This document shows, in pieces, positions 1 through 64,000 of a stretch of DNA of 64,000 nt (position 1 is its first letter; every line of letters starts with the position of its first letter). The position numbers and the translations under genes were made by a program. The stretch is taken from positions 682,001-746,000 of the forward strand of contig NZ_MDDN01000001.1 of assembly GCF_001708185.1 (NCBI RefSeq), read 5' to 3'. The notes beneath the pieces are model-generated. The model did no database searches, had not been told where the DNA came from, and saw only the letters and a program-made list of their open reading frames with translations. Source of the stretch: Lysinibacillus xylanilyticus (GTDB lineage: Bacteria; Bacillota; Bacilli; Bacillales_A; Planococcaceae).

Positions 1-273
1 AATCAGTGTGGACACCGCAATTTTATATGTATAGCTTTGTCCAAAATCTCCTTGGAAGGCGTTAGTTATCCAATGGTAATATTGCACATACCATGGATCA
101 TAAAATCCTGACTGAATTCTCAATTCTTCGATACGTGAAGGGTCTGTTTCTGGTGTAATCAAACCTGTAAATGGATCACCTGGCATTTGCTTCGCCAAAA
201 TAAAGATAATTAGGCTTAGCACAAACATTTGAGGAATCATCAAAAGTGTTCGTCTAACAATTGTTTTCCACAT
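1..273 (-). CDS. Peptide ABC transporter permease, OppB/DppB type (partial, cut by window edge)
   Basis: This is the N-terminal ~91 residues of an inner-membrane permease that would form the translocation channel of an oligopeptide or dipeptide importer. The start reads MWKTIVRRTLLMIPQMFVLS, a first membrane helix typical of OppB-type permeases, followed by the family's PGDPF segment and a long extracytoplasmic loop. The ATG at 271-273 lies 1 bp after the stop of the upstream ATPase gene, with a GGGGGT Shine-Dalgarno in the end of that gene, so translation is probably coupled. The rest of the gene (membrane helices and EAA loop) lies left of the window. Substrate cannot be told from this fragment. 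Confidence 0.85.
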   Translation of the reverse strand, partial: MWKTIVRRTLLMIPQMFVLSLIIFILAKQMPGDPFTGLITPETDPSRIEELRIQSGFYDPWYVQYYHWITNAFQGDFGQSYTYKIAVSTLI

Positions 274-274
274 T

Positions 275-1210
275 TTATATACCCCCTGACATCGCAACCA
301 TATGTGTATCTGAAATGGATTTAAGCGGGTATACTTTTCCATGCTCATCATAATATTGATGTTGCTCTTTTTGATAGTTCTCTTCTACTTTTTGTCGAAT
401 GAGTTTGCGCTCTAAGCGTGACTCTGGTTCAATATTTGGAATAGCAGATAACAGACGTTTTGTATAAACGTGTTGTGGATCCCTATATATATCATGTCTC
501 GTACCTGTTTCTACGAAGCGTCCTTTATACATAATGGATATATGATCGCACATATGTTTTACAACACCTAAATCATGTGAAATAAATAAATAAGTAAGAC
601 CATATTCAGTTTGAATATCTTTCATAAAGTTTAACACCTGTGCTTGTACGGATAAATCCAGCGCAGATACAGGTTCATCAGCTATAATCATTTTGGGATT
701 ACAAGCAACAGCTCGCGCGATTCCTAGACGTTGTTTTTGACCACCAGAAAATTCATGCGGATATTTTAACAATACATCTTCAGACATCCCTACAATTGCT
801 AGTAACTCTTTGATGCGCTTACGCTCCTCTTGATCACTAAGCTTCATAAAATTCCGAATAGGCTCTGCTAAAATGTCTAGTACCCGTTTTCTAGGATTCA
901 TACTTGAATGAGAATCTTGGAAAATCATTTGAATGTCTTTGTTATAAGCTGAATTACGATTTCTGCGTTGGTTTGTTACATCCTCACCTTCGTAGAAAAT
1001 TTGGCCTGAAGTGATTTTTTCTAAACCAATAATGGCCTTTCCTGTAGTAGATTTTCCTGATCCTGATTCTCCTACTAAACCATATGTTTTTCCTTTTTCA
1101 AACTCCATTGTGACGCCATCAACCGCATATACCTTATCGATTACTGTATTAAAAAAGCCGCCTCGAATTGGGTAATGAACGTTTAAATCATTAATTTGCA
1201 TAAAGCTCAT
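275..1210 (-). CDS. Peptide ABC transporter ATP-binding protein, OppF/AppF type
   Basis: Cytoplasmic ATPase (311 aa) that powers peptide uptake with its partner ATPase encoded just upstream. Visible motifs: Walker A GESGSGKST (about residues 47-55), Q-loop FQDS (97-100), ABC signature FSGGQ (154-158), Walker B IIADEP (175-180) and the H-loop histidine in ISHDLG (about 212). Length fits OppF proteins, which lack the long cysteine-containing tail of OppD. The start ATG overlaps the stop of the upstream gene (ATGA arrangement) behind an AAGGAGG ribosome site. The order D-F-B matches app/opp operons of Bacillales; the solute-binding protein must lie outside the window. Confidence 0.93.
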   Translation of the reverse strand: MSFMQINDLNVHYPIRGGFFNTVIDKVYAVDGVTMEFEKGKTYGLVGESGSGKSTTGKAIIGLEKITSGQIFYEGEDVTNQRRNRNSAYNKDIQMIFQDSHSSMNPRKRVLDILAEPIRNFMKLSDQEERKRIKELLAIVGMSEDVLLKYPHEFSGGQKQRLGIARAVACNPKMIIADEPVSALDLSVQAQVLNFMKDIQTEYGLTYLFISHDLGVVKHMCDHISIMYKGRFVETGTRHDIYRDPQHVYTKRLLSAIPNIEPESRLERKLIRQKVEENYQKEQHQYYDEHGKVYPLKSISDTHMVAMSGGI

Positions 1211-2220
1211 ACAGCCCCGCCTCCTTCTTCACCTTCTAAATGAAAGTGTTTCCAGCAGGTACATCTAACAAAATGACCTGGTGCAATTTCATGTAATTGT
1301 GGTTTTCTTTCATGTGCAGATGCATCTATCCACGGTATTCGTGCTGAAAATCGGCAGCCTTCTCGAGGCAAATTCTTCAGCGATGGCACCATACCTTGAA
1401 TAACTTCAAGTCTTTCATTTTCACTATGTGTTTGTGGAATAGAATTCAATAGAGAACGAGTATAAGGATGTTTAGCATTTTTAAATAATTCCTGAACAGG
1501 TGCTTCTTCTACTACTTCACCCGCATACATTACTGCAACTCGATCAGCCATTTCTGCCACCACGCCTAAATCATGGGTGATTAAGATAATACCTGTTTCA
1601 GTTTCTGACTGTAGTGCTTTTAATAAATCAAGTATTTGAGCTTGGATCGTCACATCTAAAGCTGTTGTCGGTTCATCTGCAATTAAAATAGATGGTTTAC
1701 ATGACAAGGCAATGGCAATCATGACACGCTGACGCATCCCCCCAGACAATTGATGAGGGAATTGTCTTGCCACACGCTCTGGATTAGAAATGCCTACCTG
1801 ATTCAACAATTCTAATACTCTCTCCGCGCGCTGTTGCTTTGAGAGCTTTGTATGATATACCAGCCCCTCTGCAATCTGTTCTCCTATCCGCATTAACGGA
1901 TTGAGAGCTGAAAGAGGATCCTGAAAAATAAAACCAATATCATTACCTCGTAATCTATTAAATTGCTGCTCATTTAATTGCGTTAAATTTTGATTATTAT
2001 AATGAATTTCCCCTGTAACCTTTGTGTTAACTTCATTGTGCAGGCCTACAATAGTAGTTGCTAATGTACTTTTACCACAACCAGATTCTCCAACGATTGC
2101 TAATACTTCATTCTTTTTAAGCGAAAGCGAGACATCCTCTACAGCAGCGTGGTAAGTTTCTTTAATGCGAAAACTTGTAGTTAAATTTCTAATTGTTAGT
2201 AGGTCATTTGCTGTATTCAA
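1207..2220 (-). CDS. Peptide ABC transporter ATP-binding protein, OppD/AppD type
   Basis: Second ATPase (337 aa) of the peptide importer. Walker A GESGCGKST (about 44-52), signature LSGGM, Walker B ILIADEP and ITHDLG H-loop are all present. The C-terminal oligopeptide-transporter tail is present (GCRFSARIPW ... VRCTCWKH), but one cysteine that is usual in this tail (the RC after the FxxR turn) is replaced by isoleucine, so any metal cluster there may be absent. The start is a TTG at 2218-2220, chosen because a strong GGGAGGGGAG site lies 5 nt upstream. It is the first gene of the visible operon; a long AT-rich gap lies upstream. Confidence 0.92.
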   Translation of the reverse strand: MNTANDLLTIRNLTTSFRIKETYHAAVEDVSLSLKKNEVLAIVGESGCGKSTLATTIVGLHNEVNTKVTGEIHYNNQNLTQLNEQQFNRLRGNDIGFIFQDPLSALNPLMRIGEQIAEGLVYHTKLSKQQRAERVLELLNQVGISNPERVARQFPHQLSGGMRQRVMIAIALSCKPSILIADEPTTALDVTIQAQILDLLKALQSETETGIILITHDLGVVAEMADRVAVMYAGEVVEEAPVQELFKNAKHPYTRSLLNSIPQTHSENERLEVIQGMVPSLKNLPREGCRFSARIPWIDASAHERKPQLHEIAPGHFVRCTCWKHFHLEGEEGGGAV

Positions 2221-2934
2221 ACAATCTCCCCTCCCATATTCAATATTCTGAAAAATGATTTCACTTGGCTATAAATTTATTTCAGAATTATATTCTTTGA
2301 ACTATTCTTTACACCTCCATTTATATTTGTAAACACCCTTAATATTTTTTTACTTCTTCAGACAACAAAATCCGATGCAGGAATTATCTGAAAATTAAAT
2401 GTAACATTATTTTATCTAGAAATAATACATTAAATCAAGTAGTTTTTTTGAAATATTATAAATATATAAACAAATCAAGTCCTTACATCTTTATCAAATA
2501 ATTTTACAAGTTTAATTTTTTCTTTACATGATTATTTGCTTCTTTTTTAATCTATTAACTAAACTCCTCGATTTTTATTATCCAAATATAATTTTCTTTC
2601 ACAAAAAATGTTTTCTTTATTTGTAAAAATACACTTTAATTTTTGATTAATTCTATTTAACAGTAAAAAGTTATCAATTCTTATTCCCATATATATTTCC
2701 AATTAAGTTATTTCCGTTTTAATATATAGTTTTCTCATTTAAAGCGTTAAAAACTACAAATCATTATTGCTATACTTAAGAGAGTAATTTTTGGATATCT
2801 TCTTCCTATCCACTTACGTACTTCTTGATTACACTTAATTATATTTTTTCTAAAAAAAAATTAACTTTATAAATAATATATGTAGAATTAAAGGAAAAAT
2901 ATGATAAAAGTTCGAATAAAAGCATCATAATCAA
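2221..2934. other. AT-rich intergenic spacer without recognised genes
   Basis: About 710 bp of very AT-rich DNA between the peptide transporter operon and the MBL-fold gene. Stop codons are frequent in all frames and I see no conserved ORF. A TTCTGAAA/TTTCAGAA inverted pair near 2247-2290 and a TATAAT-like box on the minus strand near 2290 could belong to the promoter of the transporter operon, but no good -35 element is visible. Confidence 0.6.
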
Positions 2935-3066
2935 TTATACTTCGGCATAATTGCGTCCGGAATTGGCTTTGTGCTAGCGGCAGCGGCAGATGTTTTTTGC
3001 GCGAAAGCGAAGCGTCAGCGGCAAGTGTTTTTTGCCGAAAGCGAAGCGTCAGCGCAGATGTTTTTC
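2935..3066. repeat. Dispersed-repeat fragments (family A then family B)
   Basis: 2935-2975 carries a diverged family A head (palindrome around TTCGGCATAATTG followed by GCGTCCGGAAT). 2975-3066 carries two copies of the family B inner motif GCGAAAGCGAAGCGTCAGCG, separated by TTTTTTGC. Both motifs recur in other gaps of this window. The fragment ends directly upstream of the TATAAT box (3072-3077) of the MBL gene. Confidence 0.7.
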
Positions 3067-3108
3067 GAAGTTATAATAGATTAATTAATTTAAAGGGGCG
3101 TATATTTA

Positions 3109-3330
3109 ATGGTTATTATTAAGGATTCTTGGTTTACAGTAGAAGAAATTAATGAAGAAACGTTTGCAATAAGTGAATATGGACATTGGGAAAAAGTTCA
3201 TTCATTTTTACTGATCGGGACGGATAAAGCTGTTTTAATTGATACTGGTTTAGGCATCGATAACATTGAAAGAATATGTAATCAACTAACATCTTTACCT
3301 ATTACGGTCCTCACTACCCATGTTCATTGG
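3109..3330 (+). CDS. MBL-fold metallo-hydrolase, 5' part (exon 1), interrupted by the IStron
   Basis: First 74 codons of a metallo-beta-lactamase-fold hydrolase: strands TDKAVLIDTGLG and the start of the zinc motif, TTHVHW. The next residues of the HxHxDH motif (DH) are found only at 5328, after a ~2.0 kb insertion. Unspliced, the frame reads 8 more codons and stops at 3355-3357. Joining 3109-3330 to 5328-5894 gives an unbroken 262-residue protein with every usual metal ligand. An AAAGGGGCG ribosome site precedes the ATG. Family substrates vary widely (thioesters, lactones, nucleotides), so function is not assigned. Either the gene is rescued by group I intron splicing or it is dead. Confidence 0.85.
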
Positions 3331-3830
3331 GTAACTAAACTGTTACAACAAATTTAGACAAAACTATACAAACCTGTATAGAAGTATAGATTTATAACAG
3401 AATACCCTTCGTATCAAGCGATTGGTGCGAACTCCACGTTAATTGCTTTTAACTCCTAAAGCCTTGTGACCAAAGCGGAGCTGGAAACGGCAGACGTAAC
3501 GGTGCGAAAGCAGAAAAAACAACAAGGATGGCATAAGCTGAAAAAAATTACTCAGTGTCCGTAAAGGATCATCGTGACAACGGAAAACGGTAGCGCTAAG
3601 TGCTTTGGTAATGGATGTTTAGCAGCGAACTCCTAAATCTCTAATGAGACAAGGAAGACGTTCAACGACTATCTCCTTGAGGGAGAGTAAAACCGCAAGC
3701 GAATGGCGGAAGAAAAATGTGGCTCTTATTAAAAGATAAGATGAAGATATAGTCTGCGCTTATGTGAAAGCATAAGAGGTCTACTCGTGAGAGAAAGACT
3801 GCATGAAGGGTTGCGCCTTCGTGTGAACAA
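3331..3830 (+). ncRNA. Group I self-splicing intron catalytic core
   Basis: The P7 helix can be read directly: GACTAT at 3667-3672 (within TTCAACGACTAT, an R-type element) pairs perfectly with ATAGTC at 3749-3754 (within AAGATATAGTC, a classical S-type element). Between them lies a P8-like CCGC/GCGG hairpin. After S come P9-type hairpins (CTTATG/CATAAG at 3759-3776; TGAAGG/CCTTCG near 3804-3821). At the 5' end GGGTA (3329-3333) can pair with TACCC (3403-3407) as a P1 candidate, and CTATACA/TGTATAG (3364-3381) forms a strong hairpin in between. The 3' splice site would be the element's right end near 5327. No ORF lies in this part. Subgroup is not assigned. Confidence 0.85.
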
Positions 3831-3917
3831 GAAAAATAGATACAAATTTAAAAAATGTTAACAACCTCTCTAAATAGGGTAAAGTGATTTTATCATATTG
3901 AAAGGGAGGTGGTACGC

Positions 3918-5120
3918 ATGGAATTAATGTCCATTGGAAAATTTGCTAAACGTGTTGGTGTAAATGTTGTCACGCTAGGGACAAAGATCAGACTAAAACC
4001 AACTAAAGAACAAGAGGTTTTGTTTTGGAAGTCTGCGGGGACTGCGAGATGGGCTTACAATTATTTCTTGGCTGAAAGCGAACGTATTTATAACGACGAG
4101 AAGCGTACAGTCAAAGAGGGCGAAGTTCGTAAGAAAATCAATAACGAGCTGAAACCAACAACGCATAAATGGCTGAAGGAAGTCGGAAGCAATGTGATGA
4201 AACAGGCGGTGAAAGATGCCGATATTGCTAGAAAGCGTTGGTTCGAAGGCATGACTGAAAAGCCAAGGTTCAAAAGCAGACGAAGAAGTAAAGTTAGTTT
4301 TTATGTAAATTACGAAAGTTTAAAACGAACAAATGAAGGTTTTAGAGGAGAAAAGATTGGTAGTGTAAAAACTTGCAATGCGCTTCCTAAGCTTAAAAAA
4401 AGTCATAAATATTCGAATCCACGCATTTCGTTTGACGGACGAAACTGGTTCTTATCCATTGGGTTTGAGCAAGAATTTGAGCCATATGATTTGACCGACG
4501 AAAGTTTAGGAATTGATGTGGGTATCGAAAAATTGGCAGTTTGTTCTGATGGTGAGTTCAAAAAGAACATTAACAAAACCAAAGAAGTCAAACGATTAGA
4601 GCAAAAGTTGAAGCGAGAACAACGACAACTAGCTCGTAAGCTTGAAGCCAACACGAAAGAGTATACTAAAAAACGAAAGCCAATCTATAAAATACCTTTA
4701 AAGAATATGAAAAATATTCAAAAACAAAACACTGAAATTCGTAATTTATATAAGCGACTTAACGACATCCGAACAAATCATTTACATCAGTGTTCTAATG
4801 AGATCGTGAAAACCAAGCCATCTCGTATTGTAATGGAACATTTAAATGTAAAAGGTATGATGAAAAACAAACATCTGGCGAAGGCGGTAGCCGGGCAGAA
4901 GTTATATGAATTCAAACGGCAAATTCAATACAAATGTAAAAAATACGGAATTGAATTTATTGAAGCCGACAGATGGTTTCCATCATCAAAAACTTGTTCT
5001 TCTTGTGGACAAGTCAAATCAGATTTGAGACTGAAAGACAGATTATTTATCTGCTCTTGCGGATTAAAGATGGATAGAGATTTGAACGCAAGCATTAACT
5101 TAGCAAATTATTCAATCTAA
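3918..5120 (+). CDS. tnpB: TnpA(start)-TnpB fusion; RNA-guided TnpB nuclease of IS607 type
   Basis: About 400 residues. The first ~20 (MELMSIGKFAKRVGVNVVTL) are the MerR-like helix-turn-helix start of an IS607 TnpA serine recombinase; the frame then passes straight into TnpB (IRLKPTKEQEVLFWKS). The recombinase catalytic domain is gone. TnpB looks whole: RuvC aspartate in LGIDVGIEKLAV, glutamate in RIVMEHLNVKG, a CSSC...CSC zinc ribbon, and the last aspartate in DRDLNASINL. The ATG at 3918 is chosen for the GGGAGG site at 3904-3909. TnpB proteins cut DNA guided by an RNA made from the element's right end, favouring element retention. The short HTH stub is probably too small to bind DNA by itself. 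Confidence 0.9.
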   Translation: MELMSIGKFAKRVGVNVVTLGTKIRLKPTKEQEVLFWKSAGTARWAYNYFLAESERIYNDEKRTVKEGEVRKKINNELKPTTHKWLKEVGSNVMKQAVKDADIARKRWFEGMTEKPRFKSRRRSKVSFYVNYESLKRTNEGFRGEKIGSVKTCNALPKLKKSHKYSNPRISFDGRNWFLSIGFEQEFEPYDLTDESLGIDVGIEKLAVCSDGEFKKNINKTKEVKRLEQKLKREQRQLARKLEANTKEYTKKRKPIYKIPLKNMKNIQKQNTEIRNLYKRLNDIRTNHLHQCSNEIVKTKPSRIVMEHLNVKGMMKNKHLAKAVAGQKLYEFKRQIQYKCKKYGIEFIEADRWFPSSKTCSSCGQVKSDLRLKDRLFICSCGLKMDRDLNASINLANYSI

Positions 5121-5347
5121 GAAGCTTAACTGAAACTAAGCCTTAGATGTGTACGCAACGATACTGCGGAATTTAAGCCTTTGGAGAGTCATACAAAATG
5201 GTAGTAGCGTTTTGCGAAACCAGACTCGGAGAATAAGGAAGACACAAATACGAAAGTCGGAAGATATAAGTTGTGTCACAGTAGAGATGTCTACATTTTT
5301 TAAGAAATGTATATGTTTTTCGTATCGGACCATATTGGTAGTCATAG
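5121..5347 (+). ncRNA. Candidate right-end guide RNA (omega/reRNA) of TnpB
   Basis: The ~207 nt between the tnpB stop and the right end hold no conserved ORF but several short hairpin-forming pairs, as expected for the scaffold of a TnpB guide RNA. In TnpB systems the RNA runs through the 3' end of tnpB and the right end and takes the flanking DNA as guide; here the guide would start ACCATATTGGTAGTC at 5329, i.e. the MBL gene's 3' exon. This is inferred from position only. Confidence 0.45.
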
Positions 5348-5894
5348 ACAATTTGAGCATATTTACGTACACAAGGAAGAGGCTGATTGGCTAGTAAATG
5401 GCATTAAAAAGTTATCGATTGAACAGATCAGAAAAGACGTCAGTCGTGATATCACGATACCTACGCCCAAAACGTTTAATCCTGAAACATATAAACCTTT
5501 CCAAGGACAGCCCTCTGGTGTTTTAGAGGATGGAGATATTATCGATATCGGAAATAGAAAATTGACTATACTGCATACACCTGGCCATTCACCAGGGCAT
5601 ATATCTATTTTAGATCATAACAACGGTTATTTATTTACTGGTGATTTACTGTATGATAAAACGCCAATTTATGCTTTTTTCCCTACAACAAATCCAGTAG
5701 ATTTAGTAGATTCCTTAGAGAAGATAGCGAACTTACCTAATATTACGAAGATTTTCGGGTCTCATAATACATTGGGGCTTGATTCTTCTATTTTAATAGA
5801 AGTAAAACAGGCAGTTACTACGTTGAGAGAAGAGGATCTTGTAAAATTCGGTACGGGAATCCATCATTTTAACGGTTTCAGTGTTCAATTTTAA
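5328..5894 (+). CDS. MBL-fold metallo-hydrolase, 3' part (exon 2)
   Basis: 188 codons completing the hydrolase begun at 3109. It opens with DHIGSH, the rest of the HxHxDH zinc motif, and has the other ligands in order: histidine in TPGHSPGH, bridging aspartate in FTGDLLYD, and the last histidine in IFGSHN. No frameshift or stop is seen, so selection may still act on it, in line with RNA-level repair by the intron. A longer open frame starting at 5307 uses intron bases and is not thought to be a real start. A weak GGCA/TGCC hairpin followed by an A-rich run lies near 5954-5990. Confidence 0.85.
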   Translation, partial: DHIGSHRQFEHIYVHKEEADWLVNGIKKLSIEQIRKDVSRDITIPTPKTFNPETYKPFQGQPSGVLEDGDIIDIGNRKLTILHTPGHSPGHISILDHNNGYLFTGDLLYDKTPIYAFFPTTNPVDLVDSLEKIANLPNITKIFGSHNTLGLDSSILIEVKQAVTTLREEDLVKFGTGIHHFNGFSVQF

Positions 5895-6059
5895 TCGAGT
5901 AGGAGGAGGTGGATTTGCTCATTAACTAGAAACGTAAAAATATACGTTATAGAAGGCACATGCGGAAATGCCTATATTGTTAAAAAAAAGAAAACAATTT
6001 ATCATAAAAATATGAAAGTACAACTTCCTCTTATGAAAATTATATTTAAGAAAGAATAG

Positions 6060-7604
6060 GTGAAAATGCATCATATGAAAAACCGCGTTGTCCAATTACT
6101 ATTTTTATTTACAATTGCAGCAATTATGCTCATATTCTTAAATAAGTCTATCATTCCCTTATCTACCTTAATCGGCTTATTATGGCCCATCACACTTATA
6201 GGGATTGCTTTCGTTATTTTTATTGAAAACCGTTCTCCGCAAAGTACATTAGCTTGGCTTTTAGTTTTAGCTATTCTCCCTGGTATTGGTGTATTTATGT
6301 ACTTACTTTTCGGAAGAAGTCACTGGAGAAGAAGGAAGCATTTACATCGTTCAGAAGAAAGGAGAATAATATTTCGTGAGATTTTAGAAGGGAAAAGTTT
6401 TAATTTAGAAAACTCCCCTCCTTTAAATGAACGATCCACCTATTTGACTCAAGTTATACAAAAATTTGGTGGTGGTCCTGCTGCTAATGAAACTACAACA
6501 AAGCTCTTAACAAACGGTGATGAAACATTTACTGAAATCATACAAGCGATTGAAAATGCTACACATCATATTCATATTCAATACTATATTTATCGATCAG
6601 ATGAAATCGGCACAGAAATTCGAGATGCCTTAATAAGGAAAGCAAAATCTGGCGTGATCATACGCTTTCTTTACGATGGACTCGGAAGTAATAAATTACG
6701 GAAGAGTTTCTTACAACCAATGAAAGAAGCAGGGATTGAAGTAATCGAATTTGATTCTATACTTTCACCTTGGCTATTAGAAACCGTCAATTATCGTAAT
6801 CACCGTAAGATTGTTATTGTAGATGGGACAATCGGTTTTACAGGTGGACTCAATGTCGGGGATGAATATCTTGGTCGTTCGAAGAAGTTTCCTATTTGGC
6901 GTGATAGTCATTTAAAAATAGAAGGAAAAGCATTATATAAACTACAGGCCATTTTCCTAGAAGATTTTCTTTATGCCACTAACAGTTTAAATGCTTACTC
7001 TTGGAATCAATTTATGGATAGAGCATACTTTCCAAGTCAAGGAATTCATCAGGCGCAAGGTGCCGTTCAAATCATTGCAAGTGGACCTAGCTCAGATGAT
7101 ACAAGTATTCGAAATGCTCTATTGAAAATTATGGGCTCTGCCAAAAAGTCAATTTGGATTGCCACTCCATACTTCATTCCTGATCAGGAAACATTAACAT
7201 TATTACGTTTGAGTGCACTTTCCGGAGTAGATGTTCGAATTTTATATCCGGGAAAAGGCGATAGCGTCATTAGTGATCAAGCATCCCAATCATACTTTAC
7301 ACCACTTCTAAAAGCGGGAGTCTCCATTTACAGCTATAAAGATGGCTTTATGCACGCTAAGATTGTACTTGTTGATGATGAAGTTGCAACAATTGGTACA
7401 GCAAATATGGATATTCGTAGTTTTGAACTTAATTATGAGATCATTGCGGTCCTATATGAATCTATAACGGTTCTAGATATAAAAAATGATTTTGAACAAG
7501 ATTTTAAAGACTCCATAGAAATTACATGGGCGTCATTTCAAAAGCGAAGTATTCAAAAACGCATGCTCGAATCTCTTATGCGACTCATTTCTCCCCTACT
7601 TTAA
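6060..7604 (+). CDS. cls: Cardiolipin synthase (phospholipase D superfamily)
   Basis: Membrane enzyme (514 aa) that joins two phosphatidylglycerol molecules to cardiolipin and glycerol. It has two N-terminal membrane helices (about residues 8-30 and 38-55, with the usual NRSPQSTLAWLL and a charged GRSHWRRRKH after the second), then two PLD domains with catalytic HKD motifs: HRKIVIVDG (about residue 248) and HAKIVLVDD (about 430). Length is normal. Start is unsure: GTG at 6060, ATG at 6066 or ATG at 6075, with only weak ribosome-site matches. It stands alone between the MBL gene and the pyr operon and ends at a strong terminator. It could be one of several cls paralogues. Confidence 0.93.
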   Translation: MKMHHMKNRVVQLLFLFTIAAIMLIFLNKSIIPLSTLIGLLWPITLIGIAFVIFIENRSPQSTLAWLLVLAILPGIGVFMYLLFGRSHWRRRKHLHRSEERRIIFREILEGKSFNLENSPPLNERSTYLTQVIQKFGGGPAANETTTKLLTNGDETFTEIIQAIENATHHIHIQYYIYRSDEIGTEIRDALIRKAKSGVIIRFLYDGLGSNKLRKSFLQPMKEAGIEVIEFDSILSPWLLETVNYRNHRKIVIVDGTIGFTGGLNVGDEYLGRSKKFPIWRDSHLKIEGKALYKLQAIFLEDFLYATNSLNAYSWNQFMDRAYFPSQGIHQAQGAVQIIASGPSSDDTSIRNALLKIMGSAKKSIWIATPYFIPDQETLTLLRLSALSGVDVRILYPGKGDSVISDQASQSYFTPLLKAGVSIYSYKDGFMHAKIVLVDDEVATIGTANMDIRSFELNYEIIAVLYESITVLDIKNDFEQDFKDSIEITWASFQKRSIQKRMLESLMRLISPLL

Positions 7605-7606
7605 GT

Positions 7607-7672
7607 TAATCAATTATGCCTCGGCATAATAGCGTAAGGAGGTTTTAACTTCTTTCAGCAGAAGTTAAAAAA
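7607..7672. repeat. Family A dispersed repeat, short form
   Basis: Starts with the hairpin AATTATGCCTCGGCATAAT, then skips to the element's tail, where AACTTCT/AGAAGTT form a second hairpin. The long middle hairpins seen at 33068 and 37951 are absent. It begins at the stop of cls. Confidence 0.75.
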
Positions 7673-7724
7673 ATATAAAAGACTGTAAACATACCTGATA
7701 TTGTTTGGGTATGTTTACAGTCTT
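7670..7724. terminator. Bidirectional Rho-independent terminator after cls
   Basis: Perfect 15-bp stem GACTGTAAACATACC (7681-7695) with its complement at 7708-7722 and an 11-nt loop. There is an A-run on the left side; the right side has only TT then AAGTAG, so the uridine tract is better on the minus strand than on the plus strand. Confidence 0.8.
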
Positions 7725-7819
7725 AAGTAGTCAAGGATATATTTTTCAATGTTGATGCGCTTGAAATGAGGATGATTTACATTCCAGCCCCCTACCGCTT
7801 TACTACAGGTGCGATTCAT

Positions 7820-7920
7820 GATGCTATTGGCGGTTCTCGAAATTTTATCAGCGATTCTCGGCATTTTATCAGCGGTTGGCATTTTGGAGCGCCCAGTCGG
7901 AACGGAAATCAACCCCTCGT
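7820..7920. repeat. 21-bp periodic units joined to a family B repeat fragment
   Basis: TTTATCAGCG units start at 7844 and 7865, exactly 21 bp apart. The segment then continues into GCGCCCAGTCGGAACGGAAA (about 7890-7909), the reverse complement of the end of the family B repeat seen at 33366. A short plus-strand ORF over this region has no support. Confidence 0.6.
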
Positions 7921-7982
7921 TTTGCCTGAAGAGGCCATGCTTTATTTATTTTGACGCAATAGTTTTAAGCAAATGAAAAGAT

Positions 7983-8010
7983 GGTATGAGAAATTTTCAT
8001 ACCACCCTTT
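7983..8010 (-). terminator. Terminator of the pyr operon
   Basis: GGTATGA (7983-7989) pairs with TCATACC (7997-8003). On the minus strand the stem is followed, after AT, by a short uridine-rich stretch (CTTTTC). It lies ~20 bp downstream of the pyrE stop. Confidence 0.65.
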
Positions 8011-8020
8011 TTTAAATCAA

Positions 8021-8650
8021 TTAAAGCTCGCCTGCTTTTAATTTGCCATGCCACTCTTTAAGGAATGGGATGTCTCCTTCTTTAATAGCGCCTGATTCGT
8101 TAGCTGCTTCAATTAAATAATCAAAGTTTGTTAGCGATACATATTGAATGCCAGCTTCTTCAAATGCTTGTTCAGCACGTGGAAGATTGTATGTGTAGAC
8201 ACAAACAACGCCTAGTACTTCACAGCCTGCAGCGCGTAATGCTTCTACAGCTGTAATTGATGAGCCGCCTGTAGAAACGATGTCTTCTACCACTACAACT
8301 TTTTGACCTGCTGCGTATTTTCCTTCGATTTGGTTACCACGGCCATGTTCTTTTGCTTTAGAACGTACGTAAACCATAGGTAATTCTAAAATATCACTTA
8401 CCCAAGCAGCATGTGGAATGCCTGCTGTTGCTGTACCTGCTACGACTTCTGTTGCGCCAAAGTTTTCTTTAATAAGAGATGCTAAACCGTTTGCTAATTG
8501 TTTACGAATTACAGGGTCAGAAATTGTTAGACGTGTATCACAGTAGATTGGCGATTTAATGCCTGATGCCCATGTGAATAGTTCTGTTGGATTTAATTCT
8601 ACTGCACCTACCTTTAACATAGCGTGTGCGATTTCATTTTGTAATGTCAT
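8021..8650 (-). CDS. pyrE: Orotate phosphoribosyltransferase
   Basis: Makes OMP from orotate and PRPP, the fifth step of UMP synthesis (209 aa). The PRPP-binding loop VVVVEDIVSTGGSS is clear, as is the KSPIYCDTR substrate segment near the N-terminus. I use the ATG at 8648-8650 (MTLQNEIAHAM) because a GGGAGG site sits at the right distance inside the end of pyrF; a start 15 bp further upstream would lack one. It is the last gene of the operon, 2 bp after the pyrF stop, and is followed by a terminator. Confidence 0.96.
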   Translation of the reverse strand: MTLQNEIAHAMLKVGAVELNPTELFTWASGIKSPIYCDTRLTISDPVIRKQLANGLASLIKENFGATEVVAGTATAGIPHAAWVSDILELPMVYVRSKAKEHGRGNQIEGKYAAGQKVVVVEDIVSTGGSSITAVEALRAAGCEVLGVVCVYTYNLPRAEQAFEEAGIQYVSLTNFDYLIEAANESGAIKEGDIPFLKEWHGKLKAGEL

Positions 8651-8652
8651 AT

Positions 8653-11038
<2,386 letters not shown>

Positions 11039-11039
11039 A

Positions 11040-14000
11040 TTAGTGTACTACCTCCGCTTTTGGCATTTGTTCTGCTGTAAATGTCATTGACTCAATAACA
11101 CGTACCATCGCTTCTGCTGTATCTAATGAAGTTAAGCAAGGTACGCCGTTTTCAACTGACTCACGACGGATTCGGAAGCCATCACGTGCCGGTTGCTTAC
11201 CTTTTGTTAATGTGTTGACAACAAGCTGTGCCTCACCGTTTTGAATTAAATCGATTAATGTTTGACCTTTTGCACCGATTTTGCCAACTACATCTGTACG
11301 TACACCTGCTGCTTCGAACGCTTTTGCTGTACCTTCAGTAGCGACAATACGATAGCCTACTGTTGAGAAGCGTTTTGCTAGTGCAATTGCTTCCTCTTTA
11401 TCTTTATCAGACACAGTGAACAATACTGTGCCTTCTGTGCGAATTTCCATACCTGCTGCAACTAAGCCTTTGTAAAGTGCTTTTTCTAATGTTGCATCTT
11501 TCCCCATTACTTCACCTGTTGATTTCATTTCAGGTCCTAGTGTAATGTCTACACGACGTAATTTAGCAAATGAGAATACTGGCACTTTAACGAAGACACC
11601 TTTTTGCTCAGCCGCTAAGCCTGTTGGATAGCCTTGTTCTACGATTGATTTACCAAGGATCGCTTTCGTCGCAATATTCGCCATCGGGATGTTTGTAATT
11701 TTACTTAAGAACGGTACTGTACGAGATGAACGTGGGTTAACCTCGATGACATATACTTCGCCCTGTGAAATAACGTATTGAATGTTCATTAAGCCTACGA
11801 TGCCAAGACCTTTTGCAAGGCGAGTCGTATAATCCACTAACGTATCTTTTTGCGTTTGCGTTAGTTTTTGTGGAGGGTATACAGAGATAGAGTCACCAGA
11901 GTGAACCCCTGCGCGTTCGATATGCTCCATAATACCTGGGATTAATACATTTTCACCGTCACAAATGGCATCTACTTCAATTTCTTGACCCGTTAAGTAG
12001 CGGTCTACTAAAACTGGATGATCAGGAGAGGCTTCTACTGCGTTCTCCATATAGTGTTTTAATTCCTCTTGGTTGTAGACGATTTCCATCGCACGTCCAC
12101 CTAGTACGTATGAAGGACGAACTAGTACAGGGAAGCCTAGACGTTCACTAATAGCAAGTGCTTCTTCCGTAGATACAGCTGTTTGACCTAATGGCTGTGG
12201 AATATTCAAGTCGCGTAATGCTTGCTCGAATTTGTCTCGGTTTTCTGCACGGTCGATATCTTCAAGTGTTGTACCTAGGATCTTCACGCCATTAGCAGCT
12301 AATTTATCAGCAAGATTAATAGCTGTTTGACCACCAAATTGTACAACTACTCCAATCGGTTGCTCTAGGTCGATAATATGCATAACATCTTCGATTGTTA
12401 ATGGCTCGAAGTATAATTTATCTGAAATCGAGAAGTCCGTTGATACTGTCTCTGGATTCGAGTTAATAATAATCGCTTCGTAACCCGCTTCTTGAATTGC
12501 CCATACTGAGTGTACTGTTGCGTAGTCGAATTCTACCCCTTGACCAATACGGATTGGACCAGAACCAAGTACAACAACTGATGGCTTGTCTGATTTAATC
12601 GATTCATTTTCATCCTCATATGTGCCATAGAAGTATGGTGTTTCAGATTCAAACTCCGCTGCACATGTATCGACCATTTTATATACTGGGATAATGCCAT
12701 GTTCTTTACGATATGCATATACTTCCTCTTGAGTTGTTTCCCAAAGCTCAGCAATTTTCTTATCTGCAAAGCCTAGACGTTTTGCTGTACGTAATACGTC
12801 TTTATCGTTTTTATTGTCAGCAAGTGTTTGCTCCATATCTACGATGTTTTTGAATTTATTTAAGAAGAATAAGTCAATTGCAGACCATTCATGAATTTGC
12901 TCAATTGTTACACCGCGACGAAGTGCTTCACCGATGAAGAATAGACGCTCGTCGCCTGCTTTACGAATACGTTTTTCAATCCAAGAATCAGTGTTTTCTT
13001 CTGCATGTTTCAGCTCTAAGTGAACTTGACCTGTTTCAAGAGAACGCACTGCTTTTAGCATCGCTTCCTCAAATGTACGACCAAGTGCCATTACTTCACC
13101 CGTCGCTTTCATTTGTGTACCAAGATTACGCTTTGCAGATTCAAATTTATCGAATGGCCAGCGAGGGATTTTCGCCACGATGTAGTCTAGAGCTGGCTCG
13201 AAGCAAGCATACGTTGAACCTGTTACAGGGTTTTTGATTTCATCTAATGTTAAACCAACTGCGATTTTTGCTGCTAGCTTTGCAATTGGATAGCCTGTTG
13301 CTTTTGACGCTAACGCTGATGAACGAGATACACGTGGGTTTACTTCGATTACATAGTAATTAAAGCTATATGGATCAAGAGCTAATTGTACGTTACAGCC
13401 ACCCTCGATTTTTAGTGCACGGATAATATCTAAAGAGATATTACGTAGCATTTGGTTTTCACGATCCGAAAGTGTTTGCGTAGGTGCAACTACGATGGAG
13501 TCACCTGTATGAATACCAACTGGGTCAACGTTTTCCATGTTACATACAACGATTGCGTTGTCAGCAGCATCACGCATTACTTCATATTCAATTTCTTTAT
13601 AACCAGCGATTGATTTTTCTAGTAAACATTGTGTTACTGGCGAATATTTTAGACCAGATGTCACAATTTCCTCTAGATCTTGATCGTTGTAGCAAATACC
13701 GCCGCCTGTACCCCCAAGTGTGAAGGCAGGGCGAACGATTACTGGGTAGCCAATTTTCGCTACAAAGTTTTTCGCTTCGTCTAGGTTATGGATAATATCT
13801 GATTCAGGTACTGGAGCACCTAGTTCATACATTAAATTACGGAATAGATCACGGTCTTCTGCTTTATGGATTGCCTCTAATTTCGTACCAAGAATTTCAA
13901 TATTAAGCTCATCTAGAATTCCTGATTTATCTAATTCAATGGCCATGTTTAAACCTGTTTGACCACCAAGTGTTGGTAGGATGGCATCTGGGCGCTCTTT

Positions 14001-14237
14001 ACGTAAAATTCGTGATACAAACTCAAGTGTAATTGGCTCAATATATACTTTGTCTGCAATTTCTGTATCTGTCATAATTGTCGCAGGGTTTGAGTTTATT
14101 AAGATAACGCGATAGCCTTCTTCTTTTAGTGAAAGACAAGCTTGTGTTCCTGCGTAGTCAAATTCTGCTGCTTGTCCGATAACGATTGGACCTGATCCGA
14201 TTACTAAAATAGTTTCTATATCTGTACGTTTAGGCAT
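11040..14237 (-). CDS. carB: Carbamoyl-phosphate synthase, large subunit (pyrimidine-specific)
   Basis: 1,065-residue enzyme making carbamoyl phosphate from bicarbonate, two ATP and ammonia delivered by CarA. Two homologous ATP-grasp halves are clear: first half from [17 protein letters not shown], second from [17 protein letters not shown] near residue 560, each followed by a VRPxxxLGG segment. The C-terminal allosteric MGS-like domain covers about the last 130 residues. In Bacilli this copy (also called pyrAB) is the pyrimidine-regulated one. Start overlaps carA by 8 bp. Confidence 0.96.
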
Positions 14238-15330
14238 GTTGTTTCCCCTTCCCTGCTTCTACTTCCATCATTTCGATAAATTCATCAAATAAGTGATTTG
14301 AATCTTCTGGACCTGGTGATGCTTCTGGGTGATATTGCACGGTGAAGATTGGATATTTCTTATGGCGTACCCCTTCACAAGTACCGTCATTTAATGCGAT
14401 ATGTGTTAATTCTAAATCTGTATCTTTTAATGAATCGATGTCGATTGCATAGCCATGATTTTGAGATGTTAAATCAGTACGGCCAGTACGTAAATCTTTT
14501 ACTGGATGGTTACCACCGCGGTGACCGAATGGTAATTTGAAGCTTCGTGCACCACATGCTAGTGAGAAGATTTGGTGCCCTAAACAAATACCGAACATCG
14601 GTACTTTTCCGATTAAATTACGAACTGTTTCAATACCTTCTTGCACATCTTCCGGGTTACCTGGGCCGTTAGAAAGCATGATGCCATCTGGATGCCACGC
14701 TAAAATTTCTGCTGCTGAAGTATTGTAAGGTACAACTAGCACATCACAATCACGTTTGTTTAACTCACGAAGAATACCATGTTTCATACCAAAGTCTATT
14801 AATACTACGCGTTTGCCACGACCTGGTGATGGGTAGGCTGCTTTCGGTGATACTTCATGTACATGGTTTGTAATAGCTGGTGTCGCCTGTAATTTTGCCA
14901 CGATTTCGTCAACATTCACTTCCTCATCAGCCGCTGTTAAAATAGCCTTTACTGACCCTTTGCTACGAATAATACGTGTTAATTTTCGTGTATCGATTCC
15001 TTCAATCCCTGGAATATCCTTTGATGTTAAGTACTCATCAACTGTTAAATCACAGCGGAAGTTTGAAGGTGTTTTTGCTAATTCACGAACTACAAAGCCA
15101 CGAATAGCAGGCGTGATTGATTCAAAATCATCACGGTTAATACCGTAATTACCGATTAAAGGGTAAGTTAACGTTACGATTTGTCCGTAGAAAGAAGGAT
15201 CTGAAATTGTTTCCTGATAACCCGTCATCCCTGTTGTAAATACGACCTCACCTTGTGAAGCTCGCTCACTACCGAACGCTGTACCTGTAAATACTGTGCC
15301 ATCTTCTAAAATAAGTAAACGTTTTTTCAT
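14230..15330 (-). CDS. carA: Carbamoyl-phosphate synthase, small subunit (glutaminase)
   Basis: Class I glutamine amidotransferase subunit (366 aa), also called pyrAA, releasing ammonia for CarB. N-terminal CPSase small-chain domain (LEDGTVFTG ... [13 protein letters not shown]) and C-terminal glutaminase domain with nucleophile cysteine in [10 protein letters not shown] and the histidine-glutamate pair in [13 protein letters not shown]. The stop of pyrC overlaps its start by one base (TAATG). Confidence 0.96.
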
Positions 15331-16607
15331 TACTCTGCCTCCTGGTATACGATATTGCCTTCAAAAATTGTAAGGACTGGCCAACCTTTTGCAACCCATC
15401 CATTGAATGGTGTATTGCGTCCTTTAGATACAAAGCCTTCTGCATCAATTGTTTGTTCTTTATTTAAATCTATTAAAATCATATCTGCTGAAGATCCAAC
15501 TTCTAATGTGCCATATGGTAAATCGAAAATTTGAGCTGCTTTTACAGACATCCAGTCGATCAACTGTTTTAACGTCCATTTCCCTGTTTCTACAAATTGT
15601 GTGTAAAGTAGTGGGAAGGCTGTTTCAAAGCCTACAATGCCAAACGGTGCGCCTACCATGCCACAGCATTTTTCTTCTACTGTATGTGGAGCGTGATCCG
15701 TAGCGATACAATCGATTGTGCCATCTAGTAGAGCTGCGTGAAGTGAGTCTTTATCATCAGCAGCACGTAATGGCGGGTTCATTTTCCAGTTTGCATCATC
15801 TGATGGAATATCCATTTCTTCAAGTAATAAATGATGCGGGCAAACTTCTGCAGTGACACGAATACCCGCTGCCTTAGCGTCTCGTACTGCACGTACAGAT
15901 TCCTTCGTTGACACGTGACATACGTGGTAGCGTGCGCCAGCAGCTTCTGCTAGTAGAACATCACGTGCAATTTGAACGGATTCACAAATCGATGGAATTC
16001 CTGGTAAACCAAGTTCTTGATTACGCTTCCCTTCATGCATAACGCCGTCGTAAATTAATGAGTTGTCTTCACAGTGCGCTACAACTACCACATCATGCTG
16101 TGCCGCATCTTTCATTTGCTCATACATTGTTGATGCAAGCTGGATCCCAACACCATCATCTGAAAATGCAACAGCTCCATGTGCTTTTAATTCTTCAATA
16201 CTCGTGCGAACCTCACCTGAGATGTCCTTTGTTAAAGAGCCGTATGGAAGTACTCGAATGACTGCACTTTCTTTAATAAGACCGTTAATCAACTGCATGT
16301 TTTCTACTGAATCTGGAACTGGTTTTGTGTTTGGCATCGCACAAATAGTTGTGAATCCGCCTTTAGCTGCTGATGCAGAACCTGTAGCAATTGTTTCTTT
16401 ATGTTCAAATCCTGGCTCACGTAAATGTGTGTGTACATCGACAAAGCCTGGTGCCACAACTAAACCTTTACCTTCGATAATTTCTGCGCCTGCTACATTT
16501 ACGTTTTGTCCAATTTCAGTAATTTTGCCATCTACCATAGCGATATTGACTGTTTGTAGCTCGCCTTGTTCATTTAACATTTGTACATTTTGAAGAACCT
16601 TTGTCAT
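15330..16607 (-). CDS. pyrC: Dihydroorotase
   Basis: Zinc enzyme (425 aa) that cyclises carbamoyl-aspartate to dihydroorotate. The first metal motif [10 protein letters not shown] (about 58-67), later histidines in VVAHCED and YHVCHVST, and the catalytic aspartate in IATDHAPHT show a class I, amidohydrolase-type dihydroorotase like that of Bacillus. Starts one base after pyrB ends and overlaps carA by one base. Confidence 0.96.
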
Positions 16608-16608
16608 A

Positions 16609-17487
16609 TTATTCTCTCCCCTTTAAAATTGTTTCGACAATAGCCATTCGCGTATATACTCCATTTCGAACTTGCGCGAAAATTCGAGAACGCTCGCATT
16701 CAACTAGCTCTGAAGCAATTTCCACATCACGATTGACCGGTGCTGGATGCATAATAATGGCCTTTTCCTTCATTTGTTTTTCACGTTCAATAGTTAAACC
16801 GTACTCGTTATGATAACTCTCTTTTGAGAAGCTTTTATTAACCTTATGACGTTCATGCTGCACACGAAGTAACATAATCACATCACTTATTTCGATTAAA
16901 TCATCCCAAGAGTGATGTGCTTCGAAACCGCCAGCCCACTCTTCTGGACAAAGAAAATGAACATTTGCCCCCAATCGCTGTAACGCTGATGCATTTGATT
17001 TTGCTACACGGCTATGGGATACATCCCCAGCGATTGTTACATTCAACCCTTCAAAAGAACCAAACTCTTTTTTGATTGTATAAAGATCCAGTAATGATTG
17101 GGATGGGTGTTGACCTGCACCATCACCTGCGTTAATGATTGACACATTAATGCCTTCTAGCAGTTCATTGTAATACTCGTCTTCTTTTGCGCGAATGACT
17201 ACCGCATCCATACCAATCATTTCTAACGTTTTTACCGTATCGTACATTGTTTCCCCTTTAGTGACACTTGAAAAACCCGCATCAAATGGGATAACAATAC
17301 AGCCAACTTTACGCTCTGCCATTTCAAAGCTCGTTTTCGTACGTGTACTCGGTTCAAAAAATAAGTTTGCTACGTTGTATTCTCTAGATAACAATGATGC
17401 TTCACCATTTTCAAAAGCTTGCGCACGATCTAGAATGTGGTTAATTTCTTCAGTTGTTAAATGTTCCATCGATAATAAGTTCTTCAT
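16609..17487 (-). CDS. pyrB: Aspartate carbamoyltransferase, catalytic chain
   Basis: Commits carbamoyl phosphate to pyrimidines by joining it to aspartate (292 aa). Carbamoyl-phosphate site [13 protein letters not shown] (about 43-55), [14 protein letters not shown] and the later [10 protein letters not shown] aspartate-loop are present. No regulatory pyrI follows, as usual for Bacillales. Two ATGs are adjacent; I use the second (17485-17487) because it lies 7 nt from the GGAGG site, while the first (17488-17490) lies only 4 nt away. A PyrR attenuator precedes the gene. Confidence 0.96.
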
Positions 17488-17562
17488 CATGTAACCTCCA
17501 TTAGATTGTGTTTCATGAACGTCTATGTATAAACGTTCCGTATTCAGTAAGCTGAATATAGT

Positions 17563-17690
17563 AAAAGCCCCGCTGATGTCATCAACGAGGCATAAGGAGG
17601 CGTGACAAACTAGAGCAGAACATATTCCTACGTTTAGCTTGTCTACAACTTCCCTTTTTTTGCCTCTCTGGACAATTCATTAAAAGGTAC
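17563..17690 (-). promoter_or_regulatory. PyrR-dependent attenuator between pyrP and pyrB
   Basis: On the minus strand the conserved PyrR-binding sequence TGTCCAGAGAGGCA lies at 17661-17674, followed by a run and AGGG. About 70 nt downstream is a terminator stem GCCTCGTTGATG/CATCAGCGGGGC (17567-17591) followed by CTTTTACT. This matches the Bacillus anti-antiterminator/terminator layout in which UMP-bound PyrR favours termination. Confidence 0.88.
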
Positions 17691-17701
17691 TACTTATTTA
17701 A

Positions 17702-19030
17702 TTAATCTTCTAAAATTTCTTTCTCTCGCCCTGGTAATACTAAGTTTAAAATCACACCTATAATTGCTGCTAATGCCATACCTTCAAGGGCAAATGACTC
17801 AGAGAATCTAAGTGCAGCACCGCCGATTCCTACTACTAAAATTACAGATGCAATAACCATGTTTCGATTATTCCCAAAGTCTACTTTACTTTCAACTAGC
17901 ATACGTAAACCACTAGACGCGATAATACCAAATAATAAGATTGAAATACCACCAAGAACTGCGGTTGGTATTGTTGAAATTAATGCCATGGCTTTCCCAA
18001 AGAACGACACGACAATCGCAATGACTGCTGCTCCCATGATAACATACACTGAATAGACACGTGTGATTGCTAAAACACCTATATTTTCACCGTATGTTGT
18101 TTTCGGTGGTCCGCCGATTAAGGCACTCAGCAATGTCCCTAAACCATCCCCTAAAATTGATCGGTGAAGGCCTGGATCTTTGACATAATTTCGATTTACT
18201 ACTTTCCCCAAAACTAATTGGTGACCTATATGTTCTGAAATCGTTACGATGACGATTGGTACCATTGCAAGTAAAATTTTAGCTGTAATATTGAATTCAT
18301 AGTCCACACCTGGTATCAAAAAATCCGGTGAAGCGAAAAATGATGCTTCTTTTACTGGAGTGAAATCAACGATTCCAATAAACACTGAGTAGATATATCC
18401 AACAATTAGACCCATCAGAATAGGCATAGCACTTAAAATATTCTTAAAGTATACCGTGAATATAATCGCTGCTAATAAAGTAACTAAAGCCGCTGAAAAA
18501 TGTAATCCACTGTATTGAGATACAGTTTCAACAACCCCCGTTGTCTCATTCACCTGTTCTACATTTATATTCATTGCCATATTTACTGCTGTACCTGACA
18601 GTCCTAAACCAATTACGATAATAACGGGTGCCACAACAATTGGTGGTAGCAAACGCATTAACCATTTATAACCTGTCTTCCAAATGATTAAAGACACAAT
18701 TCCGTAAACTAGGCCGACTGCTAGTGCCCCAATCATCGCATTCCCCGGATTCACACTAGCATTATTTGTATCTAATCCATTCGCTGCAATTAGAATTGGT
18801 GAGATGAAAGCAAATGATGAACCTAGATAGGCTGGTACTTTAAACTGTGTTACTAATAAGAAAACAAGTGTAGCAATCCCACTCGTTAAAAGAGCAATTG
18901 CTGGACTAAGACCTACCAATTGAGGGACTAAGATCGTTGACCCAAACATGGCAAACATGTGTTGGAAACTTAATGTCACTAGTTGGACTGGAGTCGGTTT
19001 ATCCTGAATATCTAATACTGCTTTTGACAT
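17702..19030 (-). CDS. pyrP: Uracil permease
   Basis: Membrane uracil-proton symporter (442 aa) of the UraA/NCS2 family, with about 14 hydrophobic segments. The N-terminal VQLVTLSFQHMFAMFGSTIL and the later GGPPKTTYGENIG are family signatures, the latter at the substrate site. It is the second gene of the pyr operon, 20 bp after pyrR, and precedes the second attenuator, so uptake and synthesis are controlled together. Confidence 0.95.
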   Translation of the reverse strand: MSKAVLDIQDKPTPVQLVTLSFQHMFAMFGSTILVPQLVGLSPAIALLTSGIATLVFLLVTQFKVPAYLGSSFAFISPILIAANGLDTNNASVNPGNAMIGALAVGLVYGIVSLIIWKTGYKWLMRLLPPIVVAPVIIVIGLGLSGTAVNMAMNINVEQVNETTGVVETVSQYSGLHFSAALVTLLAAIIFTVYFKNILSAMPILMGLIVGYIYSVFIGIVDFTPVKEASFFASPDFLIPGVDYEFNITAKILLAMVPIVIVTISEHIGHQLVLGKVVNRNYVKDPGLHRSILGDGLGTLLSALIGGPPKTTYGENIGVLAITRVYSVYVIMGAAVIAIVVSFFGKAMALISTIPTAVLGGISILLFGIIASSGLRMLVESKVDFGNNRNMVIASVILVVGIGGAALRFSESFALEGMALAAIIGVILNLVLPGREKEILED

Positions 19031-19050
19031 AGTGTTTCCTCACTTTATCG

Positions 19051-19626
<576 letters not shown>

Positions 19627-19637
19627 TCATGTGTCCA

Positions 19638-19764
19638 TAAAAAAACCTCTCGAGGCGAATAGCCTGAGAGGGTTGTATACGTGTTTAAATAGCATGTTGA
19701 AAAAATTTGCAGCACAAATTTTAAGCAACACGATCACATGTACCTTCTCAGCCTCTCTGGACTG
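19638..19764 (-). promoter_or_regulatory. PyrR attenuator leader upstream of pyrR
   Basis: Minus-strand CAGTCCAGAGAGGCTGAGAA starts at 19764: the canonical PyrR-binding loop. About 70 nt later comes the terminator, CCTCTCAGGC pairing with GCCTCGAGAGG, followed by seven uridines (19638-19674). The segment between can form the competing antiterminator. Confidence 0.93.
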
Positions 19765-19810
19765 TCATTAAAGGTGAATATTTAGTTAAGTTGTTCATTT
19801 CACTTTCGTT

Positions 19811-19839
19811 AGTATAGACCTTCTTTTACTATCCGTCAA
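19811..19839 (-). promoter_or_regulatory. Sigma-A promoter of the pyr operon
   Basis: Minus-strand TTGACG (19834-19839), 17-bp spacer, TATACT (19811-19816). The -35 box overlaps the stop codon of rluD, so the pyr promoter lies right at the end of the preceding gene. Confidence 0.88.
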
Positions 19840-20747
19840 TGCCTATTTCGTAAATCATTTAATAATTGTTCATAATCAGCAGGAAGTGGTGTTTCAAACT
19901 CGATATATTCGCCAGATGCAGGATGATCGAATCCTAAAATTCCCGCATGTAATACTTGTCCACCGAAGTCTATTGTCTTTTTTGGTCCATATTTTGGATC
20001 ACCAACAAGTGGGTATCCAATATAATTCATATGCACACGAATTTGATGAGTTCGTCCTGTTTCTAAACGACATTCCACTAGTGTATAGTCGCCAAAGCGT
20101 TCAATCACTTCGAAGTGAGTTACTGCATGCTTTCCATTATCAACAACCGCTTGTTTTTGACGATCTTTTTGATCGCGTGCAATAGGTGCATCAATTGTTC
20201 CTTTATCATGTGCAATATGTCCGTGTACTAGCGCAGTATATTTACGAGTCACTGTTTTATTGACTAGCTGATTCACTAACGATTCATGAGCCGCATCATT
20301 TTTAGCAACCATTAATAAACCTGAAGTGTCTTTATCAATACGATGCACAATTCCCGGACGCAGAACACCATTAATGCCTGATAAATCCTTACAATGATAC
20401 ATTAAACCGTTTACAAGGGTACCTGCCATATGTCCAGGTGCTGGATGCACGACCATGCCCTTTGGTTTATTCACAACAAGGACATCCGCATCCTCATAAA
20501 CAATATCAAGGTCCAAGTTTTCAGCAATAACATCTAATGGCTCTGCTTCAGGTACATCTATTTCCACTAGATCTCCTACTTTTACCTTATACTTCGCCTT
20601 GACAGTCTTTCCATTTACTTTAACAATACCTTCAGTAATCCAATTTCCAATTTGTGTACGAGACCATTCTGATTGCACACTTGAAAGCGCCTTATCAATG
20701 CGCTCTCCCTTTTGCTGTTCTTCCATTGAATATGATACTTGCGTCAT
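19836..20747 (-). CDS. Ribosomal large-subunit pseudouridine synthase, RluD family (YlyB)
   Basis: 303-residue pseudouridine synthase that modifies 23S rRNA or another RNA. An N-terminal S4 RNA-binding domain (about residues 14-75, ERIDKALSS ... VKVGDLVEIDVPE) is followed by the catalytic domain with the family motif GIVHRIDKDTSGL, which holds the active aspartate. It overlaps the lspA stop by four bases. The lspA-ylyB-pyrR order is that of Bacillus; the exact target uridine is not shown by sequence. Confidence 0.93.
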   Translation of the reverse strand: MTQVSYSMEEQQKGERIDKALSSVQSEWSRTQIGNWITEGIVKVNGKTVKAKYKVKVGDLVEIDVPEAEPLDVIAENLDLDIVYEDADVLVVNKPKGMVVHPAPGHMAGTLVNGLMYHCKDLSGINGVLRPGIVHRIDKDTSGLLMVAKNDAAHESLVNQLVNKTVTRKYTALVHGHIAHDKGTIDAPIARDQKDRQKQAVVDNGKHAVTHFEVIERFGDYTLVECRLETGRTHQIRVHMNYIGYPLVGDPKYGPKKTIDFGGQVLHAGILGFDHPASGEYIEFETPLPADYEQLLNDLRNRH

Positions 20748-21223
20748 TCTTTCACCTGTTTCTTTTCTTTTTTATCTTCAGCGATTAAACCAATCATTAT
20801 TACCACTACAGCAATTGTTAAAGCTGCATCTGCAATATTGAAGATTGGGAAATCATAATTAATTACCGGAACTAATACATCTATAAAATCGACCACTTCG
20901 CCTCTAAATAAACGATCAATAAAATTACCTATCGCTCCGCCTAATAAGAGCATTAAGCCTACTTGAAAAATAGGTTTCCCCTTTGCCTCTTTATGATAAT
21001 AGTAAATAACGGCACATATAACAACTACAGTGACAATCGTAAATAGCCACATACGTCCTTCAAGCATGCCCCATGCTGCCCCTTTATTTCGATGAGACAA
21101 TATTCCAAACCATGGATCCCATACTGAAATTCGTTCACCAAACTCCATATTTTTCACAATTAGCCATTTTGTCCATTGATCTAATAGGACAACGAATGCG
21201 GCCAATCCATAATATTTATACAC
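20744..21223 (-). CDS. lspA: Lipoprotein signal peptidase (signal peptidase II)
   Basis: Membrane aspartic protease (159 aa) that removes signal peptides from lipidated prolipoproteins. Four membrane helices; the catalytic aspartates are in GNFIDRLFRGEVVDFI and FNIADAALT, and the conserved VKNMxxG and HRNKGAAWG blocks are present. I choose the GTG at 21221-21223 because GGAGG lies 7 nt upstream; the ATG 6 nt earlier is only 1 nt from that site. The protein then starts MYKYYGLAAF, aligning well with known LspA starts. Confidence 0.94.
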   Translation of the reverse strand: MYKYYGLAAFVVLLDQWTKWLIVKNMEFGERISVWDPWFGILSHRNKGAAWGMLEGRMWLFTIVTVVVICAVIYYYHKEAKGKPIFQVGLMLLLGGAIGNFIDRLFRGEVVDFIDVLVPVINYDFPIFNIADAALTIAVVVIMIGLIAEDKKEKKQVKE

Positions 21224-21349
21224 AGTCATTCCTCCGTTCACTCAACATCTAACCTATTCTACCATAACAGCCCATCTCAGAATAACTAATATAGCACGAA
21301 AATATGGCTGAATACTTTATGTGGGGATGATTTTTGCTCCGAAAGCGTT

Positions 21350-21993
21350 TTCTTGTGGGCGTTCGCTTTGCTATCCATCGTTTCGACTCTTCTTTCCGTC
21401 GCTCTCGGCTTTCTTTCCGTCACTTTGACTCTTCTTTCCGTCGCTCTGGGTTTCTTCCGTCGCTTCGTCTCTTCTTTCCGCCGCTCTCGGCTTTCTTTCC
21501 GTCGCTTTGACTCTTCTTTCCCTCGCTCTGGATTTCTTCCGTCGCTTCGTCTCTTCTTTCCGCCGCTCTCGGCTTTCTTTCCGTCGCTCTTTCCGTCGCT
21601 CTGGATTTCTTCCGTCGCTTCGTCTCTTCTTTCCGTCGCTCTCGGCTTTCTTTCCGTCGCTTTGACTCTTCTTTCCGTCACTCTAGCTTTCTTCCGTCGC
21701 TTCGACTCTTCTTTCCGCCGCTCTCGGCTTTCTTTCCGTCGCTTTGACTCTTCTTTCCATCGCTCTGGGTTTCTTCCGTCGCTTCGTCTCTTCTTTCCGT
21801 CGCTCTCGGCTTTCTTTCCGTCGCTTTGACTCTTCTTTCCGTCGCTCTGGGTTTCTTCCGTCGCTTCATCTCTTCTTTCCGTCGCTCTTGGCCTTCTTTC
21901 CGTCGTTCTGGTTTTTCTTTCCGTCGTTTTAACTCTTCTTTCCGTCGTTCTGGCTTTTCTTTCCGTCACTTTGACTCTTCTTTCCGTCGCTTT
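21350..21993. repeat. Tandem array of ~20/21-bp units (about 30 copies)
   Basis: On the plus strand the units read TTTCCGTCGCTCTGGGTTTC-like and TTTCCGTCGCTTTGACTCTTC-like sequences in alternation, with 20-bp and 21-bp versions and one 12-bp unit. Because 20-bp units shift the frame, the same DNA reads as ATERR, SDGKK or RRKES in the minus-strand frames, and long open frames exist on both strands. That is what a pyrimidine-rich tandem array gives by chance; a 238-residue minus-strand ORF (21286-22002) is not annotated as a gene. The array lies between lspA and the symporter terminator. Confidence 0.9.
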
Positions 21994-22002
21994 TGTTCCC
22001 AC

Positions 22003-22045
22003 AAAAAAACTATTGCCATCACTTCATAAGTAATGGCAATAGCTT
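22003..22045 (-). terminator. Terminator of the symporter operon
   Basis: CTATTGCCAT (22010-22019) pairs with ATGGCAATAG (22033-22042); on the minus strand the stem is followed by a run of seven uridines. It ends ~20 bp downstream of the symporter stop. Confidence 0.88.
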
Positions 22046-22063
22046 TTCAATTTCTATTCAAAT

Positions 22064-23632
22064 CTAGACTGTTTCAGATTCCTTTGAATGTACACGTCTC
22101 ATGAAATCATTCACATCAGCCGGTACTTTTCGATCTAATAATGACACGATAATAACCGATAAGAAGCCAGCTGGTACTGTCACAATGCCAGGAATTTTAA
22201 ATTGCAAAAAGCTTGGCAGCGTTCCAGGTAAAAATATCATCCACATAGATACCCCAAGTCCAATAAGTAAGCCCGCAATTGCTCCTTTTTCTGTCATTCC
22301 TCTCCACCAAATACCTAATATAAATATTGGTGTAAATGTACTCGCCGCAACAGTAAAGGCAAGAGCCACTAAATGTCCGATGGATGCATCCTTAACAAGT
22401 AAGCCCAATGCTCCATATAAAATACCTAATATCACAATTGCTACTTTCCCTGCAATCACTCGTTGTTTTTCTGTAATATCCTTTTTCATAACACTTGCAT
22501 ATAAATCATGAGCCAATGCCCCTGAGCTTGTGATAAATAATCCTGATAAATTTGAGAATATGGCCGCAAATGCCCCCGCGATGACAAGCCCAAGAAGCCA
22601 TTTGCCTCCTAGTGCAAGTGCTGTTGTAGGAATAACCATATTGTTCCCACCAAGTACTAAATCTCGCATTACTTCCTCACTTGCAGTACCCGAGATAAAA
22701 ATAGAACGGCCTACAACACCTAGATATACAGCTAGTAAGAAAAACGCACTTGCAATCCCAATCGCCATAAGCGCTGATTTACGAGCTGCCTTTGCACTTG
22801 GATTTGTATAAAATCTTAGTAATATATGTGGTAAACCAATCGTACCTAATGCTAAACCTATTGTCATACTAATAGTTTGCCAAAATGTTGGAAAATAAAA
22901 GCCTGTCCCTGTCCAAGCAGCACCATCAAAATTAATATCCTTTCCATCTAAAGCATATGGTGAAGTCCCTGTAATAGGGCCGCTAAATGAATTAATGGCA
23001 GCTAAAATCTTATCATAATGTAAACCGCTATACATTGCTGCGATCAACATAACAATAAACGCACCAAGGCGAATCCAAAGCTCTAAAGCTTGGTTGATTG
23101 TTGTTCCTTTCATACCGCCTATTCCTACATAGAAAATCATTACGATACATGTAAAGATGATACCAAATTCATAAGAGGTACCAAAAAACATACTTAAAAT
23201 TTGTGCTGCACCTAATAATTGTGGTGCTGCATAAAAACCAGAAATCGCTAAAACTACAGCTACTGCTACTAGTCGAGCTCGTTTGCTATGAAAACGATAA
23301 GCTAAAAAATCAGCAACGGTAAATGCACCAAAACGTCTTAATGGACCTGCCACAAAAATTGCTAACAATGTTAATCCAATGGAGAAGCAAAATGCATAAT
23401 AAGCACCATCATATCCTAATTGGAAAGTCAAACCAGCTATCCCAAGGAAAGTAGCTGCACTTAAATAATCTCCTCCAATTGCCGAACCATTTGTAAACCA
23501 ACCAAAACTTCTTCCCCCTACAAAGAAGTCAGATGCCGTTGCATTTCTTTTTGTTAAATACGTAATATATACAATTGTTCCCATTAAAGCAATGGTCATT
23601 AACATCTTCGGTTCTAATAGAGCTTTTATCAT
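22064..23632 (-). CDS. Sodium:solute symporter, acetate/monocarboxylate type (ActP/MctC-like)
   Basis: 522-residue membrane transporter of the SSS family with about 13 helices. The N-terminal SDFFVGGRSFGWFTNGSAIGG and later GIGGMKGTTINQ and GLPHILLRFYT segments are typical of the acetate permease branch. The DUF485 gene directly upstream (31 bp away) is the standard partner of ActP-type symporters, which supports monocarboxylate or acetate uptake. A GGGGGGG-rich ribosome site precedes the ATG. The true substrate could also be propionate or pyruvate. Confidence 0.88.
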   Translation of the reverse strand: MIKALLEPKMLMTIALMGTIVYITYLTKRNATASDFFVGGRSFGWFTNGSAIGGDYLSAATFLGIAGLTFQLGYDGAYYAFCFSIGLTLLAIFVAGPLRRFGAFTVADFLAYRFHSKRARLVAVAVVLAISGFYAAPQLLGAAQILSMFFGTSYEFGIIFTCIVMIFYVGIGGMKGTTINQALELWIRLGAFIVMLIAAMYSGLHYDKILAAINSFSGPITGTSPYALDGKDINFDGAAWTGTGFYFPTFWQTISMTIGLALGTIGLPHILLRFYTNPSAKAARKSALMAIGIASAFFLLAVYLGVVGRSIFISGTASEEVMRDLVLGGNNMVIPTTALALGGKWLLGLVIAGAFAAIFSNLSGLFITSSGALAHDLYASVMKKDITEKQRVIAGKVAIVILGILYGALGLLVKDASIGHLVALAFTVAASTFTPIFILGIWWRGMTEKGAIAGLLIGLGVSMWMIFLPGTLPSFLQFKIPGIVTVPAGFLSVIIVSLLDRKVPADVNDFMRRVHSKESETV

Positions 23633-23662
23633 TTAACAAATCCCCCCCTAAGCTAAAGCTAC

Positions 23663-23995
23663 TTACTTAAGTATTTCGTATTTCTTTAGGCGTTTTTCGT
23701 ACAATGCTGTATGCACATAGGCAATAATAAATGCCATTGCCATCATTACGACTGTTGTCACAAACCAGGTAACTGTTATACCACCCCAAATTTTCTTAAA
23801 AGCAAGTTCTGGAGCAAACCAGTTCATCACTGGAATACTAAAAATTAAAATGAAATAAAATACCGTTAAGCCAAAACCTGTCGTAAACTCATCTTTCATA
23901 ATTTGGTTAGTAGTTGCATCTAGTGGTGGAAGATCCTTCACATCTATTGTTCCAGCTTCCACGTATTCATAATCATGACTCCCTACTTCTGCCAT
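23663..23995 (-). CDS. DUF485 membrane protein, partner of the symporter
   Basis: 110-residue protein with two membrane helices (about residues 43-65 and 73-97) and the family pattern LxxxxGxxVFYFILIF. DUF485 (YjcH-type) proteins are nearly always encoded directly before ActP-type symporters, as here; their job is not well defined. First gene of the two-gene unit, with GGGGG 9 nt before the ATG. Confidence 0.88.
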   Translation of the reverse strand: MAEVGSHDYEYVEAGTIDVKDLPPLDATTNQIMKDEFTTGFGLTVFYFILIFSIPVMNWFAPELAFKKIWGGITVTWFVTTVVMMAMAFIIAYVHTALYEKRLKKYEILK

Positions 23996-24184
23996 ACTTC
24001 AAATCCCCCTTTCTATCTGGGCAAATAATTATCTGAAATTTCAAATTATTATTTACTACAATTATTTTATTCTATTTAACCCATAATTTAGTTACAAAAT
24101 ATTGCTGTATTAGTACAAAAAAATGCTATTTTAAGTTAAAATATTTTTATCATTTTTCATTTACAACGAAAGGGAGTTGTTAGC

Positions 24185-25411
24185 ATTTTAAACATTGTTT
24201 GGTATATTGAAAATTCAAACGAAAAACAACAAATGGGCTACTGGTTAGAAGAATTTCTACCTCATACCTTTATGAACTGCGAAGAATTCAAAACAGAAGA
24301 TGTCGCTCTCATTTTCTATGAAATCAACCGCTTATTTGACTGGGTAAAGATAAATCGGTTAAAAAGAAATTATCCTAACAGTATAATTGTCCCTATTGTT
24401 GCAGAACACCTTACTTACTCAACTGGTATAGCAATTGAACTAAATTTGCCCGCACTTCTCATAAAACCATTACAGAAGGCAAAATTTCTGCGAATTGTTA
24501 AAAAGCTTTATACGTCCTATAAAGAAAAACAGGCAAGTACTATTACAATGCTTGAGCTATCACAGCAAATTTCACAAGACCATACTTCCCCTTTCCGAGA
24601 AGCCTTTTTAAAACGACTTATACGGGGAGAAGTTGAAAATGAGCAGGAAATTATCCAGTCTGCCTCTTTTTTATCAAAAAATTGCATCCCAAATATCGTG
24701 TTTTTAATTCAGGGCTATATAGATGTGAATGAAAATCGACCTATCCTTTATGATGCGAGCAGTGTTATAGCAAATGTGTTTCGTCAAAACTTTGCTAACA
24801 ACGCACCTTTATCCTTTTTAAATTTTGAACGTTATTTATTGTTGCTTATGCGCCTTCCAAATGAATACACATCATTTAAGCATTGGTCTGAGGGGGTAGC
24901 TTGTTTACTTGAGGTTATTGAAGTGTTAAAAAAAGATTATGGCATTCATCTTTTTATGGGGATTGGCGGTGTTTTTCAGGACGCCATGCAAGTTAAAGAA
25001 TCTTATAGCCAAGCGCGAAAAGCGCGGAGAAAACCACCTGTCCATAATATTCATATACGATTTTATGAAGATTTAACAAAGCAAGAATCGCTTCAAAAGG
25101 CTATCCACTATATCGAAGAACACTATGATGAACAAATAACGATTAGTGATGTTGCCAAATATATTAACTTTAGTTCTACGCATTTTAGTAGATTGTTTAA
25201 AAAAGAGACTGGTCGTAATTTTGTGGATTATGTAGCTTTTACACGTATCATCAAGACGCTACCCTATTTACGAAAATACGATTACACCATTGAAAAAATT
25301 TCATCCATCTGCGGTTTTAACACTCCTAATTATTTCAGCATCACGTTTAAGAAGTATGTTGGCATATCTCCAACTGACTACCGCAATACGCAAGAAATAT
25401 TATTTAAATAG
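24185..25411 (+). CDS. AraC-family response-regulator-like protein, divergent from the symporter operon
   Basis: Likely controls the divergent symporter/DUF485 operon. C-terminal AraC double helix-turn-helix (last ~100 residues: ITISDVAKYINFSSTHFSRL ... ISSICGFNTPNYFS). The N-terminus is a degenerate receiver-like domain: a first strand LNIVWYIEN and a KPL switch lysine are seen, but the acidic pocket and phospho-aspartate are not conserved. The first ATG in frame is 24233, but it would cut off strand 1; the frame is open back to an ATT at 24185-24187 that lies 8 nt after AGGGAG (24171-24176). I therefore propose an AUU start (408 aa); with the ATG it would be 392 aa. Confidence 0.85.
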   Translation: MLNIVWYIENSNEKQQMGYWLEEFLPHTFMNCEEFKTEDVALIFYEINRLFDWVKINRLKRNYPNSIIVPIVAEHLTYSTGIAIELNLPALLIKPLQKAKFLRIVKKLYTSYKEKQASTITMLELSQQISQDHTSPFREAFLKRLIRGEVENEQEIIQSASFLSKNCIPNIVFLIQGYIDVNENRPILYDASSVIANVFRQNFANNAPLSFLNFERYLLLLMRLPNEYTSFKHWSEGVACLLEVIEVLKKDYGIHLFMGIGGVFQDAMQVKESYSQARKARRKPPVHNIHIRFYEDLTKQESLQKAIHYIEEHYDEQITISDVAKYINFSSTHFSRLFKKETGRNFVDYVAFTRIIKTLPYLRKYDYTIEKISSICGFNTPNYFSITFKKYVGISPTDYRNTQEILFK

Positions 25412-25478
25412 TTCATAACGCATCGTTGAGTAACTAAACCTATAAAAAGAATCTGCTAGACCTCCATAAAAGTAAACA

Positions 25479-25516
25479 ACGCAAGCCCCCCTTCATCAAG
25501 GAGACTTGCGTTTTTA
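25479..25516 (+). terminator. Terminator of the AraC-type regulator gene
   Basis: ACGCAAG (25479-25485) pairs with CTTGCGT (25505-25511), followed by TTTTA on the plus strand. Confidence 0.8.
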
Positions 25517-25566
25517 TTACATAGCATGCAAATTCTTGTTCTTAGTTTGCATTACTGTTTGTTTTT

Positions 25567-25613
25567 ATCAATTATGCCTCGGCATAATTGCGTCCGGAAT
25601 CGGCTGAAAGAAC
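25567..25613. repeat. Family A dispersed repeat, deleted form, touching the ileS stop
   Basis: Head hairpin CAATTATGCC/GGCATAATTG, GCGTCCGGAATCGGC, then directly the tail CTGAAAGAACTT. The middle hairpins are missing. The tail runs up to the ileS stop codon (25614-25616). Confidence 0.8.
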
Positions 25614-28382
25614 TTAAACGTAATATTTTTCTACAACTTCCGCACAACGTGTACACACTGTTGGATGCGCTTCATTTGAACCAACTGTTTCAGAAATTGA
25701 CCAGCAACGCTCACATTTTTCGCCTGTTGCTTTCTCTACAACAATCGATGCATGTTCTAGAGCTAATGCATTTGCAGGTGCCGCTTCTATTGGTGCTACT
25801 TCAAAGGCAGAGACGATTGAAAGTTGCGCAAAGTCAATGTTTGCATCTTTCAATAAAGCTGCCACATCTTCTTTTGCATAAACTGTCACTTTTGCTTCAA
25901 GTGATTTACCGATTGTTTTTGCATTACGAGCTTCCTCTAATGCTTTTAAAAGATCATCACGAACATCAATGATTTTTACCCATTTTGCACGTAGACTTTC
26001 AAAGTTTTCATGTTCATCAACCTCTGGGAAGTCTGTTAATTGTACAGATACCTCTTCGACAACACCTTGAGCATGTAAATAAGACCACATCTCATCAGCT
26101 GTATGAGGGATAATTGGTGACATCACTTTTACTAACGTCATTAATGTGTCATAAATAACTGTTTGCATTGCACGGCGATCTTTGTTGTCATTGCCTTCAA
26201 TGTATACAACGTCTTTTGCAATATCTAAATAGAATGAAGATAATTCTACCGCAACAAAGTTATTCACTGCATGGTAAACGGCTGCGAAATCATAGCGATC
26301 GTAAGCAGCACGTACAGTTTTTAACACATCTTGTAGACGCATATAAACGTATTGATCCATTTCACGAAGGTCTGCATACGCTACTCGATCTTTCGCTACA
26401 TCGAAATCAGCTACATTGCCGTGTAAGAAACGGAATGTGTTACGGATTTTTCGATAAACCTCAGATACTTGCTTCAACATATCCATCGAGATACGAACAT
26501 CGGCTGTATAATCCACTGAAGCAACCCATAAACGAAGAATATCTGCTCCGTATTGATCCATAACCTTTTTCGGGATAATGACATTTCCTAAAGATTTACT
26601 CATCTTACGACCTTCACCATCTAGAACGAAACCATGTGTTAATAGTCCCTTATATGGTGCATAGCCATTAATAGCTACTGACGTAATTAATGATGAGTTA
26701 AACCATCCACGGTGTTGGTCAGAGCCCTCTAAATATAAATCAGCTGGATATTTCATACCACGTTCTACTAATACACCTTGGTGTGAAGAACCTGAGTCGA
26801 ACCACACGTCCATAATATCATTTTCTTTTGTAAATTCGCCGTTCGGGCTACCTGGATGTGTGAAGCCTTCAGGTAATAATTCTTTAGCCGTTTTTTGGAA
26901 CCAAATATTTGACCCATGTTGACGGAATAATGCTGAGATATGGGCAATTGTTTCTGGTGTAATAATTGGCTCACCATTTTCAGCATAGAAAATCGGAATT
27001 GGAACACCCCATGCGCGCTGACGTGAAATTACCCAGTCTCCACGGTCACGAATCATATTATAAAGGCGTGTTTCACCCCAAGCAGGTGTAAATGCTGTTG
27101 ATTTCACAGCTTCTAGTAACTCATCACGGAATGCATCAACAGACGCAAACCATTGTGGTGTTGCACGATAAATAACTGGTTTTTTCGTACGCCAGTCATG
27201 TGGATAAGAGTGCGTGAAGAAGTTAAGCTTTTCTAATGCGCCTACTTCTTTTAATTTTTCTGTGACCATTTTATTTGCATCATTGTAGAATACACCTTCA
27301 AAACCAGGTGCCTCATCTGTATAGCAGCCACTATTATCAACAGGACTAAGAATTGGTAGACCATATTGCTTACTAATATGATAGTCATCTTCCCCGTGTC
27401 CTGGTGCTGTATGAACACAGCCAGTACCCGCTTCAGCAGTTACATGCTCTCCAACCATCACAAGCGATTCACGGTCATAAAATGGATGCTGTGCAACAAC
27501 TCGATCTAGTGCCTCACCCTTTACTTCCTGAACTACTTCATATGCATCCCACTCAAGTTCGTTAGCAACTGTTTCTAATAACTCTTTAGCAATGATGAAT
27601 TTTTTATCTGCAACTGCTACAACAACATAGATAAATTCAGGGTTTACAGAAATCCCTAAGTTCGCTGGAATTGTCCAAGGTGTTGTTGTCCAGATAATAA
27701 ATTTAGCATCTGCTGGTACAACATCTTTAGCATCTTTAATTGCAAAGCTTACATAAATAGACGCCGATTTAATATCTTGATATTCAATCTCTGCTTCTGC
27801 AAGTGCAGATTCAGATGATGGAGACCAGTAAACTGGTTTTAACCCTTTATAAATATAGCCTTTTTCAGCCATCTTGCCGAATACTTCAATTTGACGTGCT
27901 TCAAATTCAGGCTTTAATGTAATATATGGATTTTCCCAATCACCGCGAACACCTAAACGGCGGAATTGTATACGTTGGTTGTCGATTTGCTCGTAAGCAT
28001 ACTCTTCACATAATTTACGGAATTCAGCAACAGACATTTCTTTGCGCTTTACACCTTTGTTCGTTAGAGCCTGCTCGATTGGTAAACCGTGTGTATCCCA
28101 ACCTGGAATATAGTTTACATGGTAACCAGTCATAGAGCGATGACGTGTAATCATGTCTTTCAATACTTTATTCAAAGCGTGACCGATATGGATATCACCA
28201 TTCGCATATGGAGGGCCATCGTGTAACACATATTCAGTGCGTCCTTCAGTGCGCTCCATCTGTAATTTGTTAATGTCCATTTCATCCCATTTTTCTTGCA
28301 TCTTCGGTTCATTTGCCGGTAAGTTTCCACGCATTGGGAAATCTGTTTTTGGCATTAATAAGGTATCTTTATACTCAACCAT
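25614..28382 (-). CDS. ileS: Isoleucyl-tRNA synthetase
   Basis: Class Ia synthetase (922 aa) charging tRNA-Ile. HIGH motif in [16 protein letters not shown] (about 57-72), KMSKS in [10 protein letters not shown] (about 595), the CP1 editing domain with [11 protein letters not shown], and a C-terminal zinc site CERCWS ... CTRCAEV. Size and zinc tail match the Bacillus housekeeping type rather than the mupirocin-resistant second type. Expression is set by the T-box leader. In Bacillus ileS lies next to divIVA, as here. Confidence 0.97.
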
Positions 28383-28569
28383 TTTTCAATTCCTCCTTTA
28401 TTTTTACAAACAAAGAACATATGCACTAAGGCTTTCATTCACATACGACAGTTATTAGCAAAATCAACACATTTTAACAACGAGAGTATAAATTCAGATT
28501 TAGGATTCAAAGCATTTATCCATTTCACATTTATAGAAATGGAAGCCTTCCGCCATTTGAACATAAAAA

Positions 28570-28832
28570 AAGCCTCTCAATCCCTCAAAGGGACGAGAAG
28601 CTTATACTCGCGGTACCACCCTAATTGCAGCACAAAATTGTACTACCACTTAAAGCACGTTAACGTCGTGCATCACGAAATAACTTACTTCATTCAGTTA
28701 TTTAGCTCCGAAGTGATGTTCATTGTTATTTGCATGTTTGGGCTCACACTATCCCCAAATCGCTTAACTACGCCTAACAAATACTGTCTTCGTCTCTGCC
28801 TGTATGCATATCTGTTCAAAATAATTACTATT
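28570..28832 (-). promoter_or_regulatory. T-box riboswitch leader of ileS
   Basis: On the minus strand the conserved T-box AGGGTGGTACCGCG (28609-28622) is followed by a terminator, GCTTCTCGTCCC pairing with GGGATTGAGAGGC, and seven uridines (28564-28600). In stem I the sequence GAACATCACTT has an ATC (28715-28717) at the expected specifier position, which fits tRNA-Ile. Uncharged tRNA-Ile would stabilise the antiterminator. Confidence 0.93.
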
Positions 28833-28837
28833 ACAAT

Positions 28838-28866
28838 AGTATATGAAAATCAAACAATCACGTCAA
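28838..28866 (-). promoter_or_regulatory. Sigma-A promoter of the ileS leader
   Basis: Minus-strand TTGACG (28861-28866), 17-bp spacer, TATACT (28838-28843), placed just before the start of T-box stem I. Confidence 0.88.
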
Positions 28867-28882
28867 GTTTCACTTATTGCAT

Positions 28883-29407
28883 TTAAACTTGATCGGCCTC
28901 CTGAGCTTCTTCAACAGATGCTTGAATTTCTGTAAGATCAATATCATATTGTAGCAAGTGATCCCAGTCATCTGCATTTAGTAAATCAAGCTGTGCTTCT
29001 ACAAGCATTTTAAAACGATTACGGAATACTTTTGATTGTTTTTTTAGCTCATCAATTTCAATTGTCACTTTACGAGCTTTCGTTAAAGCCTCATTGATAA
29101 TACGATCAGCATTTTTTTCTGCTTCCTTTACAATGAGTTTAGCTTCTTTTTGAGAATTTCTTCTTACTTCATCGGCTGCTTCTTGCGCGACTACAATTGA
29201 TTTTTGTAATGTTTCCTCTAACGTGTTAAAATGTCTCGCTTGTTCTAAGGACATTTCTAATTGTCTGTCTACTTCCTTTTTTTCACGTAGCAAAATTTCA
29301 TAGTCTTTAATAATTTGATCTAAAAATTCATTTACTTCATCTTCAGCATAACCTCTGAACGATTTGGTAAACTCCTTATTATGTATATCAATAGGTGATA
29401 ATGGCAT
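28883..29407 (-). CDS. divIVA: Cell-division initiation protein DivIVA
   Basis: Curvature-sensing coiled-coil protein (174 aa) that marks cell poles and septa and places MinJ/MinCD and sporulation factors. The lipid-binding start MPLSPIDIHNKEFTKSFRGY and the DEVNEFLDQIIKDYE stretch are diagnostic; residues ~35-150 are coiled coil. I start at the ATG at 29405-29407; a longer frame upstream lacks family similarity. Last of the ylm genes, as in Bacillus. Confidence 0.95.
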   Translation of the reverse strand: MPLSPIDIHNKEFTKSFRGYAEDEVNEFLDQIIKDYEILLREKKEVDRQLEMSLEQARHFNTLEETLQKSIVVAQEAADEVRRNSQKEAKLIVKEAEKNADRIINEALTKARKVTIEIDELKKQSKVFRNRFKMLVEAQLDLLNADDWDHLLQYDIDLTEIQASVEEAQEADQV

Positions 29408-29502
29408 ACGATCCTTCTCTCCTTTACATGTACATTCGTATTTCCTATTATACAATTGTTCCAACAACTTAGCAGTAAAAATTAATGAAATTTACTTGGT
29501 TT

Positions 29503-30291
29503 TTAGCTTTTTTGAGTCAATCGACCGACTTGTAAACGAATTTTATCTTTTTTTGTACGGCCTTCTGTCATTATAATTTTTACTCGACCGCTTCCGCGTA
29601 CTGATAAAATATCTCCTTCTTGTAATTCAAAAGCAACTGTATCCCGCTCAGTCCAATTAACACGTACCTTTTTTCCTGTAATTAACGCTTGTGCTTTTTG
29701 GCGGGAAATTTTTAAAACCGTTGAAATAATAACATCTAAACGCATGGAAGAAACAGTATGAGACTCTTCTAGCCACTCTTCCTCATTTTGTAGCAAAGGC
29801 TCCATCTCTTTAATCGATTCTACATGTACCTTTACTTTGCCAATGCCTGTTAAATGTAAGCGTACATATTGTGCTACCTCATTCGCTACTACAAATTGTA
29901 CTTGGTGTTCATTTACACGAATATCACCGAATTTGCCACGATTCAGTCCTAATGATAATAATGCCCCTAGAACATCTGGATGTCGTAGTTGTACAAATTT
30001 CACAGGATATTGAATTGAAAATACTGTAAGCTGAAAATCTTCCTCCACAGGCTCATAATAAGTAGGATAAATAAGCATACGTTGTCTTTCTGCTTCATCA
30101 AAGAGCCCAGCACTAACTGTTTTCAATGTGTCTTCTTGACCAATAATCGATGTAACAATAAAACGTTGTCGAGGATCTAAAAAATCAGTAAGCTTTGGAG
30201 CATATCGATCCTCCACCTCATGTTGCCAACTCACAACCTGTTCAATAAAAGGCTGTTCATCTTTCCTAAAATGCTGAATTAAATGCTCCAT
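29503..30291 (-). CDS. ylmH: YlmH, S4-domain RNA-binding protein
   Basis: 262-residue protein with an N-terminal YlmH-type domain and a C-terminal S4 domain (about residues 185-245: RLDVIISTVLKISRQKAQAL ... VRVNW). Relatives bind ribosomes and have been linked to ribosome quality control. It lies between ylmG and divIVA, its conserved place in Firmicutes, although here a ~850-bp gap with repeats separates it from ylmG. Confidence 0.92.
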   Translation of the reverse strand: MEHLIQHFRKDEQPFIEQVVSWQHEVEDRYAPKLTDFLDPRQRFIVTSIIGQEDTLKTVSAGLFDEAERQRMLIYPTYYEPVEEDFQLTVFSIQYPVKFVQLRHPDVLGALLSLGLNRGKFGDIRVNEHQVQFVVANEVAQYVRLHLTGIGKVKVHVESIKEMEPLLQNEEEWLEESHTVSSMRLDVIISTVLKISRQKAQALITGKKVRVNWTERDTVAFELQEGDILSVRGSGRVKIIMTEGRTKKDKIRLQVGRLTQKS

Positions 30292-30407
30292 GTTTACTCC
30301 ACCTCTATTATCTCTCTTTTACTAGTTTAATTTCATTGGTATTTTAAGGATCTATTCAGATGTTGTTTAACCATTCTTTCTTATCTACACTAATTAATTA
30401 GTAGGCT

Positions 30408-30781
30408 CTGATTTCCGCTACGGGCTACTCGCTTTGTTGCTGTCGCTTCGCTTTCGCACAGATAAAACATTTGTTGCTGTCGCTTCGCTTTCGCACAGAT
30501 AAAACATTTGTTGCTGTCGCTTCGCTTTCGCACAGATAAAACATTTGTTGCTGTCGCTTCGCTTTCGCACAGATAAAACATTTGTCGCTGACGCTTCGCT
30601 TTCGCGCAGAGCAAAGCTTCCTGCGGGCGAGCGTCGAGCCGCTTCCTCCACTAAAGGAACGAAGGCTAAGTGCGTCACGTCCTGTGACAATGCCTTCGTA
30701 ACCAACATCGTGTTGGCCTCAGGGTCTCGTCTGTCTCGCTTTCCCGCGGGAGTCGAGTAGCCCTACGCTACAATCAGTTAG
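30408..30781 (+). repeat. Family B dispersed repeat, longest copy
   Basis: Imperfect terminal inverted repeats: the left end starts CTGATTTCCGCTACGGGCTA and the right end, reverse-complemented, starts CTGATTGTAGCGTAGGGCTA. Inside are five 37-bp units, a GCGTCGAGCCGCTTCCTCC block, and a hairpin module with ACGAAGGC/GCCTTCGT, GTCAC/TGTGAC and CCAACATCGTGTTGG. Short ORFs here run through tandem units and are not genes. Confidence 0.85.
30434..30618. repeat. Five tandem 37-bp units inside the family B copy
   Basis: Units start at 30434, 30471, 30508, 30545 and 30582. Each carries TTGCTGTCGCTTCGC and TTTCGCACAGATAAAACA; the last one is diverged. The unit occurs once in the family B copy at 33366. 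Confidence 0.9.
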
Positions 30782-31117
30782 AATGGGCATATATTAGCAA
30801 AATATCAACCAAAAAATCCTTTTATCAGTCAATAAAAAAACTATATTTCCCTAATCAACACGCTTAGTTTTATATTTAAAAATAGGAGCAGCTACAACCT
30901 CCACTCCAATCAACCTATATACAAAGCATACGTATTAACAAATGTCATCCCAACAATACTTTTTAATCAAGAACAGATTTAGTATTGATCCTTAATTTCA
31001 GTTGAATTTGCTTTAGATTGCCAAAACACCGTTCCCTACTCACGCTTATGAATTCTAGGGAATCATCACTAAGTTGTTAGCAATATTTTTGTTAAATATA
31101 GTATTCCCAATAAATAA
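30782..31117. other. AT-rich spacer between the family B repeat and the ylmG terminator
   Basis: About 335 bp without a convincing ORF, promoter or conserved structure. A TTTTATCAGTCAATA-like segment near 30820 resembles the 21-bp unit seen at 59511. Confidence 0.5.
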
Positions 31118-31146
31118 AAAATCCCCACCGTTCGTGAGGATTTCTT
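31115..31146 (-). terminator. Terminator after ylmG
   Basis: AATCCCCAC (31120-31128) pairs with GTGAGGATT (31134-31142); on the minus strand six uridines follow. Confidence 0.82.
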
Positions 31147-31428
31147 TTAGAAGAACATTTCATATATTTTTTCAATAACAATAAAAAGTCCGTTTTGAAT
31201 AAAATTAAGCATAAAAATTGCCACAATTGGCGAGATATCAATCATACCAATTGGAGGGATGAATTTCCTAAAAATCCCCAAGTAAGGCTCACATACTTTT
31301 TTAAGAAAACGACCAATTGCTGAATCTTGGGCAGCAGGTACCCAAGACAGTAAAACATATCCAACTAACATATAAGAATATATCCTAAATGCTAATGATG
31401 CATAACCTAGAATTACCCATAAAGTCAT
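31147..31428 (-). CDS. ylmG: YlmG, YggT-family membrane protein
   Basis: 93-residue protein with two membrane helices (about 8-30 and 62-85) and the YggT motif PFLRPxR-like segment KKVCEPYLGIFRKFIPP. Relatives in plants and bacteria affect chloroplast nucleoids or cell division; the exact role is unknown. It lies directly after sepF, 20 bp away, as in the conserved ylm cluster. Confidence 0.92.
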   Translation of the reverse strand: MTLWVILGYASLAFRIYSYMLVGYVLLSWVPAAQDSAIGRFLKKVCEPYLGIFRKFIPPIGMIDISPIVAIFMLNFIQNGLFIVIEKIYEMFF

Positions 31429-31448
31429 ATAAACTACAATCCTCGCTA

Positions 31449-31946
31449 TTAATTATCGTCTAAAATAAAATTCGAAATTTCGCCAGACACTTCTACATTA
31501 TCAGGTGTACATAGGAAAATGTCTTTTCCAATCCTTTGAATATCACCGCCAAGTGCATAAACTGTGCCACTTAAAAAATCAATAATTCGTACACCTTGCT
31601 CTCGCTCAATACGTTGCAAATTGAGGATTGTTGCGCGTTTATTTTTTAAATGTTCAGCAATATCCTGTGCTTCTGCATAAACTCTAGGTTCAACTAATAC
31701 AACTTTTGCACCTTTAGAATTCATAGCTGCCTGTAAACTTACAATGTTGTTTGTCGTATTTGTACTCTGCGGAAAAATTTCCTGAACGGGTGCCTTTCGC
31801 TCCTTAATAACTTTTTTTGGCTTCACTGATTGAATTTGTTGCTGTTGTTGTACGGGTTGTTGCTGTTGAACAGGAGCTTGCGTGATTTCTTCTTCTATTT
31901 CTTCCTCAAGATAAAAGAAATTTTTAATTTTATTTTTCATGCTCAT
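31449..31946 (-). CDS. sepF: SepF, FtsZ-bundling division protein (YlmF)
   Basis: Membrane-anchored FtsZ partner (165 aa). The amphipathic N-terminal anchor [16 protein letters not shown] and the C-terminal SepF domain ([19 protein letters not shown] ... [14 protein letters not shown]) are clear. Between them is a glutamine-rich linker ([14 protein letters not shown]). I use the ATG at 31944-31946 since the protein then starts like Bacillus SepF; the frame upstream is inside ylmE, which overlaps by 17 bp. Confidence 0.94.
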
Positions 31947-32634
31947 CCTCTTCCCCTCTTTCATTTCCAACAAGAGCCGTTCCAACTCGAACAAATGTAG
32001 CCCCTTCCTCTACCGCCATTTCAAAGTCATTAGACATGCCCATTGATAACTCGGTACAAGGCGCGTGTACGAATCCTTGCTCGGCTATTTGCTGTTGACA
32101 TTGTTTTAATTGCTTAAAAACAGAGCGAATAATTGTTTCCTCATCTGTATTTGGTGCCATTGTCATTAGACCAACAACTTGAATTTTTGTAAAACTCTTT
32201 AATGATTCAATAAAAGGCAGAATTTCCTCGATTGCTAAACCATGTTTTGACTCTTCGCCGGATACATTAACTTGTACAAAACATTTGACAGGTTTGTCTG
32301 CTCTTTTTTCAATTTCTTCTGCTAAACTCAAACGATCTAATGAATGCAAATAATCAATGCTGTTAATGACTTGTTTTACCTTACGTGTTTGTAAAGACCC
32401 AATATAATGCCAATGTACATCAGCTTGAATCGCCTCAATTTTACGATTTAAGCCTTCAGGACGGTTTTCTCCTAAATGAATCAGTCCTGCATCAATAGCT
32501 TCTTGTGTTCTTTCTACTGAAACCTCTTTTGTCACTGCAATAATTTGGACTTCGTTTTCTTCTCGATTAGCACGTTTTTTTGCTGCTTGTATAAGATCAT
32601 TAATTTTATTCAAATTTGATATGATTTTTGTCAC
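31930..32634 (-). CDS. ylmE: YlmE, PLP homeostasis protein (YggS/COG0325)
   Basis: Pyridoxal-phosphate-binding protein (234 aa) thought to balance PLP and amino-acid pools. The lysine-bearing strand [13 protein letters not shown] and [25 protein letters not shown] and [22 protein letters not shown] blocks are typical. The GTG at 32632-32634 gives the usual N-terminus; the frame extends to a TTG at 32697 without similarity. ylmD, normally its upstream neighbour, is missing. Confidence 0.92.
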
Positions 32635-32785
32635 TGTTTTTCCCAACTTTACAACAATAGTTTCTTTTATTGTAACAAGCAATGCTTGAATTATCAATGA
32701 ATAGCCTGACCTAAGTGAAATTACATTTAACCCATTTGCAGCTTAAAAACAGCTTTGGTTTTAATAAGCGTAAAAACTGCGCACT

Positions 32786-33022
32786 TTAGGATAATGCTTT
32801 TACTAAAATGACATCCTTGCCAACCACAAGTACATCTTTCATATACACTTTCCTAACAGATTCTTCCCCGCGAAAAAGGCCTAAATATTTTCGGGGCTCC
32901 GCAATCATAAAAGCCGTTACATAGCCTGTTTCTTTGGATACCTCTGCATCAACCACAAATCCTAAAAAGCGTCCATTGCCTGCTTCAATAACTTCTTTTT
33001 GCTGCAACATCGAGAAACGCAT
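32786..33022 (-). CDS. ylmC: YlmC/YmxH-family sporulation protein (PRC-barrel-like)
   Basis: 78-residue small protein of the YlmC/YmxH family, found next to sporulation sigma genes in Bacillales. The PRC-barrel-like pattern (GFVVDAEVSKETGYVTAFMI ... VYMKDVLVVGKDVILV) is visible. Function is not settled. It is the first of the ylm genes here, with a repeat-filled gap separating it from sigG. Confidence 0.85.
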   Translation of the reverse strand: MRFSMLQQKEVIEAGNGRFLGFVVDAEVSKETGYVTAFMIAEPRKYLGLFRGEESVRKVYMKDVLVVGKDVILVKALS

Positions 33023-33067
33023 ATTTTCCCTCCCTAACTAAATCAATTACTCTCAACATCGTTTTAT

Positions 33068-33252
33068 CTCAATCAATTGTGCCTTGGTCTGGAATCGGCT
33101 TTGTGCTTGCACAAAGCCGATTCCATGACATCCTGCCGGGGGCTTTAACTTCTTTCAGCGGGCGTTTGGACACCCGCTGAAAAATAGCTTACATTCGCAT
33201 TAATCTCACCACTTATAGAGATGGGAGACTTCTGCTGAAAGAAGTTAAACTA
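33068..33252. repeat. Family A dispersed repeat, long form
   Basis: Diverged head hairpin (CAATTGTGCCTTGG), a 15-bp GGAATCGGCTTTGTG stem with its complement CACAAAGCCGATTCC, a TCAGCGGGCG/CACCCGCTGA hairpin, and the tail GGGAGACTTCTGCTGAAAGA ending in AGTTAA. Nearly collinear with the copy at 37951. Confidence 0.85.
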
Positions 33253-33365
33253 TGTTCTCTCTTTATATTTATGTGTTCATTGTTGTTTAAATGAAAATGA
33301 AATGATCAAGTGAATGTTGTAAAAATGTCATAGTTAAATTGAATTTGGCTCTTTGGCAAAACGTG

Positions 33366-33606
33366 TGGTTGATTTCCGTTCCGACTGAGCGCTTTGTTGC
33401 TGACGCTTCGCTTTCGCACAGATAAAACATTTGCTGCCGCTACGTTAACACTACGCTTTCGCACAGAAAACATCCGCTTCGCTGCAGGGTCTCGGGCCTA
33501 CACGATGTAGGTCACGAAGGCGTTATCACACAGGACGTGATGCTCTTAGCCTTCGTTCCTCTATCGCTAATCCCCAAGGAGTCGCTCAGTCTCCACTACA
33601 ATCAAC
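33366..33606 (+). repeat. Family B dispersed repeat, inner module inverted
   Basis: Left end GTTGATTTCCGTTCCGACTG; the right end reverse-complemented reads GTTGATTGTAGTGGAGACTG. The inner hairpin module (33495-33565) is the reverse complement of that in the 30408 copy: CTACACGATGTAG, CACGAAGGC ... GCCTTCGTTCCTC. Confidence 0.85.
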
Positions 33607-33807
33607 TAATTCATTTAGTATGTATCTTCTAGCACGTCACTCTCTAATTTATAGTGATAATATGCGAAAGCATAACATCATAATAAATATTTAAATTCGT
33701 AATCAAAGCCACAGCAGATATCAATAACATTCTCTATTCTGTTCGATTATAGTAAGTAGCCAGCGTTCATTGTTGAATACATAAATTAAAAGTACTACGC
33801 TATCATT

Positions 33808-33925
33808 GATTGGAGCGGAAGGCTACTCGACTCCCGTGTGAAAGCAAAGCGATAGCAACGTAGCGGAGGAAGCGGCTCGATGCTCGCCCACAGGAAAGCG
33901 GGTAGGCTGAAACGGAAATTACTTA
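33808..33925 (-). repeat. Family B dispersed repeat, short form, opposite strand
   Basis: Reverse-complemented, it carries the ends GATTTCCGTTTCAGCC and GCCTTCCGCTCCAATC plus the GAGCATCGAGCCGCTTCCTC block and CGGGAGTCGAGTAGCC, matching the 30408 copy without the inner hairpin module and tandem units. Confidence 0.82.
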
Positions 33926-33939
33926 CATTTTGTTATAAT

Positions 33940-33974
33940 TAAAATGCGCACCGAGGAATTCGGATGCGCATTGT
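33940..33974 (-). terminator. Terminator after sigG
   Basis: AATGCGCA (33943-33950) pairs with TGCGCATT (33965-33972), extended by CCGA/TCGG; on the minus strand it is followed by TTTTAATTAT. It starts 5 bp after the sigG stop. Confidence 0.75.
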
Positions 33975-33976
33975 TT

Positions 33977-34750
33977 TTACTTATAATCTTTCTGCATTGT
34001 TTCAATTGCATTTTTTTCTAGACGTGAAATTTGCGCTTGAGATATTCCCAATTCCTTTGCAATTTCAGTTTGTGTCTCACCGTAATAAAAACGCTTTGCA
34101 ACAATCATTTGTTGACGATCATCTAACTTTTGTAAACTTTCCTTTACCGACACGTAGGCAACCCATTGATCTTCTGATACATCATCATCACGTAATTGGT
34201 CCATCATATAAACAGCGTCTCCACCGTCAGAATAAATGGGCTCTTGTAATGAAACTGGATCTTGAATGGCATCTAAAGCAAATAATACATCTTCCTTTTT
34301 CATGTCAATCATTTCAGCAATTTCTTCAATTGTTGGTTCTCTTAAATTATCGGTTATCCATTGCTCTTTTGCCTGCATCGCCTTATACGCAATATCTCTA
34401 AGAGAACGAGAAACACGTAATGCATGATGATCACGCAGATGGCGACGAATTTCACCAATGATCATTGGTACAGCATATGTTGAAAATCGCACATTATGCT
34501 TCAAATCAAAATGATCAATGGCTTTCATGAGGCCAATACAGCCTACCTGAAATAAATCATCTGCCTGTTCACCCCTGTAGGCAAATCTACCGACAATACT
34601 AAGCACTAACCTTAAATTGCACATTACAAGCTCTTCTCTAATCTCTGTTTCTCCAGCTTGTAAACGGATGAATAATTCCTTCATTTCCTCGTGCTTTAAA
34701 ATTGGCAAAGTCGATGTATCTAAGCCGCAAAGATCTACTTTAGTTCGCAT
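33977..34750 (-). CDS. sigG: RNA polymerase sporulation sigma factor SigG
   Basis: Late forespore sigma factor (257 aa). The N-terminal anti-sigma-contact motif MRTKVDLCGLDTSTLPILKH is specific to SigG. Region 2 (DDLFQVGCIGLMKAIDHFDL ... RFSTYAVPMIIGEIRRHLRD) and region 4 (GISQAQISRLEKNAIETM) are complete. In Bacillus it is made in the forespore under SigF and later itself. It follows sigE with a 114-bp gap that holds a forespore-type promoter. Confidence 0.97.
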   Translation of the reverse strand: MRTKVDLCGLDTSTLPILKHEEMKELFIRLQAGETEIREELVMCNLRLVLSIVGRFAYRGEQADDLFQVGCIGLMKAIDHFDLKHNVRFSTYAVPMIIGEIRRHLRDHHALRVSRSLRDIAYKAMQAKEQWITDNLREPTIEEIAEMIDMKKEDVLFALDAIQDPVSLQEPIYSDGGDAVYMMDQLRDDDVSEDQWVAYVSVKESLQKLDDRQQMIVAKRFYYGETQTEIAKELGISQAQISRLEKNAIETMQKDYK

Positions 34751-34794
34751 ATTCGATTCCTCCGGATGTTATTCTCTGACTAAACCGTGACATC

Positions 34795-34822
34795 AGTTTG
34801 TCCGAGAGAAACGAGAATATGC
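34795..34822 (-). promoter_or_regulatory. Candidate SigF/SigG-type promoter of sigG
   Basis: Minus-strand GCATA (34818-34822) and GGACAAACT (34795-34803) match forespore -35 and -10 patterns (GYATA and GGNNANNNT), but the 14-bp spacer is slightly shorter than usual, so the match is tentative. Confidence 0.5.
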
Positions 34823-34864
34823 ACAAAAGCTAAGACCAATTTTAGGTAGGTTAAATTTCCCTAC

Positions 34865-35572
34865 TTAAGATATCGGTTGATTCAAGTTTTCACGTAAATC
34901 TTGAATAATTTTCTTCTCTAATCGGGAAATATATGATTGCGAAATACCTAAATGATCAGCTACTTCTTTCTGAGTCATTTCAATTTTTCCATTTAGTCCG
35001 AAACGACATTCCATAATATATCTTTCACGCGCCCCTAGTAAATTAATGGCATGAAACATATGTTGACGTTCAATTTTTTTCTCTACATTATCTAAAATAA
35101 TATGTTCTTCTGTTCCTAAAATATCAGACAATAACAATTCATTTCCATCAGCATCGGAGTTTAATGGTTCATCTAATGAAACTTCACCCTTCATGCGACT
35201 TGTTTTACGTAGATGCATCAAAATTTCATTTTCAATACAACGTGATGCATATGTGGCAAGCTTAATATTTTTATCTGTATTGAACGTTTCAATCGCCTTA
35301 ATTAAACCGATCGAACCAATACTTATTAAATCCTCAATCGGCGTACCTGTATTATCAAAACGTCTAGCAATATAAACAACAAGACGCAAATTACGTTCAA
35401 TTAGTGTATCTCTAGCTCGTAAATCACCATTCATAAAGGATGCAATGACTGTAACTTCTTCTTCTCGACTTAGTGGCACTGGCAATGAATCATTTCCCCC
35501 TATATAGTACGTTTCACGACTTCGAAACTTACTCCATAATTTTTTCAAGCTAGCAAGTAGCCTAAGAAGCAA
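34865..35572 (-). CDS. sigE: RNA polymerase sporulation sigma factor SigE (pro-SigE)
   Basis: Early mother-cell sigma factor (235 aa), made as a precursor. The amphipathic pro-region ([14 protein letters not shown]) precedes ETYYIGG, the region cut by SpoIIGA. Region 2 ([19 protein letters not shown] ... [19 protein letters not shown]) and region 4 ([19 protein letters not shown]) are complete. The start is a TTG at 35572 behind GAGGGGGAG. Lies 13 bp after spoIIGA, its activating protease. Confidence 0.97.
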
Positions 35573-35585
35573 TAGTTCTCCCCCT

Positions 35586-36419
35586 CTATGAGTTATTTGA
35601 AAGCGCTGAAAAATGTAAAATTGCTGCTGTGCTATGCGGAAAATTTTTAGCTTTTTTTGTTAATACGATATATTCATTCGTTTTCACTTGTGAGTGCTCC
35701 CCCTTTATATGCCACTCCTCAAAGCGGAAACCTAGTACAACTGACTGCTGTTGCACTGTATTAACATGAATAAATCGAATATAACGCTGATAATCTTCTG
35801 AAAACATGGATACATTATACGGATCAGTTTCTTGCCATTCCAATAATGATTTGCAAAATGCTGCAGGTAAATGTGGTTTTAAAGCGGCATAAGAGACAAA
35901 GTGAACAGGTTTCCCTGATAATGGCTCGATAGCTTGATTACCTGTATCTAGGAATGCAGAAAGCGGTATCTTTACATTAAAAATTTTTAACGTCGTATCA
36001 AACACAAACTGACCACTTAACCGCTCTAGCTTTACAAATCCCCATTGCTTATAAAAAGCAATAAGATTACTAACAGCTAATAGTAGGCAAATAATTATAA
36101 AATGGACGGCAGAAAGACTTTTTAAATATGGTTGTAACGCCGTTAACAATCCACCGATAACGATTGTTGCTGTCAAAACAATTGGTCCTTGCTTTTGAAA
36201 GCTTCGAATCTTGAAACGAAAAGCTATCCCAATTAGTATGAAAAAGCTCAGCAGCGTTGTTAACAGCATTTGACCACCTATTACAGCTACAAAACTACTA
36301 CAAATAGAACTCATTAATAATCTCGTATTCTTTACAAAAACCCCTGTTACCTTTGCCGTAAACTTGAGTATCGCTAGGTTAAAAAGCGTATTAATGAGCA
36401 CCAGCCATTCTCCATACAT
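35586..36419 (-). CDS. spoIIGA: SpoIIGA, sporulation sigma-E processing peptidase
   Basis: Membrane aspartic protease (277 aa) that trims pro-SigE in the mother cell after septation, when signalled by SpoIIR. Five N-terminal membrane helices (to about residue 130) and a C-terminal protease domain with the catalytic [18 protein letters not shown] motif. An AGGAGGCGG site precedes the ATG. Its promoter region has Spo0A-like boxes. Confidence 0.95.
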
Positions 36420-36439
36420 AACAGCCGCCTCCTATATAC

Positions 36440-36510
36440 AAAGTTAGCATGTTACACTCACAAATATTGTCAAACAATCGCATCATTTCCTTAAAATGTT
36501 TTGACAAAAT
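36440..36510 (-). promoter_or_regulatory. Candidate Spo0A-controlled promoter of the spoIIG operon
   Basis: Minus-strand TTTTGTCAAAAC (around 36498-36510) and TTTGACAA (36467-36474) resemble 0A boxes (TGTCGAA), and a TTGACA-type -35 overlaps the second. The Bacillus subtilis spoIIG promoter also has a -35-like box overlapping 0A sites with an unusually long spacer. No clear -10 can be fixed. Confidence 0.45.
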
Positions 36511-36680
36511 ACATCCTTTCCTTACACAATCTGAACAATCAATTAATTTCTCATAATTATTAGCGCTGTCGCCTGTTTACGTTTCTCTAGGCAAACGACC
36601 AATCAACATTGGTACTTCAATTTTACTTTCGCCACAATAACATTTGCCGAATAAGATAAAATTTTTACTTTGGAAATATA
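36511..36680. other. Spacer between the spoIIG promoter region and the ftsZ terminator
   Basis: AT-rich, without a supported ORF or structure. Confidence 0.4.
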
Positions 36681-36718
36681 AAAAACTCGTATTTTACATA
36701 TGTAAAATACGAGTTTTT
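36681..36718. terminator. Bidirectional terminator after ftsZ
   Basis: Perfect palindrome centred on ACATATGT: AAAAACTCGTATTTTACA and its complement, with an A-run on the left and T-run on the right, so it can work in both directions. Lies 25 bp from the ftsZ stop. Confidence 0.9.
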
Positions 36719-36742
36719 TAGAAGTCAGATGCTTTCAATTTA

Positions 36743-37897
36743 TCAGCGATTTCTACGATTACGTAAAAATGCTGGTACCTCAAGCATGTCATCCTGCGCA
36801 TAATTTTGTTGATTTTGACGTGGTTGCTCTTGCTGTACATGTACATCTTGTCGTGGTTCACGCACCGGAGCTTGCTGTTGCTGTACAGCTTGTCTATTTG
36901 TATTGATCGTCGGACGTGTAGTATTACGTTGTTGCTGTAAAGCTTCCTCCGAGAAACCTGTCGCAATAACTGTGACAATAATTTCATCTTTTAGATTTTC
37001 GTTAATAACAGAACCGAAAATCATATTTACTTCTTCATCTGATGCTGAAGCTACGATGTCTGCGGCTTCTTGTACTTCAAATAAGCTAAGATTCGAGCCA
37101 CCTGTAATATTCATAAGAACACCTTTAGCGCCATCAATTGAGGATTCAAGTAAAGGACTTGAAATAGCTTTCTTAGCTGCTTCAGCAGCACGGTTTTCAC
37201 CTGTAGCAATACCAATCCCCATTAACGCTGAACCTTTGTTGGACATAATTGTTTTAACGTCTGCAAAGTCTAAGTTAATAAGACCTGGTGTTGCAATTAA
37301 ATCTGAAATACCTTGTACACCTTGACGTAAAACATTATCTGCCTCACGGAATGCCTCTAGCATTGGCGTTGATTTATCAACGATCTGTAATAGCTTGTCG
37401 TTCGGAATGACGATTAGCGTATCAACAGACTCTTTCATGCCACCAATACCACCGATAGCTTGTGTTTGTCGTTTGCGACCTTCAAACGTAAATGGACGCG
37501 TTACAACACCGACTGTAAGAGCTCCTAAATCACGAGCAATTTGTGCAATTACTGGCGCGGCCCCAGTACCAGTTCCTCCGCCCATTCCAGCTGTAACGAA
37601 TACCATGTCTGCACCACGTAGAACCTCTTCTAATTGTTCACGGCTCTCTTCTGCAGCTTTTTTCCCTACCTCTGGATTTGCACCTGCACCTAACCCACGT
37701 GTTAATTTTGTACCAATTTGTAGCTTTATTTCTGCTTTCGATAAATTTAGCGCTTGTGCATCTGTGTTAACTGCGATAAAGTCAACACCTTGTACACCAT
37801 GTTCTATCATTCTATTGACAGCGTTGTTACCGCCGCCACCAACACCAATGACTTTTATTACTGCAAGTTGATCAACACTTGTATCAAATTCTAACAT
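36743..37897 (-). CDS. ftsZ: Cell-division GTPase FtsZ
   Basis: Tubulin-like GTPase (384 aa) that forms the division ring. Nucleotide motifs [13 protein letters not shown] near residue 20 and the tubulin signature [15 protein letters not shown] (about 104-118), catalytic T7 loop [11 protein letters not shown] (about 208). The disordered linker (about 320-368) is glutamine-rich, and the tail ends in [15 protein letters not shown], the peptide bound by FtsA, SepF and others. A GGGAGGAAA site precedes the ATG. It is separated from ftsA by a family A repeat of ~200 bp. Confidence 0.97.
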
Positions 37898-37950
37898 TTC
37901 TTTTTCCTCCCACGGTAACTCGACTCTGTATCATTCATTACGCATTCTAG

Positions 37951-38149
37951 ATCAATTATGCCTCGGTATAATTGCGTCCGGAATCGGCTTTGTGCTGGCA
38001 CAAAGAACTCCTTTCCGATTCCGTGACATCCGCCGGAGGCATTAACTTCTTTCAGCAGGTGTTTGGACATCTGCTGAAAAGTAGCTTAAATCCGCATTCA
38101 CCTCTCACTACCAATAAAGGCGGGAGACTTCAGCTGAAAGAAGTTAATC
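37951..38149. repeat. Family A dispersed repeat, long form, between ftsA and ftsZ
   Basis: Head hairpin AATTATGCCTCGGTATAATT, a GGAATCGGCTTTGTGC stem with a matching CCGATTCC, a TCAGCAGGTG/CATCTGCTGA hairpin, and the tail GAGACTTCAGCTGAAAGAAG ending over the ftsA stop codon (38144-38146). Same order of hairpins as at 33068. Confidence 0.88.
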
Positions 38150-39427
38150 AAAAAACTTATCAAATAATTTTTTTGCTCTCCCAATTACGCTCCCTTTTGA
38201 TTCTGAAGGTGTAGCATATTCTTGCTTTTTATGTGTGGCTGCTGAAGATCCGACAACTGCATATTCAATAGGCTGCGTATTAGTACTTTTCCCATAAAAA
38301 TCATCTTCTAAATAGGCGTAACGAATAAGTCCAACCGCTGTCGTAAATGAAGGCTCTCTAACGCCAATATAATCGGGTGTATAAATTCTAACACGGGTTT
38401 GCAGAATCTGACGTGCCAATTGAGCAATACCCTCAAGTTTTGCAACGCCACCAGTTAAAACAACACCGCCTGGTAAATCTCGAACACCTAGACGTGCTAA
38501 CTCGTCAATCACTAACTCAAATAGTTCTTCCAAGCGAGCGCCTATAATTTCAGATATATAGCGCTGGCTGTACTGATCTGTTGAATCTGTCCCGACAACC
38601 GGTACTTCAAAGAGTTCATCATCTGATGCATCATCATAAAAGGCATGTCCAAATTGATGTTTTATTTGTTCTGCCTGTTCTGTTGGTGTTTTTAAGACGA
38701 TCGAAATATCTTTCGTGATGTGATCGCCACCAATAGGAATAACACCCGTATGTGTCAACAGTCCCTCTTCGAATACTGCGATAGTAGTTGAACCGCCGCC
38801 TAAATCAACGAAAGCCGTACCTTGGTTTTTTTCATCCTCTGTTAATGCAAAAAAGCCTGCTGCTAATGGTTGCAAATATATTTCTCGAATACTTAAACCT
38901 GCACGTTCTACACAACGTAGAACATTGTGTAAAAGTGTCTTAGAGGTTGTAATCATTGTGGCATCCATTTCTAAACGGATACCAATCATACCTCGTGGAT
39001 CTTTAATCTCATCTAAGTTATCGACAATAAATTGTCTTGGAATGATGTTAACTAATTCACGTTCAGGAGGTATTGACATGACTTGTGCAGATTCTACCAC
39101 TCTATCTAAGTCATCATCTGTAATTTCTCTGTTTTCACTATTTACAGCGACAACACCTTTAACTAGCTGTAACATCGTTTGGTTTGCAGGAACACCTAAA
39201 ACGACTTCATTAATTTGATATCCTGTCATTCGTTCAGCTTGTTCTATTGCTTTTCGAATCGATTGAACTGTTGCATCAATATCAACAATTGCACCTTTTC
39301 TTACTCCATTCGATTTTACATTTCCGACGCCAATTACATGTAATTGACCGTCACCCATTTCACCTATTAATACCTTGATAGAGGATGATCCTATATCAAG
39401 AGAAATATATAAATCTTGCTGATTCAA
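38144..39427 (-). CDS. ftsA: Cell-division protein FtsA
   Basis: Actin-like protein (427 aa) that ties FtsZ to the membrane. N-terminal phosphate-1 motif LYISLDIGSSSIKVLIG, phosphate-2 VDLGGGSTTIAVFEEG (about 203-218), adenosine motif VVLTGGVAKLEG, and a C-terminal amphipathic membrane helix (VIGRAKKLFDKFFD). Start is the TTG at 39425-39427 with AAGGAGG 9 nt upstream. The last codons run into a family A repeat. Confidence 0.96.
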   Translation of the reverse strand: MNQQDLYISLDIGSSSIKVLIGEMGDGQLHVIGVGNVKSNGVRKGAIVDIDATVQSIRKAIEQAERMTGYQINEVVLGVPANQTMLQLVKGVVAVNSENREITDDDLDRVVESAQVMSIPPERELVNIIPRQFIVDNLDEIKDPRGMIGIRLEMDATMITTSKTLLHNVLRCVERAGLSIREIYLQPLAAGFFALTEDEKNQGTAFVDLGGGSTTIAVFEEGLLTHTGVIPIGGDHITKDISIVLKTPTEQAEQIKHQFGHAFYDDASDDELFEVPVVGTDSTDQYSQRYISEIIGARLEELFELVIDELARLGVRDLPGGVVLTGGVAKLEGIAQLARQILQTRVRIYTPDYIGVREPSFTTAVGLIRYAYLEDDFYGKSTNTQPIEYAVVGSSAATHKKQEYATPSESKGSVIGRAKKLFDKFFD

Positions 39428-39525
39428 TTAGCTGCACCTCCTTGAAAAATGCTCTTATCCTCATTCTATTGTAAATTCAGCATAATGTCTAAGCAAATCG
39501 AGCATTTTGCACAATTTTTCTCTAA

Positions 39526-39894
39526 TTATATGGTATTTTTCCTTTTCTCGTGACGTTTTTCGTCTATCTTAGTTAGTAAAATTCGCCTAATTATTGCTAT
39601 ATTCTGGAACAAACGTACTCCAAAAGCGAAAATAGCTGCTAAATACAAGTCTACCCCTAAATACACACCTAAAAAGGCTAATCCTGCTGCAAGAATTATA
39701 TTAAAAAAGAATCCAGATACAAATACTTTATCATCATATACTTGCTGTAGTTGAGCACGAATACCGCCAAATAATGTATCCAGGGCTGCTAAAACAGCTA
39801 TCGACAGATAATTTTCATATATAGAGGGTATTTGAATATTTGTTAACAAGCCAAGGGCAAGTCCAAATATCAGACCTAAAAATGGTAGCCACAT
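39526..39894 (-). CDS. sbp: Small basic protein Sbp (DUF1290)
   Basis: 122-residue membrane protein with about three helices and a basic tail (RRILLTKIDEKRHEKRKN). DUF1290 proteins sit between the DUF881 genes and ftsA in Bacillales, as here; a division role is assumed from place only. An AAAAGGAGAA site precedes the ATG, 3 bp after the preceding stop. Confidence 0.9.
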   Translation of the reverse strand: MWLPFLGLIFGLALGLLTNIQIPSIYENYLSIAVLAALDTLFGGIRAQLQQVYDDKVFVSGFFFNIILAAGLAFLGVYLGVDLYLAAIFAFGVRLFQNIAIIRRILLTKIDEKRHEKRKNTI

Positions 39895-39897
39895 ATA

Positions 39898-40617
39898 TTA
39901 TTCTCCTTTTTCCACCTCTGTTAAATAATCATTTGTCAATGGCTGATCAAATGCCGGGATTGTTAAATGCTCTGTCGGTTCCTCTATTATTAAATTAAAA
40001 TTATCTAAATAAAAGGAATCGATAAATGTAGAGGCCTGTAACGAATTGTACATTTTTTGAGCTTCTTTAAAGGAGCTTGTCCCAATATAAATTTCAAAAG
40101 GTGGTGAGGACAGTGGTATACTGTTCACTGTAGTCTTTCCATTTATGTCTCGAATGGCTGTCGTATGGACAACACGATTTCCATCTATCGAAACACTCGC
40201 TGCATTGTTTTTAAACAGCGCATTCAATAATTGGGTTAGTAAATCAGGTGAAATTTCTTTGATTTCATAGCCCATTTCTATTAATTCTGGCGCTGGTTCA
40301 ACACGAAGTACAACACCTGGCCCTTTAACTTCTGTTAGCCCAGCTTGTAGCTTTAAACGATTCAATGTTTCATATAATGCTGACTGTAAATTTGCTTTCT
40401 CAGATTGCTCATAGCGACCCACTACTTCATTTAGTGAGCGAATTTCTGCTAATAATGTGGAATGCCTTTGCTTTTCTTCTGCTAATTCCTCTCTTATGGC
40501 CCAAATATCTCGTGTATCTCGCTCAGCTGGTTGCTTTATGGTATTGTATTGTACCGCTATCATCAAACCGATAATAAATAGCACGATCGTTATTCGGGTG
40601 TACATATTTTTTTTCAA
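39898..40617 (-). CDS. ylxX: DUF881 protein (YlxX-like)
   Basis: 239-residue protein with one N-terminal membrane helix (about 7-22), a coiled coil (REELAEEKQRHSTLLAEIRS region) and an extracytoplasmic DUF881 domain (GPGVVLRVEPAP ... SIDGNRVVHTTAIRD). Function unknown; two tandem DUF881 genes in the dcw cluster is the Bacillus arrangement. Start is the TTG at 40615-40617 behind GGAGGGG. Confidence 0.88.
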   Translation of the reverse strand: MKKNMYTRITIVLFIIGLMIAVQYNTIKQPAERDTRDIWAIREELAEEKQRHSTLLAEIRSLNEVVGRYEQSEKANLQSALYETLNRLKLQAGLTEVKGPGVVLRVEPAPELIEMGYEIKEISPDLLTQLLNALFKNNAASVSIDGNRVVHTTAIRDINGKTTVNSIPLSSPPFEIYIGTSSFKEAQKMYNSLQASTFIDSFYLDNFNLIIEEPTEHLTIPAFDQPLTNDYLTEVEKGE

Positions 40618-40761
40618 AATAGCCCCTCCTAGACGTATCGTAACCCCCCACAGATTTACGCCTTGCCTTATATCTTGAATTATGCAAATGCATATTACAA
40701 TCTATAACTTATCTGGAGGCTATAACCAAGGTTTAGTTTGTAAATATTAACTGGAAATCAT

Positions 40762-41490
40762 TTAACTTTCTACTATTACTTTTGGCATTATAAGCTTTTG
40801 TTCTTCTTCTAATGACACAACAATATTGTCATTTACTAGTTGATCCACAATGCCACCATTTAAATTTAAGGAAGCCATCAATGTTGCTGAATCCCCTACA
40901 GCCTCAATAACAAATGGAGCTGGATGCTGCTTGCCGTCTATAGTAATGACTGGTCCATTACAACGAATATAAGAATTCGCCATAACGCGTTGTCCATTAA
41001 TAGCAATTGCTTGAGCACCAGAAATTTTAAGTTCATTGAGTAATTTAAATACATGGCTTTCATGCACAATATAATCATTAGGATTAGCAGATTTCGGGTC
41101 GTAATCACCGTCTTGAAGGGTAATACGTATCCCTTTTCCCTCTGCGTTTAAATCGCCTAGCAACAAGCGTAAATCCTCTGCTTCTTCAACCAGCTTTGTA
41201 TAATCCTTTTTACTAGCAACAAATGACTTTTCATACTTGCGAATTTTTTCTTGTAAAGAAGTCAACTCTTCTGACAATTCTTTATTGCGCTCTTGCTGTG
41301 CAATTAACTCCTCACGATATGACTCTTCTTGCTCAAAAAGCTCTGCATCACTAGCACCTGCATGTCGATTATCTTTTGCCTGATTGTACGAATAGCCAAC
41401 GATAAACCCCATAGTCACACAAACAATAAGCAACTCAAATTGTTTTCTTGAAAAGAAATTTCCTTTGCTACTCTTTTTCTTGTTGTTCAT
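40762..41490 (-). CDS. ylxW: DUF881 protein (YlxW-like)
   Basis: Second DUF881 paralogue (242 aa): N-terminal helix FELLIVCVTMGFIVGYSY, coiled coil (about 45-95) and DUF881 domain with GKGIRITLQDGDYD and QAIAINGQRVMANSYIRCNG. It overlaps the divIB stop by 23 bp, so translation may be coupled. Role in division is assumed from its place. Confidence 0.88.
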   Translation of the reverse strand: MNNKKKSSKGNFFSRKQFELLIVCVTMGFIVGYSYNQAKDNRHAGASDAELFEQEESYREELIAQQERNKELSEELTSLQEKIRKYEKSFVASKKDYTKLVEEAEDLRLLLGDLNAEGKGIRITLQDGDYDPKSANPNDYIVHESHVFKLLNELKISGAQAIAINGQRVMANSYIRCNGPVITIDGKQHPAPFVIEAVGDSATLMASLNLNGGIVDQLVNDNIVVSLEEEQKLIMPKVIVES

Positions 41491-42289
41491 CTTTTTTCAC
41501 TTCCTGGTTGGCCGTATCTCCTTCTAAGTCAATGCTTTCTTGGTTGTACTCATCATTGAAAGATTTATAATACGAGCCGACCTCTAAATCGATAACACCC
41601 TTTTCTAAATTCGGGATTTGTGCCACGAGCGATGGATAATGATTTAGCTTTTCTGCCAACGTTTGAATAACAGCACGTACCTCATAGCCATCGTTCATAT
41701 ACAGCGTAACTGCATTAGGATTTGACTCATTACTGTTAATATTGACTTGAGAAATTAATGCTAATACTTCTGGCTTTAATTGTGCTAATTGCTTAACAAG
41801 CTTCTTAATAGTCTTTTCGCCAGTTATGCCGATAAATACAGGTGCGTCGATCGGAATGTCATCTCCAGCTTGTTCAAAACGCTCGCCATTTTCAAGTAAT
41901 GGATAATAAGTACCGTCACCGGCTAAGTATGCAACTTTTTTCCATTCTTTAATTTCAATAGTCACGCCTTGAAGCCAATCCCGTTTAACATGTGCATCTT
42001 TCACCCATTTATCCTTTAGTAATGATTTCTCTACATCTTCTACTTTAAATCCCCACATCGACTTTCCAGGTGCAAGCGTACTGGCTTGTACGTAGTATTG
42101 TGCATCTGCTAACTGAGCGCCGTTGACTGTTATTTTGTTGATTTTACTGTAAGGAGATTGAAAATAAAGGAGTACTGCTAACACGATAAAGAAAAGTAAT
42201 ATTAGCACTATAAATTTCCGATTTGTACGCTTTTTTCGTCGCTTTTTTAGCGTAGGTATGCGATCTTCTATATCAATTACTTTCTCCAA
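41468..42289 (-). CDS. divIB: Cell-division protein DivIB/FtsQ
   Basis: Bitopic division protein (273 aa) that forms a complex with FtsL and DivIC. Short basic cytoplasmic part (LKKRRKKRTNRKF), one membrane helix (about 29-48), POTRA domain starting KINKITVNGAQLADAQYYVQ, then the FtsQ-type beta domain (EIKEWKKVAYL). I choose the TTG at 42287-42289, 8 nt after GGAGG; the frame upstream lacks similarity. murG and murB, usual neighbours, are absent. Confidence 0.93.
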   Translation of the reverse strand: MEKVIDIEDRIPTLKKRRKKRTNRKFIVLILLFFIVLAVLLYFQSPYSKINKITVNGAQLADAQYYVQASTLAPGKSMWGFKVEDVEKSLLKDKWVKDAHVKRDWLQGVTIEIKEWKKVAYLAGDGTYYPLLENGERFEQAGDDIPIDAPVFIGITGEKTIKKLVKQLAQLKPEVLALISQVNINSNESNPNAVTLYMNDGYEVRAVIQTLAEKLNHYPSLVAQIPNLEKGVIDLEVGSYYKSFNDEYNQESIDLEGDTANQEVKKDEQQEKE

Positions 42290-42309
42290 AAAGTACTCCT
42301 CCTTTATAT

Positions 42310-43389
42310 TTATTTCGCTAATTGATAAATAATACCTATTATTAACCACATTGTTACTAAAGATGTTCCTCCGTAGCTAATAAACGGTAATGTAACACCT
42401 GTTACAGGAACTAAACCAATCACTACTGCTATATTTAGAAATGCTTGTACGGTCAGCATTGTGACAAGTCCTATTATCGCGTAATAAGATGTTCTTGTTT
42501 TAGCCTGTACTGCGAATTTATAGCCTGTATAAACGATCAGTACAAAAAGCGCTAAAATAACTAGCCCACCTAGCAATCCTACCTCTTCTAGAATAATTGC
42601 GTAAATAAAGTCATTTTGTGGTTCAGGTAAATATAAAAACTTTTGCCTACTTTGTCCAAAACCATGTCCAAAAATCCCTGCAGGACCTATAGCCATTAAC
42701 GATTGTACAGCCTGAAAGCCACTTCCTAGGGGGTCGACCCATGGATCAATGAAGGCTTCAATTCTCTTTAGTCGGTATGGCGCTGTGACAATTAAGCCCA
42801 CTAACCCAGCAATTCCAGCAACCATAAACATCGCATAAAGCTTTAAAGGATAGCCCGCCACAAAAAACAATAAAAACACAGAAACAACTAGAATAAATAC
42901 TGAACCAAAATCGGGCTGCAACATAATAAGTACAACAGGTAATAATAAGATCAAGCCATGACGCCAATTAATAATCGGCGTACCCGTTTTATGTTGCGCT
43001 AAAATATGACTCAAGTACACAATGACTGTAATTTTCGTTAGCTCTGCTGGCTGGATTGTTAACGGTCCTACTCCAATCCAGCTTTGAGAACCATTTCGCA
43101 CAAGTCCAATTCCTGGTATAAGTACAAGGACCAGTAAAATTAACGAAAATATATAGGCCATTTTCCAAAAGGACTGCTCTCTCAAAATATTTAATCGGAT
43201 GGTGATTAAAAACACTACAATGGCAACGGCAAAGTACAGACTTTGCTTCATATAAAACGGCATTTTTCCACTATAATGAATGGCACTCCAATAGGTACCT
43301 GCAGAATAGACGAAAATAATGCCGATTATTGAAAGCAGCAATGTTGTGACGAGCAATAAATAGCTTTCTTTCCCTCTCAGTAATGCCAT
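42310..43389 (-). CDS. spoVE: SEDS-family glycosyltransferase SpoVE/FtsW
   Basis: Polytopic (about 10 helices, 359 aa) SEDS peptidoglycan glycosyltransferase that uses lipid II. Signature segments IQPAELTKI with the catalytic-type aspartate in MLQPDFGSVFI, FGQSRQKFLYLPEPQNDFI, and the C-terminal TGVTLPFISYGGTSL. Place after murD matches spoVE of Bacillus, where it serves the spore cortex with SpoVD; it might also be the vegetative FtsW. Confidence 0.93.
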   Translation of the reverse strand: MALLRGKESYLLLVTTLLLSIIGIIFVYSAGTYWSAIHYSGKMPFYMKQSLYFAVAIVVFLITIRLNILREQSFWKMAYIFSLILLVLVLIPGIGLVRNGSQSWIGVGPLTIQPAELTKITVIVYLSHILAQHKTGTPIINWRHGLILLLPVVLIMLQPDFGSVFILVVSVFLLFFVAGYPLKLYAMFMVAGIAGLVGLIVTAPYRLKRIEAFIDPWVDPLGSGFQAVQSLMAIGPAGIFGHGFGQSRQKFLYLPEPQNDFIYAIILEEVGLLGGLVILALFVLIVYTGYKFAVQAKTRTSYYAIIGLVTMLTVQAFLNIAVVIGLVPVTGVTLPFISYGGTSLVTMWLIIGIIYQLAK

Positions 43390-43429
43390 CCTTCCAAGTC
43401 AAGTATATTCTAAAATAGTTACAGGCTCA

Positions 43430-44779
43430 TTACAGCTTCATTACAGCATCAATAAAAACATCGCCTCGTATTTCAAAGCTGTCATATTGATCCCAGCTTG
43501 CACACGCCGGAGATAAGAGAATAACATCGCCTTCTGTCGACATCGGTGCCGCATAATGTACGGCATCTTCAACATTTTGGGCAATGACAGTTTGCTGTAC
43601 GCCACACGACTTTGCAAATTCTACAAATCGTAGACCTGTTTCTCCAAAGGCAACAACACCTTTTACATGGTTCATGCATGGACGTAATTCTTCAAACGAA
43701 TGTCCTCGATCTAAGCCACCTGCAAGTAAAATAACAGGTGCTTGGAAAGCATCTAAAGCACTTTTTGTAGCTAAACAGTTTGTCGCTTTAGAGTCATTGT
43801 AAATTTTTCGTCCGTTCCATTCGCGCACAAACTGAGTACGGTGACGAACTCCTCCAAACTTTGCTAAAACTTCTTCCATTTTAGCTTTGTCACAGCCTAC
43901 TAAAATACAAGCGGCTACAGCTGCTAAAATATTTTCTAAGTTATGCTTACCAGGCAAAGCGATATTTGCTCGATTTAGATATGGTTCACCTTGCCAGTAA
44001 ATTGTTGTTTCATCTGCACTAATACCCTCTTCTGTACGCCCCTTAGAACTAAATGGTACCTTTTTAGCATTGGATTTTGTTGCATAACCAACAACAATTG
44101 GCTGATCGGCATTGTAGATGAAATAATCGCTTTCATCTTGATTACGTGTGACACCAAATTTTGCTTCTGCATAGTTGTCAAATGTCCCATGATAATCAAG
44201 ATGAGCATCATAAAGATTAGTTAAAATAGCGATTTTCGGCTTGAATGTCTCTATGCCCATTAGTTGGAAAGAAGATAACTCTGTAACAATTACATTCTCT
44301 TTTTGAGCCTCTCTTGCAACACCACATGCTACTGTCCCAATATTCCCTGCAATTAACGGTGTTGGACCACCATTATTCAGCATATCAAAAATTAAAGTTG
44401 TCGTTGTTGTTTTACCATTTGACCCTGTAATACCAATAAATGGAGCTTCACTAATTAAATAAGCAAGCTCAATTTCTGTCCATACGGGAATTTCACGGCT
44501 AATGGCATCTGCTACTATCTTGTTGCTATAAGGAATCCCCGGATTTTTCACAACTAATTCAAAGCCTTCATCCAGTAAATCCTCCGGGTGACGCCCACAA
44601 ATAACGGTAATCCCCTTTTGCAATAAGCCTTGCGCATCTGGGCTTTCGTCAAATGGTTTTGAATCATTGACCGTCACAAAGGCGCCAAGCTCATGTAAAA
44701 TCTCAGCTGCAGCCACACCACTTTTTGCTAGACCTAAAACAAGGACTTTTTTATGTTGTAAATCTGTATAGTTTCTCAT
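43430..44779 (-). CDS. murD: UDP-N-acetylmuramoylalanine--D-glutamate ligase
   Basis: Adds D-glutamate to UDP-MurNAc-L-Ala in the cytoplasm (449 aa). ATP-binding GITGSNGKTTTTTLI (about 115-129), central-domain YDAHLDYHGTF, and HRTQFVREWNGRKIYNDSKA with LAGGLDRG in the C-terminal domain. I use the ATG at 44777-44779: it follows GGAGG and overlaps the mraY stop by one base; the longer frame runs into mraY. Confidence 0.96.
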   Translation of the reverse strand: MRNYTDLQHKKVLVLGLAKSGVAAAEILHELGAFVTVNDSKPFDESPDAQGLLQKGITVICGRHPEDLLDEGFELVVKNPGIPYSNKIVADAISREIPVWTEIELAYLISEAPFIGITGSNGKTTTTTLIFDMLNNGGPTPLIAGNIGTVACGVAREAQKENVIVTELSSFQLMGIETFKPKIAILTNLYDAHLDYHGTFDNYAEAKFGVTRNQDESDYFIYNADQPIVVGYATKSNAKKVPFSSKGRTEEGISADETTIYWQGEPYLNRANIALPGKHNLENILAAVAACILVGCDKAKMEEVLAKFGGVRHRTQFVREWNGRKIYNDSKATNCLATKSALDAFQAPVILLAGGLDRGHSFEELRPCMNHVKGVVAFGETGLRFVEFAKSCGVQQTVIAQNVEDAVHYAAPMSTEGDVILLSPACASWDQYDSFEIRGDVFIDAVMKL

Positions 44780-45750
44780 TAGAACGCCTCCGATAAGACT
44801 GCAATCAATGCTACTGCTAATGCAGTTGACCAAAATACAAGTACTACCTTCCATTCTGACCAACCTGATAATTCAAAATGATGATGAATAGGACTCATTT
44901 TAAAAATTCGTTTTTTACGTAGTTTGAAGCTACCTACCTGTAAAATTACAGATAATGTTTCAATAACAAACACCAATCCAATTAGTAACAGTAAGAATTC
45001 TTCTTTTACTAAAACAGATACCATTGCTAAAGCTCCACCTAATGCTAACGAACCTGTATCTCCCATAAATACTTTTGCTGGATTCGCATTAAAAAGTAAA
45101 AATCCTAATAATGCACCTGTCACCGCAAATGTAAATAAGGCGATATCAGCTTGATCTTGGAACAGAGCAATAACACCAAATGCCGCAAAGGCAATGGATG
45201 CAGTACCTGCCACAAGTCCATCTAATCCATCTGTTAAATTCACTGCATTCGAGAAGCCAACTAACCAGAAAATTAAAAAGGCTACATAGAAATTACCAAG
45301 ATCAACCGTCCACTCAGTAAATGGTATAGCAAGTGTTGTATCAAACGATCCTACATGTAGTAAAAAATATGCTAGGACCGCAATGACAATTTGACCAACC
45401 AGCTTTTGAAGTGATGTTAGTCCTAAATTACGTTTAAAAACAACCTTTAAGCTATCATCTAACAAGCCGATTAACCCAAACCCTGCTAATACTAATAACA
45501 ATACGACGGTTTGTGTTGTAAATAAATCTAAAAAGCTTCCTACACCAACAGTAGTAAGGATAATGGCAAGTAAGAAAATAATGCCGCCCATTGTTGGTGT
45601 ACCAGCTTTTTTCATATGTGATTTTGGTCCTTCTTCACGAATGCTTTGACCGAACTTTAATCGGCGAAGAAGTGGAATACTAATTGGTGCCAGGATAACT
45701 GTTACTATAAAAGCAAGAGCTAAAATGGTAAGCGTTGTTGCGAGTTTCAT
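44779..45750 (-). CDS. mraY: Phospho-N-acetylmuramoyl-pentapeptide transferase
   Basis: Ten-helix membrane enzyme (323 aa) making lipid I from UDP-MurNAc-pentapeptide and undecaprenyl phosphate. [11 protein letters not shown], the metal-binding [31 protein letters not shown] and the histidine loop [13 protein letters not shown] are all present. The ATG at 45748-45750 follows AAAGGAG; an upstream extension lacks similarity. murE, usually before it, is missing. Confidence 0.96.
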
Positions 45751-45875
45751 TGATAAATCTCCTTTAAATCTTGTTTCACTTTCTTCTTCAAGAAAAAAGC
45801 ACAAACTTTCATTTATTTATTACTACCCTTCATAATAATAGTGGTTCTTTCCCATTTTTTAAAGGTAAAGTTATA

Positions 45876-47792
45876 TTAGTTCTCTAAATATAGATGAATG
45901 GTGCCATCTTGTTTAATAACACTATCCACTTCAGGCAGTTGATTGCCAATTTTAGTCCCTTCTCCATGCCATTCAATACGGAATGGATAATGTTGCTTGG
46001 CAATATCATCCTTCGTTTGACCAATAAAACTTGGTACCTTCACAGTGATTGGGTCACCCCAACGATAATCCTTTTCAAGCTGTTCCTTCGATTTTTCAAT
46101 GCCAACAAAAGGTGCAACATCTTCAATAATTTGACCAACGATTGGAGCTGCTACAACACCACCAAACTGCGTTGTCTTTTTTGGGTTATCTACTGCTACA
46201 TAAACGACAATTTGCGGATTATCCGCAGGAGCGAAGCCAATAAACGATACGATATATTCACCATTTATATAACGGCTGTTCTCTACCTTTTGCGCTGTAC
46301 CCGTTTTGCCACCAATACGTAATCCGTCTCGATAGGCTTGACGTCCCGAACCCTTTGCTACAACGGATTCCAATGCACCTCTTACCTTCGCAGACGTCTC
46401 CTCTCGAATAACCTGTTTTTTAACTACCGGCTCAGTCTCTTGTATAACTTCTCCAGTATTCGGATTAAAAATCTTCTTCACAACATATGGCGTATAAAGC
46501 TTACCTCCATTTACTGCTGCGGCTACGGCTTGCACTTGTTGAATGGGTGTAACAGCTACCCCTTGACCGAATGAAGTGGTTGCCTGCTCAACTGGTCCAA
46601 AGGCTTCTTTTGAAAATAAAATCCCAGAAGCTTCGCCTGCAATATTAGATCCAGTTTTTTGACCAAAACCAAAATCTTTAATATATTGCAGTAGTCTTTC
46701 ATTACCAATTCGCTGCCCTAATTCAACGAAACCTGGGTTACAAGAGTTTTCTACAACTTCTAGGAAAGTTTCATGTCCATGACCACTACGTTTCCAGCAA
46801 CGTAGTTTAGCTCCAGCAACCATTGTATAGCCTGGATCATAAAAAGTATCCTTCTCTAAATCTACTAAATTTTCTTCTAGTGCTGCACTGAGCGTTATAA
46901 TTTTGAACGTCGATCCCGGCTCATATGTCATCCAAACTGGTAAATTCCGATTGTAGATAGCAGGCTCCACCAGTTGATATTCTGCCGGATGGAAGGTAGG
47001 ATATGAGGCTAATGCTAAAATCTCGCCATTGTTTGGATTCATAGCAATCGCCAATGCTTGATCAGCTTCATAACGCTCCATAGCCTGTGACAATTCACGC
47101 TCGACAACCTGTTGTACATCTACATCTATCGTAAGCTCGATTGTCGCGCCATCTTCACCGGCTTTCCAAGCACTTGCTACGTTCTGCAAATTATTCCCTT
47201 TCGCATCTGTAAAGAGCCGTATTGCCGAAGAATTAGCCTGTAACAGCTTATTGTATTCATATTCAATTCCTGCTAAACCTTGTGCATCATAGCCTGTGAA
47301 ACCTAAAAAGCGGGATAGTAAGGTACCGTAAGGATAATCCCTTGAATAATCAACACCACTATACAATCCGTCAATCTGCATCCCTTGTAACTGTACTGCT
47401 TTCTCATAGGAAATGTTTTTCCCTTCAGGTGCCAGCTTTACTAAGTATTCTTTTTTCTTCATTTTTGCCAATAACTTTTGTTCATCTACCCCTAAAACTT
47501 GTGCAATTTTTGCTGCTGCCCCTTCAATATCCTTACTTTGAGAAGGCATAAAATATAAAGTTGGCGCTAGCTTATTGGTAACAATATTTTTCCCATCACG
47601 GTCTGTAATATGCCCTCGCTCATTGGCAAATGGAATTTCTCGGTCCCAGTTCTCTTCAGCTTTCTTGGTCAGTTCTTTTTGATCTAATACTTGCAAGAAG
47701 AAAAGCCTAATGACAATCGCAGCTGCTACAAACATAAACAATACGTATAAAATACGCAATCGCTTTTTAGAATGGATAGAAATCCACTTCAT
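45876..47792 (-). CDS. spoVD: Stage V sporulation protein D (class B penicillin-binding protein)
   Basis: 638-residue transpeptidase with one N-terminal helix, PBP dimerisation domain, transpeptidase domain with catalytic serine in EPGSTFKIITL, SCN motif in VENSCNPGFVELG and KTG in IGGKTGTAQKVENS, and a single C-terminal PASTA domain (VKVPSFIGQTKDDI). One PASTA domain is the SpoVD pattern; the next gene has two, like PBP2B. Expected to crosslink spore cortex with SpoVE. Confidence 0.94.
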   Translation of the reverse strand: MKWISIHSKKRLRILYVLFMFVAAAIVIRLFFLQVLDQKELTKKAEENWDREIPFANERGHITDRDGKNIVTNKLAPTLYFMPSQSKDIEGAAAKIAQVLGVDEQKLLAKMKKKEYLVKLAPEGKNISYEKAVQLQGMQIDGLYSGVDYSRDYPYGTLLSRFLGFTGYDAQGLAGIEYEYNKLLQANSSAIRLFTDAKGNNLQNVASAWKAGEDGATIELTIDVDVQQVVERELSQAMERYEADQALAIAMNPNNGEILALASYPTFHPAEYQLVEPAIYNRNLPVWMTYEPGSTFKIITLSAALEENLVDLEKDTFYDPGYTMVAGAKLRCWKRSGHGHETFLEVVENSCNPGFVELGQRIGNERLLQYIKDFGFGQKTGSNIAGEASGILFSKEAFGPVEQATTSFGQGVAVTPIQQVQAVAAAVNGGKLYTPYVVKKIFNPNTGEVIQETEPVVKKQVIREETSAKVRGALESVVAKGSGRQAYRDGLRIGGKTGTAQKVENSRYINGEYIVSFIGFAPADNPQIVVYVAVDNPKKTTQFGGVVAAPIVGQIIEDVAPFVGIEKSKEQLEKDYRWGDPITVKVPSFIGQTKDDIAKQHYPFRIEWHGEGTKIGNQLPEVDSVIKQDGTIHLYLEN

Positions 47793-47850
47793 TCGACATC
47801 ACACCTTGTTTTTTACAACGTATGAAATAAAGTGGACTTCTATTCAGTAT

Positions 47851-50070
47851 CTATTCATCATCTATTTGTTCAATGTCACCCTCAGATGGGGTCTCTACAT
47901 CTTTTTTAAAGCTTTCAGCTGGTGTTTTCAGCTTCACGACAATCGGTGATTTATCTGAAATTACGGTACCTGCCGATACGCTTTGACTAGCTACAAAGCC
48001 CTCTCCAACGACTTCAATTTCTAAATTTGCCATTGATTTAAAGACAAGTACATTTCGCAATGACCAATTGGTGAAGTCTGGCAGTGTCACATCACCTTCT
48101 GTCTTTAAAAACACAAGGTTCCCTTTAACAAGTTTTTGAGGACCTTTAGGATACTGGTCAATTATTTTGCCGCCACCACCAACAATAACTGGTTGTAGAC
48201 CATCATTTGCAAGCTCTACTTGTATAGACTCAGCACTTTGACCTGTGTAATCCTGTATTGTTGCATTGTTAACATGCTGTACATCTTCAGGATTAATGTT
48301 TAAGTACTTTAAACTATTTAACATAACTGGGTTAAATACTTTTGAAACTGGTACAGAACCAAGTTCACCCTTTAATTTTGGTCTTTTTACCGAGACATAC
48401 ATAATGAGCTGCGGATCATCTACAGGAGCCATTCCTAAGAATGAATACAGGAATTCGTTTGAACCCCACGAATATCTACCATTTCCTAATGGAATTTGGG
48501 CAGTACCTGTTTTTCCTGCGACTTGATAATCTTCAAGTATAAAGTCCTTCGCTGTCCCATATTTTGCTGTTAATGTAGACGCAAGAATTTCACGTACTTG
48601 TTTTGCTGTATCCGCTTTAATCGGCTGTCCCTTTTCAATAGGCTCATGATTTTGAATGGTTTTTCCTGTTGATGAGTCTACAATACGATCAATCACATAT
48701 GGCTGCATCATCTTTCCGTCATTCGCAATTGCCGTCATTGCTTGAATAAGCTGTATAGGTGTTACAGTAGAACCTTGACCATAAGTCGTTGTAACACGTT
48801 GAATAGGATATTTCGATAAAATCGTACCTGTCGCTTCATTTGGCAAATCAATGCCTGTTTTGTGACCAAAACCAAAGCGATCTAAATATTCAATAAAGAC
48901 ATCATCACCAATAAGTTTTAACAAATTTGCCATCGCTGTATTTGATGAACGCTGGAAACCTTCTAAATAAGTAATTGGCCCCCAACCGACCCCGTTATGA
49001 TCTCGAATTGTACGATCAAGCACTTTGTAACTACCTGACATATACTTTGCATTTGGTTGCCATACTCCAGTATCAATAGCTGAGGCGAGCGTAAATGTTT
49101 TCATCGTCGAACCCGGCTCAATGGTTTCCTCAATAACTTCATTTAACCACTTCATATTTGTGCCTTCACGTGTATCAGGATTAAATGTGGGACGTTGAGA
49201 CATTGCTAGGATTTTTCCTGTTTTCGGATCTGCTACAACAGCCGTCATGGATTCAGGGTTGTATTCCTTTTCCACCTGCGTCATCGCTTCCTCTAAAAAG
49301 CTTTGAATGGTTTTATCAAGAGTTAAATAAATATCGTCGCCATCCTTCGCAGGTGTGATCATTTTCTCACTATCTGGCAATAGATAACTGAAGGCATCAG
49401 TTTCATATTCTACCTTACCGTCTTTTCCAGTTAGCTCTTTATTGTAGGTGTATTCAAGACCCATCTTACCTTTTGTCGTAAACGTTCCATCTTTATTTTC
49501 CTCTTTTACTGCGAAGCCAATTAAGTGCGAGGCAAAAATACCATTTGGATAATAACGTTTTAAATCTTTCACAAATAAAATCCCTGGTAATTCCTCTTCT
49601 TTGATTTTACTCATTACTTCATGACTAATTCCGCGACCTACACTACCAAATTCAACTTGATAAGGCTTTTCGCCATTAGCATTTTCCTTAGTAAGCTGTT
49701 TATATATTTTTTCTTCGTCTGAATTAGGAAGATTTTCTGCTAATATCTTTGCAGTTTTTTCAGGATCTACTACATGCCGAGGGTTTTTTGGATCCGTCGT
49801 GGCTTTATCACTTACAATTGCAATCAATCGATAGCTAAGTGTGTCCTCAGCAATGACTTGACCGTTGTGATCGTAAATTTTCCCACGATTTGCTGTAATG
49901 GCACTTTCTTTGCTATATTTTGCAGCTGCCCTAGCCGCAAGCTCCTGACCTTCCGCTTCACCTGTTGCCTGTAACGTAACCATTCTCGTGAACAATAGAA
50001 AAAAGAGCCCTCCATAAAAAATTAATAATAGAAAGGCTCCCCATTGGAATCGAAATCTCTTTTTTTTCAT
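47851..50070 (-). CDS. pbpB: Penicillin-binding protein 2B, septal transpeptidase
   Basis: 739-residue class B PBP needed for septal crosslinking. N-terminal helix FLLLIFYGGLFFLLFTRMV, dimerisation domain, catalytic serine in EPGSTMKTFTLAS, SSNTAMANLL, KTG in VAGKTGTAQIP, then two PASTA domains (from about residue 595) and an acidic tail. It overlaps ftsL by four bases. Partner of FtsW, FtsL and DivIB. Confidence 0.95.
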   Translation of the reverse strand: MKKKRFRFQWGAFLLLIFYGGLFFLLFTRMVTLQATGEAEGQELAARAAAKYSKESAITANRGKIYDHNGQVIAEDTLSYRLIAIVSDKATTDPKNPRHVVDPEKTAKILAENLPNSDEEKIYKQLTKENANGEKPYQVEFGSVGRGISHEVMSKIKEEELPGILFVKDLKRYYPNGIFASHLIGFAVKEENKDGTFTTKGKMGLEYTYNKELTGKDGKVEYETDAFSYLLPDSEKMITPAKDGDDIYLTLDKTIQSFLEEAMTQVEKEYNPESMTAVVADPKTGKILAMSQRPTFNPDTREGTNMKWLNEVIEETIEPGSTMKTFTLASAIDTGVWQPNAKYMSGSYKVLDRTIRDHNGVGWGPITYLEGFQRSSNTAMANLLKLIGDDVFIEYLDRFGFGHKTGIDLPNEATGTILSKYPIQRVTTTYGQGSTVTPIQLIQAMTAIANDGKMMQPYVIDRIVDSSTGKTIQNHEPIEKGQPIKADTAKQVREILASTLTAKYGTAKDFILEDYQVAGKTGTAQIPLGNGRYSWGSNEFLYSFLGMAPVDDPQLIMYVSVKRPKLKGELGSVPVSKVFNPVMLNSLKYLNINPEDVQHVNNATIQDYTGQSAESIQVELANDGLQPVIVGGGGKIIDQYPKGPQKLVKGNLVFLKTEGDVTLPDFTNWSLRNVLVFKSMANLEIEVVGEGFVASQSVSAGTVISDKSPIVVKLKTPAESFKKDVETPSEGDIEQIDDE

Positions 50071-50435
50071 TCTCCCGGCACTACCTTTACATTTTTCTCA
50101 TTTTGAGTTAAACCGAGTTCTTTAGCTTTTTTCCATATGTTATCGTATGTAGAAAGTTCACTTACACGAACTGTCAAGTCAACATTCTGTTTCGCAATCT
50201 CATCTGCTTCAGCTTCGATTTTTTGAATGTCCATGCTTGTCGTTTGAATTGCTGCTTGCTTATTTAAAACCAGTACTGATAATACAGCAATCATACCAAT
50301 TAAAAAAATTAGCATTGTCTTTTCAAACTTCTGGTTCGTTTTTTTACGACGTATGATAGTGGGTTGTGGACTAGGTGGTGTTAACGGTTGTTGCACATGT
50401 TGCTGTTGGTGCTGCCTTACACGAACTGCTGCCAT
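50067..50435 (-). CDS. ftsL: Cell-division protein FtsL
   Basis: 122-residue bitopic protein with a glutamine-rich cytoplasmic start, one helix (about 43-60, MLIFLIGMIAVLSVLVLN) and an extracytoplasmic leucine-zipper coiled coil ending KELGLTQNEKNVKVV, the pattern seen in Firmicute FtsL. It lies between rsmH and pbpB, starting directly after the rsmH stop. Confidence 0.93.
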   Translation of the reverse strand: MAAVRVRQHQQQHVQQPLTPPSPQPTIIRRKKTNQKFEKTMLIFLIGMIAVLSVLVLNKQAAIQTTSMDIQKIEAEADEIAKQNVDLTVRVSELSTYDNIWKKAKELGLTQNEKNVKVVPGE

Positions 50436-51386
50436 TTACTCACGCCCTTTGTCGTTAATTTTCTCTACCACTCTAAGCTTTGCTGAACGAGCACGATTGT
50501 TTACTGCCAATTCTTCATCAGAAGGAACAATCGGCTTTCTTGTGATAAGCTTTAAAGTTGGCTTCATGTCATCAGGAATTACTGGTAAATTCGGTGGTAA
50601 TTCCGGTAATGATGACGCTTCCTTAAAAATAGTCTTGCATAGGCGGTCCTCCAATGAATGGAACGTAATGACACTAATGCGTCCACCTACGTTTATCATA
50701 TCAATCGCATCGACTAATGAATCCTCTGCTGCGCCTAGCTCATCGTTAACAGCAATTCGTATTGCTTGGAATATGCGCTTCGCTGGATGTCCACCTTTTC
50801 GGCGAGCCGCTGCTGGGATACCCTCTTTAATAAGTTCTACAAGTTGTCCAGTTGTTTCAATCGGCGCCACTTTTCGCGCCTCTTCAATTTTACGAGCAAC
50901 TTGCTTTGAAAATTTTTCTTCTCCATAACGGAAAAATATACGCACTAAATCTTCATATGCCCATTCATTCACGACATGAAATGCTGTAAGTGATGCCGTT
51001 TGATCCATGCGCATATCTAGAGGTGCGTCATGATGATAACTAAAACCTCGTTCTGGTGTATCTAACTGTGGTGATGAAACACCTAAATCATATAAAATGC
51101 CATCAACTTGCTCGATACCAAGAGCTAATAACTCTTCTTTTAAATAACGGAAATTCGAGTGGACAAATGTCACGCGCTCAATATATGGCGCCAATCGAAT
51201 TTTTGCATTGTTAATAGCTATCGTATCTTGATCAAAGCAAATCAAACGACCTTTTTCAGATAATTGTTGTACTAAATATTCACTGTGTCCTGCCCCACCT
51301 AACGTACAGTCCACATATACACCATCAGGATCGATGTTCAACCCATCAACTGTTTCTTTTAATAACACGGTTGTATGATCGAACAT
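50436..51386 (-). CDS. rsmH: 16S rRNA m4C1402 methyltransferase RsmH (MraW)
   Basis: 316-residue SAM enzyme that methylates C1402 in 16S rRNA. Motif [16 protein letters not shown] (about 24-38), [15 protein letters not shown] with the catalytic segment (about 99-113), [14 protein letters not shown], and [12 protein letters not shown] in the C-terminal part. Second gene of the dcw cluster behind mraZ. Confidence 0.96.
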
Positions 51387-51447
51387 ACCACTCGCTCCCT
51401 TCAGGCCTTAACCTTCATATACAGCAGACACCTAAGCGTCTAATAAG

Positions 51448-51879
51448 TTAAAAATCAAAGCCAATCATATTTTCTGCAATTTCATTAAAGGATTGTTCAG
51501 ACTCACTAAAGTAAGTCTCCCAAGCATCTTTCGCCCATATTTCAATCCGATTCGAAACCCCTAACACTACACATTCTTTCACAAGATGTGCATGCTGCAT
51601 AAGAGTTGAAGGAATATTAATGCGGCCCTGCTTGTCTATCTCTACTTCCGTTGCTCCAGAAAAGAAAAACCTTGCAAATGCACGTGTGTCCTTTTTGGTC
51701 ATCGGTAAGCCCTTTAATTTTTCTTCGAGTTTTCGCCATTCATCCATAGGATAGCCAAATAAACAATTATCAAGTCCGCGTGTCACAACAAACGTTTCAC
51801 CTAAGGCTTCACGAAATTTTGCGGGTACGATTAATCGTCCTTTCGCATCAACAGAGTGTTGATATTCTCCCATGAACAT
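51448..51879 (-). CDS. mraZ: Transcriptional regulator MraZ
   Basis: 143-residue DNA-binding protein made of two SpoVT/AbrB-like domains, each with a DxxGR motif ([32 protein letters not shown]). It represses or tunes its own dcw operon in bacteria studied. I use the ATG at 51877-51879, which gives the typical MFMGEYQH start and lies 6 nt after GGGGTG. Repeated TGGxx boxes upstream fit its own operator. Confidence 0.95.
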
Positions 51880-51907
51880 GCTATTCACCCCACTTTATTA
51901 AATAATG

Positions 51908-51932
51908 TACCACATCCCCCCACTTTCCTCCA
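51908..51932 (-). promoter_or_regulatory. Candidate MraZ operator (three TGGxx boxes at 10-bp spacing)
   Basis: On the minus strand TGGAG (51928-51932), TGGGG (51918-51922) and TGGTA (51908-51912) lie exactly 10 bp apart, ~30-50 bp before the mraZ start. Known MraZ sites are direct TGGGN repeats with 5-bp spacers, i.e. a 10-bp period. Confidence 0.75.
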
Positions 51933-52013
51933 CTTTTTTTAAAAAAAACTTGACATTAAAATATTTAATACGAAATTAGACCTTAAATTCAATATCCCAC
52001 CTGTGCTAAATGA

Positions 52014-52047
52014 CATAAAAAAAGAGCTACCCTTAGTAGGATAGCTC
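52014..52047 (-). terminator. Terminator after bshC
   Basis: GAGCTACC (52024-52031) pairs with GGATAGCTC (52039-52047); on the minus strand seven uridines follow. It separates bshC from the mraZ operon. Confidence 0.85.
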
Positions 52048-52134
52048 ACCACTTATTATTAATATACGACATTGCACATCAAATCTATATTGTATTAAAT
52101 CATTATTTAGGTATAAAGAAATACTATTTAGAAA

Positions 52135-53751
52135 TTATAAGTAAAGTATATAGTGATGGTTTCCAATGTTATAATTTTGCTTCAGCATTTCAGTAATTAA
52201 CACAGGTCCAAACTCATTGAAATATTGATAAGGATTATAAGTTCTTTCCTGCAATCCTTCATTTGGATATAACTCATTGTGTAGCGTCATAAACTTTCGA
52301 ATTGTCGTTTCATGCTTATTAAGTACTGTTTGTTCAACCTTTTGCTGTAAATACTCAAATTGCTTAAGATGATTCTCTTTATTTTTCCCAAGTATTTTAT
52401 CTAACGAAAGATGTTGCTCTTCTAAATAAGATCGAAGCTCATCATATTTTTCTAAAAGCATCTGTTGCATCATTTGAATTTGACGCTTCGCTTCAGTATC
52501 TTGTACTTCAGCAATAAACTGCTCTTTAAGTTGCAATGCTTTCCCATCCCACACATCAGCAACATTCAAATGATGTTCACGCAATAGTTGTTCTACATGA
52601 CGTGTGACAATTGTGATATGAAGACGCGGAGCAAAAATCGGCATTTGTAAGCCTAATACTGTAAACGCATCCTTCAATGTTGCCCAGTACGCAAGTTCTC
52701 CTGGCCCACCTACAAATGCAAGCACAGGTAAAGTCATCTCCTGCATTAATGGTCTTGTTACAACATTATTACTTAATTGCTCAGGATGCTTGTTAGCAAT
52801 TTCTAAAAGTTCTTCACGCGACACCTTAATATTTGCAGCTAAATTAACAAATAGCTGATTCTTTCTCTCCAATAGATGACGTTCCCCATCTTCTACAAAA
52901 AATAAATTGGCCGCTTCATCCGTTGCCAATATAGGCTCACCGTAACCCGCACTTGCTAGCTGAGCTTCCTTCTCCGTTACTACCCTAGCAATTTCTTCAT
53001 TATTACGAATGATGTGGGTAAAATTTTCACTCTCAAATTGACGGAATTTAAAGTCTGCCGCATCAATCATCAGTAAACCTTCATCTTCAAATAGTTGGTT
53101 CATGAGTCGCGCAAAGAAATCCGTAAATGTTTCACTCTTATTCAGAGTATCCACTAATTGTTTAATAAGTATTTCAGTGAATTCTGTTTCACCAATATCT
53201 TTCACAATTGTATTTAATAATTGTGTCATAGATTCTTTGTTTATACTTGTTACGGAAGCCATTGTTTTACGTCTCGAACGTTCACTGTACGCTCTTTTTT
53301 TAATGTCAGCGCCATGGACTGTATACGTATGGTTAATTTCCTCTAAATCATGATCCTCTCCAGCTATCCAAAAAACAGGAACAACCGGTCGCTGAAGCTT
53401 CACACTTTGCTCTTTCGCTAATGTAATGACTGAAATCGCCTTATGCACCGAGTAAAGAGGGCCAGTTAATATCCCCGCCTGTTGTCCACCGACAACCGCA
53501 ACAGCCCCTTGCTCTAGCTGCTGTAAATGTTCATCCGCTTTCTTTGAAATACCAAGCGGCTCCATAAATCGACGGATGATGGCCGTTAATTCTTTTTGAT
53601 CACGCGCATGCTCATCTAAGTATTGTGCTCGTTTTTCAAAAGATTCATCGTTATATTCATATTCAAAAAACTCATGGATAGCAGTATTTGGCGACCAATA
53701 ATCTGCTAGTAAACGATTTTTTATGGGTACTCGGATTGACTCCAGTTTCAT
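52135..53751 (-). CDS. bshC: Bacillithiol biosynthesis cysteine-adding enzyme BshC
   Basis: 538-residue enzyme thought to add cysteine to GlcN-malate, the last step in bacillithiol synthesis. Rossmann-like core with AVVGGQQAGILTGPLYSVHK (about 85-104), VPVFWIAGEDHDLEEIN and a long C-terminal coiled coil (about 395-475). Genes directly before mraZ in Bacillales are usually bshC, matching this place. Ends in a terminator. Confidence 0.93.
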   Translation of the reverse strand: MKLESIRVPIKNRLLADYWSPNTAIHEFFEYEYNDESFEKRAQYLDEHARDQKELTAIIRRFMEPLGISKKADEHLQQLEQGAVAVVGGQQAGILTGPLYSVHKAISVITLAKEQSVKLQRPVVPVFWIAGEDHDLEEINHTYTVHGADIKKRAYSERSRRKTMASVTSINKESMTQLLNTIVKDIGETEFTEILIKQLVDTLNKSETFTDFFARLMNQLFEDEGLLMIDAADFKFRQFESENFTHIIRNNEEIARVVTEKEAQLASAGYGEPILATDEAANLFFVEDGERHLLERKNQLFVNLAANIKVSREELLEIANKHPEQLSNNVVTRPLMQEMTLPVLAFVGGPGELAYWATLKDAFTVLGLQMPIFAPRLHITIVTRHVEQLLREHHLNVADVWDGKALQLKEQFIAEVQDTEAKRQIQMMQQMLLEKYDELRSYLEEQHLSLDKILGKNKENHLKQFEYLQQKVEQTVLNKHETTIRKFMTLHNELYPNEGLQERTYNPYQYFNEFGPVLITEMLKQNYNIGNHHYILYL

Positions 53752-53978
53752 TTAACACAAACTCCTCTACTCACTAAATCATCTTCTGACTCTAACAAGC
53801 AAATTTGAAATAAATTCTTCTAATACTTACTATTATGCGATTTACCCTTAGTATGTTATCAATCGCTAAAGTACATTGGAATTTATTTAATATTTTTTGC
53901 ACATATAGAGTTATTATTAAAAACAATTTATAATGCTATCATTTTAACGCTTATGGCTTCAACATGAAAAGAAAATGC

Positions 53979-54374
53979 TTAGATAGCCTGTAAATATTCA
54001 ATTACCGATTGAATAACACCTATTAGACAAACAACAATATACGCCGTACTTAGTACCAAAAATTGAAAGCGCCAAATTTTCCTAAGTAACGATTTCACTT
54101 CAATCTCTTTTTTTGTTCGCCAATCAATATATGTAAAAACCATTGCCATCATTATCGCTAACGTTACTAATAGAGCGCTAACATTAACATTCCATAGTAC
54201 ATCAATCGCTAGTGGTACTGAAAAAAACAAACACAATGTCGTCACATCCGATGCTGCTCCAAAAGCATGAGTGCCTCGAAATTTAACCTTTCGACTAATT
54301 AAATAGACAATCATAAACAGGAGGATTGGACAAAAAATAACGACACTAATAACAATATGTAAAAAATCTTTCAA
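53979..54374 (-). CDS. DUF3397 membrane protein
   Basis: 131-residue protein with four predicted helices (about 6-27, 45-60, 66-84, 104-128). It resembles DUF3397 proteins found next to panE and bshC in Bacillales; function unknown. Its start overlaps the panE stop by four bases, so the two are likely coupled. Confidence 0.8.
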   Translation of the reverse strand: MKDFLHIVISVVIFCPILLFMIVYLISRKVKFRGTHAFGAASDVTTLCLFFSVPLAIDVLWNVNVSALLVTLAIMMAMVFTYIDWRTKKEIEVKSLLRKIWRFQFLVLSTAYIVVCLIGVIQSVIEYLQAI

Positions 54375-55273
54375 CGTCTTTCACCGCTCTCCTCTATTGC
54401 AAGTACTTGGTGATATAAAGTACGTAAAGTAGGCAAATTATGACCACCTGCCAGAGCTTTTTCTAGTATTACTCCAACAATCGTGTCAATTTCACTTTTT
54501 CTTCCTTGCATCCGATCTGCTAACATAGAGGATGTATTACTTGCTGTTTTTTCACATAAGTCTATCACTCCCAAAAAAGGTATAGCTTGTTCTAGACCTT
54601 CAAAAGCAGCCGTTAGCTCTCGATAGATAGTTTGCATTAATAAAAATGCTTGCTTATTCGTTACTAGCTCTCCATTCTTCACTTGTAAAACAGCCGTTAA
54701 TGGATTAATCAAGCAATTGAATACAGCTTTCTCAAATAGCATTTGTTCAGCATTAGCAGCCAATTCAACTGGATAAAAGGAATTCCCAAGTTGTAACAGC
54801 TCGTTAAATGCATCACTACTCCCCCGCTCTATCGCGATTTTACAAACCCCTACACCTCTATGTCGTACAGTTGACTGATTTATCATTTGAGCACCAAATG
54901 ACACAGAACAAAAAGCTATATTTCTTTGTGGTAAACGTAGTGCTTCATCGAAATGTGCTAAACCATTTTGCATAAATAGCAAGGGTACTGCACTTGGTAA
55001 TGAAGACAATTGTTCATAAAGCTTTTGTAATTGACCATATTTAACCGCAATTACAATTAAATCTTGCTGTTGCAACTCTTCTATTTTCGTAGTTGCAGCA
55101 ACCTTTTGAACCGTTTTTGTTCCATCAACATTCACTCGTGTTAAATACTTTTCATTAAGTTCATCCGCTTGTCCTTCCCTTCTTGCCACCAATGTTACAG
55201 AGATACCAGACTCAACTAAAAAACTTGCCGTTAACTGACCTACAGCCCCAGCACCAATAATCGCTACATTCAC
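54371..55273 (-). CDS. panE: 2-dehydropantoate 2-reductase (ApbA/PanE family)
   Basis: 300-residue NADPH enzyme reducing ketopantoate to pantoate in vitamin B5 and CoA synthesis. N-terminal dinucleotide motif IIGAGAVGQLTASFL (about 4-18), FMQNGL (about 103-108), and the C-terminal KAVFNCLINPLTAVLQVKNG with the catalytic lysine. Genomes of this group often have several paralogues, so this may be a related ketoreductase (YlbQ type). Confidence 0.9.
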   Translation of the reverse strand: MNVAIIGAGAVGQLTASFLVESGISVTLVARREGQADELNEKYLTRVNVDGTKTVQKVAATTKIEELQQQDLIVIAVKYGQLQKLYEQLSSLPSAVPLLFMQNGLAHFDEALRLPQRNIAFCSVSFGAQMINQSTVRHRGVGVCKIAIERGSSDAFNELLQLGNSFYPVELAANAEQMLFEKAVFNCLINPLTAVLQVKNGELVTNKQAFLLMQTIYRELTAAFEGLEQAIPFLGVIDLCEKTASNTSSMLADRMQGRKSEIDTIVGVILEKALAGGHNLPTLRTLYHQVLAIEESGERR

Positions 55274-55387
55274 AACATTCTACACCTCCCACATTTATAA
55301 ATAGACACACTAAATAAAAGAATACCCTACTAAACAGCCTTATCACAAACCATCGTGACTTTCACTGTCTTTGCCCCTCTCTACAGA

Positions 55388-55423
55388 AGGAGGTGCCTTA
55401 GAAATAAATCTAAGGCACCTCCT
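55388..55423. other. Perfect 15-bp hairpin with embedded AGGAGG, no uridine tract
   Basis: AGGAGGTGCCTTAGA (55388-55402), loop AATAAA, and its full complement (55409-55423). No run of T directly follows on either strand (plus: ATGCAGGTTC; minus: TCTGTAGAG), so it is not a classical terminator. It lies ~115 bp before panE. The rest of the 55274-55586 gap shows no supported gene. Confidence 0.7.
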
Positions 55424-55586
55424 ATGCAGGTTCTTTTATTATACACCAATCAGGCTTTTATGGTCAGTCAATGCGGGATAAATAATTGCTGAAACACTTA
55501 GGGGATTATGTTTTCATTCAAGTTCAAACTTTTTCTAAGTAACTTACTCTACAGCACTTTTAACTTCCAAGAGTTGCTACCTCATT

Positions 55587-55964
55587 TTAATCTTTCATTA
55601 AAGAATATCCTTGTTGCAACCACTTCACTAGTTTTTCATGCTCATTTTGTAATTCTCGGTGCCTCATTTCAAGAGTTTGGTAGGCCTCTGTTAATTCATC
55701 AAAACTTGTCAATGCCAATTTCAAATGGCTGCGCATAGATTGTTGCGGTTGATTTCGCACGGCTAGTAGTGACTGACTATATTGACCACGTAACGTTTTA
55801 TTCCAACGGAAACCACACGCTTGTTTTGTACGACCTAGTTCAACAGCTGCCAATTCAAAAGCTTCCAGCTGCGTTTTGCCATTTTGCACATTATGCAACA
55901 CAATTTCTGCTAATCTTTCATCGTCTTCCTTTGTCCATTGATCTTTTCTTTTTTTCAATTCCAT
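55587..55964 (-). CDS. ylbO: RsfA-family sporulation regulator (YlbO-like)
   Basis: 125-residue protein with an N-terminal Myb/SANT-like domain (WTKEDDERLAEIVL ... ELGRTKQACGFRWNKTLRG) and a C-terminal coiled coil (about 85-118). This layout is that of RsfA, a prespore transcription factor of Bacillus, and of its mother-cell paralogue YlbO. Its place beside panE and the ylb genes favours YlbO. Target genes unknown. Confidence 0.88.
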   Translation of the reverse strand: MELKKRKDQWTKEDDERLAEIVLHNVQNGKTQLEAFELAAVELGRTKQACGFRWNKTLRGQYSQSLLAVRNQPQQSMRSHLKLALTSFDELTEAYQTLEMRHRELQNEHEKLVKWLQQGYSLMKD

Positions 55965-56048
55965 AATCTATCACCCTCGCATTTTTTACTACTATATGCA
56001 TGAGCGAGCAAAATAGAATCACCGAAATCAATTTCGCCTTGATGTAAA

Positions 56049-56088
56049 AAAAAGAGACAGCGATTAGGTTTTGCTATAATCACTGTCG
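56049..56088 (-). terminator. Terminator of the enoyl-CoA hydratase gene
   Basis: GACAGCGATTA (56056-56066) pairs with TAATCACTGTC (56077-56087); on the minus strand TCTTTTTTTT follows. Lies 8 bp after the gene's stop. Confidence 0.9.
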
Positions 56089-56095
56089 TTAAACA

Positions 56096-56863
56096 TTATT
56101 TATTGTTCTTCTTTGTTAGGAAATTAGCAACTGCCTCATGATGAGCTTCACTTTCCCACAATTTTGCACATGTTCGAACTTCCTCCATAACGCGCTCATA
56201 CATATTACGCTCACGCCACTTACGAAGTTCAATTTCTTTATAAGCCTTATGAACAGAAGGATGAATTTTACGCATATGTTCGATAAAATCATTCAACGCC
56301 TCTTCTTTTGAACCTTCAAACACACGCATTGCCCAACCAATTTCATATAGTAATTGCGCTGGATAAGGCTTCGCATCGACCAGCATCTTCATCGCACGAT
56401 CATGGCGTAACCCTCGTTCGAATAAGTACGTGCCTCCACCCCAGCCACTTGTAATTGCTAATGTCCCTTGTATAAAACCACACTTCGCATGACTTGCCAC
56501 TAAACGAAAATCGCAAGCTGTCGCAATCTCACAGCCTCCACCAACCGCTGTTCCATTTATCAATGCAATCGTTGGCACAGGCAATGTTGCAAGGTCATAT
56601 AGTATTTCACCCATCTTACCTAACATCCCAAACGCCTCATCCTCAGTTTCAAGCGAATGAAATTCAGATAAATCTCCGCCCGAGCAAAATGATTTATCCC
56701 CCGCACCCGTCACGACTAAAAAACGTACATCATCATGATTTCGAATATATGTAATGACCTCTTGTAGCCCATCCATCACCTCATCATTAACCGCATTCCG
56801 TTTTTCTTCTCGATTAATCGTAAACGTCATAATACCTTCTTTGTTTTCAATTATATATGCCAT
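56096..56863 (-). CDS. Enoyl-CoA hydratase/isomerase family protein
   Basis: 255-residue crotonase-fold protein. The oxyanion-hole segments CSGGDLSEFHSL (about 60) and ALINGTAVGGGCEIATACDF (about 100-119) are clear. One usual catalytic glutamate lies in GGGCEIA; the second (GxxE/P in TSGWGGGTYLFER) is less typical, so it may act as a decarboxylase, isomerase or dehydratase. The ATG at 56861-56863 follows AAAGGGGGA. Monocistronic with its own palindrome-bearing promoter; in Bacillus this spot has no such gene. Confidence 0.88.
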   Translation of the reverse strand: MAYIIENKEGIMTFTINREEKRNAVNDEVMDGLQEVITYIRNHDDVRFLVVTGAGDKSFCSGGDLSEFHSLETEDEAFGMLGKMGEILYDLATLPVPTIALINGTAVGGGCEIATACDFRLVASHAKCGFIQGTLAITSGWGGGTYLFERGLRHDRAMKMLVDAKPYPAQLLYEIGWAMRVFEGSKEEALNDFIEHMRKIHPSVHKAYKEIELRKWRERNMYERVMEEVRTCAKLWESEAHHEAVANFLTKKNNK

Positions 56864-56891
56864 ACTATTTCCCCCTTTGTCCCGATGGATA

Positions 56892-56914
56892 AATTGTATC
56901 ATACAATTATTATA
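56892..56914 (-). promoter_or_regulatory. Promoter -10 and overlapping operator-like palindrome of the enoyl-CoA hydratase gene
   Basis: TATAAT on the minus strand (56909-56914) is followed directly by the perfect palindrome AATTGTATGATACAATT (56892-56908), which would block polymerase if bound. No good -35 is visible, suggesting an activator or a weak promoter. Confidence 0.6.
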
Positions 56915-56965
56915 GTACTATATATCTTTTCATTATTAACGAAAGATTCCGTCTTTTTGAACTAA

Positions 56966-57006
56966 CAAAAAGACTAGTAAAGAGCCATGGTCTCTCTACT
57001 AGCCTT
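56966..57006 (-). terminator. Terminator after rpmF
   Basis: GACTAGTAAAGAG (56972-56984) pairs with CTCTCTACTAGCC (56992-57004) with one or two mismatches; on the minus strand TTTTTG follows. Confidence 0.82.
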
Positions 57007-57026
57007 TTAAGTGAGCAAACACTGTA

Positions 57027-57200
57027 TTATTTGCTTACTACTTCTTTACCTTTGTATTGTCCGCAAGCTTTGCAAACACGGTGTGATAATTTCGCTTCAC
57101 CACAGTTTGGGCAAGCTACCATACCAGGTACAGATAGTTTGAAATGCGTACGACGCTTTCTTTTTGCAGTTTTAGAAGTTCTTCTAAATGGTACAGCCAT
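57027..57200 (-). CDS. rpmF: Ribosomal protein bL32
   Basis: 57-residue large-subunit protein. The start [20 protein letters not shown] is typical, and the zinc-type [18 protein letters not shown] keeps all four cysteines (the zinc-binding, C+ form). The ATG at 57198-57200 follows AAGGAGG. Paired with ylbN as in most bacteria. Confidence 0.97.
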
Positions 57201-57224
57201 TGATGGCACCTCCTTACAGATCGT

Positions 57225-57758
57225 CTATTCGTCTGTTTGATCAAAATACTTAGCTAATGCAGCTAGTCTTGGATCCACTTTTTGTTCGTCAGCTTTTTTG
57301 TGTAGCTCAACGTCTTCATCTGTTGCGTAAGACCAATTTTTACCACCATGCATTTGTCCTTCAGTATTCTCTTTGAACACTTGCATAGGTACCTCAAGAA
57401 GAATAATCTCCTCAAGAACTGGCTTCATGTCGATTACTTCACCATCAATATAGTGAATATCTCCATCATCTTCCCCTCGTTTTTCTTCGTCAATCCAGCT
57501 GAAAACTTCAACTGTCTCAACTTCGATAGGAAACTCAACATCTTCCCACGTACGTGCACATGGTAGTGTTAACGTCGCCGTCACAGTTAGCTGACATGTC
57601 ATTTGCGATGCACCGAAAGTACATAGCCCTTTTACATGAACGGGCGAAATTGCTCGAATATCCTGGTTTCGCTCCATCACCTCGTCCAACTGGACACAGG
57701 CATCGATTGGCATCCCGTTTTGGCGGTATTTAGATAATTGATGAATTGACCATTTCAT
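57225..57758 (-). CDS. ylbN: YceD/YlbN family protein (DUF177)
   Basis: 177-residue protein of the YceD/DUF177 family, always found before rpmF; linked to 23S rRNA or ribosome assembly, but the action is not settled. Two of the family's usual blocks are seen: MTCQLTVTATLTLPCARTWE and the acidic C-terminus VDPRLAALAKYFDQ. The ATG at 57756-57758 follows GAGGTG; upstream extension lacks similarity. Confidence 0.92.
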   Translation of the reverse strand: MKWSIHQLSKYRQNGMPIDACVQLDEVMERNQDIRAISPVHVKGLCTFGASQMTCQLTVTATLTLPCARTWEDVEFPIEVETVEVFSWIDEEKRGEDDGDIHYIDGEVIDMKPVLEEIILLEVPMQVFKENTEGQMHGGKNWSYATDEDVELHKKADEQKVDPRLAALAKYFDQTDE

Positions 57759-57788
57759 TCGTTTAATCACCTCGAGACAACACTGTTG

Positions 57789-57817
57789 ATTATATAATGT
57801 GTAAAAATAGATGTCAA
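57789..57817 (-). promoter_or_regulatory. Sigma-A promoter of ylbN-rpmF
   Basis: Minus-strand TTGACA (57812-57817), 17-bp spacer, TATAAT (57789-57794): full consensus. Confidence 0.92.
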
Positions 57818-57826
57818 GATAATTTC

Positions 57827-57855
57827 TTGTCACCACAATAAAACCCACCTATAAT
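57827..57855 (+). promoter_or_regulatory. Sigma-A promoter of tmcAL
   Basis: Plus-strand TTGTCA (57827-57832), 17-bp spacer, TATAAT (57850-57855). The -35 boxes of this and the divergent promoter lie only 9 bp apart. Confidence 0.88.
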
Positions 57856-57963
57856 TATATATTATGAAAAGCTTATTTGCTCCAAACCGTTCTAAATATG
57901 CAACAGGCAAACAAATTTATTGAGAACGAAAAGCAAATAAATTTGATAAAGGGGGCTTAAATA

Positions 57964-59175
57964 ATGCAAGCAGTCGGAATAGTTGTTGAATACAATCCTT
58001 TTCACAATGGACATGCCTATCATTTGGAACAGGCAAAAAAAGTAGCACAAGCGGATATAGTCATCGCGATCATGAGCGGGAATTTCTTACAGCGCGGTGA
58101 ACCAGCCATGGTCGATAAATGGACACGCACACAAATGGCTCTAGCAGGTGGTGTTGATATCGTCATCGAGCTACCTTATGTCTATAGTACCGCACCTGCA
58201 ACTGATTTCGCAAAAGGAGCAATTTCCTTACTATCTGCAATTGGTTGCGATTCTTTTGCCTTCGGAAGCGAAGATGGTTCCATTCAACCCTTTATGAATA
58301 CGTTTCAGCTCATTAAAAATCATCGCACTGAATATGACGCTTTTATTAAAGAAAGCCTTAAAACGGGTGCAAGCTATCCTAAAAGTCTACATTATGCCTA
58401 TGAACAGCTTTCTCAAAAGTTTCCTGCTACATACATTGATTTGGCACAACCAAACAATATACTCGGTTTTCATTATATTGAGGCAGCCATGGCATTAGAT
58501 AGTAAGATTAAACCTTTAACAATTCCTCGCATAGCTGCGGGTTACCATGACGCTTTACAAGAAGGTTCATCCATTGCTAGTGCCACAGGAATACGTAAGG
58601 CTCTATCATCAACCAGTGCTCTACAAAGTGTCCAAGACGTTCTCCCTAAAGCATCGTTTGATTATTTAACTGATTGGCATGGAAAATACGGTAAATTTGC
58701 AAGTTGGGATACTTTTTGGCCTTTCTTACAGTTTACACTTATTCGGCAAACACCTAAGGAACTTACTCGCTACGCTGAAGTAACAGAAGGAATTGAACAT
58801 GCTCTAATTAAAGCAGCGAAAACAAGTCATTCATTCAGCAGCTTTATGGAGAAGATTAAATCAAAACGCTATACTTGGACACGACTTCAGCGTATGCTCA
58901 CACACATTTATACTGGATTTACAAAGGAACAACTGCAAAGCTTTAAGGCACCCTCTAATATTCGTTTACTTGGTATGAGTAGAGAGGGACAAGCCTATTT
59001 AGGAATGCATAAAAAAGACATACCTTTACCTTTGATCAGTCGTGTTGCAGCTATAGACAATGCTATGCTTGCTGTGGATATTCATGCAGCAGAGGTATAC
59101 AATTTAAGTATAGAACATGGCGCAAAGGAACAAAATCTCCCTAAAGATTATCAAACACCGCCTATTCGTTTTTAA
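57964..59175 (+). CDS. tmcAL: tRNA(Met) cytidine acetate ligase TmcAL (YlbM)
   Basis: 403-residue enzyme that makes N4-acetylcytidine at the wobble base of elongator tRNA-Met, using acetate and ATP. The nucleotidyltransferase-like start GIVVEYNPFHNGHAYHLEQA carries the HxGH motif, followed by AIMSGNFLQRGEPAMVDKW. Strong GGGGG-type ribosome site before the ATG. Divergent from ylbN, as in Bacillus. Confidence 0.95.
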   Translation: MQAVGIVVEYNPFHNGHAYHLEQAKKVAQADIVIAIMSGNFLQRGEPAMVDKWTRTQMALAGGVDIVIELPYVYSTAPATDFAKGAISLLSAIGCDSFAFGSEDGSIQPFMNTFQLIKNHRTEYDAFIKESLKTGASYPKSLHYAYEQLSQKFPATYIDLAQPNNILGFHYIEAAMALDSKIKPLTIPRIAAGYHDALQEGSSIASATGIRKALSSTSALQSVQDVLPKASFDYLTDWHGKYGKFASWDTFWPFLQFTLIRQTPKELTRYAEVTEGIEHALIKAAKTSHSFSSFMEKIKSKRYTWTRLQRMLTHIYTGFTKEQLQSFKAPSNIRLLGMSREGQAYLGMHKKDIPLPLISRVAAIDNAMLAVDIHAAEVYNLSIEHGAKEQNLPKDYQTPPIRF

Positions 59176-59207
59176 GTAATTAAAGAAAAATACTTCTAAT
59201 TCACATC

Positions 59208-59245
59208 AAAAGGATGCCAGAAAATCTTCTAGCATCCTTTTTTGC
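59208..59245 (+). terminator. Terminator after tmcAL
   Basis: AAAGGATGC (59208-59216) pairs with GCATCCTTT (59232-59240), followed by TTT on the plus strand. Confidence 0.85.
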
Positions 59246-59284
59246 TGTTAGAAAACAATTACGTCAATGAAATTAGTTAGCGGG

Positions 59285-59508
59285 CAAAGCGAAGGTTGAG
59301 TTCCGTTCGGGTAGACGCTTCCCTAGGGGCGTACGATGAGCCGCTTCACTCGCGGCAGATCTCGGGCCAAGAGATGTTTTTGCGCGAAAGCGAAGCGCTA
59401 ACGTAGTGTCAGCGGCACGATGTTGGGCACTCAGTCATTGCCACTGGACGTGGCGTTCTTAGGCAGTGTTCCTCTTTAGCAGATGTTTGGACAGCTGAAA
59501 GAAGTTCA
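59285..59508. repeat. Family B copy with a family A tail
   Basis: Contains the family B blocks GTTCCGTTCGGGTAGACGC, GCGAAAGCGAAGCG, and the inner hairpin module CACGATGTTGGGCAC ... GTGTTCCTC, in the same orientation as at 33366. It then runs into GCAGATGTTTGGACAGCTGA, a remnant of the family A tail. Confidence 0.75.
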
Positions 59509-59510
59509 TT

Positions 59511-59610
59511 TTTATCGATAAACATTCACGCTTTATCAACCAACCTCAGAATTTTATCGACTAACTTTCACGTTTTATCAACCAACTTTAAGTTTTTACC
59601 GACATTCACC
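59511..59610. repeat. Five tandem 21-bp units
   Basis: TTTATC (the last one TTTACC) starts at 59511, 59532, 59553, 59574 and 59595, an exact 21-bp period. Units alternate between ...CGACTAACTTTCACG and ...CAACCAACCTCAGAA types. Confidence 0.88.
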
Positions 59611-59622
59611 TTCCAAAGAGCA

Positions 59623-59660
59623 AAAAAAGGATTCATACACAAAACTATGTGTGAATCCTT
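59623..59660 (-). terminator. Terminator of ylbL
   Basis: AAGGATTCATACAC (59627-59640) pairs with GTGTGAATCCTT (59649-59660); on the minus strand seven uridines follow. It lies ~125 bp after the ylbL stop, with a repeat fragment between. Confidence 0.85.
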
Positions 59661-59699
59661 CTACTTTGTTATGTCGCCAAGGATATCACCTTAATTATT

Positions 59700-59765
59700 A
59701 GGGTGTTTTTTCCTGCGAAAGCGCGGAGGAAGCGATTCAACGCTCGCTCACAGGAAATCAACCCC
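59700..59765 (-). repeat. Family B fragment, opposite strand
   Basis: GCGGAGGAAGCGATTCAACG and CTCACAGGAAATCAACC match the end of the minus-strand copy at 33808-33925. Confidence 0.65.
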
Positions 59766-59784
59766 ATGTTACGATGATAAAACT

Positions 59785-60831
59785 TTATTTCGGTGGTAAC
59801 TGTTTTAAATATTCGATTGCATCATCAACTGTTTTAACTGGAACTATTTTCATTTTTGTACCAATTTCTTTAGCCGTCTTAACTGCTGTAGCATAATTAG
59901 ATTCAAGCTCGGGATATTTAGCTTTCATTTCTGGAGAAATTTCATCATCTGGCGCAAAAAAGATTTCCATACCATCTTTATCCGCAGCAATGACTTTATA
60001 GTCTATTCCACCAATTCTTCCAACGGAGCCATCAACCAACATTTCCCCCGTACCTGCAACAGCATAGCCTTTTGTTAAATCTTCTTCGAGAAGTTGATCT
60101 AAAATTTCTAATGTAAACATTAGCCCAGCAGACGGACCTCCAATATCTTCTGTTTTCATAGACACCTTTGGATCCGTTTCAATAGACTTACTTTCAGCAT
60201 ACGTAATACCTAAACCAGCTCTTTTCTCTTCTGATTTAGGGATTTCCTTTAATGTAATCGTTTCTTCTTGTTCTTTTTGATTACGTATAAATTTAATAGT
60301 CACCTTATCTCCAAGTTGCTTTGGCTTCAAAAGATCTACAAGCATTTGTTGGTTCCTAATTTTTTGTCCATCAACTTCAATAATTTCATCACCAGCTTTT
60401 AATAGATTATCTGAAGCACCGCCTTCTAGGACATTTAATACAAAAACACCGTTGAAGATAACTTTTGTTTGAATACCAGCCTTTTGAAAAGCTACATACT
60501 TTGCATTAAATTGTGAGTCTGACATTAATTTAAGCTGGCGTACATTATATTCTTCTTCATCCTCCAATGGATTTCGAACTTGACTAATATCCATTATTTT
60601 TTGATGTTTTTGTGTTTTCGCCCACAAATATGAAAAAGGCGTTGCTTGCTGCATAGCCACTGTCATTAAACTCATAGATCCTTTGTTTTCCGTGTGGTCA
60701 TTTTCAACGGTAACAAATTTACTGACATCATAAGCACTTCCAGGTTTCATAATATAAGCGTCTAGACGGTATAACATAAAAAAACAAATCAAGACGGTTA
60801 ACAATGCATAAATACTAATTTTTTTCTTCAT
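59785..60831 (-). CDS. ylbL: YlbL, PDZ and Lon-type (S16) membrane protease
   Basis: 348-residue membrane-anchored protease. One N-terminal helix (about 6-24), a PDZ domain (about 110-200: VIFNGVFVLNVLEGGASDNL ... GDEIIEVDGQ) and a C-terminal S16 domain with catalytic serine in EDIGGPSAGLMFT and lysine in GGIDYKVIAAD. In Bacillus subtilis YlbL takes part in turnover of a DNA-damage division inhibitor. Divergent from ylbJ. Confidence 0.94.
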   Translation of the reverse strand: MKKKISIYALLTVLICFFMLYRLDAYIMKPGSAYDVSKFVTVENDHTENKGSMSLMTVAMQQATPFSYLWAKTQKHQKIMDISQVRNPLEDEEEYNVRQLKLMSDSQFNAKYVAFQKAGIQTKVIFNGVFVLNVLEGGASDNLLKAGDEIIEVDGQKIRNQQMLVDLLKPKQLGDKVTIKFIRNQKEQEETITLKEIPKSEEKRAGLGITYAESKSIETDPKVSMKTEDIGGPSAGLMFTLEILDQLLEEDLTKGYAVAGTGEMLVDGSVGRIGGIDYKVIAADKDGMEIFFAPDDEISPEMKAKYPELESNYATAVKTAKEIGTKMKIVPVKTVDDAIEYLKQLPPK

Positions 60832-60951
60832 TTAGAAGAACACCTCCTAGGACGCTCGCAAATCCATACGTTCATGTTTTTGCCTTTTTTACATATATTG
60901 ATTTTAGCATTTGCCTATGTGAATGACAAAAAGTTGAAACGAGATGATAAC

Positions 60952-61851
60952 ATGTATGCGACAATTCAAATAGCGATTTGCATAGTTCTTATTCTATTAC
61001 TCTTGTTATTCCCACAAACAGCTCATAATGGTACTGATTTAGGTTTAACCCTTTTTATGGATGCGCTATTCCCTTATTTATTACCCTATCTTATTTTAAC
61101 GCAATGGCTTCTCCGTTTAACGGCTCCTATGCGAACGAAAACAAAAAGAGCTTCGTTATACGTACAAGCCTATATTATTAGCGCACTCGGGGGATATCCA
61201 TCTGGAGCAACAACAATCGTTTACTTAAAAAACAGTGGGCAACTACATCCAAAAGAAGCAAATTTTTTATTAGCCGTATGTCATGCGCCAAGTCCACTTT
61301 TCGTGTTGGGCTTTGTAAGCCTCGATTTATTACAAAGTAATACGTTCGGATGGTTGTTTTTATGTTTACTACATAGTTTTAATATTTGTTGTTTACTAAC
61401 GGGTTACTTCTTATTTCGTAAAACAGATCCTTCTAGCATCTCCATACACAATACACCTTTGCATACAGCACCATTCTCTGAAAGCATAAAAGAAACCGCA
61501 CCAACAATACTATTAGTTGGAACGACAATAATTTTTTTCACTACCATCCAGACGATTGTTCAGCAAGGCTTAGATTCACTGATACCCAAACTTCCCTATA
61601 CAGCCGAACTTTCCATTGCCGCAATTCTCGAAGTTACAAATGGTCTTAAAATGACCGTCTCGGCTTTTCCCAATCTTTCATATTTACCATTACTAGTTGT
61701 TATCTTGTTAACGATGCAAAGTATAAGCATCCACTTACAAATTTTTGTTATTGCGAAATCAGCCAAGCTTTCCGTTCGACCATATATAAAATTCCGCCTA
61801 CTTAGCATAATCATTGTACCCACTATTTATGCTCTTTTTTTCTTAAAATAA
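60952..61851 (+). CDS. ylbJ: Sporulation integral membrane protein YlbJ
   Basis: 299-residue membrane protein with Gate-type (nucleoside-recognition-like) domains: FPYLLPYLILTQWLL and GGYPSGATTIVYLKNSGQL. YlbJ is made in the mother cell or forespore and helps spore maturation. I choose the ATG at 60952 by similarity to known starts; the frame runs back to 60874 without a ribosome site. Confidence 0.9.
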   Translation: MYATIQIAICIVLILLLLLFPQTAHNGTDLGLTLFMDALFPYLLPYLILTQWLLRLTAPMRTKTKRASLYVQAYIISALGGYPSGATTIVYLKNSGQLHPKEANFLLAVCHAPSPLFVLGFVSLDLLQSNTFGWLFLCLLHSFNICCLLTGYFLFRKTDPSSISIHNTPLHTAPFSESIKETAPTILLVGTTIIFFTTIQTIVQQGLDSLIPKLPYTAELSIAAILEVTNGLKMTVSAFPNLSYLPLLVVILLTMQSISIHLQIFVIAKSAKLSVRPYIKFRLLSIIIVPTIYALFFLK

Positions 61852-61867
61852 CTAAGGCTCATCACCA

Positions 61868-62030
61868 TAACGTGTGGTTGATTTCCGTTTCGACTAGGGG
61901 CTTTCTCAAGGTGCCCACTGAGCCACTGGTGCATAAGGGTTTGGCTACTCTTCGTTCCTCTACAGGCTCGCTATAGTGCACGAAAGAGAAGAAATACGCT
62001 CGACACTCATCCGCGGAAATCAGCGTCTCC
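61868..62030. repeat. Family B dispersed repeat, diverged short form
   Basis: Begins GGTTGATTTCCGTTTCGACT and ends CCGCGGAAATCAGCG, giving GATTTCCG/CGGAAATC terminal inverted repeats. The middle keeps CTTCGTTCCTC but not the full hairpin module. Confidence 0.72.
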
Positions 62031-62049
62031 TAATTAACATGAGACATCA

Positions 62050-62190
62050 AAAAAGAGGCTTGGACATAAGTAAATTTTCAAAGCAAAATTTTTAAAAATT
62101 ACATCAGAAAAGCGTGAGAAATCAAAGTTTCTAAAATTGATTTCTCACGCTTTTTAAGGTTTTGAGCTGTTATGTCCCAGTCTCTCTTTG
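62050..62190. repeat. Nested-hairpin element with GAGACTGGGACATAA end
   Basis: Outer arms: AAGAGGCTTGGACATAA (about 62052-62069) and, on the minus strand, GAGACTGGGACATAA (about 62171-62185). Inner stem: AAAAGCGTGAGAAATCAA (62108-62125) and its complement (62137-62155), with T-runs usable as a terminator. It ends next to the coaD stop and may end coaD transcription. Confidence 0.78.
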
Positions 62191-62194
62191 TATT

Positions 62195-62743
<549 letters not shown>

Positions 62744-62777
62744 TCACTTCGTTAATGTGAAGCTCTTAGCCTAAGTC

Positions 62778-62818
62778 TCTCTATTCAGTAGGTGTTTGGA
62801 CATCCACTGAATGAAGAT
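62778..62818. repeat. Family A hairpin forming the 3' end of rsmD
   Basis: TTCAGTAGGTGTTTGGACAT followed by CCACTGAA is the TCAGCAGGTG/CATCTGCTGA hairpin of family A (compare 38060-38080). Here it is translated as the last residues of RsmD (VDVQTPTE) and holds its stop codon. Confidence 0.8.
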
Positions 62819-63356
62819 AAACAGAAATAATCGTTCCGCCATAAGTTTCTTGTCTCTTTAATACAAAATCCCCAAAACTTTGTGGTAATTCTACTTCTTT
62901 TGCATGCTCACATAAAATAATGCCATCCGTCTGAATCTTATTATTGTCGACAAGTACCTGCACTAAGTCATAATACTCTTGATGATGGTATGGTGGATCT
63001 AAAAATACTAATTTAAACGTAATATCACGTTTTAACAACGCTTTCACAGCACGCTTCGCATCTATACGAAAAAGCTCAGAATAATCCTCGTAACGACATT
63101 TTTTTATGTTTTCCTGTAGCACTTGGAACGCCTTTGCATCCTTTTCAATAAAAACGGCGTGCTCGGCTCCTCTACTTAAAGATTCGATGCCTAAGCCACC
63201 GCTTCCTGCAAATAAATCGAGCACAATGCCTCCATCAAAGAATGGACCAATAATATTAAAAATGGATTCCTTCACTTTATCTGTTGTAGGTCTCGTCGTG
63301 TTTCCTGCAATGGCCTTTAACGGCATCCCTTTACGTTCTCCTGCTACAACTCTCAT
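62781..63356 (-). CDS. rsmD: 16S rRNA m2G966 methyltransferase RsmD
   Basis: 191-residue SAM enzyme methylating G966 of 16S rRNA. RVVAGERKGMPL start, SAM motif VLDLFAGSGGLGIESLSRGA (about 45-64) and catalytic LVFLDPPYHHQEYYD are typical. The last ~8 residues come from a family A repeat that forms the gene end. Paired with coaD, as is common. Confidence 0.94.
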   Translation of the reverse strand: MRVVAGERKGMPLKAIAGNTTRPTTDKVKESIFNIIGPFFDGGIVLDLFAGSGGLGIESLSRGAEHAVFIEKDAKAFQVLQENIKKCRYEDYSELFRIDAKRAVKALLKRDITFKLVFLDPPYHHQEYYDLVQVLVDNNKIQTDGIILCEHAKEVELPQSFGDFVLKRQETYGGTIISVYLHSVDVQTPTE

Positions 63357-63390
63357 ATATTCAAATCACCATACTTTCTTAATTCCATAT

Positions 63391-63475
63391 ATCAATTTCA
63401 CCTTGGTGTAATTGCATCCAGATTTTGAATTATGCATGCACACCCCAAAATCTGTGACATCTGCCGGAAGTTTTA
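63391..63475. repeat. Family A dispersed repeat, diverged
   Basis: TCAATTTCACCTTGGTGTAATTG head palindrome, then GCATCCAGATTTTGA, CAAAATCTGTGACATCTGCC and CGGAAGTTTTAG, parallel to the GGAATCGG and GTGACATCCGCCGG blocks at 37951 but with most stem bases changed on both sides. Confidence 0.7.
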
Positions 63476-63521
63476 GATAAAAACATTTTTGCAGCGAAAG
63501 TCAAACCTCCGCTGCAAATGT

Positions 63522-64000
63522 TTATTCTTGTTGTTCTTGAGTTATAATTTGGATACGATCATCACTTTTTTGTAATTCTACTAAAAATAATCGTTGTAGC
63601 CAAGCTTCTTCAACATAATAATGATTGGCAATTTTAATAATTGGTTCTGAAATAGTAGAATATCTACGTTGATTGAATACATAAAATCCAGGCTCGTTCG
63701 GGAATCGGAAAATGCGATTATCATTATTTACATAATACCCATTCTTGCCTTCACCAGCAGTATAGCCTAGATACGGCAACAATGTATCAGCAGTATATAA
63801 TACTTGTCCTTCATGGAGAATAACATGAACATCTTCTTTTAAAACGTCATTAACGTAAACACTTCGATCATCCTCAAATAACAGTGGATATGTGCCATTT
63901 TCTTGTGCCGCATTTAACTTAAAATAAGACGTTTTTGCTTCTAACACCTCTGATAAAAGCTTGTCCATTGTATCAGGAGAAATCGGCTCTTCTCCAAGCT
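63522..64000 (-). CDS. Hypothetical protein, partial (5' end outside the window)
   Basis: The frame is open to the window edge (LGEEPISPDTMDKLL before the first internal ATG at 63966-63968), so the start lies further right. The visible ~158 residues hold a stretch like copper-amine-oxidase N-terminal/stalk domains (VYVNDVLKEDVHVILHEGQ ... PYLGYTAGEGKNGYYVNN) that often bind cell-wall or surface structures. No signal peptide is visible in this part. I do not recognise the protein; domain similarity is weak. Confidence 0.6.
   Translation of the reverse strand, partial: LGEEPISPDTMDKLLSEVLEAKTSYFKLNAAQENGTYPLLFEDDRSVYVNDVLKEDVHVILHEGQVLYTADTLLPYLGYTAGEGKNGYYVNNDNRIFRFPNEPGFYVFNQRRYSTISEPIIKIANHYYVEEAWLQRLFLVELQKSDDRIQIITQEQQE

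Follow-up and report, generated by a model that had tools for sequence, protein, structure and literature searches.

What becomes of a gene when a mobile element inserts into the metal-binding motif of its product, and which parts does such an element keep? The question is raised by the window analysed here, a stretch of 64,000 nt from Lysinibacillus xylanilyticus, in which an MBL-fold gene is split by an element composed, in this order, of a group I intron, tnpB and the scaffold of a TnpB guide RNA (Table 1). The insertion point falls inside the HxHxDH motif, and the unspliced message thus cannot yield a working enzyme. Joining the flanks (CATTGGG/ACCAT) restores THVHW-DHIGS, with both exons open and in frame. 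When 32 genomes of the genus were searched with the 3' part of the protein, 13 close matches other than the window itself were found, all of which hold HxHxDHxG in one open frame of 244-307 codons. Nine of these 13 have TGGG at the insertion place, and one (L150, in genome G025) reads CATTGGGACCAT exactly, base for base across the junction. For 5307-5891, no NCBIfam MBL-family model reached its cut-off, the best being GloB with 46.2 bits against 200.8. Just upstream of the split gene lie two units of a 19-mer, CGAAAGCGAAGCGTCAGCG (3002-3020 and 3036-3054), and a third is found at 30586-30604; it has 67 exact occurrences in the genome of the window (26 on the plus and 41 on the minus strand, against 0 for a reversed-pattern control) and is often arranged in tandem with a step of about 36-37 nt.

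Table 1. Positions of the element, its parts and its host gene, and of other RNA features in the window
Feature	Position	Strand	Basis or remark
5' exon, first part of MBL-fold hydrolase gene	3109..3331	+	ORF; ends TGGG; homologs uninterrupted here
P1 5' strand: exon GGG and first intron bases UA	3329..3333	+	fold, pair probabilities 0.86-0.98
Whole IStron	3332..5328	+	1997 nt; TAAC...TCGTATCGG; 5' flank TGGG; ends common to 14/14 counted copies
Group I intron catalytic core (RF00028)	3384..3776	+	50.6 bits, gathering 50, E 6.9e-10; covariation
P1 3' strand / internal guide sequence UACCC	3403..3407	+	fold; invariant in 7/7 aligned introns
P7 5' strand GACTAT	3667..3672	+	read from sequence; inside RF00028 match
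P7 3' strand ATAGTC	3749..3754	+	read from sequence; inside RF00028 match
GAACAA motif after P9.2, IS part starts behind	3825..3830	+	sequence; rule from available text of PMC4227781
tnpA remnant, 20 codons, MELMSIGKFAKRVGVNVVTL	3918..3977	+	73% identity to Acetobacterium IS607-type TnpA residues 4-29
tnpB	3918..5120	+	400 aa from ATG 3918; listed ORF 403 aa from GTG 3909; RuvC D/E/D kept
CGATAC, predicted partner of GTATCG (5322-5327) at 3' end	5159..5164	+	RNAalifold, MFE
RAGATH-18, core of TnpB guide RNA (omegaRNA/reRNA)	5178..5240	+	69.1 bits, gathering 44.9
Right end GTATCGG	5322..5328	+	predicted 3' splice site after CGG; invariant in 14/14 counted copies
3' exon, rest of MBL-fold gene	5329..5894	+	Pfam Lactamase_B 46 bits on 5307-5891
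T-box leader	28586-28805	-	125.4 bits
Bacillaceae-1 RNA	30650-30716	+	75.4 bits
Bacillaceae-1 RNA	33497-33565	-	70.4 bits
Bacillaceae-1 RNA	59412-59478	-	43.1 bits

We assign the element to the group B (IS607-type) IStrons, as a Lysinibacillus member that has lost its transposase. Its group I intron lies on the 5' side and scores above gathering with RF00028 (class IA2 being the published definition), the IS part begins after P9.2 behind GAACAA, a GAACRA-like motif, and the IS607 serine recombinase (ORF A) persists as the 20-codon tnpA remnant. The ends read CATTGGG(3331)/TAAC and TCGTATCGG(5328)/ACCAT, so that the target ends in GG and the element in CGG, and TGGG...CGG is constant over 14/14 copies. 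A first-pass annotation had described a group I intron combined with an IS607-type unit, GG at both ends, a TnpB gene and a split MBL-fold gene, and this description holds up: RF00028 and RAGATH-18 are matched, the P7 strands lie where it placed them, the ORF at 3909-5120 passes Pfam and NCBIfam guided_TnpB cut-offs, and the homologs are uninterrupted down to an exact empty site. As it had proposed, blastn also recovered further copies, namely two in the window's own genome; neither these nor RAGATH-18 and the tnpA remnant figured in the annotation itself. Its boundaries, 3331-5327, denote the same element but are slid by one shared G. Its IS607-type unit is to be corrected in that no transposase is left, and its claim that such an element is uncommon in this kind of genome fails, because PMC4227781 (2014; in its available text) had already described group B IStrons from the B. 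cereus group (BcISt1) and from Lysinibacillus sphaericus (LsISt1), and we count 14 copies with intact ends in 6/32 genus genomes. We are thus dealing with a confirmed IStron of known kind and not with a new class; it is the miniature form, discussed below, that is little described.

Is the intron genuine? A GG-flanked insertion would be expected from TnpB and IS607-type ends by themselves, and a group I-like fold might have arisen by chance in an ordinary IS607-type insertion. We consider this extremely improbable in view of the Rfam E value, although the bit score lies just 0.6 above the gathering cut-off, and of the compensated pairs: in an RNAalifold consensus of seven introns from five intron lineages, 32/122 pairs, P3 included, show at least one compensated double change. 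This consensus is nested and therefore omits P7 (a pseudoknot with P3), and it draws the 5' end as part of a small hairpin rather than of P1. A chance fold is equally hard to reconcile with the 80% identity over 536 nt to an element of Clostridium tarantellae (L040), with similar elements in Acetobacterium and Viridibacillus, and with the sense bias of the copies, 13/14 of which have the longest frame over the joined flanks in the intron's sense. The exception, G018_C29, has an antisense frame of 96 codons versus 94 in sense, where the sense ATG overlaps the target. Insertion phases are spread (phase 1 in seven copies, 2 in five, 0 in two), which argues against a strong phase preference. Among 20 sources scanned, only L130 reached the RF00028 gathering score, and L040 has no RF00028 match despite its identity, so that Rfam is unsuitable as a test of absence. 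In many genus genomes, 36 nt of P7-P9 (element 412-447, window 3743-3778) are matched at about 92% in single places where no other element parts are found; these are perhaps other group I introns. Matches were also obtained in 103 phage records, none covering 80% of the query, which look like other group I introns, and in one plasmid record, from Selenomonas, with 72% of the query covered.

The predicted 5' splice site follows a G. GGGTAAC and TACCC show no variation across the seven aligned introns, and in the minimum-energy fold of the window copy the exon GGG together with U3332-A3333 pairs with UACCC (3403-3407), as it does in L042 and L189. The predicted probability of the U-A pair is 0.95-0.99 in these three and just 0.27 in L130; L052 and L040 fold differently at P1, and LsISt1 (L104) pairs the U with G. 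In the published group B model, according to the available text, the U-G pair lies one position away from the splice site, SrISt1 excepted (PMC4227781), whereas the window copy is predicted to have U-A, single-sequence folds being weak guides. If real, a P1 helix without a U-G pair would be informative about 5' splice-site selection after G by group I ribozymes.

The IS part likewise bears the marks of a guided nuclease. The window TnpB exceeds the cut-offs of Pfam OrfB_IS605 and Cas12f1-like_TNB and scores 284.2 bits with NCBIfam guided_TnpB (cut-off 100); its best PDB match, 8iaz (E 3.9e-71), is probably the ISFba1 TnpB, and the RuvC motifs GIDVG, MEHLN and DRDLNAS align between the two. A search for relatives of this TnpB found 151, of which 80 were kept. 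The gene, with its RuvC D/E/D, is followed by RAGATH-18, an RNA tied to IS607 TnpBs in the available text of PMC11061315. RNAalifold on 14 right ends found compensated changes in 14/40 pairs, and the CGATAC/GTATCG pair is present in 12/14 aligned rows and never varied; the folding energy of the right end is no better than that of shuffles (z -0.69, with 48/200 shuffles as good, and z -0.80 in a second test). The guide would be the first ~16-20 nt of the 3' exon, and the putative TAM, read from the 5' flank only, is TGGG, which differs from the AGGAG or GAGGG given for RAGATH-18 TnpBs in the accessible part of PMC11061315.

The transposase is lost. What is left of tnpA, about 20 codons (MELMSIGKFAKRVGVNVVTL, the TnpA start), is fused in frame to tnpB, while the TnpBs of relatives begin MILATKIRLKPT; the start codon and ribosome-binding site of tnpB are probably supplied by the remnant. 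The Acetobacterium TnpA used for comparison consists of MerR and Resolvase domains. A full-length TnpA match was found in 0/14 copies, G031a retaining a longer piece with a 106-codon frame, and an intact IS607 TnpA was not found in the window genome (G000) or in G001, where the matches are weak MerR/resolvase proteins (best E 2.4e-6 and 1.8e-6, respectively) in addition to the window remnant.

How widespread is the element? Some DNA match occurs in 18/32 genus genomes, and copies with both ends intact, each starting TAAC after TGGG and ending TCGTATCGG, number three in G000 (the window copy, C12 and C5), two in G001, four in G018, two in G020, one in G025 and two in G031. This count leaves out short matches and partial or truncated ones lacking both ends or the intron (G020 C11 and C33, G023, G031 C6, G013, G016, G026, G024, G019, G030). 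Three G018 copies are partly N (C28 in tnpB, C25b and C29 inside the intron), which makes their lengths or full introns uncertain. Nearly the whole tnpB region is present in 6/14 copies; the frame is open in the window copy, G018_C25a, G025 and G031a, contains a run of N in G018_C28 and is broken by stops in G031b. Among seven host proteins scanned, one matched leuC (319.6 bits over 200 aa, whole-protein cut-off 560), one a LuxS-type S-ribosylhomocysteine lyase (211 bits, cut-off 158), and further matches were to D-hydantoinase (243 bits) and amidohydrolase (178.9 bits, cut-off 153.75); two gave no match at E 1e-10 and one other a weak TetR-type match only. The left-truncated remnants in G020 C11 (L126), G023 (L129) and G031 C6 (L134) apparently share one host-gene site, which suggests an old shared insertion. 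A 2032-nt relative in G159 (L189) lies in sense orientation just upstream of a protein start, which we take to be secA-like.

How might host gene and element coexist? We consider it very likely that each transcript meets one of two fates and that a nuclease secures retention of the element. Carried on the MBL gene transcript, the element would in the first case be excised by its group I ribozyme from U3332 to G5328, behind a 5' exon ending UUGGG, and the MBL frame would be restored; the G at the exon end and the U at the intron start argue for this reading, since both are found in BcISt1, which RT-PCR showed to splice (PMC4227781, available text). In the second case, the unspliced transcript would serve as TnpB messenger and as guide RNA, its scaffold being RAGATH-18 and the right end and its guide the 3' exon sequence that follows. 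As 3' splicing parts scaffold from guide, one transcript can have one fate. Once the element has been excised as DNA, or when an empty allele comes in, TnpB and its guide would cleave the unoccupied site, TGGG/ACCATATTGG..., and repair from an occupied copy would then restore the element. Alternatively, the insertion may be dead, its intron splicing no longer and the MBL gene a pseudogene, as the missing tnpA and the marginal Rfam score might suggest. This is improbable, because the catalytic core is near-invariant between the aligned copies, the MBL exons are open and join in frame, the TnpB frame is intact, and other copies are found within genes that match leuC and luxS, and such genes are seldom dispensable when their frame is also intact.

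Which parts must such an intron-transposon keep? Eight of the 14 copies are minus most or all of tnpB, through seven different deletions, whose approximate junctions (last left base/first right base in element coordinates; blastn ends against the window copy, possibly a few bases off) are 534/1825 in G001a and G001b, 552/1834 in G000_C5, 587/1818 in G018_C29, 620/1740 in G020_C10, 625/1659 in G000_C12, 639/1402 in G020_C1 and 646/1384 in G018_C25b. RAGATH-18 (element 1847-1909) scores above gathering in 14/14 copies, with 59.8-69.1 bits in the full ones and 68.4, 68.2, 68.1, 67.8, 65.3, 54.2, 54.2 and 52.9 bits in the minis, and three of the seven right junctions lie no more than about 30 nt upstream of this RNA, a pattern noticed post hoc. 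G001a and G001b lie in different genes and differ in 11 aligned columns; they have a common junction and, as changes private to the pair, two substitutions and a one-base deletion, which indicates that this mini moved as a unit after its deletion, intact at its ends and ORF-less, as a MITE would. The site of G001a is contiguous in G031, G025 and G020, and that of G000_C5 in G001, G025, G030, G013 and G027. G001, a one-contig assembly (completeness 96, contamination 5), has no match to the window-family TnpB at E 0.001, so the move would have involved a helper that the assembly no longer contains. Among the matches listed for 261 family genomes, no further end-to-end mini was seen; in G260 and G159 the intron is separated from the right end by a long gap.

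It is a serious possibility, if one falling somewhat short of probable, that the minis are immobile decay products which keep RAGATH-18 only because the transposase cannot act without a long right end. RAGATH-18 may serve as element end as well as guide RNA, and the three lowest scores of the 14 all belong to minis (G000_C5 and G001a/b), which speaks against strict selection; in G000_C5 the CGATAC strand is missing as well. Immobility is contradicted by the shared junction and private changes of the G001 pair at two unrelated sites, one of them empty elsewhere in the genus, and a mere need for the end sits poorly with the ORF-less BcISt1, described in the available text of PMC4227781 as keeping only the IR stem sequence. 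We tentatively propose, as possible rather than probable, that the ORF-less minis are self-splicing MITEs that borrow transposase and TnpB from full copies in trans while bringing their own scaffolds, such that one TnpB would guard several loci. The window copy, as the sole intact family TnpB in its genome, would then serve three guide RNAs, those of window, C12 and C5, each with the first bases of its own 3' exon as guide. Related genomes with known empty sites offer a natural series (full copies, a copy without tnpA, minis without tnpB) in which one can ask what must be kept, whether guide RNAs act in trans with another copy's TnpB, and what share of transcripts goes to splicing or to guide RNA. 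The minis, which retain the guide RNA, are what deserves follow-up. In the open-licence literature we found no paper on them.

The first-pass annotation's prediction that splicing and guide RNA conflict on one transcript is sound, and such a conflict has reportedly been demonstrated already (Science 2024) for an IStron of Clostridium botulinum, said to resemble the window element in belonging to the IS607 family and in setting a group I intron against an omegaRNA on one transcript. LsISt1, listed among the group B IStrons that PMC4227781 defines in its available text, shares with the window copy the genus, the IS607 type, RAGATH-18 (64.8 bits) and a group I intron (at 43.7 bits, below cut-off); it differs in carrying ORF A and B, in a TnpB 45% identical to that of the window copy, in its length (2433 nt in L104), in its target ACGG and in the predicted U-G pair at the splice site. 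ISFba1 likewise has TnpB followed by RAGATH-18, but the accessible sections of PMC11061315 mention no intron and give AGGAG or GAGGG as TAM. The dsrA 'MITEtron' of Thiomargarita resembles the minis in joining a group I intron to a MITE-like part without transposase; unlike them, it is described in one host gene, and the available text reports no guide RNA; according to its authors, they came across no earlier account of IStrons containing MITE-like sequences (PMC4853749). BcISt1 of the B. cereus group shares much with the window copy in the available text of PMC4227781: it is IS607-type, inserts after GGG, starts with U and ends with CGG, its 5' exon ends in G, behind which it splices in vivo, and it has a truncated ORF A, a full ORF B and ORF-less variants, loss of the ORF region having been found to depend on ORF B in E. 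coli. Those variants occupy orthologous loci, as expected of vertical descent, and retain the IR stem only, whereas the Lysinibacillus minis occupy different sites and have kept RAGATH-18.
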